Assembly: GCF_036373705.1 (NCBI RefSeq) | Contig: NC_089857.1 | Coordinates: 35,350,784-35,414,783 of the forward strand | Direction: 5' to 3' | From: Amia ocellicauda | Taxonomy: Eukaryota > Chordata > Actinopteri > Amiiformes > Amiidae | DNA length: 64,000 nt | In this document: positions 1-64,000 of the stretch, piece after piece | Numbering within the stretch: the stretch's first letter is position 1 | Layout of the letters: every line of letters begins with the position of its first letter | Position numbers and translations under genes: made by a program | The notes under the pieces: generated by a model | The model's input: only the letters and a program-made list of their open reading frames with translations | Told to the model about the DNA's origin: nothing | The model's database searches: none

Positions 1-2700
1 AGATGCACAGAGGAGGACACTGATATTCTCTGCTGTCTTTCCCAGCGAGCAGGATGCTGTCAGCCAGCAGACATGCCTGATTGCAAAAGTGAGTGCAGAT
101 GGCAGCCTGGGATTCACTGTGAACATTTGCTCAATGATTAGCTCAAGGTTAGTGCTTAGTGGGTGGGCAGCACTGACTGCCCCTGCTTTATTAAAAACTG
201 CAGGCCTATTCACGGCTGGCCTCTGAGAGTTACCAGTTTGTTTATTTAAATAACAAACATTCAGCCTTGAAACAAGTGCAGCCACAGAGGACACATCCTC
301 AATGGGATGAGACACTTTCAGCGTAGCTGCCCACCCACATAGATAGGGTTTAGTGGTTGATATCATAAAAGCCAAGAAATGTCATCTTGAATTAACACTT
401 TGCTTATAGAACAAAAAAAAGGGACTCAGAGCGAAGGCCCCTGTCCCTCAGTGTGTGCTGGGCTAATATTCACACTGTGAGGAACTCCGAGGAAAAAAGG
501 AAAAAGAACAAGGGCCCTGACAGAAAATCCCCATCCAAACCGATATCATTGCATCTGTGTCAGCATTACTGATTTATTAAGCCTTGAACAAAATCAAATA
601 TCATGCTCATGCTCTAACATAATCATGCCCAAAATAATAGAAGTCTAAGAAGTTTATGCAAGATTAAACCCTATCTTAGTAGGATCATCCTCTTCAGCTG
701 TGCAAGTAAACTAAACCAACCATTTATGAGTGTCTCTCTAATTGCTTTACTGGGACGTTGGGGGGGCACACAAAAGATAAGGTTTCTCTTCACTTTTGCT
801 GAAACACACCATAGGATAAGCCTTGTACAGTCCTAGCACACTTAGATTATGAATGATATACAGATATGAGGGGAGGTTGGTGCAGGAGAATCATTTTCAT
901 GGCGGGAAAAGCTGTGTGTCAATGAATGACAGACACTGTGTCCTGGGCCCCATGACACTTCACAGGCTCCTATAGGGTCCTGTCCTTTCAGTAGAAAGCC
1001 ACTCATCACAACATCAACACCATCCACTACAACAAATTGTACTACCTAGGAAAGCTAGGGCTACACTCAGCTTCGATGTTTGCATTATTCCTGCTACCTG
1101 TGCATGTTTTAAAATCTGTACATGAAAGGCTATTAAAAAGGAAGGATCAGAAGCTTTTAGGATATTACCAAGTATAACTATTAAGCAAAATTGCTTGCAA
1201 TGCCATCAATAGTGTAAAGTAAGTGGTTTATATTACTTATTTGCTTAATCATTGTAACATTTCTCAAAATCATTCAAATTACCAAAGGCAAAATATAAAT
1301 ATCTGCAGATGTATTACTTTTCAAGTCATGAAAGTAATATTGCAAGCAATACAGTGACAATATAGATATATTGATAGCACTTTACAATCAACTGTATTTT
1401 AACAGTGAGTAGAGTTTGTAAGGTCTATACCACAGATATTAGATGTGGAAATTCCCTACAACAAAACAAAATAATTAATAGATGCAAACCCACATTTATC
1501 TTGTCAGAAATAAAAAATTATGCTGGTGCTGATGTTCAGATGAAAGCCCTCTAGGGGGAAGTCAGTGCAGGATTTTATTACAGCTTTTCATATAACTGGG
1601 GGATTCCCCTGAACCACATCAAGCACCAACCTATGAGTACCCTGAAATTGCCCCAAGTAAAAGGGGCTTAGTGCAATGTAGGGGGGCTCTCTGTTGTCTA
1701 AACTGGTCTACATTAATCAGCCATTTTGGATTCTATCCAGGCTGATCAAGAGAAAAAGATTTATAATAATGCAAAGCCATGGTGTAAGAGTGATCTCTAG
1801 TGTTCACAAGAAGAACTTTCACAGGACAGCAAAACTGAAATCTCTGAAACTCAGCTATTTACTAATGTGCTAAAAATGATACCAAAGCTGTCACAGATCA
1901 TGCTTTTATAATGTAGTAGGAATATTCTTTTGTTAAGTTAAGCCCTAAATATCAATTACAAAGCACAAAACATCATAAATTATCATTCTTCAAACTTTAT
2001 ATATTATTATTAACTATTTATTTATATAACTAATGACAGTGTCCAAGGGGACTTGTATGATCTTTTCAACATGCAGGGCTGGTTAGGACTAGTCATGGAC
2101 TACCCATTTCATTTTAGGTGGAGTAGGCCCAGCCTAGTGCTAATAAAGGTCTGTGAAACCAGTCAATAATGTATTGCATTACTAAGGATTACAACATCAC
2201 TAAAAAATATATATTTAGCTACCAATTCCAGTCATATATATTAGAAGTGAATGAAAAAAAAGAATATCTAAGCCTAACTCAATAAATAATCAGAGCAATA
2301 GAACCCCCAAGTATAGCACAAACTCCAATCTCAAACTAATCCCATTTTAAGATACCTAGTAGAAATGCAACCCCAGCCCTAAGAATAAAAATAAACACAA
2401 AATAGTATCCCATGCATTAGGATTGAAGCAATGTCCAATCTGAAAATAATGCAATTTAAGTTAAACTTTAATATATGAAACACTCACCTTCAATCTAGCA
2501 AAACTCAGAGGAACAAAACACCCCAAAACTAGACAAAAAAATAAATTCACTAATTAAACACCACCCAATCTTAAACTCATCACTCATCTATTTAAACCAG
2601 TATAAGTGAAACTTAAACCTTATTAGGAGTCGGAGCTGATGGGGAAAAATCAATCCCTAACACTAGCCCAGCCTTTAAAAAATCATGACAATAGTACAAG
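1..2700. other. AT-rich intergenic DNA, no recognised gene
   Basis: I find no open reading frame of convincing length, no family motif and no terminal repeats of a complete mobile element here. Base composition is AT-rich throughout, with poly-A runs and scattered short AT repeats. The stretch ends where the terminal repeat of the large EnSpm-like transposon begins. Degenerate old repeats may be present but cannot be recognised by eye. Confidence 0.5.
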
Positions 2701-2711
2701 CATACCCTTAC
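2701..2711 (+). repeat. Left terminal inverted repeat of EnSpm-like element
   Basis: CATACCCTTAC, followed within 40 bases by the first subterminal AGTATACT motif. It matches the complement of 15444-15454 over all 11 bases, with partial similarity continuing inward. The Tc1 copy at 2741 landed just inside this end. Confidence 0.55.
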
Positions 2712-2740
2712 GAAAAATAAGTTTATTGAAGTATACTATA

Positions 2741-3930
2741 CACTCACCTAAACGATTATTAGGAACACCATACTAATACTGTGTTTGACCCCCTTTCGCC
2801 TTCAGAACTGCCTTAATTCTACGTGGCATTGATTCAACAAGGTGCTGAAAGCATTCTTTAGAAATGTTGGCCCATATTGATAGGATAGCATCTTGCAGTT
2901 GATGGAGATTTGTGGGATGCACATCCAGGGCACGAAGCTCCCGTTCCACCACATCCCAAAGATGCTCTATTGGGTTGAGATCTGGTGACTGTGGGGGCCA
3001 GTTTAGTACAGTGAACTCATTGTCATGTTCAAGAAACCAATTTGAAATGATTCGACCTTTGTGACATGGTGCATTATCCTGCTGGAAGTAGCCATCAGAG
3101 GATGGGTACATGGTGGTCATAAAGGGATGGACATGGTCAGAAACAATGCTCAGGTAGGCCGTGGCATTTAAACGATGCCCAATTGGCACTAAGGGGCCTA
3201 AAGTGTGCCAAGAAAACATCCCCCACACCATTACACCACCACCACCAGCCTGCACAGTGGTAACAAGGCATGATGGATCCATGTTCTCATTCTGTTTACG
3301 CCAAATTCTGACTCTACCATCTGAATGTCTCAACAGAAATCGAGACTCATCAGACCAGGCAACATTTTTCTAGTCTTCAACTGTCCAATTTTGGTGAGCT
3401 TGTGCAAATTGTAGCCTCTTTTTCCTATTTGTAGTGGAGATGAGTGGTACCCGGTGGGGTCTTCTGCTGTTGTGGCTTCACAAATGCTTTGCTGCATACC
3501 TCGGTTGTAACGAGTGGTTATTTCAGTCAAAGTTGCTCTTCTATCAGCTTGAATCAGTCGGCCCATTCTCCTCTGACCTCTAGCATCAACAAGGCATTTT
3601 CGCCCACAGGACTGCCGCATACTGGATGTTTTTCCCTTTTCACACCATTCTTTGTAAACCCTAGAAATGGTTGTGCGTGAAAATCCCAGTAACTGAGCAG
3701 ATTGTGAAATACTCAGACCGGCCCGTCTGGCACCAACAATCATGCCACGCTCAAAATTGCTTAAATCACCTTTCTTTCCCATTCAGACATTCAGTTTGGA
3801 GTTCAGGAGATTGTCTTGACCAGGACCACACCCCTAAATGCATTGAAGCAACTGCCATGTGATTGGTTGGTTAGATAATTGCATTAATGAGAAATTGAAC
3901 AGGTGTTCCTAATAATCCTTTAGGTGAGTG
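2741..3930 (-). mobile_element. Tc1-like transposon A (1190 bp), inactive
   Basis: A full-length Tc1-like element with about 28-bp terminal inverted repeats starting CACTCACCTAAA and differing at one base between ends. It is flanked by the TA duplication expected of the family (2739-2740 and 3931-3932). It sits in the left subterminal region of the EnSpm-like element, so it inserted after that element. The minus-strand transposase gene inside is broken. Confidence 0.9.
2773..3782 (-). pseudogene. Tc1-like transposase A, frameshifted
   Basis: The minus-strand reading starts with MGKKGDLSNFERGMIVGARR at 3782, the N-terminal helix-turn-helix region that binds the terminal repeats. It continues to a frameshift near 3425. 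The correct frame then meets an in-frame TAG near 3373, just before the WSDES motif that carries the first catalytic aspartate. The remainder (down to 2773) is open and contains the second aspartate in FQQDNAPCHKG and the [14 protein letters not shown] block with the last acidic catalytic residue, ending KGGQTQY. All domains of a Tc1 transposase of roughly 340 residues are present, but the product cannot be made in one piece. Identification as Tc1/mariner is secure; catalytic inactivity is inferred from the two lesions. Confidence 0.88.
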
Positions 3931-6898
3931 TAAGTATACATATATCGGATAGTACACTTTTAGTATACTACCAAATAGAAAAAATAGTATACATTTATAC
4001 TGGAGCAGGATGTTACTTCCATTAAACAGCCAAAACAGTCACAATTCTTGTACAGTAGAAGTTACAATTTTTAGATTCATCTATACTGAGTATTCATGTC
4101 AAGGAAATTTTATTATGCACTGCATACTGAAGCTGTAACCTTTATTACTGCCAAAACATTATTGTGCCGTACTACTATTAAAGAGTTATCAATTGCATTA
4201 ATGGAATTGTCTATAAATCGATTCAGCTACAGCACTTACTGTATGTATTATGTATTATGTATTATGTGTATGGAACACAGAGAAAAGTCAGATGAAACAT
4301 TTAATTAATTATATTTTTTATTGCTCCACATTTTGTTGAAAGTAATATGACTGAAAGCCCCAGACAGACAGGAAATGATTATATTTTAAAACATATACAA
4401 ATTCAACAGAACAGACAAAACTGCTGAATGGACCTCTAATCCCGTTTATATGAATTTGGCAGTGGGATGATGTAGGTTTTTCCATATACACTGACAGACA
4501 CACATTTCATTTTGATCACATCAGGGCAGACTGTAAAAATGTTTCCTTTCTTTCTCACTTCGTGTGTGAAGCTACTCTTTATGTTTACTTGTACATCTTG
4601 ACATAGTGGCCTGCTAGATGTCAGAAGTTCCTCAACTATCACACAGCAGCGCTTCATACAACCACAGATTACAGGGTTTTCATGTAAGCACATATGCTTG
4701 AAAACGACTAAATCAATGATCAAGCCAATCGTACCATCCATCAGTAATACCACACTGTTGTTTCGTTTCTTAATTCGGTCATATTTTTGAGTGTGAAACA
4801 GAACTCCTTTGACCAAAAAGCGACTGTAGGACCAAAAACAATAACTTAGGTTCCCAAACAGTTGCTCCATAACAAGCCTGTGGGTACTGAAATGTCCTTT
4901 TGTAATGGTGGATGACCAAACCCTCTGACTATGTTATTTATTAAGTCACACTTTTCAGTTTTACGGTTGTTAAAATAAAGTTCATCATAAAAAGATTGAA
5001 CCTTCTCACTCGCTCCAGCCATGACATTTTTGGCCTTTTCAGGCAATTCCCTCCATAACATAAATGTTGTAACTATTTGTTTAGGGACATACTGAGTTCC
5101 ATGAAAGTATTTGAGTAGCTGGCCATTATTAGATTCAAATGCAAATGTTGAAGTTGCCCATAATGGCCCCCAATGATTTACACTATGTGGAATGTGTGTG
5201 AGCAGGTGAATGTTGAAAGTCATATGCTGCTTTCCATACAGTCTTTGAAATTCTATGACAAACACTAGTTTGAGCGCTAGTCCGGTCACATTAATTTTGG
5301 AAATTTTGACAGTGTCCTGCAGTAAAGTGTATATTCCAAACACTAGAAGAAAAAGATGGTTACAAAACTTGTTAGGAAGAACACCTTTCAGCATGGGCAA
5401 CGCATAAAACAGCAGAAAGGCTCTTCATTCTGAAGCCTTCCAGAACTTTCGCTCACATAGTGACCTGGGCACTCTAGTTACTTCAACAGGTGGTTTTATG
5501 TTAACTAGTCTTGAATCAATCTCTGACATCTGAATGCCAATGTACTGGACAATGTACTCCGAGGCACACACTATGCTGATATTCTGGAACAAATCCATTT
5601 ATCATCTGGAAGTGGACAAGTTTCATTAAAAGAGATGGCCCTTTGAAACCGTATACTGGCTGCTCAGGTAAAGCTAACACTGCATGACAATAATGGTCTT
5701 TTTAATTTCAAAGGGCAGGTTCTGGTATTCTGTACGGATATAATTTACCACCTGGTAAATTTACCAATGGTAACAAAAATCACACCCATAAAAACTGCTT
5801 TGTGTTCCACAGCATTGGACAGGCAACTGAGTCTGAGCTACACACAAGCACAAACACTTTGGAGACATGGGTGTTCCCTTGTCTATCTTTCCAGTCAATA
5901 CCGGTTGTTTCTAAGTGTAAGGCTTCATTTGTGAATGGTGTTAGAAGTGTCATCATATTGGGTTTATTTGGCCCAAACCATAAGGCTGACATCAAAATGT
6001 GTTGCTTTCGCTGTTCTGGTTTTAACTCAATAACCTGGCACTGTATAGGCCAAATTTGACATTTGGAGCTCTTAAAAACTGGTACTCCATCACAATTCCA
6101 TAATAGAGTCATGTCATCTTTTCCCAGAATTTGATTATCATACAGCTTCCTGTATTCTTCTCCACATTGTATGTCTGACAAATCATCACCGTTAGGTTTT
6201 CTAGACAGACTAAAATCATGTTCCTGAAGAAGCTGCTTAATCTGACCAGACAATGGGAGCACAAGAAAAAAACAACCACACTTTAGGTTTGAATCAGCAT
6301 CAAAGACTGTGTTACACATGTCACATTGCAAAGGACAGCTCGCAGTCATGCCCTAGTATTTTGTGCAACAATTACAATAGAAGTGAACCTCATATTTAGA
6401 TGTACTTCCAAATGCCTTCTTAAATAAATACTGCATAGTTGGTACTAAGCCTGGAAAAAATATGTTAAACATTTGAAGTAGATAGGTCAGTGCCTGGCCT
6501 GTTAGATGGTGTCTTAGCACATATGTCATGAGCAACAATAAACTCTGTCCCTTTGAAATTGGTGCCCTGGGATACAACGGTTTGTCACCATCCTCCACTC
6601 TGTCTTCCTTAATCTAGTCTTCATTGTTCTGGAGGGAGGGAGGGAGGGGGAAGGAGAGAGAGGAAGAGAGGGAAGGTGAAAAGACTAAAATATACCAATC
6701 ACAAATTTTAAATAATAGATTTCTCTCTGTGGCAATAGCGCACAAGAGATGGCATTCCATTTGCAATTTTGTTTCAGGGTGCAGCTATTAACATTACCCT
6801 CTATAAAATAAGTAACTTCGTCAAAAATTAAGGCATACTAGCAGGTGACAAAAAATATACAATTTTAAGATAAATAAATCCAATGTTATTAAAAATAT

Positions 6899-8430
6899 TA
6901 GGGATGTACCGATAAGAAAAGTATTGCCCGACACCGATAGCCAATGTTCATATAACATCTAACATCTACCTGTCTTTTCCCTCTTCTGACCCTCTCATCC
7001 CCTCTCGCATCTCTTCCTGCTTGTCTGCTATTTCCGCCTGGATGCACTCGCACCACCTAAAGCTCAACCTCTCCAAATCGGATCTCCTCTTTTTCCCCCA
7101 CTCTTCCTCACCTTCTGCTGACCTCCCCATCTCAATCCCCTTGGAATCCACCACACTCTTCTTCTTCAAAAAATCTAGGAGTCACCCTCGATCCTGCACT
7201 CTCCTACACCCAGCACATCACCACGCTGACGCGCACCTGTAGATTCTTCCTGAGCAACATACGCCGGATCTGTCCCTTCCTCACAGACTACTCAACTCAG
7301 CTACTCGTCCAGTCACTGGTCCTCTCCCACCTGGACTATTGCAACTCCCTCCTGGCCGGCCTGCCTGCATCTACTACCCGCCCACTCCAGCTCATCCAGA
7401 ACTCTGCAGCTCGTCTGGTATTCTCTCTGCCACAATTCGCACACGCTACTCCACTGCTCCGCTCCCTCCACTGGTCCCCGATAGCGGCACGCATTCAGTT
7501 CAAGACATTGACCCTCACCTACCGCTGTCTCGACCACACTGCACCAAGTTACCTTCAGACACTCGTCTCTCCATACATGCCCTCCAGACCACTGCGTTCC
7601 TCCAGTGCCAGAAGACTAACTCTGCCTCCTCTCCGCTCTCCTTCCTCCAGAGCTGCTCCTTCTCATCCTTGGCCCCTAAATGGTAGAACAACCTGCCCAC
7701 TGAAGTCAAAACAGCAGAGTCCTTGAACTCATTCCGGCGCTTACTCAAGACACTTTTCCGACAGTAATTGTAATATTAGTCCTCTATCCCTGCTAGATAG
7801 CACTTCACAGTTTTATTATGCTTCTCGCGTTTTTGATTGTTTTCCTCCTTGCTCCCTTTCCCGTAGCCCTTGTCTGTGACCCTACATCTTGACAGCACTT
7901 AGCTTTCACCGTCCAGGATGTAGGAAGTCTCTTACTGTACTTGTGTAAATTGTAAATTGTAATTTGTAAAATGTATTATTCTGAATTGCTGTTTTAGCTA
8001 AATTGAATTTGTAATGATTGATGCCTTGTACTTCACTGTATTTTTGCACTTATGTTGTAAGTCGCCCTGGATAAGGGCGTCTGCCAAGAAATAAAAATAA
8101 TAATAATAATAATAATCATAATCATAATCGGTTGATGTCGATACCAATTTTTTGACATTTCTGTAACTTTCTACCCTGTCATCAATTAAATAAAAATGTT
8201 GCTCTGATGAGGCTTCTAATTTGAGCTCATTTTAATTATACAAGTTATTAATCCATATATTTGAATAAGAAAAGACGTATATCCCATTCAGACATAGGAT
8301 AAAAGACCACCAATTTGACATATGGTGTATTTTTTAGAAATGAAAGGTATGCAAGGTGAAACCCGTCTACAAAGCCGATACAGCCGATGTGAGCTTAACA
8401 ATAGCTGGCACTACAATACTTTTAATACAT
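6899..8430. repeat. hAT-like fragment split by an L2 insertion
   Basis: Sequence at 6899-6956 (AGGGATGTACCGATAAG, then a GACACCGATAGCC block) and at 8128-8430 (ATCGGTTGATGTCGATACC, then GCCGATACAGCCGATG) resembles hAT-type fish repeats with ACCGATA-rich ends. The two parts are separated by the L2 LINE at about 6957-8119. I cannot find a clear second terminus, so this is a partial copy and the class assignment is tentative. Confidence 0.35.
6957..8119 (+). mobile_element. L2/CR1-clade LINE, 5'-truncated, 3' end complete
   Basis: The plus strand encodes the C-terminal part of a LINE reverse-transcriptase ORF. Recognisable blocks are SHLDYCNSLLAGLPAS (about 7325-7375), PLQLIQNSAARLV (7385-7425) and LHWSPIAARIQFKTLTLTY (about 7465-7525). 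The frame changes several times, so it is not functional. The copy ends at 8060-8119 with GTCGCCCTGGATAAGGGCG, then TCTGCCAAGAAATAAA and an AAT-type microsatellite, the usual L2 3' tail in fish. About 1.16 kb is present of an element normally several kilobases long, the common result of incomplete reverse transcription. It is inserted inside a hAT-like repeat, itself inside the EnSpm-like element. Confidence 0.85.
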
Positions 8431-8470
8431 CTTAAATGCAGGGTGCCTTATCCCAAGGAGTTTATATAGA

Positions 8471-8695
8471 ATAATTATCCATTCAAGGAAGGATGGACAG
8501 CAGCTCCCTCTAAAAACAGTCCACATTCACCGATGTCTCAAAAAGTATTTATTGGAGAAAAAGTGAACATCATGATGCTTACGCATTTCGATCTTCCTCA
8601 GCATCGTCCTCCAATAAATACTTTTTGAGACATCGGTGAATGTGGACTGTTTTTAGAGGGAGCTGCTGTCCATCCTTCCTTGAATGGATAATTAT
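8471..8695. repeat. Perfect 87-bp inverted repeat with 51-bp spacer
   Basis: The arms at 8471-8557 and 8609-8695 are exact reverse complements by direct reading, starting ATAATTATCCATTC and ending with its complement. The spacer (8558-8608) contains a smaller imperfect inverted repeat around GATGCTTACG and CCTCAGCATC. No ORF or terminal duplication is evident. It looks like a fold-back element or a recent inverted duplication; a transcript would form a very stable hairpin. Confidence 0.9.
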
Positions 8696-8717
8696 ATAAT
8701 ATTATATATATATATAT

Positions 8718-9660
8718 TAGGGCTGTGCAATATGACGATATATATCGTATGACGATAGAAAAACGTCTATCGTTTCATATTATGCTATATCGTTTATATC
8801 GTGGTGTCGCAAATTGCGAACTTTACGGCAGTATTTTTCGTCATTAGGACGCTTTGCGTTATTCCACACGTGCTGGATGCAGGTAGAAATGAGCACCAGA
8901 AACACAGACGCACACAGCCTGACGTGGAGAGGAGTTTTGTGTCTGTTTTATTATTTGTGCTTTACATGATTGTAAACAGCGTAATACATACACGTTTCTG
9001 TTCAGAGATATTAGGAAGAGCTGAACGTGTAGACAACATTATATTCAGACAAGCATTGCATTACCGTAAGAAAACGTTTCCATGTGCAACAATAAATATT
9101 TGCTATTTATTATTATTATTGTAACTAGTCATGGCGTTTATGGACTTATGGACGAATGTATTAGTTATTAATGTTTTTGAGGGAAACCCAGATCTGCTGT
9201 ATTTATTAATTAATTAATTAATCTTGTAAATGGGCACACATTAACTGAATCGTGTTTGCCTTCATACTGACTGTCTCTGCGGGGCTGTTATACAACAGAC
9301 TGCACACCATTCACAGGACAACAGCCTGAAACATCGTCCAGTTGTTCATTAAATATGAATGCTACCGATCCGATTATTAACCTTCGGTTTGTTTTAACTA
9401 GTCATGGCACTGCACCGGTCATGTGAAATCCAAGTTTTTAATACACTCGGATATTAACTTGTTTCTGTACGTGGATTTCACTCCATGATGCTAATACAAC
9501 TAATTTTTTCGTGATCACACACGGCACTTGAGATTATATCTTCCGACACAATGTGTCTGATCTCCCTGTGTCTCAAGTCAAGCGCACACCTCCGCTGCTG
9601 AAAGAGAAGTATTTCCTCAGTGGGTGACGGACGCTAAAATCGGTTTTAGGGTTTAAGGCT
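8718..9660 (+). mobile_element. hAT-like element fragment
   Basis: The sequence starts TTAGGGCTGTGCAATATGAC followed by repeated ATATCGT motifs, the usual look of a hAT-type terminus in fish genomes. The rest (to about 9660) has no transposase motif that I can read and no matching opposite end. The class assignment rests on the first 100 bases only, and the right limit is approximate. Confidence 0.4.
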
Positions 9661-10578
9661 AGTCTAGGGCTCTTGAAAAATATATATTAGTCAATGAGTC
9701 AAACTGGTCTAAAAGGCAGTAATATAAGAACTAGACTTAATCTGTATCTGTGAAAACGCTCAATGTTACATTTCAAAATACACGCTTGCTTGCAACATAC
9801 CATGGCAGATGAAGAGTCGTCCGCTTCACTGCTGGGATCGGGTATGTCTTCCTCTTTGCTGTTGGGATCAGATCTGGAGTCTTCTTCATTGACATTAACT
9901 TCCTCTGCAGACTGAAGCAACAAGAAAGAGTAAGTCAGTTCAGTACATTTTATAACACACAGCTTCAAGAAAAAAGAAAAGAAAAAACGCCATGTTTAAC
10001 TAGATACTGTACATGTTGTTTTTAAACTAGTTATATATTGTTAAAAAGTTGCAAACTAGTTACCTATCCAACTAGTTTCCTGAAGGCGAGTCTGTTCCAG
10101 CCGCGACTGGAGCCTCAAGTATAACTCCCGCTTCAGTGACCTCATATAGGATAGCTAAAGTTATCCCATTACAGTCACTGTGGTTATAATATGCGTACTT
10201 TAGCTAGAACTTACCTCTTCATTCCATCTGTACGTAGTTTGTTCTTCTGGGAATCCTTTCATCTGGGTGCTCAAGGTACCGTTTGTAAGGTCCTCTTCTT
10301 TGGGTCATTTTAAAGCAAAGTTTTTGTCAACACTGAAATGTGTCCGGATTCAAATACACTCCTTATTAGAATACAGAATAATATACAGAAGAAAAGACTA
10401 AACATTTCTGGAGAATGTTTTGGTTGTATTTTTCGCGGGTGACGGAAGTGACGTTGCTTGCGAACTACCATTAAACTCGAAAGCAGAAGAAGGAAGTGAC
10501 GTTGCTAACCGTTTCAAAAAATTTTCCCTCCAATGATCGTCTTCTGGGAGTTTCAATGTATGGTTCGCAGTTGGCACC

Positions 10579-12760
10579 ATGGCGTTTGCTTTGTATTTCT
10601 TTCAAGATAAGTCTGTGGAAGTGGGGAGAACGGATTTAATGAATGATTTAATTCTCTGGTAAAAGAATAACTGAATGTCCATCTCTAGAAGGGGACGACG
10701 GGTGGGTGCAGGTACGATGGCGCAGCGCTGGCAGAAAAGCAGCATCTAACACTGCAGAATATCCGGCCAAGATTCTCATGCTAAGCGGTGAGTTTATTTT
10801 TTAGGTGATGATGGGGGGAAGTTGGAGACATCAACTCGATGAACCAGTTGCTTTAAAATTATTTATGACGACCTAATGGACCTATCTTGTTAACTACGTT
10901 ATTTTTTTATTTACAATAATGTAATTATTTTATTTTGTTTTTAAAGCGCAATAAGGAACGCTGCCCTGAAAAGAAGGCCGCAAACAAAATGATAGAAAGT
11001 GTAAAAGAAGAGTTGATGGTTCAAATGAAAAGCACTTCTGATCAGCAAGTAAGCATTATGTTATTACCTTTTTGAAATTAGAATATTAGGCAGCAAATAT
11101 GCAATTGTATTCTGTTCAGTGAGTTATATGGATAGATTGTATGCAGGCTACATTATTAATATTTTAGTGGAGTTGCTTGGTGTGTGAGTTGAAACTACCG
11201 TACTGTACACTTGATTTGTGTTGTAGCCTTCTGAATCAGAGGAAGATGAGGACTCCAGAAGAAAGTTAAGTCAGGAGGTAAAAAGGCTTGGAGAGGAAAA
11301 TGAAAGGAACGACTTGTCAGAAATAGTGATGAAATCCTCAGTGCCCTCAAAGGTAATTTCTCCAGGAAAGAAACGTTTCATGATGTAAAACTGCAGTGTG
11401 CCCAGACATCACAGTTGTGTGCCTTCATGCCCATGTTAAAATATCATAAGGCTGCTTCTCATTATAAATGTGATTTTCATGGTCATTGCATGATAAATAT
11501 AATTCTTATCCTTCTTCTTCACCTTTACTTCTTTATAAAGACTTTCCATCAATTGTGAGTTCCTTGAAAGCCATGCTGGAGCGACGTCCATCGTCATGGT
11601 CCACCCCATCGTGCAGTGCATCAGATAATCCTTCTCCATCTCCATGTTTGAGTGTTGTGCCAGGGAATGTTATTGATGAGGTATGTTTCTAATACACAAG
11701 ATGCTGTGCTATCAACTAAAAGCTGCTATAGCAGATAAACATACCCGTATGAAGGATGCTACAGTATATAAACACAATCTTTTGTTTGTTATTACTGTCA
11801 TTTAAGGTGTTGTTTAATGATGTATAATAATTAAGAATTGTGGCGTTCTGAAGAACTCACCAGCGCTGAATTGGTGCTGAGTAAGACAGCTTCCCAAGTG
11901 TAAGAAATACCTGTTTTTAAAAACAATTGCAAACCTCCAGTGCTACGACACATGCCTTCAGATTTTTTAATGTATGTGTATCTGACCCGATAACTGTTTG
12001 AGTCTTGTCGCTGCACTGAAGGTTCGCAGTTCTTTTTAAAGAGTATCTCTTACTCTTTGGAGACTGTTCCACTACCATTAGGAACGGCTGTGTAGGAATT
12101 TAGTGCTGGTGAGTTCTTCAGAATGACACAATTCTGAACTTCCTTTGAATTAACATTTTTCAGATACCTTTGATGCCAGGATTTGCAGTTTGTGTATCTG
12201 CTCGCCAATTGAAGTCTCTAAAGAGCCTGAACCTTTCCGTCTACAATGGAGATCTTGCTGTCCTGGTGTTTGGAAGGGAAACCTTGGCTACATCCAGTCT
12301 GACTGGCCGGCAATCTGGAGCACACAAAACCTTGAATCCAAACCAGCCTTGGACCCTGAGAAGATTGCTGCCATAATCGGTGTGTAGGATGCATTAAGTA
12401 CAAATTTTAAAGTCTATGTACTATGTTAAAGGCACTGTGAATTTCTTGTTAGTGTTTTGTTAATTATTTCGCTGTTCAATTGGTAGTGATGGTGCGTTAT
12501 GATTTCAGTAAACAAATGAGAACATTCCCTCCGCAAGAGTGCCTATGAAATAGCTTCTATTGGGTATTTTCAGTCTGAAGGAAAACTCCTTGAAATCTTC
12601 TTTTCTGATATCCTTCTGTATTCAGAGTCTCTTGTCGTCTTGCCCGGCTCAGTATGCTTTTTTATTTTATTTTTATTTTACAGGGCATGCTATGGAGAAA
12701 TTCAAAGAAGTAACAGTGCAAGATGTCCGGAGAATCATACGCAAGAAATGCAACAATTAA
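10579..12760 (+). pseudogene. BEN-domain gene carried by the EnSpm-like element, broken
   Basis: Six exon-like blocks on the plus strand are bounded by GT/AG: 10579-10787, 10947-11048, 11227-11352, 11541-11680, 12164-12379 and 12684-12760. The start reads MAFALYFFQDKS. A frame change near 10655 leads into GDDGWVQVRWRSAGRKAAS and AEYPAKILML, then lysine/glutamate-rich and serine-rich linkers. The last two exons give LAVLVFGRETLATSSLTGRQ and, after a one-base loss near 12330, PALDPEKIAAIIG joined to HAMEKFKEVTVQDVRRIIRK and a final KCNN. This is the BEN fold, a DNA- and protein-binding domain. The junction of blocks 1 and 2 also fails to keep frame. It lies head to head with the transposase gene. 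Identification as BEN is good; its role as a transposon partner protein is inference. Confidence 0.68.
11836..12134. mobile_element. Small MITE with about 40-bp terminal inverted repeats
   Basis: The ends are near-perfect inverted repeats. The left reads TTCTGAAGAACTCACCAGC within 11836-11880, and the right carries its complement within 12096-12134, both bounded by AATTGTG-like sequence. The 299-bp unit has no coding capacity. It lies wholly inside the intron between blocks 4 and 5 of the BEN gene. The superfamily cannot be assigned from the ends alone. Confidence 0.72.
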
Positions 12761-13289
12761 TGCTTCAAACAAGTCAAGGCAGAAAGTGTGTGAGCCTGCA
12801 TTTCATGTACGGGAAAAAAAAAATGAAGCATATTGTTACTTAAAATAACCATGTTCATTTTAACATACCGTAGGTCAAAATAGGTCAACCAGATGTTTTG
12901 TTTTTTTGTATATATACAACCAGAATTCTTAGTTATTTGTAATTTCAAAGTCCATCCTATGCACAGATTATGGCATCAATATTTTCAATGTTCAAAGCTG
13001 GTTCAAGTGCTTATGCTATTGTTTAGCCCCCTTTCGGACTGAAACTATATAGCTAGATTGTCGGTATTGTCAGTTTGACAATATTGCTTTAAGTTTGTTA
13101 AGTACTGTTAATATGTTTAAATACTCTTTCACTAAACATTAAATGTGTCTGAGTCACATCTTGTGTCTTGAGTTTCTACCAGTAAGGGTATACAAGTGAT
13201 TCCTTTATTTTAAAGATGTTAAATATACAGTAGTATGTTTCTTGTAAAGTTTGAAGTGGAAGTCATACCAGACACATGACCCCGAGTGT

Positions 13290-13760
13290 TAAAGTATTGT
13301 TTAAGTAAACAGTTAACTTTAGTATACTTACGACCCATGTTTTTAAACATTTATAGTTATAGTATACATTTAAATATTTCAGTAAATCTTATTAAATTGA
13401 AAGTGTATTACAGAGATTACTTTGGAAGAGTATCTCTGTAGTGCACTTTCAAGTACAAGTCAAAATATTAAAAAGTATACTTTTAAGTATTTCAAAAAGT
13501 CTGCTTCATAAATTGAAAGTACACTTCAAATTATTCAAAAGTATACTTTTAAGTATTTCAAAAGGTATACCTCATAAATTTAAAGTGCACTTCAAAGTAT
13601 ACTTTTAATTTTTCATGAAGTCTACTTTTTAAGTTGAAAGTGCATTACACAGAAACTTTTAAGTATTCAAAAGTAAACTTAAAATATACTTTAAGTGTAC
13701 TTTGAAGTGTACTAAATAAACAAAAAAGTGGGCCAATTTAGTCTACTTAGTACAAAATTT
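13290..13760. repeat. Subterminal array of AAGTATACTT-like palindromes
   Basis: More than a dozen copies of the motif AAGTRYACTT or close variants (AAGTATACTT, AAGTGCACTT, AAGTGTACTT, AAGTCTACTT) occur in both orientations, often joined by TTAAGTATTTCAAAA. Related copies lie at 2720-2740 and 3933-4000 at the left end and at 15348-15440 at the right end, on both sides of the Tc1 copies that split them. Subterminal repeats recognised by element-encoded proteins are a known feature of CACTA transposons; use as such here is inferred. Confidence 0.75.
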
Positions 13761-13771
13761 GTATATACATA

Positions 13772-15345
13772 CAGTGAGGGAAAAAAGTATTTGATCCCCT
13801 GCTGATTTTGTATGTTTGCCCACTGACAAAGAAAAGATCAGTCTATAATTTTAATGGTAGGTGTATTTTAACAGTGAGGGACAGAATAACAGCAAAAAAA
13901 TCCAGAAAAACGCATTTCAAAAATGTGCATGTTAATGAGGGAAATAATTATTTGATCCCCTATCAATCGGCAAGATTTCTGGCTCCCAGGTGTCTTTTAT
14001 ACAGGTAATGAGCTGAGATTAGGAGCACTCCCTTTAAGAGAGTGCTCCTAATCTCAGCTCGTTACCTGTATAAAAGACACCTGTCCACAGAAGCAATCAA
14101 TCAATCAGATTCCAAACTCTCCACCATGGCCAAGACCAAAGAGCTGTCCAAGGATGTCAGGGACAAGATTGTAGACCTACACAAGGCTGGAAGGGCTACA
14201 AGACCATCGCCAAGCAGCTTGGTGAGAAGGTGACAACAGTTGGTGCGATTATTCGCAAATGGAAGAAACACAAAATAACTGTAAGTCTCCCTCGCTCTGG
14301 GGCTCCATGCAAGATCTCACCTCGTGGAGTTTCAATGATCATGAGAACGGTGAGGAATCAGCCCAGAACTACACGGGAGGATCTTGTTAATGATCTCAAG
14401 GCAGCTGGGACCCTTGTCACCAAAAAAACAATTGGTAACACACTACGCTGTGAAGGACTGAAATCCTGCAGCACCCACAAGGTCCCCCTGCTCAAGAAAG
14501 CACATGTACAGGCCCGTCTGAAGTTTGCCAATGAACATCTGAATGATTCAGAGGAGAACTGGGTGAAAGTGTTGTGGTCAGATGAGACCAAAATCGAGCT
14601 CTTTGGCATCAACTCAACTCGCCGTGTTTGGAGGAGGAGGAATGACCCCAAGAACACCATTCCCACCGTCAAACATGGAGGTGGAAACATTATGCTTTGG
14701 GGGTGTTTTTCTGCTAAGGGGACAGGACAACTGCACCGCATCAAAGGGACGATGGACGGGGCCATGTACCGTCAAATCTTTGGTGAGACCCTCCTTCCCT
14801 CAGCCAGGGCATTGAAAATGGGTCGTGGATGGGTATTCCAGCATGACAATGACCCAAAACACACAGCCAAGGCAACAAAGGAGTGGCTCAAGAGGAAGCA
14901 CGTTAAGGTCCTGGAGTGGCCTAGCCAGTCTCCAGACCTTAATCCCATAGAAAATCTGTGGAGGGAGATGAAGGTTTGAGTTGCCAAACGTCAGCCTCGA
15001 AACCTTAATGACTTGGAGAGGATCTGCAAAGAGGAGTGGGACAAAATCCCTCCTGAGATGTGTGCAAACCTGGTGGCCAACTACAAGAAACGTCTGACCT
15101 CTGTGATTGCCAACAAGGGTTTTGCCACCAAGTACTAAGTCGAAGGGGTCAAATACTTATTTCCCTCATTAACATGCAAATCAATTTATAACTTTTTTGA
15201 AATGCGTTTTTCTGGATTTTTTTGTTGTTATTCTGTCTCTCACTGTTAAAATACACCTACCATTAAAATTATAGACTGATCATTTCTTTGTCAGTGGGTA
15301 AACGTACAAAATCAGCAGGGGATCAAATACTTTTTTCCCTCACTG
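13772..15345 (+). mobile_element. Tc1-like transposon B (1574 bp), nearly intact
   Basis: A full-length Tc1-like element with long terminal inverted repeats (outermost CAGTGAGGGAAAAAAGTATT, similar for roughly 200 bp into each side). It is flanked by TA at 13770-13771 and 15346-15347. It inserted into the right subterminal array of the EnSpm-like element. Between the left terminal repeat and the gene is a 44-bp inverted repeat (13987-14030 and 14040-14083). The transposase reading has only two visible lesions, so this is the youngest-looking Tc1 copy in the window. Confidence 0.93.
14126..15138 (+). pseudogene. Tc1-like transposase B, one deletion and one stop
   Basis: It starts [20 protein letters not shown] at 14126. 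A one-base deletion in the run near 14190 shifts the frame within the first helix-turn-helix. The shifted frame then stays open through the second DNA-binding region, [12 protein letters not shown] (first catalytic Asp), [13 protein letters not shown] (second Asp) and [17 protein letters not shown] (third acidic residue, DD34E arrangement). A TGA at 14977-14979 replaces what the family usually has as an arginine CGA codon, consistent with CpG decay. The tail ends [10 protein letters not shown] at 15138. Total length fits a 337-residue transposase minus one base. It would not give active enzyme as read, unless one of the two lesions is an assembly error. Confidence 0.9.
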
Positions 15346-15443
15346 TAAGTACATTTCTAGTTTACTTAAAAATCCATTCAAAATAGTGTACTTTATATAC
15401 TTAAGTATACTTACAAAAATAAACTTTAGTATACTATTTGTTT

Positions 15444-15454
15444 GTAAGGGTATG
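15444..15454 (-). repeat. Right terminal inverted repeat of EnSpm-like element
   Basis: GTAAGGGTATG, the exact complement of 2701-2711, immediately outside the last AGTATACT subterminal motif. Sequence outside it (from 15455) is AT-rich with no sign of the element. Confidence 0.55.
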
Positions 15455-16197
15455 GATTTTTTAAATTATATAATTCCTGATAAAATGTCCAATCTGCGAC
15501 TCATCCAGTTTTAGTGAATGCCATAGGAAGAAATCCTAAAATGATTAGAACTCAACCATTCATATAAATTAATTATCCCTATTCTGTTTTTTTCAGATAA
15601 ACTGAAACTACCTTGAAAGACAACTTGCAGTTTCTTCCCCAACACGTTTACTTTATTTGTGGACAGCATTAATCAAAATACAGCAGATGGCACTAAAGTT
15701 TCACATTTGCATTTGTCTTTCAGATTCACATTGTAAAATGCAGTTTCCCCTTTAAACACTGACCTGTTGAAAAATACTTGTAAAATATTTGATGTATACA
15801 GTTATAGGTTATATCTATACAGTCTATTTATTTATTTAATTCATCTTTAACAGTTAACTGGTAATGGTAATTGCATACTGGGGACTTCAGCAGGCAAAAT
15901 GGTATTACTTTTTGTTTTTGTTTTTAAATGTTAATTATTTTCGGAAGAAAAACAGAAGGGGATGTTTTGTTTGCTTGTTTCAGTTATCTTTGACACAGAA
16001 TTACAATATTGCCAGTTTTCCTAGTCAGTATTACCATGGCTTATGTGACAAGGGAACAAAGAAGTAGTCATGCAGAAGAACATTTTGCAGTTATATTCCT
16101 GTTGTTTAATTTTAGTTTTTACCAACCAGCATATCCAGAATAACCATACGCCCTAACATGAGGTAAAGTGTATCTTCTGAATGCACCACACTAATTG

Positions 16198-16224
16198 TTG
16201 TGTGTGTGTGTGTGTGTGTGTGTG
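16198..16224. repeat. (TG)n microsatellite
   Basis: About 13 uninterrupted TG units. Likely polymorphic in length; no function seen. Confidence 0.95.
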
Positions 16225-17515
16225 TTCTAGTGTGTTTGTAACCAGGGCAAATTGTATACTTTCAGAACAGAACATTTCATAAAACCTGACAAATAATAAT
16301 AAAAAAAAAACCATTTCAGAACCCTTTCTCTGGGTAATTATATTAATACCCAAAAGGCATGAAATACCTAATATCAAACATGTGACACCTATGATATTAC
16401 TCATGACATGTTATAGCTGAAGCATTCATTTCTGATTAAACAATTCACTCATTAAAATGTGTTAACAAATTTGTAAAAGAGGAAAATAAATATGTAATGC
16501 AATACTTGTTCTGTAATTACTATAAAGCAAAAACAAAACAAAACAACACTCAAATCAGTTCAGCCAATTCATTTGAAGTGGTGCAATGTGTATCACATGC
16601 TTTGGTTCATGCTTGGCACACTGAGGAAGATTGAAGGACACACAAAATGGCATTCTTTGTTGAAGAAAATTAAGCATTTCCTTCTGGCTTTGATGCAGAG
16701 AAAAGCAAGGAAAGAAACTGAATAAAGAAAGCTGTATGAGTTTCCATGAAAGGAATGAAAGAGCTTTATGGTGTTATATTTGGTTTGGCTTGTGCTGTCT
16801 GGAAGGTTATGGAAAGAACACACCATGTTATCTGAAATGATAGGCCCAAAGAGAACCAGCCAAACAGGCACACTGCCACTGTTTCAGAGGGCAAATTGGA
16901 AAATATTATAAGCAATGAAAGTCAAAGCTTAAGGTTCAAAGAACAAAATTAATGAAGTACTGCAACACTGAAAGAAAAGTTTTTTAAAACATCCAATAAT
17001 AGTATAAATGCAAAATGCCCTGAATTGTCCACAGGGGCTGGTGGCCGGAGGGTTGCTGAATAACTTGTCGACTAGGGTGGAGGACTGGGGGCTATATCAC
17101 CAAAATAGGATGAATATGAATACAATATCTATAAGCACCTAAGTACAGAGAAAGTAAAATTCCCCCATTTCAATCAGAATCGCCCCATTTGAAAATGATT
17201 TCCCCCCCCATACAATTGCCCATGAAATCTCCCCCACCCCCTATTTTTTCCACTATGGCTTTCATTTTCCGCCAGTCTGGCAACAGCATGTGAAACATAG
17301 CTCATCCAATTGCATGTGCACGACTGCAGATGTCAACATCAACAAAATGACAATAGCCAATGAAGAAATAATATTCATGTGCCCAGTACATCTCATTATC
17401 TTTATTGGCCAATGGTCAGACTGTCACGACAAAGAACTTGCTCGGCTTTTTAAACCGTTCGGCGCTGGCTGTGTCTATCTCGTGGTGTTGTGGCCACCAC
17501 GAAAATTACATACAC

Positions 17516-17517
<2 letters not shown>

Positions 17518-17556
<39 letters not shown>
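17518..17556. repeat. (AT)n microsatellite
   Basis: About 19 AT units in a row. A self-complementary tract that could extrude as a cruciform; otherwise a simple repeat. Confidence 0.95.
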
Positions 17557-17560
<4 letters not shown>

Positions 17561-17888
17561 CTACATTATGACACGAATACAGCCATTAATTGCATATACT
17601 GTATGTATAGGGAACGCAATGAAAAGCAGCTGACTCAAGCCCGCCCTCATAATTCAGCGGCCATAATCTCATATTTATTCTTTTAGAACAAAACACAACC
17701 AGGTTCATCAACATCTGACCAAGAATATGTGACCGCAGCAATAAAGGACCAGGTCGGTAAAAATGAATGAGGTTGAAAATAAGTTGCAGCAATTATGAGT
17801 GTTATTGATGGAATAGTTTTAAATACCAATAAATCATGCAAAATATAATATATACTTGGGGAAACGTGTTAGACTCCATTACAATGTA

Positions 17889-18629
17889 CACTACCGGAAC
17901 ACCTACATTTTTCCAGTTTTCATTGAAATTTATGCAGGTTAATCTCTTAATGTTTAATGTACTCTGAAATTAAAGCATAGAACAAATAAACAACTGGAGA
18001 TAAAAAATAAATCATAACATCGTTTTAACAAAATGTAACCCCTTAAGCTGACAAACCCCTCTGGTACTCTTAAAAGGGCACCAAATCTGTGTGCTTCTCT
18101 TTAATCCCATGTGCACTCTCCACTGTTGTGTTGATTGCCAAGTGTTTGGTATCCCATAAGTGGAGACCTCTCAGCTTTGATGTGAAGCATTCTCTGATGT
18201 GAAACATTTGTTTTTTTGTGGGGGGATACTTGGTCTGAGTAGCAATACAAAATCTCAGAAAATATTGACAACTATGACGTATTCTGGAACCAGAGAGTCT
18301 ACTGATCAAAACAAGGCCATCCATGTTTTTGTAGAAGCAACACACACCCATAGAGAGCTCAAAATGTCAAGATGGAAAACTGTTTACAGTGTACTAATAC
18401 ACAGCGATTTGACATAATTGGATCTGAACTTCTCTGTGTTTGATAGAACATCAAATAATACATACTGGAATAATCATTAGGTTGTTGATCAAAACAAGCC
18501 TACTTGTAAAGAAATCTGATTGAAACTGAGTGATCTGTGACCATCTGAATATGAGACCCCCCCAGAGCAGACTGTGTGTTTAGCCCCCAGGCTAAAATGG
18601 GGGTGTTCTAAAACTTTTGACCGGTAGTG
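17889..18629. mobile_element. Tc1-type relic or MITE (741 bp)
   Basis: The left end starts CACTACCGG after TA (17887-17888) and has lost about 10 bases of the terminal repeat. The right end reads GGTGTTCTAAAACTTTTGAC followed by CGGTAGTG, the well-known end of a fish Tc1 family. The right TA has decayed to AA. The interior has no transposase that I can read, so it is a deletion derivative. Confidence 0.72.
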
Positions 18630-21318
18630 AATACAAAGGTTAGATTGTTTCAAGCAATTTTATTGTATTGTATGGCAGTTATGTCAAACATAAAAAGGAT
18701 TTAACATATTTTCTGATGTGTTCACTTCAGTTACACGTTGAGTGTTTTTTTGTCTATGTATTGACATGACATGGATTTTGTTGGTTTAGAAGAACATTGA
18801 TCTTGACTTTAATCTCTTATATGGATTCAGGTTGTGGTTACTGTGTGTACTGTACTACAGTAATGAGTAATTGTTGCAGAGTAATAATAGCATTTATTTG
18901 ACCATCACCAGAGTGCTCATGTGTGGCTATGCGGTGAAGAAAATGAAAATGTGTGGTGAATAATAAGATTAAGAAAATGCTTAATTTTTATTTGTTGATT
19001 ACAATATTGGTCAGAGAATAAAAAGGGTACTGCTTTTTTGTCTTCAGGCCCCCAAAGATGTAGATGGAAGATTTGTGATATAGTGGAACAGAAGGCCAGT
19101 AGAACTGCACGGTTTTGAGGCCAATTAGTCATTACAAAGGCAGCTGCTGACAGAGTGGGGAAGAGGAATATTGCTACAGGTAAAGCTTCTGTTTTGGAAG
19201 AAAGAGTTTTTATTTTGGGCTACTGAGACTACAATTATTTGTTTAATTACTCCAATTGAATGTAATTTTACTGGAGTTCTAGGTCTGTCTCACTTTTATC
19301 CAGGCCACAGATCATCTGTTCACATCTTAGGCCAATAATACTTTCAGTAATGTATTAAACTGTAGTGAAACATTTTTAAATAATTAACTGGAACGGTTAT
19401 CTCTCCTTATTTCATAGATATCCAGTTTATGTAAACAAAGCTACTAGATTTCATTTCTTTGTTGAATCGTCACGTGATACAAGCATCAAGAGGTTTCGCA
19501 TGAGATGCATTATGGAAGGTTTCTTGGATGTGCGATTAACTCAGGCAACAGAACATTCTGACCAAGAAACCAGCGACATATCAGTGTGACCTGCTTCTTT
19601 CATTGCCATGGCTCTTTGAGATGTTTTCTGTTTTAATAGCACGGCTTCGTTTCCTTGACGTACCCTGTGTTCCAACCCTCTTATTTTGTTGTGCAGAGCA
19701 CGAAGATAATCTGTTTTTGCATTCTCCCCGTAAAGATAGTTACTAACAATATTTGCTTCATGTGCCTGTCCAGGAGTGATAAAGCAAGATTTTGGTGTCG
19801 TGCCCATGTGGAGATTATGTTCCCAGAACTCCCATGGAACAGTCCATGAGAGTTAAACTGTGAAAGCTCAAAGTGAGTTTTAATAAGTAAAAACAGAGGA
19901 AAAATAACCTACAATTTTGTAAGAAAAAAAGACTATTATCATCTTATGGATGTGGATGGTGTTTTAAAATATACAGAATAATGATTACAAAGCTTTCATT
20001 GTTATCTTTGGCTGTTTATTAACTTTAACACGGAGAACAACAAGTTGGCTTGCTTTCAGTTTTATTAGAACAATACAGGTCTGAGAAAGACATTAAGTTC
20101 TTTGATGAATGGAAGGTTCATGAACTTTCTGACCCATAAACTTTAAGTACATATATTCTCAGTGGCAAAATGTCTGTTTGTTATTGAGTATTGTTAGCTA
20201 TGTATTGTACAGTGAAGCCTCTGCCTTTTCATGCAAGACTGTCAATAGTGAAATATGTATTCTGGAAGATAATGTACACATACGTTCTGGTCCTTTTATA
20301 ATCTCACCTAATAGAAAAAGACAATTCAGTAAAAACAATTATATCAGGCATTTCTGAAGAGCAATCTCCTTCTTGATTGCATTACTGGAGTTTGTTGAAC
20401 AGTAGCATAGGGACAGTCACATACTGGTTCTTTCAATCGAAATCATTTCTTGAACACAGTCTAGTCCTTAATTATATCAATTAATTCACCCAGTCCAGAA
20501 GCAAGCACTTTTTTGTGAGGACATCCTCTGTAAAAGTCTGTGATCTGCAATAGATGCCCTCGCGAAATGAATCCTGTAGTATTGCCTAGGATCCTACAGC
20601 ACAGGTTGGCCTTGGAGATCTGTGGGACTTTCTGGGTTCTGTAATATTGTAGCCCTTAAGTAATCAATTGACACATTAATTGAGCTGGTAAAAATCTTCA
20701 TTCACTGCAGGTAGGCAGGTAGTTAGTGTTCTCTATAAAAGCAGCAGACTTATGGCTCTCTATAGCAGGGGTTGGCCTGTAGAGGTCTATGGTTAAGGCT
20801 ATTGGATTGTCTAGTGTCCTTCATCATGCCAAAGGAGACATTGTTTGTTAAAAGGGGATTAGGAATACAAATAACCTCTTGCCATAAATTGACCAAAACA
20901 CTGGTATATTATATTAATTATATTACACAGAATTAATTCACATAGTTTGTAGTGACCTTTCTACAAGCATGCCAACCACTTTAGACATTTTGAGATTCTG
21001 CTGCCTGGTATTTAACTGGAGAAATGTCAAGTCTACTCAAGGCAGCATAACTCTAAAGGAATGTGTACACAGCATTCTACCAGCTATCATATGGCATTGA
21101 GTAGAGTCAATAGGACTGGTCATGTCTGTCAAGTTAAATTAGCTATTTATGTATGTATGTTCAGGGTTTTTCAGATTGTAGGTGTTTGTTGTTTCAATTG
21201 ACTATAAATATAATTTTGCAGGGGGGGAGGGGTATACTTAAAGTATAAGGTATAGGCTACTTATTAGTTTTATTGTTTTGCTACTAAACTAATTTTAATG
21301 TATTGTTTACCTCATACA
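18630..21318. other. Intergenic region downstream of HSD17B3
   Basis: Mostly unique AT-rich DNA with no recognised gene, apart from one exon-like ORF at 19664-19828 described separately. No terminal inverted repeats or LINE tails were noticed. Confidence 0.45.
19664..19828 (-). CDS. Unrecognised exon-like ORF
   Basis: On the minus strand an open frame reads FWEHNLHMGTTPKSC, then ITPGQAHEANIVSNYLYGEN, AKTDYLRALHNKIRGLEHR, and meets a strong donor (AGG followed by GTACGT) at 19663. The composition, rich in charged residues with a predicted helical LRALHNKIRGLEHR stretch, looks protein-like and unlike the surrounding AT-rich noise. The frame continues past the donor to 19541 without a stop. No convincing upstream acceptor in the same frame was found; a good acceptor near 19862 leads at once to an in-frame TAA. 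It could be an exon of an unidentified gene, a first exon starting at the internal Met (19807), or a fragment of a dead gene copy. I do not recognise the family. Confidence 0.35.
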
Positions 21319-21324
21319 TTTATT
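21319..21324 (-). terminator. HSD17B3: Candidate polyadenylation signal of HSD17B3
   Basis: AATAAA on the minus strand, about 155 bases after the HSD17B3 stop codon. It is the first canonical signal downstream. Cleavage site not determinable. Confidence 0.5.
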
Positions 21325-21478
21325 AAATTGCAACTGATTCAAATGAGAAATGTTGAGAAACTCAAATGTAATTAATTGAATTCAAGACTCTTCCCATTAA
21401 TAGTATTAAAGCTACTCACAAATCGGTCATATCAGATAACAGCATAACAATTTTCCAGCTCATAATTAAATATGCACG

Positions 21479-21730
21479 TTACTTGAAAGTTTTCATCCTT
21501 TGATTTACATATTCCAGGAATTTCCTTTGCAGTACTTCACTGTGTAGTATTTTTAGTGGAATTTTCCAAATTATCCATCCCTGTGTGGAAAAAAAATATT
21601 ATAAAATATATATGGTATTTTCTCACCAAGTGTATTTTGGCCAATTATTTATGGTAAATTACATCAGCTCTTGATTTTTAAACTTAACACCTACAAATGG
21701 CCTACATGTTTTTATTTTTCTTGGAAAAGC

Positions 21731-21808
<78 letters not shown>

Positions 21809-24423
21809 ATATATTTATAAAACCGTAAGCATTCTGTCAAAACCTATTTTTCATAATGAGGACAATACACAAATAAATGGGGAAGTCAGTGTCACATAAA
21901 ACTTTCAGGATGTTAATTTAAAACACCTTTTACTTGGATTTTTTATTTAATTTTATTATACTGCCTGAACTTTTGCTTTACACAAGAAATTGAACATTAA
22001 ATAAGGGAGTTCTTTATTTACCAGGATTGCATGTGGAATACATCCATAGGTTTGGTCTCCAACCATAATATTCTCCAAAGACACTTTCACAAATTCCCCT
22101 GCTGTTTTGGTAACAAAATTAGGCTTCTGGTAGTTAGTCATGGGAGTGGAAACGCCAAAGGGAGTAAGACACTGAAAATAAATTCACCAAAAATATGAAT
22201 ACAGTAGGATGTGGCCTCTGACAATAAGATACACTGATTGTAGCTGCACCATAATATTGAAGAAAACTCCAGCAGAACTCTCTTTGATACCTTGATATCA
22301 ACACATCTATCAAATGAAATAATTAATTAGCTAAACTGTTGCTTTACCTAAGGTTATTAATACAGTCAATGTTACCTGAATGATAATTCCTTTTGATTTA
22401 TATTCCGCTTGAAGCCCTCTTGAAAATCTTTCAACAAAACCCTTGTCATTTAAAAGAAAACAAAAACAATTAGACATCAAAATAAAACTTTTTTTTTTTC
22501 ACAAACACTTTTAATAAGTAACCATGTTTCTAAAACATATACTCACATGTGTAAAGTGCCTAATAATGTGTAATGATTTATGTTTCAATAATAGTAATGA
22601 TAGAGACTTTTGAAATTAATAAGACCTTTATGAGTCCCTGGCCCTCCTTAAAGACTGAGGCTGGGTTAATTCAGGTGATTACATTTGTTTATTAGATCTA
22701 AATACAGATGGGACCAAGATAGAAGACCCAAATAAACTGATAGTAAAAGTAGAATATAAACATTGCATTCAATATGAAATAATGCGACGCTTACCTTTGA
22801 TGCTGAATAAATAGTGAATAATGGACAAGGTGTATATGCCAGGCCAGATGAAAGGTTAAGTATTAGTCCCTTTTGCCTGAAAATACAAACCAAAACTAAA
22901 TCTGTGCCATCTTTTGAATGATTCAGACTTAATAGGCATAGAATAATGTCAAAGTGATGTAACTGTTTAAACAAAAAACCACAAACACTGCACATTCAGA
23001 CATATAATCTCTTCCCAAATGATTTACTTTAAATATGAGATGATATAAAAGCTCAAATGGGGAATGAGGCTTTGCTGGGCAGTCAAACATTTAAAAAATG
23101 TTTTTAAACTGATGCCAGCTTATGGCAGGACTTTTCTGTTCTACTAGCAACCATTCTTACATTGTACTTCAATTATGAATTGTATTAAGGGTTACATATC
23201 TCTGCGTTTATCCCATTTTGTTCATGGGCAACATTACACATAAGAGTATCCCATAGGCTCGAGAAAGATAATACATAAACATACCTCTTTTCCATTCCTG
23301 GCAAGATCATTTTGCACATCTGTTTTAGGGAGTTTAAAGTATATTTAATCGGAAGCAATGTTTAATAAATTAACTTTGTAATCCTAAGAACTGGTAAGAA
23401 GCTGCTATAAAATGTGATTCAACATCAGAGTTTCTCTTGCACCCACCCAATTTTCCCTCTGTAAGTACAACAGAAAGCTCCCCTTCAGTACTAGCCAAGT
23501 GCACAGTAAATGTTGAATGTTCATGCTGCTAAATTACAGATGGAGATGGTAGGGGTTCCTGACATATGTAATAATCTTCACAAAAGTAATGGCAGGTTTG
23601 GGATTTCAGGGTGAGTACAGCTCAAACATATGTATATAAAGTAAACAAAATCCAAAATTACAATTTCCATACAAATCATAGGTAATTATTTGACTAGCCA
23701 CCATATGATCTTTTCAGTAATCATCTGTTAGGCCACACATTCTATAATACAAATAGTTATGAAGCTATGATTATAGCCATGAAATTGCAATTATATAAAA
23801 ACTACTTTTCAAACTAGTTGACTTTTAAAAGCAAAGAGTGCATTGCATTGCATTTACAACATGGTTTATTTCCCACTAATTCAGCATGTGCATAAGCACA
23901 GCTGCAAGTTAAATTAACTCCACACAACTGGAATTTTATTTAAAAGACACTACCAACTCTTTGCGAATTCATTTAATTTTAATTTGAAAAATAAATTGTT
24001 CCTTGGTATAAGTACATTCCTTGTCACTAGGTTAATAATTATTAAATTGTTACTTTACACTTCTTACCTTAACTGGAGACTTCATATTGCAGTTGATAAC
24101 ATTTGTTATACTCTAAAATGACAAATGGAAATAAGCTTCACTTTTATAATCACTGTAATTTATTTTTATTTTCGTCCGAGTTCAACCTTTGTGTTATTAA
24201 AATATACAAGAATATGATCAGTTAAATATGTTTATTTTTTGAATTTTTAAAATCTTTACTACTTTCCAAGACTTTTAGGGTCACTCTCCTGACTTCCAGA
24301 GCACTAAAATACATACATTATCTAACCATATATAATGTATTGCTTAATGGATTATGTATAATACTAATTGAATAATTGATATTTAATTGAATATTTTAAG
24401 TTAAAAAAAAAATATATATATAT

Positions 24424-24468
<45 letters not shown>

Positions 24469-27400
24469 TAGCTTTCTACCTGCCCTACAATCATAACTAA
24501 AAAGAGAATATATTAATTGCCCCTTACCGTGTCAATGTTTTCAGTATCAAGAAAACGGCACGGTAGAGTACTACTCAGTATTCCTACATTGTTAACTAAG
24601 AAACAATAACAAGAAATTGATATGATTACACATTCAGTAACTCAACAAGGGGCCTTTTCCTGTAATGTGAAAATGCACAAGACCATTAATCTCTGATTGC
24701 TGTAAGAAAGGGCTGCTGGAAGGAGTGGTAGGGATGGGGGACAGGGGACGCAGTGGCAGCTCCCAAGTGGCAGAGTGGTTAAAGTCTCCGCCTGGAGTGC
24801 AAGCAATGGTATTACAGCAGGCAGGAGTCAGCTGGTTTCCAATCCTGCCTGTGCTGCTTTCAGTCTTCTCCGGGAGAGGGAGGATGACAACTGGATGGGG
24901 ATAGCCCAGCTCTCCATAGTCCAGCACCCCTGTGGCTTGTCAGGCCCCTGCAGGTTCAGGGTGTCAAACTGTTCTGTCTACATCAGAGATTTATTTTCTT
25001 CTATATGCCATCCATAGGAGGAGTTTTTGTTTCTCTCCTCTGTGCCAAATGGTTTATTTAATGTTGGTTTACCTTATTTAAATTAATTTAAACTGTTAAA
25101 GGTCTAGTTGTATTTTATTGTATGTTTGTTGTAGTATGGTTATATCTCTCTGTAAAGCACACTGTGGATACCCCTGCGAAGGATGCAATACAATTAAAAA
25201 TTGATTGATTGATGTCATAGATGGGCAGTTGGTATTCTGGGTTTTCAGTGTGAAAAACAGTACATGGCTTTGTAGTTTTACACACACATACATATGCATT
25301 ACAGATTAGCTGCTCATATGTACATAGGCTTGTATCCACAGAATACAACAGAAACTACTGGTTTCCTGTCATTCACAAATTGCTTTGGGACTTTCCTTAG
25401 TTGATTTTTCTTCTTTATTTCCATTTACCTCAGGTTGACGTTACCACACTAAAAGTATCAATGAAGACATTTAATAAAGTGACATTTTAGAGAATAATAT
25501 TAAAGTCAGCAGTATTATGTATAACAAAATATTTTTGAATAAAATTCAGCATACCTAAAATGCCAACATTTAGCCCCTGAATATTTTCTTCTATGCGTTT
25601 GTAGATGTCGTCTTTAGTGAAGTCTGCGGCAATTACTTTCACTTGCTGTCCCGTGGTCTCTTCTAGAAAAGATTAACAAAACAAATGTAAGAACAACTAT
25701 GAATTAAATATTGGTGTAATGTTTATGGTAGGATCTCTATCAAAACAATAATCAATACCACCTAAAGAAATTATAAAATAAACAAATACCATTAACTTAT
25801 TAACAGTTTTTTTCATTGCTTTGCCAAATTATTGCATTCTACAGCATGAGTTTGAATGATTTACAATGATTTGATAAAATACACCAAAGTGTTTTGATAT
25901 GAACTACAGTAGATTTCATAGTATACCTCAGTTTTCCTCTATTGTATAACTCCCTGAAAGTGGTGCATCATGTGATTAGGGAGCCCTTTAAAACTGGCAC
26001 TGAGGTGCAATCAAAACTTTAATTCTTACCTATTTCTTTGGCAACCTTCTTCAGTTTTTCAAGAGTCCTGCTGATGATCACAATATTCATCCCATGTTTA
26101 GCCAGCTGTAGCAGTATTGGAATAAATTACATGTTAGGCATGTCACAAGTATAAACAGTAATGTCTGGTAAGGATCATTACACAGCACTTGAATTACATC
26201 TTAATATTATGGCATTGTTTTATCAGTGAAAATCCCATGTGCCATTCAGAATATTTTCCTCTAATGTTGATCTAAAACAATAGAAACAGTGTTCAAGAGC
26301 TTTGCAGAAGTTTAAAATTGTACTTTTCCCCAGTTTTTCACCAAGGGAGCGTTCTTATCTGTCACTTATCTTATCTGTAATAGAGGAGGACATTGCACTG
26401 GACTTTGACCCTCTACCTGCTGCCTCTGAAATACATCTTAGGAGAGATCATATTATAATATAATATAATATAATATAAAATCTACTCACAACAATCAAAT
26501 GAACATCTAGACCTGAAACCCAAGATCTAGCCTTTCCAGGTTGAGTGTGGATTTCAAGCATGGGTGAATTTCTGAAGCTAAACTCCTTTAGAACTGAAGT
26601 TTTTCTCACAGGCACTCAGCGTATTCTGAGAGTCGGCTGCTTCTATTGCCATCTCAATAGAAAAGAAATAGAAAAACATTCCCTTTTCCTATTATGACAG
26701 GAGACTTCAAGTAATCTTGATCATTTTTGGTTGTATGCATTTTTAATGATGGGGGTGAGATCAAACCTTTTTTAACTGAACAACACAACGAATACAGTCC
26801 CTGACTGATACTTTACCAAAGGACCAGAGATTTGGTTACATTTGCTGTGCTACACAATATTACATATTACATATTATACTTTCTTCTGCAGTAAGTTTCT
26901 TAATTGTTCTGGTTAAAGGTATTTTATTTTTGCTTTAGGTGCCCTCGGTACTCACAGACTATTTAAATATCTTTGAGAATTATGTGCTGTGTGCTCTTCA
27001 CACATCCAGTGGCATAACATTAAAAAGGTCATTAATCGTAATACGATATGTCTATACTGTGCTGATGTCCATCAGGTTTTGTAAGTGATGCCAATGGATG
27101 GCTCAGCTGTGTGGAGCAGGCCGTTTTATGAACTGGACCACTGCAGAAAAATAGGATTTTCTTCAGTTCAGGATTACTAAGCTTTGCTCTTTTTTACATT
27201 GCTAACAATCTTTGACTAATCTGAACATATATAAAAAGTGATTCTTTAAATTATACCAGCCATATGTATGTGATGCAAATATTTTCAGAGTTATGGGTTT
27301 TTGAAATTGGGCCAGTCCTTATAGGAGGAAATTCCCATTTTTAGAGTTTAAGAGGTTAATATTATAATCCTTAAACTGGTTGAGATCTAGATTTGTGATT

Positions 27401-30400
27401 AGAAACCATTCAGAGAATCGACTGAATGTTTTGGCTATGCATGTGTTCAAGTGTTGAATTTGCATATTAAAATGTAATAGCACATAGTTGTAGAAAACAG
27501 TGGAAGAAACAACCTATAGCCACAGCCAAGGCAGACAGTTGGAATTCTCACAATTCCACAATTAGCTTTCAGCACATGCTAGCACAGGACCAAACCAGTC
27601 TAATTTAAGAATGGTGTATTCATCTGTGAAATTGATTATTCTGAAAATGTATAAACAACATTCAGTTCTTGGATCATGTTGTATTATGTAATTTAATGGA
27701 TACACACAATTTTTGCAGATGTATTTGTATGTGGCAGAATTTCAGAACAGTTCATGAATTTTACAAGCCTACTTAGTTACCTCAAATGCATATGCCTTCC
27801 CAATCCCATCCGATCCCCCAGTGATAACTATGGAATGAAAGGGAGAGTGTCATAAAACAATTTATAAATAGAACTCAGACAGATTAGGTTTAGATTAGAT
27901 AGTGGTTTTACAAGCCTACTTAGTAACCTCAATTTTATATAATTTAATTATATATTTGTGACACTGTGTAGAGCTGGACACAGCATCCAGCTGTGGCAGG
28001 GATGTGGGGAAATAAGGGCTTTTGTTTCTATACATTGCATGGGTGCTGAAAACAAAATAAATCCTAGCTCCTCTTGAGCTTAAATGGACACATATGGGTC
28101 CCTCTCTAAATATAGAATATGAAGATACAAGAGACAAAACACTAACAAACAATTAATTCCGTATTCCAAATCTGCAGTCAATGTCCATTAATACAATCCA
28201 TTACCCTCCATCTCAAACTTGGTCTGGCTCTCCTCCCTGTCTCTGCACCCCAGGAAGCCTAGCACTTCCCGTTTTAATCGAGGGGGTGCCCGTCACGGAG
28301 GGAACGGTGGTCAGGTGTTCCCCCGGGTAATTTTCCACTCCAGGTGTCTGGGGAGGTGCAGGGCAATTCAAGGCAGTCCCTCACTGCAACACCCAGCATG
28401 TCTTCACAATATACAGTATACAGAATACTCTCAAAAGTATTCACCCCCCAAAAATTTCCATAATGTCAAAGTGAAAAATATAATCTGCAAGTTGTTCTAA
28501 TATAATATGTTGTAATGAAATAATTACAAATACAAAACAGAAAATAATTGAATGCATAAGTAATTACTCCCTTTGCTATGACACTGCAATTAACACTGAT
28601 TGAGCAGTGGTGAAACCAATTGTCGTTAGAAGTCACAATTAGTTGAAGGGAGTCCACCTCTATGCAATTAAGGTATGTCGCATGATTTCAGGTTAAATAC
28701 ATCGGTGTCTGGGAGGTCCCACAGTTAGTCAGTACAGTTCCTAACAAAAACTACATCATCATTATTATTATTATTTTTATTTCTTGGCAGACACCCTTAT
28801 CCAGGGCAACTTACAAAATAAGCACAATACAAAGTGCAAGAATACAGAATCATGAAGATGAAGGAACATTCAAAGCAAATCTGGAATAAGGTTCTTCAAA
28901 AGTACCAGTCAGGTAGGATATAAGAACATTTCCAAGGCATTGAATATCTCCCGGAGCACAGTAAAGTCCATTATTAAGAAATGGAGAGAATATGGCTGTG
29001 ATCTGCCTAGATCAGGCTATCCTCAAAAAAAAAAGGGCACTGTCAGGGAGGCCACCAAGAGGCCTATGGCAACTCTAAATGAGTTAGTCTTCCACAGCTG
29101 AGCTGGGAGACACTGTGCATACTGCAGCAATAGCCTGGGTGCTTCACAAAAGTGGCCTTTATGGGAGAGTGGCAAAACGAAAGCCATTGTTGAAAAAAAC
29201 TCACATCAAATCTCAGCTAGTTTGCCAGAAGGCATGTGGGAGACTCTGAGACCAAGTGGAGGATTCTATGGTCTGATGAGACCAAAATAGAGCCTTTTGG
29301 CCTCAACGCTAAGCGCTATGTTTGGGGCAAACCTAACACCATACATCATCTTGAGAACACCATCCTTACCGTGAAGCATGGCGGTGGCAGCATCATGCTA
29401 TGGGGATGCTTCTCTGTGTCAGGGCTTGGAAACTTTGTAAAGTTAGAGGGCAAAATGGATGCAGCAAAGTACAGAGAAAACCTGGAAGAAAAACTGTTGA
29501 AGTCTGCAAGAGACCTGGGACTTGGGAGAAGATTCATTTTCCAGCAGGACAATGACCCCAAACATACAGCCAAAAACACACTGCAGTGTGTCAAAGCCTG
29601 GACCTCAATCAAATTGAGAATATGTGGAAATAGTTGAAAATGGGTGGAACTTGAGCAATTTTGCAAAGAATGGGCAAAGATTGCTGTGTGCAGATGTGCA
29701 AAGCTGGTAGAGACTTATCCACATAGACTCATGGCTGTAATTGCTGCGAAATATGAATCTACCAAATATTGACTGAAGGGGGTGATTACATATGCATTCA
29801 ATTATTTTATCAATACATTTGTAATTTAGAACAATTTGCAATTTTATAACATTATGGACATTTTCTGTGTTGATCAGTGGCAAAAACTCCTGATTATATC
29901 CATTCTGATTTCATGTTGTAACACAATGAAATGTGGAAAAGTCCAAGGGGCGTGAATACTTTTGAGAGCCACTGTATATTTAATATACAATATGACTATT
30001 CTTAATATTGTACAGTTCTGGGGCACAGCAGAAACATGAGGAAGAGGATTTCATGGATGAATTCCAAAGACATCCAAGAGAAGTTGGGTGTTTCTGGATT
30101 AGCCTATATGTTAAATCGTGTAACAGAGCACAAGATTTCCTATAACTGAGTTACCACTATGCAACAGGTTCTAGTGGGTCACTGTCTGGTGAAACCCGGC
30201 CTCCAGAAAGAAGCTGGCATTTTTTGAGGCGGCTGAAGACTCTGTATATGTTTTATATTGATGTTAGCATTAGAAATTGTTTGTATACAGACTCAGCAAA
30301 TTAGCTTTATCTAGCCTAGCAAAACCAACAAGGTGGTTGTTAAAGATACATCCTATTGAAATTATTCTCTCTGCTTCCACTTCTATTTAATCTATGATAA

Positions 30401-33400
30401 GGGAATTGGTCTGAATGTATCGCCCATGGGCTGTGTGAATTTCCCGTTTCTCCTCTCAAAGCCAAAGATGTTACCTCGTTGTTAAGAAAACCAAAAGATC
30501 GTACTGCTTGTATGCTGTAACAGGACCAGACATCTACCTCTATGATGACCTCCTCCCTTGGGAAGGGCAGCCTACAAACTTTCCAGAGCTTGCATCTTTT
30601 GAAGCCTTTGATTGGATGAACGGCCACAAGATTCTACATCATTTTCCTATAAAGCTTCACTCATGTTTGTAAACATTAAGTTCTCACTGAAGGAGTTTTT
30701 TCCTGACGTGGGGCTTCCAAGCCGGCTTGATTAAAGTTCTATTTGCTTTATCTCGACGACTTCTCCACTTATTTCCAAGACGGGTTCTACAGCGGCTTTT
30801 CCTACATACCTGGTATACACATGTGCTGGCAGTAGGCTCATAGTGGAGTGCATTCTGATAAAAACAGATGAACAAGTTTATCAGATTTTTGTCTCATCAA
30901 CCAGCATTTTGCAATGAATCAGTGTGTTATAGCCTGGCAGGATGAATAGAGCAGAGCCTGAGTCATACAGGATGCTGTGTTGGCCAATAAATTAAGTTAA
31001 TGTGAGAACGTATATGTGAATTGGGAGTGTTATCCAGATGGCTCCCCCAATACTGAATGTCTGCTCTTTATACCTTTGTTTTTTTTAATACATCTATTTG
31101 TTATTTTGGAATTTTTGCCTCTGGACTGTAATATCTGATGAGGAACCCATCACACCTGCCAATACCACTCACTCGTATCTCAAATGAAGAGATCAAATAT
31201 AACAAACATGTATCTGTAATTACCCCCCTGAAAATGAAAGGGTGTTCTGGGAAAGAAATGTCAAGGAAAGTCATTGCCTAACATAATGGAGTGAAGAGAA
31301 ACACAGATGATTTGAAAGTCCAAGGGTAATCATTTCTGAAACCGCACAGTTACTGCTGCCTCCATTTGTACCTCAGATGACAAAGTAAGCCAGACATATT
31401 CAAGGAGGTGATGTAATGGGAAGTTGTAGTTTGGCAAGGAGGAAAAAGTATAATGGAAACATCAAATAATAATGTAATGTTTCAGCTCCAAAAGGAAGCA
31501 GTATGTAAATGGAAAAACAGATTATAAAAAGGGTTTGATACTGCCTATAGTATAAACTAGAAGAGGTTATGTGAAAGTCTGGAATACGTCTGCTTGTGCT
31601 CTCCGAGGAGATATAGTACAGACAATATTATTCTAAGCATGCACGATTCATTTTTCAACAATGTATATTGATCATATAAATGTTTAACATGTTTAAACCA
31701 TTTTTGCAAAAGGCATACATATGTTGTGGGAGATTATTAGGAAAAATGTTGCAGTAGTGGGCAGTTGACTGCTAAAAATACATCACAGAATGTTCAGATT
31801 AGGCCCCCATGTGCACTTTAAGGTTTTCGTAGTTCCTTGTTTTTCATTTGTTTGTTTGTGTGCTTCTTTTCCTGAAATTCTCTTGATTTTCCCTGAATTT
31901 CAAATAGTTTTGAGACTGAAAAAAAAGTGAAAACAGATGCCAAATGAATCAACATTTCACAGAGTACTGCGCAGGAGTTAAGATGTTCACTCACTACAAA
32001 TAACGGTACAAATATTGTTTATGAAATGGAATTAAAAGCAGATTTTATCATTTAGTTAACACCCGCCCCCCCTGCCCTCCTCCAAATATCTGGAAATCTC
32101 TCTATCTATAGAGGGGAAAGAACATCCAGTTCCATCATTTCACAGGACACGTGTGTAAACAACAGATTCCCTCTATGCCCTTGTTCTTCAGTGCTTGGAA
32201 AATCCATAATATTGTTTTGAAGCTATAGGCACAACCAACATGTAAAAAGGGTTTAAAAAAAAAAAGAATTTAAAATACACTTGATAAAATAATAGTCAAG
32301 ACCACTTTACTTCATATAAAGCTATACTCCGCTTATTTTTATCTAATGGAAATGGCATGGCCAACACAGGATGTACATCAATGGAAACAACCTCTTGATT
32401 CAATCACTTATTTTGTTGTCATAATCCAGTTACTATCAGTCAAATTGAACAGGCATACAATTCATTTCAGTCACACTTAATATCATTTTGAATTGCTAAT
32501 CTCTGACTAACCATTTTCTGACTAACACATTCATCCAATTTTATTCTGGGAAGTCTCAATTTCACATGATCATTTTAGCTACATTGTGATAACTTATTGT
32601 TAACAAATAAGGTCTCATGCATAAAGATACTGTAAAACGTTTGTGAAATGTTGGCAAGCCAAAATCATTCATTTCTTTGGGAAATAGCTTACAGAAGGAC
32701 AAAAAAAAAAAAAACCTCATTGAATTGTTGGAGACCCAGGTTTCCATATGACCACTACACATCTAATTGTATCACTATGTGCCTGTTTGGCTCATGTATA
32801 TTGTTCTTAAGTGGGCCACTGACACCTCTATTCTTTCAATGTATTTAATGAATTAAATGGTCCAGTTTTAAAATGGCAAATTATTTCCTGTTTAAACACA
32901 TTTATATAGATGTGGTGTGGAAGGTACTGATCAATATATATATATTTTTATATACATTAATAGGAGTTAGGGATTTTATCTAACTTAAGGGTTAAAGAGG
33001 ATTTTGATTTATATCAAGTCATTGGTTTACTTTTAACAGTCAGACAATCAGTCAGTTCCACTGATTGTAAAGGCTTTTGCTCCTTTAGTGATGTTAAGAC
33101 ATTTTGACAGATTGTAATGCTGACTAAAATATGAGGCAAAATCTCTGTAAAAACATGTCTTTTGTACAAAGCTGAAAGAACAACTTTTGTCATACATACC
33201 TTAGGGTAAAATGTTCCGATTATGTTAGGAAATAACTTGTAAACAGTTTTGTAAAGAACATCTTGACATATTGTTTAAAAATGTGTAGCAGTTTGTGACT
33301 TATTTTCTTGATTCAAATATGTTAATGCCCTGATTTGACTGTGGTTGCCAAGCAACATTTGCACCTTAAATGCAGTCAATACATAGATCTTGCTCCTGTC

Positions 33401-34304
33401 CTGCTGTGGTTGCTCAGCAGCCAACAATACCATGCCAAATATTAAAACAGTCAAGAACAGCTGTATTCTGTATAAATACAGGTTTTACTGTTTTACATTA
33501 ATGCAAATCTAGGCATAGTAGCAGCAATAGTATTAACAACATTAGTGGAAGCTGTTTTTTGTTTGTTTGTTTGTTTATCAATTTTAGACTCCTTGATAGC
33601 TTTTAGAGCTGTTTTTATATATTTTTGGACAGTAATAGACCAATTTCCATAGTGTTTTACTGCTTCACATTATGCAGTTATTACATTAATAAGACCTTCT
33701 GGTAATTAAAAGAGCAGCCAAATGATGTAATTTACACTGATAGCTAGCCTTCTGACAATAGATGTTTCTGGTGCAATGCCTCCTATTAATTCAGTAATAA
33801 ACATACTTTCAGTCATGCATACGGATAATAAAAATAATAGTCATCATCATCATCTTTGTTATAATTATCATATCTTGATAAATGAAAGACACCATAGTTT
33901 TCAAAATCTGTTCAAATCTGCTTTCTCAATAATGAAACCAACAAGCTCACCCCCAGAATACTTAGGAGGTGTGGGTAGGGAAACACAGTTCTTATCATTA
34001 ACACACCCCTTTTCTTGTTAGTTTTATTTCTTTCCCCACAGGCAAGAAACCGTGAACATCACATATATACCTTACAATAATTCTATACTTATATTTTTCA
34101 ACACAAAACACCAATCTGTACATTTTTCAAAATCTTCAATTAAAATAACTTACCAGCCCACTCCCCAAGTGAGGTAAAAAATGAGTGAGGCAGGGGGTAC
34201 CAAGTCTTGGGGAAAAGAGTCTTCAGAAAGCCAGTTAATTTGACTGTATAAACAAGAACAAATAGAGTTCCTATTGAAATGAAAAACAGCTCCAGAAAAT
34301 CCAT
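21479..34304 (-). CDS. HSD17B3: 17-beta-hydroxysteroid dehydrogenase type 3, 11 exons
   Basis: Reduces androstenedione to testosterone with NADPH at the endoplasmic reticulum, mainly in testis (family knowledge). Exons, 5' to 3' on the minus strand: 34304-34154, 27827-27781, 26105-26030, 25662-25555, 24595-24528, 24112-24068, 23319-23285, 22876-22795, 22441-22376, 22171-22022, 21580-21479. All have AG/GT borders, and phases sum to 930 bp, 309 aa (human protein 310). Residues 5-20 form the hydrophobic N-terminal anchor. TGGSDGIG (53-60) is the cofactor loop, NNVG (129-132) the NNAG-type motif, Ser187 in LSSG and Tyr200/Lys204 in YSASK the catalytic residues. The last exon (GWIIWKIPLK... to MKTFK) aligns with the human C-terminus. 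Reading through the exon 10 donor gives a different short tail, which I rejected. No lesion seen. The 6.3-kb first intron holds a Tc1 relic. It lies head to head with SLC35D2. Confidence 0.95.
21731..21806. repeat. (AAT)n-(ATT)n palindromic microsatellite
   Basis: A run of about seven AAT units turns directly into about eighteen ATT units, so the tract is self-complementary around 21751. It lies between exons 10 and 11 of HSD17B3. Such junctions can fold into hairpins and are prone to length change. Confidence 0.92.
24416..24470. repeat. (TA)n and (CACATA)n microsatellite
   Basis: A short TA run followed by about seven CACATA units, in the intron just downstream of HSD17B3 exon 5. Simple repeat. 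Confidence 0.92.
24750..25215 (+). mobile_element. tRNA-derived SINE
   Basis: The 5' part carries an A-box-like GTGGCAGAGTGGTTAA and, about 75 bases on, a B-box-like GGTTTCCAATCCTG, as in tRNA-headed SINEs. A unique-looking body follows. The 3' end near 25145-25215 reads CTGTAAAGCACACTGTGGAT, then an ATTGATTGATTGATT tail. Length about 460 bp. It sits in intron 4 of HSD17B3 (between exons 4 and 5). The precise SINE family is not known to me. Confidence 0.65.
26450..26478. repeat. (TATAA)n microsatellite
   Basis: Five to six imperfect TATAA units within the HSD17B3 intron between exons 2 and 3. Confidence 0.85.
28755..28847 (-). mobile_element. L2-type LINE 3' tail
   Basis: The inverted form of the tail seen at 8060-8119: an ATT-rich run, then TTTCTTGGCAGACACCCTTA and TCCAGGGCAACTTAC. 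It interrupts Tc1 element C, with a short ATCAT-like duplication on each side. Extremely truncated copies such as this are typical of L2 insertions. Confidence 0.78.
28857..29772 (+). pseudogene. Tc1-like transposase C, degenerate
   Basis: The best preserved part (29236-29637) reads [20 protein letters not shown], the first catalytic Asp block. ENTILTVKHGGGSIMLWGCF and [15 protein letters not shown] with the second Asp follow. Upstream the helix-turn-helix region is present only as shifted fragments (for example NISRSTVKSIIKKWREYG-like wording around 28930-29000). Downstream the third catalytic block is distorted near 29600. Multiple stops and shifts make it non-functional. Confidence 0.82.
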
Positions 34305-35638
34305 GGCAGTTTAATAAGCTCTTGCACTTTAGATCTTCAATGCTGGCTTTTTACATCTGAGTGCCTCTGCAAAGCCTGCAGAGAGAGAGAAAAAGCCCTG
34401 ACTAACCATTTAAAGTGGCAGACAAGCTGTCCAATCAGAGCCTGCTCAATACCTTTTTCTAGAATATCTTTCCAACGTAGAGTCCTATTTTGTGTGAAAA
34501 CATGAGCACAGGATCAGAGTCCAAACCCATGTACACAGCACAAAGTCCAAGATCTTCTAACAGCAACCTGCTCCCCTGCTGTTGCTTAAATAGTGTCCCA
34601 TTAGCTGCATTGCACCACTAGAGGTTTCAGAAATAGGTAGTTTCATGCATTTACGAAATCTGTCAAAGGGCACTACAAATTGCAGTGTGAGCTGAATCTC
34701 CGTTTATCATACACCCTTTTAGTCAGGGACACATTGTGGAAAACCTGACCGTGAAACCCATAAAAAAGGAATTTAAGAAAATAACCAAGTTTTCAATACT
34801 AAGTTGTTAAATGTGCATGTCTGTATTTTCTATTGGAGCTTTATTATGGAGTAAAGTAAAATTTGAACAGTTTTTTCTTGATTGTTGATCAGTGAAAGGT
34901 TGTTGTTTATTCTATTTTAATCTTAGTGAATATTTAGTACAAGACAAATCGCATTTTAGTTCTCAGTGGCATGATTTTAGCGCCATCTGTTGCCCACAGA
35001 AGTTATGTTGTACAATCTTACATTAAGCTGTACTTGCAAGTGAAAAGATCATTATTATATGTAGATGAAAATTATAAAATATAATGTTAATATAGTGGCA
35101 CAGTGATTGGCACTACCGTCTCTGAACTTCTTGGACCCAGGGTTGACTCCAACATTAGGTGTGGAGTGGAGTTTGCCCATTCTCCCTGGTAGTGTTGGGC
35201 ATGCTCTGGCTCCGGAGGCCAGAACCGGAGGTGGAGCTGGCAGGGCTGGAGCCAGAGCGGAGCTGGACTTGGCCTCATCAGAGCTCATCAGTTCTCACTC
35301 CAGCTATTAGTACATAATACATTCTTTATCATTTAATTGTAATTATATGACAGCTTCACTTTCTCACTCCGTTCAAGAAGTGATTAGATAATCTCAGGGC
35401 AGATCTCGCGTGAACTACTTCCTAAAGAAGGAAAGTCCATTTTAACTATCTCCAGACCAGATTCTTCATCTGCCTAAATTAATGACAACTGAGAGGGGGG
35501 TGCTGGTGATTTGACGATGACGGGTGGAGGTCGAGTGCAAATTGTTCACGGATAACATTTAATGACCTTTCCAATAGATTACAGTATTTAAAATAACCGG
35601 ACATCTGCCAAAAATACTGGACGGGGTCAAAGTACATA

Positions 35639-36684
35639 CACTATATGGCCAAAAGTATGTGGACATCTGCTCATCAAACATCTCATTCCAAAATCATGGA
35701 CATTAAAATGGATTTGGTCCCCCCTTTGATGCAATAACAGCATGCAGAGACTTGCTTCCATTCAGCCACAAGAGCATTACTGAGGTCAGGCATGATGTTG
35801 GGCGATTAGGCCTGGCTCACAGTTGGTGTTCCAATTAATCCCAAAGGTGTTCGATGGAGTTGAGGTCTGGGCTCTGTGCAGGCCAGTCGAGTTCTTCCAC
35901 CCGATCTCAACAAACTCTTTCTGTATGGACCTCAGTCTGTGCATGTGGGTATTGCAAAGGAAACAGGAAAGGGCCTTCCCCAAACTGCTGCCCAAAAGTT
36001 GGATCATGCTCAAAATCATCTCGAATGTAATTTCATGCTGTAGCATAAATATTTCCCTTCAGTGGAACTAAAAGGTCCGAACCATGAACAGCTCTAGACC
36101 TCCTCCAAAGTTTACAGTTAGTACTATCCATTTGGGCAGGTAGCGTTCTCCTGGCATCCGCCAAACCCAGATCCATCCATCGGACTGCCAGATGGTGAAG
36201 CGTGATTCATCACTCCAGAGATTGTTTCCACTGCTCCAGAGTTCAATGGTGGCGATCTTTACACCACTCTAGTCAACGCTTGGCATTGTGCATGGTGATT
36301 TTAGTCTTGTGTGGCTGCCTGGCCATGGAAACCAATTTCATGAAGCTCCCAACGAACAGTTCTTGTGCTGACGTTGCTTCCAGAGGCAGTTTGGCCAAAT
36401 ATTGACTGAAGGGGGTGAATACTTATGCATTCAATCATTTTCGATTTAGGCTTTGTAATTTAGACAATTCGCCAAGACATTATGGACATTTTCAGTGTTG
36501 ATTAGTGGAAAAAACTCCCGATTAAATCCATTCTGATTTCATCTTGTAACACAATATGTGGAAAAGTCCAAGGGGGGTGAATTATTTTTAGAGCCACTGT
36601 ATACATCTGTCAGCAATGGGTATGACTGAAATAGCTAGATCCACTATTTAGAAGGGGTGTCCACATACTGTTGGCCTTGTAGTG
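35639..36684 (-). mobile_element. Tc1-like transposon D, relic
   Basis: The terminal repeats are CACTATATGGCCAAAAGTAT at the left and its diverged complement (GGTGTCCACATACTG, then TTGGCCTTGTAGTG) at the right, with TA on each side. Minus-strand remnants of a transposase are visible (for example around 35820-35900 and 36160-36310), but no frame is open for long. A fragment of Tc1 family C is inserted near its right end. Confidence 0.82.
36393..36602 (+). mobile_element. 3' fragment of Tc1 family C inside element D
   Basis: Sequence from CCAAATATTGACTGAAGGGG to GAGCCACTGTA closely matches the last 210 bases of Tc1 element C (29760-29976). It interrupts element D within its transposase remnant. 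It keeps only one terminal repeat, so it arrived by an abortive or recombination event. Confidence 0.8.
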
Positions 36685-37699
36685 TAAACATACTGGACAG
36701 TCCAGTAAAATACTGGCCGTCTGGCAACCCTAATTGCCACAGACATCTTTACAATTTTCTACTTTCATGTTTGAATGGTTAAACAGATGCTTGTTATTCA
36801 TGTATATTTTTTTAAACAGTTATTTACATAAAATAAGTAAAAAAATAAATAAAAAAAAAATAAAAAAAAAGGAAACGTTATAAATAACGATCCCATCCTA
36901 GTTTGCACTGGTTTTTGTGGCTCCAGAGCTAGAGCTGGTTAAAAGCAGCCGGAGCCGGAACAGCAGTGTGGAGCTGCCCTGGAGTACTCTAAAGACATGC
37001 TGCTTAGTTTGACTGTTCACAACTGCCCTGTAGTGCGTGTCTGACTAGTGCAGAGCTATGGGTAATGATCTCATCCTGTAAAGGACTGATGAAGGCTGGA
37101 AGGATGGATAGAAATTATACATCAATGATTAGATTACACACACATGCACACACACGTGCACTTGAGAGTGGGTGAGTTATAGTAGTCAAAATGTGTGCAT
37201 CTGATCCAAACACACCACAGTTCCAAGTTATTACATCCATAGGTATAGTGGAAGATGCAATGTGAAATAATTAATCCAGACTTGGCATCACAAGTTGTAT
37301 ATTGACATCTAGTGGCGAATTTAAGAAAAAAAAAGCCTTTATATTCATATTGCATAAATAAAATCGGTCTGAACCATGGACATCATAGTTATAAAGTTTC
37401 TGTTCTCGTGCTGAATATCATACATAGTACATTCATTTGTATCTGCTTTTGACAAATGTGATACCCAAGGTGCTTTTGAATTTAGAAGTTTAAGAGCTTG
37501 ACTGTGCATGGCTCAGCATGGAATAAGTATGTAACCTCCTTAAATAAATACACATTCATGCATAAATTACTTTCCTTTTAGCTAAATAGTAGTATTACAA
37601 ATGTGTTAAAATATAGGTTGCCTCGTGGGATAAGAACAGTGGAACTGTCCCTTTAAGTTTAAGCAGCAAGTAAATTGCAGTTTAATCATATAGGTCGTG

Positions 37700-37924
37700 T
37701 TCATATAGCTCACAATTACGCAGTTGTGCGCGGATCTACGCTGCTCCACCAATGGGATCATGGGATTCCGCAGTTCTGCGCAGGACTGCGGAAATCTGCG
37801 CAACAAGAACACGACCACGAGTCTTACGAAATCGAAAGTTGTACCTCGGACAGGAGGCGCTCCGTGCCGGCTGCCGGGCGTGGCATCGTGCGCTCTTCTT
37901 TAAACCGTGACTGAGAAGCGGAGC
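37700..37924 (+). promoter_or_regulatory. SLC35D2: Probable SLC35D2 promoter/5' UTR
   Basis: GC-richer DNA just upstream of the SLC35D2 start codon. It has a CCAAT box at 37748-37752 and a near-perfect 24-bp palindrome at 37768-37791 built on CTGCGCAG, followed by another CTGCGCA. No TATA box is obvious. An in-frame TAA at 37901-37903 sets the first usable ATG at 37925. The NRF-1-like look of TGCGCA repeats is only suggestive. Confidence 0.45.
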
Positions 37925-40900
37925 ATGAAAATGCAGGTTTCCACTTCAGTTTCGTTACCTGATTCAGAACAAGTGCATTCTAGATTAGTTAAAGTTCTCT
38001 CAGCGATGTTTTATGCCGCCAGCTCTTTTCTCATTATTCTAGTGAACAAAAACATCCTTACAAACTACAGGTGAGCTGCTTGCTTGGACTAGATTCAGAC
38101 AACTTCCGGGTTTCATTTCCAGTCCTGTTTACCTGACGATTGATTTAGACATTGATTTGCGTTGGACTGTTTTGCTGATGTTATTGAGGGCATGTGTACA
38201 TCCACATATGAACTCCAGGGTCTCCTATATGTAAATCAACTTTAACATATTTAATTGTTGAAATGCATGTTATTTAGATAGAATACAGCATCATGATAAT
38301 AAACAACAACGATGACAGTCCTGTGTTTTCTCCCTAGGTTCCCTTCTTATCTCTTCCTAGGGATTTGTCAGGTAAGTGAATTTATACCATGTATTTTAAT
38401 ATATAAATCACAGTACATTTATACAGTAATTATTAACATAAAACTTTCACATAGGACTTACTGAAAGTTATTGTAATTTTTCAATGCATTTAAAATAGCA
38501 ATCCTTAAAATCCTGACAAATATAATTTAAGGTTAAATAGCAAATGTATGAATTACTAGTGATACACCTGTAAGACATTTAATTGTGTTTGCACAACTCT
38601 GTTCCAGATGGCGACAACAATACTTGTACTCTACACTGCAAAACTGACTCAAACTATTAGTTTTCCAGATTTTGACAGAAATATACCTTATAAGGTAAGT
38701 CTGACATGTTTAAAAATAATTAGTTTAAAATGAAAAATTGCTAGTTATACATCCATCAGCTACTGGGACAACAGATAAATACCAATGTTAGTTCTTCACA
38801 GTGTCGATCCGCCCCTGGCCTTCGATGTGCAGAGTAGTAGTACGGTTTGCTTTTCCTCCTGTAGCGGAGTTTCTATGACAGCTCTCTAGTTTGTAGTAAA
38901 TATATATAGTCCCTTATCTGATTTGCAATTGCATTTCTCCTAAGAATAAAATAATTTTCAGCACTGCTCTCCTTGAATCACTGAGACACTCCAGACTTGG
39001 TGACATTTCATTGCTGTGTTGTATGGACTGGTCCCGTCCCCCCCCCCCAACAAAAATAATAATAATCCATCAATTCTCAAGATGTGGTTAATCACAATAT
39101 GTATGCATTGTTCAAAGTGAGCTGTTCTATTTGACAGATTTTTCCACTACCACTTCTTTATGTTGGGAATCATGTGACAGGACTGGCAAGCACAAAGAAA
39201 TTAAGGTATAGTATGTTCTAATCAGACAAACATAATCTTTGTCTCTACCAACACGTGTTGATATGGCAATCATGAATGCAATAGATTATCTACTATAAGG
39301 TTACAAAACATTCTATTCACTTTATAGCTTGTGGTAGGCTTTATGTCAGTCATTACAAAGGTGGGAACAGTTTGACAAGGCAGCAAAGTTTCTATTTAAA
39401 AATAAATAAAAAGATGCATTTATTGATATTGCTGCCAAAATTTAAAAAAAAACAAATACTAAAAACTTAGAAACAAGCAGGACTGTTCCTTCAATAAAGC
39501 ATTCAAGACTACTTACCAAAATAGAAGAAAACACCACCACCGTAAATAAATACCTAAAGCAGGCTCAAAGTTGAGTGCTCAGTATTGCTAGTACAGCTCT
39601 CTCAATCTGAGCACATTAACCCTACCTATATACTCCTTGTGCAGGGCCGATCCCTTAGATCAAACCATTATCATTTATAGGGGAACAATGCAAAAATACA
39701 TTAAAAAAATACATATATAAAGTTAACACAAAAAAGTATAATGTTTTTAATTAAATTAAAATATAACAAGATATGTCTATAAATGTATACACATCAAGTA
39801 CAAAAGAAATACAAATGCAAATAATGAGCTTCTCCAATCAGAGGTGGAAAAAACTACATTGGGCCCACATGGGGTTATGGTAATAAATTACATAAAGCCC
39901 CTCAGAAAACAAACAAACCAAAGACAAGTTTATTTTATGTTTTCCCTCCCTTATAAGGACATGGTGTACTGCCGTACATGACTTAAAATATAATACATTT
40001 AATACACAACACAGCACCCAAACATGTCCTGGATCTCCCTGTATAAGGGCATCTGCTAAGAAATAAATAATAAAACATGTCAGACAAACAGTCACTGTTT
40101 GCAATGCCACATTAGTTTCTGTAACTTTGCAGTCAGAAATGAATTAAATGGGTATCATTTTAATCTGATACAGACATGCTTTCTGCTTTGTCAAAGAGAT
40201 TAATTAAACAAACAAATGTGAATCCTAGGTTGTTGTTGTTTATTTAATTTTTTTTGTATGTCTCTTTAAAATACAGCCAAAAAATCACTTTGGATAAAAG
40301 TGTCTGTAAACTGACTAATTTATAAAGTTCTTAATTCAATTTTAGTTTAATTTCCATAAACAAGTTCCACCTTTTGAACAAATATGAACACACCTGTTAA
40401 AGTGTTTCCTCACAAGTTGCCTGACTGCATATTGTGTACAACCAGCTCTTGATTCCCTTTTTCTTTATTCCACAGTTTACCAATGTTCACTGTTCTGAGG
40501 AAATTTACAATTCTAATGACAATGATCCTTGAATCAAGACTGTTAAGGTAATATACTTTTTGAATTTTCATTATTGTTTCGCCATATGTTCAAACAATCA
40601 TATGTGGAGATAGTAAATGTACAGCTGGAAAGAAACAAATGTTAAACTGAAGATTTCTCATGAAAACGTTCAGTATTTGTTACTATTGCTTATCAGGCAT
40701 GATAGTGTTATTTGAACCATGGGGTAACATGTAATCTTAATACCATGCCCTGCTTTCTTTGTATTAATTTCCATACCTATATAAAATGCACAACTCAAAT
40801 TTCATGTTCACCTCAAGCACTTCAGTGCACTGCTCAGTTGCAAGACAGAATCTGAAAACTCAGTTGAAAACATGCTCCCACCTTCACATCAGTCTAACAT

Positions 40901-43900
40901 GATCAATTCAACAGAATATCAATAGGTTCTGAGCACTGTCTTTATTCCTGCTTCATTCATGATGTGTTAGTATTGTGGTATTGGTCACTGGGCTGTGATG
41001 CTATGTAATACTTAATTGTACTGAATGCTTGAAGGCTAACAATGTATACGGTGTCCTTAGTCTAGTATATGATTGAAAACCACAAACGAGCACTCAGGAC
41101 TGGGACAATAATAAACTATATTGTCCTGCTCTGATCAGGGGCTCCTAAAATTCTCTTCAGCTCAGAAGTGCACACACGCCTTGTGTGAATCTTTGAACAA
41201 CCAGCAGGGATACACTTCAATGTAACGTGCTCACTGTTATGATCCTGCTTCAGTGAAAAGGAATTGGTATGAACAAGGTCAGCCTGGGTCTAATGTTCAT
41301 ACCCCAAAGCTGGCGACTTCATCACCACATTGACACAATTTCCCAGATCTGATTATTAGATGCTGTCTTCATCCTTGGCCTTCTACCAGAGGTTATGCAT
41401 CTTACAGCATAATAAAAAAATCACCTGAATGATAAATGCATGGACATACAAATAACCTTACACCTTTTTACATCTCCGCATGTCTGTCTCCTCCTCTTCG
41501 CTGTCAAAAGCGTAAGGTTCATTAGCTAATCTAAACCAAACTGGGTCATATGAGGAAAGTCTGAATACTGGCTATACAAAATGCCTATTAATGTCATAAA
41601 TGATGCACTTTCTTTCAAAATGTTTAAGTCCTTCAATCTTTCAATAGTAGCAATTAAGGCAGCTTTATTGTTTGGCAATTTTTTTCTTTTTTCCTGAGTC
41701 TGTTCCATATTAACTTATTAATTCCTTTATTGTTTTCAGAAAGTCATTCCCACATTCTGTTGTGCTTTGTGTGACTGGGATGATCCTTGGAGCTTTGATA
41801 GCAGCTTGGTAAAGCCACATGATGTATTTATTTTTCCAACAACAATGCTTAAGAGACTGGTATAATTGTATCTTCTACAATTATTTTAGAAATACTTTAC
41901 ATCATTGCTCAAATGTGTAATTTCAGCTTCAGTCACTTTAGTATTCTGAAATCAGTCACTCCCCCACACCTAATATACATGTGATTTTATCAAATCCTAT
42001 TTGTTTAACTTTTGTTTAATTTTCATTTTGCCGTCTTGTCTTGAAAGAATGTTTTTCAGACACTAATGAATTATGTGAATGGTTATGATTTTACACATTG
42101 TATGTTTTCTCTAAACATAGTAACATGACTATATTTCTTAATTCGTCAGCTCGGATCTTGCTTTTGATTTTGAAGGATACATCTTCATTTTTCTCAATGA
42201 CCTGTTCACAGCTGCCAGTGGAGTGTACACCAAAAAGAAACTTGACTCCTCTGAGGTAGAGCTCACATGCTGGTACTCTATTGAATGTCACTTACACTCA
42301 TTCCTTGCCCTGTTATTTTCAAACGAATAGCTCACTTTCATTAAAACAGGCAGGACCTTGTTACTCTTCCTTTTAGACCGAAAGCGAAGCTCATCCTTGA
42401 TTAGTGTATTTTCCCTAGTTTCTTATTTTGGTCTCTAAGGCCCCCACTGTACAAGAGTTAAGTATTGTTGTATCATATTTTCAAGGGTCTAATTTTATCT
42501 AAAGCTGCTATTAGGATTTAAACGTCTGAGGTCTTTCTGATTCCTAATGCATGCAATGCAGACTGCTCTCCCATTAATTCTAGGTACTTTCCAAGAACAA
42601 ACTGTCTAGGGGATTTCTAGAACAGTATAAAGTAACTGGCAGCCTCTTTCACATTACCCAGTTTTTGCTGTCCTGAACTATTTGTAAAATAAACAAAACA
42701 AAAAAGTGTACTACCTAATGTATTTGAGAAGGGCATATTTTTTCATCAGAGTGGTTTAACCTTTCCATTTTGAGACACTAATTTGTTAATTTTACTTTGT
42801 GAGTCAGATTGATCATAACAAGTATTTCACCATCTAGCTAGACTTTGTTGCATCTTGTGAAGAGTGAGTGCAGACACAATAATATCTATTCATTTCATTC
42901 AAAGGGTCTTGGAAAATATGGGGTGCTGTTCTACAATGCATGCTTTATAATAATACCTACCATCCTAGCAAGCTTGTATACCGGAGACCTGCAAAAGGTA
43001 AAACTTATGTATAATGGAAAGGGAAGCAAATATCTGTTTTGTTTTACATATCAGTAATAATTTATATATCATTAATTGTAGGCCATTGCTTTTGATCACT
43101 GGATGAAATACACCTTCGTTTGTCACTTCCTGTTGTCTTGTATTTTGGGGTAAGAAGCATGGTGATTCACCTTTACATTAATTATGATGGGGAAATGCAG
43201 ACAGATTTTCTCCACTACTGGAGTAATAAGCAATAAGATGCATCCTCATTTTGCTGGAAACATATTGTCTGCTGATCTGAGTTGCTGAAGATCCTTCTGT
43301 CCAGATTTGTTGAAAAGCCTGTTTCTTCCATAATTAACCATTGCAACTTACTCAATTAACAACACAGATGATGCATTGGACAAGATAAATATTTTATCCT
43401 GAGCACTTCTTTAAACAGCAGCAAAAACGTAATCCATAATTGAATGAAACCTTTCCCAGAATAAAAACCATATCAAAGGGTAAGCGGTCATGTGTGTAGT
43501 AACAGTGTTCTGTTGCCCCCTCCAGGTTTGTTCTGATGTATTCCATCGTGCTTTGCAGCCATTACAACTCGGCCCTCACAACTACAGTAGTTGGAGCCAT
43601 AAAGGTATGTCCCAAAATGTTAAAATCTAAGGGGCTCCTGGGGTACACATCTGATAAAAGTACTCCTCCAAAAGTTCACTGTGAGTTCTATATGCTGGAC
43701 AAGCTGGTATCCAGCCTATACCCTTGCCAGCTTTGTCCAAGACTTCCCAGGGGGCAGTGCACGAATGACTGAGTGTTGCCAGGGAAGGGTAGGTTGAAGC
43801 TGACTAATACAAATATGGTTCACTGCACACGTGACTCTTGATCTTGCTCAGGCACCTGAAACTTGAGGATATTAGCTGTTCAAACCTTTGAATATGTAAG

Positions 43901-44624
43901 TATAGGACCAGGAAAAGTCCAGTAACTACACATTTCTGTGTATTTCCATAAAAACAAGAGCCATTACACACAAATCATTTTAATACTTAAATATAACATA
44001 ATTTGTCAATTTGTCACATAATTTTCCATTTTGTGTTTTTCTAGAACGTGGGTGTGGCTTACATCGGCATGTTTGTGGGGGGAGACTATGTATTCTCATT
44101 TTTGAACTTCATTGGATTAAATATTTGGTAAGTTATATCTGCAGCAAACTGTTTTATGAGTTTTGTCATGGATTTATAACATGAATGTATTTTAATCTTC
44201 TAATAAGTATTAACCTCACATCCACTCTAAATTCAGACTACTAGTCTGCCAAAGGTCAATAATGGTTTAAAGTAGACCAGCCTTTTTAATGTAGATAGAA
44301 ACCAGTACTGGAAGCTGGTACTATAAACATTAAGTTCACTGGCTAATAACTGAATTGGTGCACTAAGCCTCTAAACACGGGTTACTATTCTGTAGCCTTC
44401 TAGGAAGAATAATTAGTCCAATGACGCATTTGGTATCTCATTTTAATTTTGCTGTATTAAGTAAACGGGTAATATATAGTCTCCTGAACTAAAACTTGTT
44501 GCTTTTATTCTACAGCATGTCTGGAGGGCTCACGTATTCCTTCTTTACGTTCCGAAGCAATTCACGCATTTCAACTTCAACATCCGTTAGTGATCATGAG
44601 TTAAGCAAAGGTCAAAGTACTTAA
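37925..44624 (+). CDS. SLC35D2: Nucleotide-sugar transporter SLC35D2, 12 exons
   Basis: A Golgi multi-pass antiporter that moves UDP-GlcNAc, UDP-glucose or GDP-mannose into the lumen for glycan synthesis (family knowledge). Exons: 37925-38070, 38338-38371, 38608-38694, 39138-39205, 40476-40547, 41740-41808, 42150-42255, 42905-42997, 43082-43149, 43526-43604, 44045-44127, 44516-44624. Every junction is GT/AG and phases close to 1014 bp, 337 aa, the same length as human SLC35D2. Family marks include [19 protein letters not shown] (residues 40-58), [20 protein letters not shown] (about 100-120), [31 protein letters not shown] and [14 protein letters not shown]. About ten hydrophobic segments are visible. 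The alternative paralogue SLC35D1 is less likely, given its neighbours ZNF367 and HABP4. No lesion seen. It reads away from HSD17B3 and toward ZNF367. Confidence 0.95.
40015..40075 (+). mobile_element. L2-type 3' tail fragment
   Basis: CCTGTATAAGGGCATCTGCT followed by AAGAAATAAATAATAA, a short remnant of the L2 LINE tail seen elsewhere in the window, in SLC35D2 intron 4. Confidence 0.6.
40262..40312 (+). mobile_element. Second L2-like 3' tail fragment
   Basis: AATCACTTTGGATAAAAGTG then TCTGTAAACTGACTAA resembles the TCNCTTTGGATAAAAGCGTC end of L2-related elements. Only about 50 bases, in SLC35D2 intron 4. Confidence 0.5.
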
Positions 44625-44926
44625 TGTTCAGATGGCATTACAGATCATTCAAAAACCGTGAATGTGTTCATATGACACCTGTTTTTGCAGAAATTGTTAG
44701 TCTCAAAACACTTTTATGGAGCTGTGTTGACGACATTATCCATCCCTGGTTTTGTTTACAAATATTGTTTTGCCTTTATGGTGCGTCCTAAGTCAATAAT
44801 CAATTTTGCATTACAAATGGAGTTTTGTCATTTTCAACACATCTATCACTGTCAAAAACATTGAGAAACACCTTTCCCTTCTAACTGGCACTGAGGGACA
44901 AAACCTGAATGCGATGCAAGAGAGCG

Positions 44927-45836
44927 GACCTGGGTCAAATACGTATTTTCTGTATTTCCAATAACTTCAAATAATTTTCCAAAATCTAATTTTAAAAATG
45001 ATAAATTGTATCCTGTTTCAGATTACTATTTGAATGTATTTGAAAATACCTTTTAAAAGTATTTGTATGTATTTTGCAAATACTTCAAATGTATACTTCA
45101 AATACTACAACAAACTCAGCACAACAACAAACATGGTCTACAATTACCAACACATCAAGACTCCAACTGAAAGCAGATGTTGAGTTGCAGAAGTCTACCT
45201 TCTGTCATGTTGTGGCCACATTTGTGTTGTAGTTAAACTTCTAACAGTATTATGATTAGCACTGACTATGTGTTATGTGTGCAGGGTAGACATTTTTCCA
45301 GCAGTACACACAGTAGCTCAACTTTGAATAACAAACCAGTTTTTGTTCTTAGTCTCATCTCCTCACATCTATGATCTGTTAGCCAATGAGGGGAGGATAC
45401 AAGACAAAGAAAGAAAAACGGGTTTGATATTCAAAGTTGAACTACTGCTTTTACTGCTGGAAAAATATCTACCTTGCACACATAATACTTATACTATATG
45501 TGACGAGGAGTTAATGAAAGTGACCAATTTAGACTTTTGGGACAGACAGAATATTGTTCTCCTTGTTGGAACTATGTTAGAAATCTCACATTGTGTTTTT
45601 AATCTATAAGATTAAAGACACAATATGCTGTGTTAATGTTGTGCAAAGTTTGTTATTGATGTACAAATAAGGTTATATTTTCAAATATAACTCATTGACT
45701 CAAATACAAACAAAATGAAATGGTCAAACAGGATAGAATTTGTATTTTGTTTAATACAAAATTGAAATGGTATTTGATGTAATTAAAAATACAGAAATAC
45801 AAATCTGTAATGGTATTTGATAAAGGTCTGCTACTG
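44927..45836. mobile_element. DNA transposon relic with TCAAATAC-type terminal repeats
   Basis: The left end, GACCTGGGTCAAATACGTAT then TTTCTGTATTTCC, and the right end near 45800-45836 (AAATACAGAAATACAAATCT ... TTTGATAAAGGTCTG) are imperfect inverted repeats. This end type recurs in many fish genomes. The interior is AT-rich, and the only longish frame (45343-45609) shows no family motif. Non-autonomous; superfamily not assigned. Confidence 0.55.
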
Positions 45837-45932
45837 TTACGGTTACACTTACATTGGGAATTCCCAGTTAGTAGTCCCCAGTTAGTGGTCTGAGGAAATT
45901 CCACAATAGATCCTTATGGTAGATAAGTTATA

Positions 45933-47483
45933 CAGTTAGGTCCATAAATATTCGGACAGTGAAAACAATAGTCATCATTTTGGCTCTGTACGCCACCACA
46001 ATGGATTTGGAAAGAATCAAGTAGTTATTTAAGTGTAGATTTCCATCTTTCATTTGAGGGTAGTTACATTCAAATTGGGTGGATGGTGTAGGAATTACAC
46101 CCATTTTTATATGTGGTCCCCTCTATTTTAGGAGCTCAAAAGTATTTGGGCAAACTAACATAATCATGAGTTGAATTGTGAGTTTCAATACTTGGTTGCA
46201 AATCCTTTGCAGTCAATGACTGCCTGAAGTCTGGAACCCATAGACATCACCAGATGCTGTGTTTCTTCCCTGGTGATGCTCTGCCAGGCCTGTACTGCAG
46301 CTGTCTTTAGTTCCTGCTTGTACTTTGGGCCTTCTGCCTTCAGTTTTGCCTTAGAAATCAAAACAAACCAATCTGAGAGAGAGCAAAAACACCAAAAAGC
46401 CCGGAAGAACATGGATAACAACTGTGGTGGATGACAGAATAATTATTAAGAAAAACCCATTCACAACAGTTGGCCAGATCAAGAACACCTTCCAGGAGGT
46501 AGGCGTATCTGTGTCAAAGTCAACAATCAGGAGAAGACTTCACCAGAGTAAATACAGAGGGTTTACCACAAGATGTAAACGGGTAACAGGAAGATTAGAG
46601 TTTGCCAAAAAAAACATCGAAATAACCCTGTACAGTTCTGGAACAGCATCCTATGGACAGATGAGACAAAGATCAACTTGTACCAGAATGATGGGAAGAG
46701 AAGAGTATGGAGAAGGGAAGGAACTGCTCATGATCCGAAGCATACCACCTCATCTGTGAAGCATGTTATGGCATGGGCATGTATGGCTGCCAAGGAAACT
46801 GTTTCCCTTGTATTTATTGATGATGTGACTGCTGACAAAAGCAGCAGGATGAATTCTGAAGTGTTTAGGGCTATATTATCTGCTCAGATTCAGCCAAATG
46901 CTTCTAAACTCATTGGACAGCACTTCACAGTGCAGATGGACAATGACCCGAAGCATACTGCGAAAGCAACCCAAGACTTTTTTTAAGGTGAAGAAGTGGA
47001 ATATTCTGAAATGGCCAAGTCAATCACCTGACCTGAATCCAGTTGAGCATGCATTTCACTTACTGAAGGTAAAACTAAAGGCAAAACGCCCCAAGAACAA
47101 GCAGGAACTAAAGACAGCTGCAGTGCAGGCCTGGCAGAGCATCACCAGGGAAGAAACCCGGTATCTGGTGATGTCTATGGGCTCCAGACTTCAGGCAGTC
47201 ATTGACTGCAAAGGATTTGCAACCAAGTATTGAAACTCCCAATTTAATGAATGATTATGTTAGTTTGTCCATTTATTTTTGAGCCCCTAAAATAGGGGGG
47301 GGCACATACACTCATTTTTATAATTCCCACACCATCCACCCAATTTGGATGTAACTACCCTCAAATTAAAAATGAAAGTCTACACTTAAAGGACATTTTG
47401 ATTGTTTCCTTTCAAATCTATTGTGGTGGTTTAGATTCAAAATGACAATTTTGTCACTATCCAAATATTTATGGACCTAAATG
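45933..47483 (+). mobile_element. Tc1-like transposon E with rearranged 420-bp inverted ends
   Basis: The ends read CAGTTAGGTCCATAAATATT and its complement, with TA duplications at 45931-45932 and 47484-47485. Unlike a normal Tc1, the left 420 bp (45933-46352) is a diverged inverted copy of the right 418 bp (47066-47483), including about 190 bp of transposase C-terminal coding sequence and the stop. The expected 5' end and the start of the transposase are missing. The element thus has a fold-back structure. Confidence 0.85.
46380..47233 (+). pseudogene. Tc1-like transposase E, 5'-truncated and frameshifted
   Basis: It begins inside the protein, at KKPGRTWITTVVDD, and continues with the second DNA-binding helix region (FTTVGQIKNTFQEVGVSVSK). 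A frameshift near 46640 leads to LWTDETKINLYQNDGKRRVW (first catalytic Asp). [18 protein letters not shown] (second Asp) is followed by a stop at 46984, after which another frame gives [19 protein letters not shown] (third block) and the end CKGFATKY at 47233. The first helix-turn-helix is absent, replaced by the inverted copy of the 3' end. Not functional. Confidence 0.85.
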
Positions 47484-50400
47484 TATATACCATTATGTAC
47501 ATATACAAGCCTACCATTGAATTGATTTGATTTGATTTAAATACGAATTTGTAAACTAGATAGCCATAAGCTGCCAATGGATCCAAGTTGGTGGGGGTGA
47601 TGCAGCTGTAAAGCATCATACTTTGGCAAAAAACCTGTTCTAATATAGAGCAAGCATTTCAGAATTTAATACACAGAAATCAGCATCACCTCGATCTTGG
47701 CAGGGCTGATGGAAGTGCAAGGTCTTTTCAATTAAGACCTTGGAGTTCATGTTTGATTGGGTCCTACATATCATAGCCGGGTACAGGTGGGGGATTGAAT
47801 CTACCTAGTAAGCAGAAGAGGCGCAAGAGGATGGGGTTAATTTGGGTCAAACTCAAGAGTAACTGATTGTTCTACTCGAAACCGTGACACGTTTAGGAAC
47901 AGTGAAATACTCCTAAATTATGCCACTAAACCAGCCACCACTGACATGGATTATTATGGTCTCACAAATTCAAGGAAACATTTCATTTCTTGAAACCTTT
48001 TGTTTATTTAAAGCACTAAATATAAATTACAGCCAACATAAGGCAGTCTCCATCTGAGGCATCATTGCGATCACAAACAAAACAGACCATCGGTTTCATG
48101 ATGTAAACAGTCCAAGGAGAGAATGACGGCACACATTTAGAAGTATTATCCTTTAAGTACTTGGTTTACGCCACATTTCCACCAGCATAACCATGTGTAT
48201 GTATGAATGTATGAATAAATTAAGCCATGGTAAATCTGGATGCCAAGCAGCAGTAAAATGGAAGCTGTGTGGGTGACTTTAGAGTAAGTGATAATATCCA
48301 GCTGGGGAAAAGGGAAACTGATGTAATTTCTGGGTGAGATTCACAATAAGTGTGAACATGGAAGTATGTTCCAAATTTCATATTCAAGTAATTTAACAGA
48401 ACAAGGTTCAATAGATAAAATAAAGGAAGCAAAATAAGGGAGACATGGGCTTCAGCAACACCACTTTGTGGGAATACATCCTCTGCCACTGAGGAGTGAA
48501 CTACTGGATCTTCTTTCATACTACAGCCAAACTTCATAAGGGTATTAAAGTCTACATTTGTTTCCTTGTTTGAATTATGTTCTTTCCCTCAGACTAGAGG
48601 GAATATAAAGAGAAGCTCTTAATTGCTCTTATCCCAAAATAGTACAATTAAGCCACAAACTGAACACATTTTGAAAGTAATTAATTAATTAATTAACTGA
48701 AGAAAAATAAAACTAGATTTAAATATTCCAGCCTTGTCATGATCAAACCGTTTACAAGTGAATACAGAATTCTCATTTCACATACTCTAGTGTGGACACA
48801 AACCTTACATAAAAGCACCATGGACACCCCTGTATAAACATATGCATTATTAATAAAAACAGATGAAAGTGTTCCAAATCTACAGCCAGAAAATGATTTA
48901 AACAAATCTGGTCATTTTTGGGCCAATCTCACGGAGGACTTAGAAGGAAATAAATACATACAAAGCAATATAAAGCAAATTCCCTTTTTTATGTCCCAAA
49001 CATGTAATTTTATGGAAATTTTACTATTGAAATGCTTAGATCTAGATTTAACCAAGAAATTAAAATGAACACAAATTTAGCCTGGAGTCAAGTCACATTA
49101 CAAACTCCAAAAATGGTTAATTGTCATTTTGGGCTGATAATCCAATCAATTTTTGCCAGTCATTTCTCACCATCTGAAACAATGTGATCTACTCCTGGGA
49201 TCCTCACACACTTAACTGAAAATGCTTTAGTTAGAAGTGGAAAGATTGTGTTCATTCTTGGAAATGTTAAATCTAGACCTTCACATTTGTAAGCATAATT
49301 GCAATTACATCTCCTCCACAGAGAGATATTACTTTACATTTACATGAATCCCCCCACCACGAGAAACATGACAACCACAGATGTATCAAAACTAACCCAA
49401 TCAGTACACCCAGGTTGACATTAGAATACAATATTCATTAGTCAGTCCAGGGAATAGTCATGGTCATGGTTTCTAAAGGGTATTCAGCAGTCAACTGCAG
49501 TTTTAGCCCCCTCTACTTAAGCCTGGAACATAATGAATCACTCAAAGACTAAGAACTGAATCAGCCTACAAGAGATTGCTCATAATGAGGGGGGGGAATT
49601 GAGGCAATTTTTTAAGATTTCCATACTGCCTTGGTAAAGCCAGAATACATGCAGATGAGGAAAAAGACAGACGGGTATAGAGTTATTTCATATAGCCCTA
49701 CACCGGTGATGGCTAACTCTGGTTCTGGAGGGTCAAAATCCATAGGGTTTGACTATTTAAAACCACAAATTAGTTCATTTAACTAATTAGGCACTTGATT
49801 CATTCAATACAAACATTAACATATCACATGGAATGAAAATCAGAAGGCCCTTTCAATTTCAAAAACCACAATGAGCCACCACTGGTTTTATCAGGGAAGA
49901 GAAGAAAATGACTGGGATGTGGTGCTTTGGATGCCTGTTACCAAAATAACTTCTTCCAGTTAACCTTTTTTCTTAAATAAAACATTCCAAATAACATAGT
50001 GGCTGAAAAGGTTATATATATATTTTTTTTAACTTCAGAATGTTAAGCAGTTCTTAAGCCTAAAACAAAACCTGCCACATCAGTGCTGTAGTTTTAATGC
50101 AACTCCGACTATAATGAAGCAAACATTTTAAACAATATATTAAAACAGGCAATCTGAATATTGCAACAACAAGCAGTAGCTTTACAGAATACATATACAA
50201 TTCTAAAATTTAAATAAGCCAATTCTCTACAGAGCAATACTTTTACTATTTAGTGTTGCAAAATAAAAGATCCTAACATTCTAACAACTCTACACCATCA
50301 CCAAATAATACACTTTATTATTAACAGTATAAACAAGTGCCATTTCTCATTACAGGGTTCATACCCAACAATTTCACCCTAGTATGATGACTTTGCAAGC

Positions 50401-52150
50401 CTAATCCCCCCCGATACAGAAAAGCTGATGAGAACTTTCCCACTACTGGTGTTTGGATAATCAGGACCTTCTTAGAAAAGTGCTAATGAAGGCAAGTGCT
50501 TCAGAATGCTTCACATAGAAAAGTAGACAAGCTTAAAGCTCTCCGATTTTAAAATGGTAGCAAGGCTCTCAGTGATGCCACTGAAGGATCAATGTTTATA
50601 AAACCACATTTCTTCTTTGGAGAAGATGATTCTTTGAAGAATAGTTTTTTTTTCAAGTTTATATTACCAAAATTAGTGCTTAACTGGCCCGTGAAAAAGG
50701 GTACATTTACAGAATATACAGTTTGAATTGAAAGAGGACAAATCCAAATATTTCTAGAAATAAAGACATTATACAATAACTTAATAGGCAAATTACTATG
50801 TATAAAAATGAAGTGAACTCTAAAATTAATAGATGGCCAAAATAATAGACAGCCTTTAAGAGTACGAATACGAAAGAGTAAGGTGCTCAGAGAAAAACCT
50901 GATTCAATCACAAGGATGGTTAATTAAACCATCAACACTTTTTTTTTTTTTTTTTTTAACAAAACAATTATAATTCTTATTCATACTAACTGGTTTACAA
51001 TTTTAATACATTAACATTAGAAAAATCTCATTTAACATAAATGGTTAAGTGTGTGGAAATTTTCATAAATTAGCAACATGCAAGAATTTTGCAAATTGAA
51101 GTCTGATTTACAAATAGAGACGCAAGTGCTGCAGCCAGAGGGCCACACTTTCCCTCATTATTCCAGATTGTGTCAGGGCTGGAGTCAGGGGATTCAGGGG
51201 AGTGCTAGACTACACACACACGCACACAAACAGTGCCCATCATAAGTGCTCACTTGCTAAAGAGGTCGATAATACACTGTTCAAATTAAATACTTGATAG
51301 ACTGAAGCAACCTGTTAGAATTGCAACAAGGGCAGCTTGAAGAAACCTGACCTCTTCCATTCTTGTAACACTTGTATACTGGGAAATGTACCAATATAAT
51401 CACCAGCAGTCAACTGGGGCGTAGTTTATATCCCATAAAACACAATTGTAATAGAAGGACTCCTGTGATCACACAACAAAACTTGAGCAATAAATAAGGG
51501 TTTAAAAAAGCTTGTGCATCAACAGGATGTATTCCAATTTTGTTTTTTTGTTCTTTTTTAGAGTTATGGCTTAAAGACTTTCCACTTTGTGCCTTAGCTG
51601 AGAAACCTAGACTGGGATGTTAAGCATCATAATTGGGCTATCTTTTAATGTAAAAGATTGAACTTCATTCATGCATTAAGGAATCCCCTTGTTGTGCAAC
51701 ATGGCAAATATTGTAGACCTAAATATGGTTTGTGGGAGCCCCATTGACACTGGCGATTTTCTAAAGACGTGAGATTTTGAACAGTACCTGTGTTTTGGCA
51801 CAACTACTCACAGGTGGCTTGAATTAGGCTTGCAAAAGCCATGGCTTAGCCTGCTCTTATTTTCCTTGTATGCACCCTGTATTGCGCAGTCCACCATAAT
51901 TGAATCCACATATGTACAATATACTCAGCTTTAAAAACTCGTTACCAAAAAACAAAACAAAACGAAAAAAAGTGCAAAATAAAAAATAAAACTTTGCCTC
52001 CTATCTTTAAAAGACTGGAAACAATGACATTCTTCATATAATATAAATCTACATTATAGCAGCCTAAAAAGAAGCAATAAGGTGCTTTAGCTTGTGCCTG
52101 GCCTGCGAGCTATTGGCAGGTTGGCGAGGGCAGGTGCACACTGGCACCTT
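47484..52150 (-). other. Gene-free stretch, probably largely ZNF367 3' UTR
   Basis: From about 48000 to the ZNF367 stop no mobile element with clear ends is seen, in contrast to other gene-free parts of the window. An AATAAA on the minus strand at 48003-48008 could be a distal polyadenylation signal, giving a 3' UTR of about 4.1 kb; shorter forms are possible. A T19 run lies at 50939-50957. A degenerate repeat-like patch with GGTTCTGGAGGGTC at 49710-49735 is noted. This is inference only. Confidence 0.4.
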
Positions 52151-55507
<3,357 letters not shown>

Positions 55508-55819
55508 TGCGTTGACGGACAGCGGATACTAAAAGTAGGCGAATCTGTTCTGTATTCGGAAATGACCGATGAATCACAACTAGACCTGAAGCAAAATGGT
55601 GCACATATGAACGATAGACCACGAATGGTTTTGGTTTGGTTTTCTGATCCTTATTTTGAATAAATTCCGAAGAAGGAAATCCTAAAATATCCAATTCGAT
55701 CAACAAGTTCAAAGATGTCCAGCATTTCCAGGAGACAACCCACGCAATTCTCAATCCCTGATTCTATATGAACTAATATCCTTCAGTGCCGGAGCAGCGC
55801 ACAGCCCGTGCCATTACAA

Positions 55820-56210
55820 AGCTGAGCCCCTGAAACTTTTCGCGCGTTACAATTCGCGCCTGGGCGTCTCATTGACAAATCACTTCTGAACCTGCGGGGC
55901 GTTCTGCCGGTGACACTTACCGCTTACCGGGTAAACGGACCAATCGGAGCCAGAGAATCCGGGGGTCAAAGGTAAACCTCTTACACAGTGACCAATGAGC
56001 GAGCCCCCATGTGATCAGGAGGCTCCCCCTTCTTCCCGTGATTGGTTCAGAGGTTTCGTCCAATGACTTTTAAATGCTTCTGACCGCGCTCCCATTGATT
56101 GACGGCTGTTTGTACCAATCGCTACACCGTGAATGAAATGAAGGCCCGTGGTGGTGTCAACTGACCAATGAGCGGCGAGTGTTTTCTTGGCGTGTGATTG
56201 GTCGATCCTC
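55820..56210 (-). promoter_or_regulatory. ZNF367: ZNF367 promoter region with CCAAT cluster and E2F-like site
   Basis: Seven CCAAT pentamers in both orientations lie within about 260 bp: 55940-55944, 55992-55996, 56041-56045 (inverted), 56060-56064, 56115-56119, 56165-56169 and 56197-56201 (inverted). An E2F consensus match TTTCGCGC is at 55838-55845, with a related TTCGCGCC just after. The region is CpG-rich relative to the window average and lies 310-700 bases upstream of the ZNF367 start codon. NF-Y plus E2F sites are common in cell-cycle promoters; binding here is inferred. Confidence 0.6.
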
Positions 56211-58379
56211 GATCAAAGTCTCTCCCGCGCACACTGTAACGTCTGTTTATTGTTTTTGGTCCATTTAAAGGGAAAGGACGAGGCGAGAAGAGCCTGAGAG
56301 TGATTATGTAATCAAACCACACGAACCCAGCGATAGTGAAACAAAGGCTTCAGCGGTGATGAAAACGTGTAGAGAAACACCTAATCTATCAGAATTAGTC
56401 AGACTAAATTTAGAAATGCTGCAAAGAGTGCTGGTTAACCGCATAAACAAAATATATCCGCACTTTTAAACCACTTTGTGATGACACTTCAACGGAAAAC
56501 ATAGCACATTTCCATTTTAATACCAGTTTTAGCATTATTCACAGCCTATATCTGTTTAATAAATGCATTAATGTGCTGAGGGAACACTCATAGTCCACCT
56601 AGTTTGGTTCCTCTTTATATGACCTATCCTATCTAATTGACCTATCCAAGTGTACTACTAGACAACATATTGCACAATGATCAGGTCTACAATAAATACA
56701 TTTGTTTTGGTATGATTATTGTTATTATTTGTATTATTCATATTCAGTCATTTTCCAACTTGGCCATCATACAGTCATTTCAGGTTATGAGTTAATGTCT
56801 GCAACATCCAAGTTCACAACATCATATTAAAATATATTCAAAATGTGCATCACTGTAAAGACTGATTGGATCCAATAAGGACATATCTATGCCAAAGTTG
56901 TTTCTTAATTGTTTAAGATAGCTTAGAGTGAATGGGCTAAATCTAAACATAAAGCAATTTCTATAATTACAGCACTTCCCTGATCTTAAATAAAATATAC
57001 CTCAAGAAGGCAGCAAAATAAAGATCTGATCAAAGTATACTGTAATTTCATAGGCCCTGTCTGAAGGCATCAGAGGTTGTGGACAGATTAATGCCATACA
57101 GGATCAATAGAGAACACTATATATATATATATATATATTGAATATGTTGAATAGAAAATGCTATTAAAATTACTAGTTTTGTAAATGTAAGGTTTATGGT
57201 GACATTTTACAATATTTGATTAAACATCCGTGCACAATCGGCAAGTTTCAAAATAATCTTCCACCTGATATGTAAATGCATTGTTCACAATTTAAAATAC
57301 CTTGAAAAATACTGCAGCAAATACCACACTAGAATCTATCTCTTTCTGAAGTTGGATAGTTGTGTTCGGTTCTCCCACTGACACATGGGTGTCTTTGTCT
57401 GCAAACCCAGCAAAGAGACTGGGCAATATAATAGTGCATTAAAGGAGACTGGGACTAGGACACACCCAGGTGGCAATTTAACTGGCAAGAAAAATACTTT
57501 ACCAAAATGCCTCACACATGTCTTATTATGTTTGAATGACACTTGGTCACGTGCAACTGTCTGATTTTCCACCAGATGGCATTAGAGGGGGTTCTGCCAT
57601 GCTTTCTTTGCCCCCCCCCCCGTAATAAAGTAACGCACCTGCTGCTTACATGTAACTTTTGTGTGTTTTAATTCAAACACAAAAACAGAAATACAAAATG
57701 CATTCAAATGAGCCTTTTGGAGTTCTAGTAATAATCATGAAAGAAGGTAGCTTGAGGGAAACTAATTATTTATTGGTAATCTAATGACAGTTGATGATCA
57801 CAAGTACAACTAAAATGAAAATAATGAGCCTTTTTAATCCACTTTGTTCTGAACTATTTTCTGATACGCACACCCCATGCTTGCAGGGAGGAAAAACTAA
57901 GCATGGATGTAATTCCTCTAAAGCTTTGATTGGTCAGTTTTCCAGTGGTGTCTGTTACACTGATGCACTTCCAGAATATTTTTGTGCTTAGTGAAGTGTA
58001 TAATCTGAATCACAGCATGGTCCGACTTATAAAAGGGGATTGTTTCTCTAAATGAGGAAAACAATACTACTAGAAGTATGAGGTATAGCCTGCACAGATG
58101 TCAAACAACTCTCAGGTTGGAGCAAGACATATGAGTCAGAGCAAAACCTTGATGATACTCAACACAAAATCCACTACCAACACAAGTAAACATATTTAGA
58201 TCTGAGAATAAAAGGCACCTATTTAGAAACAAGTTTATTATGTTATTAATAATAATAATAATGTATTGTTTATACTTTACTCTGATTGTTTATTTTTCAT
58301 ATTGTTATTTAATTAATTATAGTCATATGTGTACAGTGATTTGAGGAACTTGTAATAATATACTCTGTGGCTGCGGTCC
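56211..58379. other. Spacer between ZNF367 and HABP4 promoters
   Basis: AT-rich DNA without a recognised gene or complete mobile element. It contains an (AT)n run at 57118-57139 and a C10 run near 57610. An AAT-type run occurs at about 58240-58262. Short open frames here lack conserved motifs. Confidence 0.5.
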
Positions 58380-58654
58380 TCCAGACGCAGATTGTCTCTG
58401 CGCCTTTAAACAGCTCATGAATATTAATAAGGCGCAGGGGTCGAGTCGTACATAAAGAAACCGCCATGTTGTCAGTTCACCTGTTAACCTGCAGCATCAT
58501 CAGCGACACAGGCAGCGGAAAGTGAGGGTAGGAATTACAGACAAACAGAGGATGAACGCGTCGGTCCCCCTCAGCTCCTAAAGCAGAGCAAGAATTTGGA
58601 CATTTTCTGCAGCCCCCCCGCGGTGGAATTAGGTTTTGAGCAATTTCGTTGGCA
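58380..58654 (+). promoter_or_regulatory. HABP4: HABP4 promoter/5' UTR
   Basis: A GC- and CpG-rich stretch directly upstream of the HABP4 start codon, contrasting with AT-rich DNA before it. A 9-bp inverted repeat CTGCGCCTT (58398-58406) and AAGGCGCAG (58429-58437) encloses 22 bases containing ATGAATATTAAT. No TATA box at a clear position. Transcription start not determinable. Confidence 0.5.
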
Positions 58655-61600
58655 ATGAAGGCAGTGGTCAGCAGCCCGGTCTCCCCCATCATGCAGGAGA
58701 GTTTCGGGTGCGCCGTGATGAACCGCTTTGAGCAGCTGCTGGATGACGAGGCGGACCCCTTCGACATCCTGCGGGAGGCCGAGGCGGACAAAAAGAAGAA
58801 AAAGAAGAAGGAAGAGAAGAAAGGCAGCGGCAATGCGGCGAAATCCGGCAAGAGGGAATCCCAGAAAGACCGAAAGATCCCCGTGTTTCTCGGAGGCGAC
58901 GGTGATGACGCGCAGGCGAGGAGCACTATGGGTAAGACCGTGTGGCTGGATGCAGAGGAATGAATTAAGGGAATGTAATTGTATGAATTTGTTGATTTAG
59001 AAATCAGTCTTGCACTTAAAATATCAGATTCTATGTGAAACGGTTCGTTATCGTGCCACTCTCCATCTTCTCTCCTGCACAGTATCGGTAGCATAATTGC
59101 ACCCTCTCCAAACTAAATGCACAGAAAACTGCACTGGGGGAGTTTGGATGAGGCCCATGTGGTGGCGAATACATGTATGCATTGTATTCGTTACCAGTTC
59201 ACTTATTTTAACTGTTCAGAGAAGTTTGTTGCTAAATAAACCACCCCCTTGTTTGGATGAGGTCCTCTCCACCAAAGCGCGCTGCAGGGAAGGAGTCCAT
59301 GCACCGCTCCAGCCCTGACGCAATAAGATCCAGCACCGGCAGGGCCTGAAGTTGGGAGTCGTGTTACTGCAGTTGATCCTGCCTGTGCACAGTGCAGACC
59401 AGATCAATTTTGGCCTTGTGATGCTGAGGACAGAGGAGGCTGTTGTAATGGAAATGGATTGCCAAGGCCTCGTAACATAGATCTGAATATTTGTGGAGAT
59501 TTTGCTTCGCTTGTGATGCAATTTACAAATCTGGTTTATCAGGCCATTGTCTGCTGTTGCAAAGTAGGTTAGAGGTTCATTCAAGAGGTGAACATAACTT
59601 GCAGGCTTTGTCAATTTGTCAGTTTAACCCCCCAAAATGTGTACCAATTTACCATTTTACTGGGTGAAAGATTGTGTGGCAGCATCTGATTTGTTGATGG
59701 AGATTAAAAGGAATGAACTGAACTTGACTGTTTTTATTACCTTTCCCCCCCTCACACACTTCTCCAGTTCCTGGCCAAAAGCGCCCCCCTCGAGGCCCTG
59801 GGCTCTTGGGCCAGAACGAGAACCGAGGGATGGAAGTGAAGGTGGAGCGCAGTGAGAGGCGCGTGGTGTTCAGGGAGCGGCGGCCCAATGAGCTTGAAGC
59901 TCCTCAGGAATTCTCTGTGGAGAAGTAAGTGCTGGAGATGTGCTGTAAACCCGAGGCTTGGCCCTTCCTTCTGGTGGAAGGGACAAACTGCGCATTTACT
60001 ATGTCCATCTAGGAAGACTTGGAACGTGTCTTATTGTAAAGCGCTGCATAGAATTGTTCTTCCCTCTAGTAGAGGACATCCTACATTATCTGTTCTAAAC
60101 TATAGGTATCCATGTATAGGATCTTGTTGCATGATAACTTGACAGTGTTCGAAGGCCTCAAGGTTCCCATCCAACCAGGTTGTGATTTTCCTGCAGCAGG
60201 CTCTCAGTGTCCGGCTGTAACTGAGAGTGCTGCAATGAGATAGGGAGCAGTCAGCAGATTGAGCCTAGGTTCACAATGTAGCCGAAGCTTTTATTGCAGG
60301 CCAGGAACCTCTGGCAATGAATGTGCTCTACAAGAGCTGTCAGCTGATACAATGGCTGAACTGTTTGTACTGCAGAGGTAATACTAAATGGGGAGATGCA
60401 TGAATACATTGTTTTTACAATACTAAACAACATGGGGAGGGGGGATGGAGGATGGAGGATGTAGGCCATTTGGTAGCCATGCATTGACTCTAAATTTTAA
60501 ATGCAAAATCTAGGAAGGAGACTTCCATTTTGGATATTATTTCTTGGCAGATGCTTCACAACTTACAAAATAAGAGCAATACAATGTGCAGTTCAAGGCA
60601 TAATACAATTCATTATTTTACAAGTGTATGTGATGTACAGTAAGCAATATAAGGTCTTGCATCCTAGATTGTGAAATAAAAGAACTGAACTGAGAGAGTC
60701 AACCAATTTGTATAAAGAAGAGATGCTAGCTTGTGACCTTGGTCTTTTCATGGCCACTTATGATTAACATTCACATTAGAGTGCAAATTAGATTTACTTT
60801 AGTCCTCCAAATACATAGGTTATGTGCATACGCATTACTGACAGGTGTAACCTGTGTATTGTGAAAGGACTGTTGTAAGATTCTGCTGGATTTTTTTCCC
60901 CCCATGGGAGTTTAACAAAGTTCTCTCTGCACTGTCCCAGGCCGCTGGAGCAGGTTGACAGAGGGATGCGGGGCCGCGGGGGAGGCCGAGGAGGAATGCG
61001 AGGCAGGGGAGGGAGAGGTGGTGGATTTCCCCGGAATTTCGATGGGTTTGACCAGAGGGGCAAACGAGAATTTGAACGCCACAGCGGAAGTGACCGAGCG
61101 TAAGGTTTTTGTGCAGTTTGTAATTGTGAAAAGGCCTAGTTGTGAATCTGATCCACTGTCTGCTAAAATTACACTTTGCATTTTTATGAGGGCTCTGGTA
61201 ACTGTGGAATTCTTGCAAACCAGACAGCCATACATCTGTAGCTGTTCAATCTCAATTATCCCTTTACCAGGATCATGCTTTGGTTTAAATTCTCAACAGG
61301 CTGTTTGGGGAATCTGAGTGTGTTGAACTGTGAGAATTGGGCATTAAGCCAGTTGTATTCTCTGGTTTTGTAAAGCTAAAGCTGTTCTATAATGTACCAC
61401 GTGAATGAAGCGATGGATCAGCAGACCGACTAACTGCAAAGCAAAAACATTACATCTGAAAGGCCTTTAGTCTCTGCATTGAATTATGTTATGCTGTTCT
61501 ACTGTTTTCTAGAACAATTGTGGAATAATTAGCTTTTATATAAAATTGTAGGTAAATTCCTACTTCCTCATGGAGGGTTTGGAATGTTGCTAATAAACCT

Positions 61601-63032
61601 TCCTTTTCATGTAAGACTTGTTAAACTTTTTCACTGCAGATGTATAATGGTTTAATGCATTCTTTTTCTCCTATTGTCAGGGGTATTAGGCCTGAGGAAA
61701 AACGTGGAGGAAATGGATCTCGTAACTGGGGATCTGTAAAAGATGAAATGAGGTATTTCTGAAATGTATTCGTAATGGTAAAGTTAGACCACTGCATGGC
61801 AGGGAACTCTTCCCAAAACCGCAAAAATCTGATAATTGTGAAGGGGGTGTGTCTTAATTTGTTTTATTTTTATCCCTTGCATCCATTTCAAAAGGAGTAA
61901 AAATGTGTAAGTTGCATATCAGAATTGTATAATAAATAGTTTAGCCATATTGAATTCAAAAATGTGAGTAAATGTTGCAGTGTTGAAGAGAAGGTTGTTT
62001 TTGCAGTGAAATGGAGCAGAGTGCCCCAAATGAGGAGGCTGGAGATGCCGAAGAGGCTCCTGATGTCCCCGAGGCAGACCCAGAGAACCGGTGAGTTGCA
62101 CTGTGTGGAGCTGCCTTGGGTTTTCATAATGAAATGGAGCGGAACCTCTATTCTGTACACTTGGAAAAATTGCAGTGGCGTGGACGGTGACGGAGAACCA
62201 TTTGACGAAGTTGCTGTGGAGATGACTCTGGATGAGTGGAAAGCGCTACAGGCACAAAGTCGGCCAAAGAAGGAATTCAACATTCGCAAGCCAGAGACCA
62301 GCGTGCCTTCCAAGGCTGTTGTGATTCACAAGTCTAAATACATCGATGTAAGTAAGCTCTGAATTTGAGGCTTGGTTTTTGTAGCTCCGTTAGATTTTTA
62401 TAGCATGTGGGTACCTTGGGTAACATTCTCCTAAAGATCCTAAAACTGATTTGTGTTCACTGCACCATGCCCTGACAACAGTGAGTGATGTACACAACTA
62501 GACATGACTAGCAATAGTGATGTTACCACCCTTTAGATGTCCCATATCTTTTTTTTTTTTTTTTTTTTTTTTGTCTAACTCAGGAACTGAAAGGAGAATC
62601 TGACGAGGAGGATGAGGATCACCACTACTTCCGGAGGCCAGCCAATGACATCACCTCCCAGTTGGACATTAACTTTGGCAGTCTGTCCCGGTCAGGCCGT
62701 GGGGGCCGTGGAGGGCGGGGTGGGCGAGGCCGTGGGGCGGTTGCTAGGCCGGAGGCACCCCCACGCCCTGAAGTGGTAAGGATCCTCTTTCTGCTTTTGC
62801 TCTTTTATGGTCATCTCTTGTACATTGTAATCTGAATGGAGATGGCAACCAGGGTGTTTTATAAGGCTTCAGATCTTGTAGAGACTATCTTTTAATGTCT
62901 ATTTAACATGAGGGCCTTCAATGTGGCCTTACTGTCCACTAGGATAAAACCCAGTCTGAAATTCTCAATTTTCAGCCACAAGTTCTGGCTCCCAACCCTG
63001 ATGACCCAGAGGATTTCCCAGCCCTGGCCTGA
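58655..63032 (+). CDS. HABP4: Hyaluronan/mRNA-binding protein HABP4, 8 exons
   Basis: An intracellular RNA-, protein- and hyaluronan-binding protein of the SERBP1/Stm1 family, linked to ribosome dormancy and mRNA regulation (family knowledge). Exons: 58655-58931, 59768-59924, 60941-61099, 61681-61752, 62007-62090, 62176-62347, 62584-62775, 62976-63032. Phases close to 1170 bp, 389 aa (human 413). The N-terminus MQESFG with [20 protein letters not shown] (about 25-44) is the conserved family start, followed by a lysine-rich run. RGG-rich segments lie at about 152-170 (exon 3) and 342-355 (exon 7). [19 protein letters not shown] (about 176-194), [10 protein letters not shown] (266-275), [12 protein letters not shown] (about 291-302) and the C-terminal [12 protein letters not shown] are family marks. 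SERBP1 is less likely, given the ZNF367 neighbour and this N-terminus. The TTG codon at 58649 is not used as the start. No lesion seen. Confidence 0.95.
60535..60640 (-). mobile_element. L2-type LINE 3' tail fragment
   Basis: TTATTTCTTGGCAGATGCTT and CACAACTTACAAAATAAGAG match the inverted L2 tail seen at 28755-28847, with a small internal deletion. It lies in HABP4 intron 2. Confidence 0.7.
62549..62572 (+). repeat. Long poly-T tract before HABP4 exon 7
   Basis: T24 ending 11 bases before the exon 7 acceptor, so it serves as an unusually pure polypyrimidine tract for that splice site. Confidence 0.85.
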
Positions 63033-63287
63033 GGTTGGACTGAAGAGGCTGGAGTGTATTTGGGAGCTTGTGATATGGTGTTGAATTTGAAAGTGACTGA
63101 CCAAGCCTCCCAGCTGCTGAATTTTGCCTCTTGATTAATTGGTTGCACTTGTGACTAACACAATGGTTTTTGTTCATAACTGTTACAAAGAACTATATAT
63201 TTTTCAAAGCATTAATGTCTGCTTACTGTATAGTTTGAAAGCTGTAACTCACTGTAATGGGAAATCTAAATACAATTGAACTGTATA

Positions 63288-63293
63288 AATAAA
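63288..63293 (+). terminator. HABP4: HABP4 polyadenylation signal
   Basis: AATAAA about 256 bases after the HABP4 stop codon, followed within 25 bases by a GT-rich stretch and a G run. It is the first canonical signal downstream of the gene. Confidence 0.75.
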
Positions 63294-63309
63294 TGCACTA
63301 TTGAGAATG

Positions 63310-63682
63310 GGACTTGATTCTTCCTGCTTGTAAAGGGGGGCCAGCAAGATGAACACCACTCCTTTCTGCACTTTAGTGGGTGAACCATTCCACTAGATGT
63401 GTAAAGGTCTGCTTCAAGGGATGTTTTCTTGAATGGTAAAGTCAGGGGGAAGTGTAATTTATGCTGCTTTGGCTTTTTGAGTGGCTTTCATTTTCAGGAC
63501 CATTTTGAATCTTACGGTAAAGTAATCCATTCATTAAGGCAAAGGTAGAAGCTATTGAGAGAGTACTTTGGAAAGGACCTAAAGGGCTTTTTACTCTATG
63601 CCAGTGCACATTAATCTCCCATCTTAAGGTTTTGCTTTTAAGGAACAACTTAACTACTTAGAATTGCCAAGCTGTAAATGTA
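63310..63682. other. Intergenic DNA after HABP4
   Basis: Between the probable HABP4 transcript end and the Tc1 copy at the right edge I see no gene, repeat or regulatory motif. Confidence 0.5.
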
Positions 63683-64000
63683 CACTGATCAGAAATAACA
63701 TTATGACCACTGACCGGTGAAGTGACTAATCTCGTTATCATGGCACCTGTCAGTGGGTGGGATATATTAGGCAGCAAGTGAACATTTTGTCCTCAAAGTT
63801 GATGTGTTAGAAGCAGGAAAAATGGGCAAGCGTAAGGATCTGAGCGACTTTGACAAGGGCCAAATTGTGATAGCTGGATGACTGGGTCAGAGCATCTCCA
63901 AAACTGCAGCTCTTGTGGGGTGTTCCCAGTCTGCAGTGGTCAGTACCTATCAAAAGAGGTCCAAGGGAGGTGAACCGGTGACAGGGTCATGGGCGGCCAA
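63683..64000 (+). mobile_element. Tc1-like transposon F, cut by window edge
   Basis: After TA at 63681-63682 the sequence starts CACTGATCAGAAATAACATT then ATGACCACTGAC, the end of a known fish Tc1 family. The transposase begins at 63822 as MGKRKDLSDFDKGQIVIAG and meets a TGA at 63879-63881, where the family usually has arginine. The frame then continues with the helix-turn-helix LGQSISKTAALVGCSQSAVV to the window end. The rest lies outside. Because of the early stop this copy is inactive as read. Confidence 0.85.

Follow-up and report, generated by a model that had tools for sequence, protein, structure and literature searches.

The 64-kb stretch of DNA analysed here (the window; C8:35350784-35414783 of a 988-Mb host genome assembled into 385 contigs, whose repeats look fish-like) holds a 12.7-kb element with the ends CCCTTAC...GTAAGGG, inside which a transposase-like gene on the minus strand and a spliced BEN-domain gene on the plus strand read apart from a common region. 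The features are given below in their order along the window; related loci elsewhere in the genome are designated C6, C18, C19, C20a to C20c, C27 and C244.

2705 to 15450, no strand: whole element, CCCTTAC...GTAAGGG; right end common to C6, C19 (ATAAGGG) and C20b
2703 to 2704, no strand: TA, likely left target duplication (TA on either side; one copy, chance match 1/16)
2705 to 2738, plus strand: left terminal repeat, palindrome at 2730; resumes at 3938 past a nested Tc1-like element
2737 to 3937, minus strand: nested Tc1-like element, outside the family; inverted ends, ORFs labelled by eye
3938 to 4020, plus strand: left subterminal stretch, AGTATACT at 3962
4436 to 6613, minus strand: transposase body, interrupted by stops and frame jumps, that matches DUF1258 and has GCDFCYH near 5764-5793; C6 is 86-95% identical
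9804 to 9911, minus strand: transposase exon 2, acidic piece; the region 9666-9869 is also in the C20 copies
10222 to 10308, minus strand: transposase exon 1, start codon at 10308
10309 to 10578, no strand: divergent promoter region common to both genes; GGAAGTGACGT lies at 10444 and 10492, its sole two places in the window
10579 to 10787, plus strand: BEN gene exon 1
10947 to 11046, plus strand: BEN gene exon 2
11227 to 11352, plus strand: BEN gene exon 3
11541 to 11680, plus strand: BEN gene exon 4
12164 to 12379, plus strand: BEN gene exon 5, carrying the first portion of the BEN domain
12684 to 12760, plus strand: BEN gene exon 6, with the last part of the BEN domain and the stop codon
13290 to 13762, plus strand: right subterminal palindrome array, AGTATACT at 13321, 13474, 13540 and 13596
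13763 to 15354, plus strand: nested Tc1-like element, outside the family and different in kind from the first, with CAGTGAGGG ends; inverted ends, Pfam HTH_Tnp_Tc3_2 and DDE_3
15355 to 15450, plus strand: right end, AGTATACT at 15404 and 15428
15451 to 15452, no strand: TA, likely right target duplication (TA on either side; one copy, chance match 1/16)

A preliminary description of this DNA had enclosed both genes in one pair of terminal inverted repeats. The inverted ends (2701-2735 and 15420-15454) pair at 27 of 35 bases, against at most 25 in 60 shuffles of the neighbouring DNA, and this part of the claim stands; the perfect 11-base run within them is ordinary, shuffles having yielded runs of up to 13. 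The termini themselves had to be moved. At C6, C19 and C20b the match to the window ceases at 15450, past GTAAGGG (ATAAGGG in C19), and the four flanks that follow the equivalent position (window, C6, C19 and C20b) are all different. Since homology at three loci stops at 15450, we place the ends of the element at 2705 and 15450, 4 bp inside 2701 and 15454. With homology ending after GTAAGGG, the outer CATA and TATG become flank, in which TA is the likely target duplication: the flanking bases are ATA on the left and TAT on the right, with TA alone in common, in the one copy that has both ends. Only the window copy and C244, its duplicate contig, show the left end. An inner right end at 13182-13192 was considered and rejected: GTAAGGGTATA at 13182 is followed by CAAG, which equals the left flank, and the site first resembled a second right end with a CAAG duplication, but in C6, C19 and all three C20 copies this sequence lies inside the element, with the array continuing beyond it.

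The plus-strand spliced BEN gene of the preliminary description was borne out. Its six exon-like blocks, between 10579 and 12760, were read through with an X at two frame jumps and match the Pfam BEN profile with an E-value of 9.9e-11 (42.1 bits, cut-off 23.2) over profile positions 5-76 of 76. Exon 5 of the window alone gives 19.5 bits (E 0.0011), under the cut-off of 23.2, and exon 5 of C20b alone gives 26.3 bits against the same cut-off. The reading also matches solved BEN domains in sequence, namely 4ix7 (E 7.9e-7; listed as RE55538p, which we take to be Insv), 4x0g Bsg25A (2.2e-4) and 7yul BEND6 (2.9e-4), but these are cellular proteins and not transposon genes. In exons 1, 3 and 5 the window differs in length from the other copies by amounts that are not multiples of three, and its BEN gene is therefore dead; the transposase carries stops and frame jumps, and the copy as a whole is dead, as had been proposed. 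No inverted repeat around the BEN gene scored above shuffled sequence (the best reached 12, and 20 shuffled versions scored 10 to 15); terminal repeats of its own, which had been named as a sign of separate insertion, are thus absent above that background.

Two further observations concern the body of this gene. The segment 12341-12405, where exon 5 ends and the following intron begins, recurs in inverted orientation at 12935-13003 with 75% identity (E 2.6e-9), and this copy is also readable past the BEN gene in C19 and C20b. Intron 4 contains an insert-like piece (11831-12138) with 42-bp inverted ends; it is common to the C6, C19 and C20 copies and is therefore older than their spread.

On the minus strand, the gene is transposase-like as described, but its assignment to the DUF4218 type was not supported: Pfam gave no DUF4218 hit in the window transposase up to E 10. 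The transposase body instead matches DUF1258 (E 5.4e-5, 23.3 bits) under the cut-off of 33.1, and no DUF1258 match was obtained with the C6 transposase pieces at E <=1. Transposase_21 (tnp2) was without a Pfam match in the window and C6 pieces, a weak negative given that the copies are broken, and NCBIfam returned no match for two C6 pieces. In the available portion of PMC3985635, DUF1258 represents the Mirage group of transposases and is a relatively close homologue of Transposase_21, of the CACTA family. Both window and C6 have the C(2)C motif of the CMC group, as GCDFCYH, its placement between the catalytic residues D and E being judged by eye; for the H(3-4)H motif, the C6 reading offers just HYCH, with two residues between the histidines. 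The 33-bp unit of the acidic exon (window 9817-9869) has undergone tandem expansion in C20, where its copy number differs among the three copies (for example C20b, 11297-11946 of the joined L021+L022; the C20 copies are L019-L024).

The preliminary description had both genes start from a shared 270-bp region, and this was upheld by start codons at 10308 on the minus and 10579 on the plus strand. The GGAAGTGACGT boxes in this region are ETS/CRE-like; C6 has kept both of them, C19 a single one. A joined pair of ETS and CRE boxes typically marks a promoter that is broadly active and often bidirectional.

Several foreign pieces lie inside the element, namely two Tc1-like elements, a LINE-like piece and a long hairpin. 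A genome search with 2701-2860, a query that is mostly nested Tc1-like element, gave 40 scored matches out of 796 candidates, most of them 95-99% identical over about 127-147 bases. The matches listed being mostly of this identity, the Tc1-like family of 2737-3937 moved recently; they are uninformative on the BEN-carrying family. The second Tc1-like element (13763-15354) has a long open frame and an internal 48-bp hairpin at 13987-14083. The long hairpin at 8464-8702 has arms of 94 bases that are 97% complementary, with 51 bases between them. The segments 6959-8115 (LINE-like by eye) and 8178-9284 (hairpin, unknown sequence) are absent from C6, as later insertions would be, and C19 has a similar LINE-like piece in another position, adjoining transposase exon 1. 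Rfam at gathering scores gave no match in the window.

The ends of the element are marked by a dense palindromic motif. AGTATACT occurs nine times in the 64 kb, of which eight are inside 811 bp of terminal DNA, whereas 2000 shuffles of these 811 bp gave a mean of 0.08 and a maximum of 2. Similarly, AAGTATACTT with at most one mismatch is found at 15 sites in the window against 3.8 expected, a number reached in none of 100 shuffles, and 12 of the 15 are in the element's ends. The motif is present at both ends and more abundant on the right. GTAAGGGTATG with one mismatch occurs at three places in the whole window; 8 of 100 shuffles gave at least three, and we count this against our best explanation. 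All seven ten-kb loci that carry BEN exons, representing five independent loci, contain AGTATACT, which is found in none of seven neighbouring loci and was also absent from six 3-kb stretches surrounding Tc1-like copies. Palindromes are said to be the kind of site that BEN domains recognise.

When BEN exon 5 was used as query against the host genome, all 21 candidates were scored and nine matched: the window, C244, three at C20, and one each at C6, C19, C27 and C18; about 20 kb around each match was then inspected. C244 was left out of the copy count, being a 29-kb contig of which 19,400 bp (window 41-19440) are 99.99% identical to the window, flanks included; we regard it as a duplicate contig or a second haplotype and not as a second insertion. 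The three C20 copies, about 60 kb apart, were counted once as a duplicated locus, leaving five further independent loci beyond the window and C244. C6 has both the transposase (86-95% identical) and the BEN gene, in the same divergent order as in the window and with different flanks. It is damaged: on the left it is truncated at the position equivalent to 4037, it lacks BEN exon 6 and some of the transposase, and extra sequence separates the promoter from the BEN start. In C19 the greater part of the BEN gene survives, together with the promoter region, the right array and a scrap of transposase exon 1. At C20, where the right array is also found, C20b and C20c have BEN exons 2-6 and C20a exons 4-6, and the acidic transposase exon region is kept; no transposase body was found in the C19 and C20 copies within the roughly 20 kb fetched for each. 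At C6, C19 and C20 the BEN gene is thus found again together with the right array of the window, and at C6 also with the divergent transposase, in agreement with the proposal that it belongs to the transposon family. Both genes together were seen at just this one other locus, which we count against our best explanation.

Diverged BEN exons lie near similar arrays at C18 and C27, where the window queries recognised late BEN exons alone and no transposase. The C27 exon owes its BEN label to its match with the exon of the window, to which it is 58% identical (E 8.5e-13); the reading of the C27 exon had no Pfam hit at E <=1. At C18 the array begins about 460 bp past the last BEN exon, much as in the main subfamily. 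At C27 it is upstream of BEN exon 5, reversed and with its own CCCTTAC end, and may therefore be a separate insertion. ORFs upstream of the BEN exons in C18 (L031/L032) resemble immunoglobulin-type receptor pieces by eye. A search for relatives in IMG/VR and GTDB gave a sole hit, L001, a phage-like contig whose match falls in an ORF that resembles a homing endonuclease by eye, and it was taken as chance.

Selection on the BEN gene, which the preliminary description had proposed to assess, differs with the distance compared. Within the subfamily, identity to the window is 0.92-1.00 in exons 2-6 and 0.957-1.00 in introns 2-5 (exon 1 and intron 1 of the C6 and C20 copies, deleted or misaligned, were dropped from the comparison). 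As read from these alignments, the pattern is one of decay after spread, with exons behaving like introns. Close pairs show nonsynonymous change alone, with synonymous to nonsynonymous counts of 0 to 6 for C27 and C18 in exon 6 and 0 to 3 for C20b and C6, as dead copies would give. Between subfamilies, on the other hand, change is mainly silent. In 52 codons of the BEN domain, chosen as gap-free aligning stretches with the exon 5 codons between and beside them excluded, C20b and C27 differ by 30 synonymous changes over 38.9 sites (saturated) and by 22 nonsynonymous ones over 117.1, with a dN of 0.22; for exon 6, C20b and C18 give a dN of 0.37 and a dS of 1.05. This suggests that the BEN domain was under constraint over the time that separates the subfamilies; the purely nonsynonymous change in the close pairs speaks against it.

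The element had been called EnSpm-like, a name that is not supported in the strict sense. Its ends are CCCTTAC...GTAAGGG, with the right end fixed by three loci, in place of CACTA or CAC...GTG termini; instead of a 3-bp target duplication, TA alone is common to the two flanks, in one copy; and the transposase has a sub-threshold match to DUF1258 rather than one to Transposase_21. A TA target duplication is typical of Mirage. The best label is a CMC element, Mirage-like by its transposase and probable TA duplication. The likeness to animal Mirage elements with DUF1258 transposases (PMC3985635) consists of the sub-threshold DUF1258 match and the probable TA duplication, and the text available from that source does not mention an accessory BEN gene, which is present here.

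Plant En/Spm, with TNPA and TNPD, is likewise long, with terminal inverted repeats, a repeated subterminal motif and a transposase accompanied by a second gene, TNPA binds the subterminal repeats, and the end-binding proteins of plant CACTA elements have little similarity between families, all according to PMC2613891. En/Spm is one alternatively spliced unit, whereas here there are two separate divergent genes, a BEN domain replaces TNPA with a presumed DNA-binding role, and CACTA ends and a 3-bp duplication are lacking. Sly1-1 of Neurospora, an 11.5-kb element, is also a CMC element with a transposase and a second gene, whose homologues are adjacent and divergent in other species; it differs in being fungal and in having a second gene of unknown function, and the accessible part of PMC4592977 mentions no BEN domain. 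In Tn3, DBD1 of TnpA is a BEN-like domain that reads the terminal repeat of the transposon, but it is bacterial and part of the transposase itself, and the likeness lies in the fold (PMC9579193). A description of a transposon-borne BEN gene was not found in the open literature searched, and such genes may be catalogued in Repbase.

The most likely reading, and a well supported one, is that BEN is the element's own second gene. What the protein did is less certain. By analogy, we infer that it may have bound the AGTATACT palindromes, a step with precedents in TNPA, the BEN-like domain of Tn3 TnpA and the two-gene element Sly1-1. We give about an even chance to the view that the locus is a dead two-gene CMC element in which BEN bound the ends for the transposase, in the manner of TNPA and TNPD. 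Transposase and BEN protein would be made in the same cells from the 270-bp region; the BEN protein would gather on AGTATACT sites near both ends, help to join these ends for the transposase and perhaps also damp the element's own transcription, and the transposase would cut at CCCTTAC. The pair would work as TNPA and TNPD do in plants, except that an unrelated DNA-binding domain would fill the TNPA role.

A different function for the same second gene is possible, if rather unlikely: BEN may have acted on transcription or chromatin, through anti-silencing or promoter control, while the transposase itself read the palindromes. Cellular BEN proteins regulate chromatin and transcription (PMC9233729, in the text available), and fungal DNA transposons carry genes thought to aid escape from silencing (so an extract of PMC12730594), yet dense palindromes at both ends call for a reader, and BEN is a DNA-binding domain. 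We regard it as improbable that BEN is a host gene caught by chance in a master copy and a passenger ever since. That the gene decays as introns do within the subfamily, and that its best-matching solved domains come from cellular proteins, would fit such an origin; mainly silent change between subfamilies, and the presence of BEN near an array in the diverged subfamily at C18, suggest use instead, and the shared promoter fits a working pair. The site at 13182 had lent some colour to the idea that BEN was inserted separately into a transposase-only element and that the two genes are chance neighbours. With that site internal in other copies and followed by the array, the inverted repeats around BEN within shuffle range, and the pair repeated at C6 with different flanks, which already contradicts it, this last explanation is very improbable.

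Beyond the single locus, we hypothesize that BEN had the role of an obligatory end-binding partner. On this hypothesis, to which we give somewhat less than an even chance, an animal CMC lineage recruited a BEN protein as such a partner, in divergent arrangement; the palindrome and the BEN domain would change together between subfamilies, and some animal BEN genes may be leftovers of such elements. If BEN is indeed the partner in an animal CMC element, the system would offer a defined DNA-binding fold with a candidate site, AGTATACT, open to direct assay, and elements of this kind would be one source of BEN genes in animal genomes. The element itself may be the animal counterpart of plant transposons that work with two proteins.
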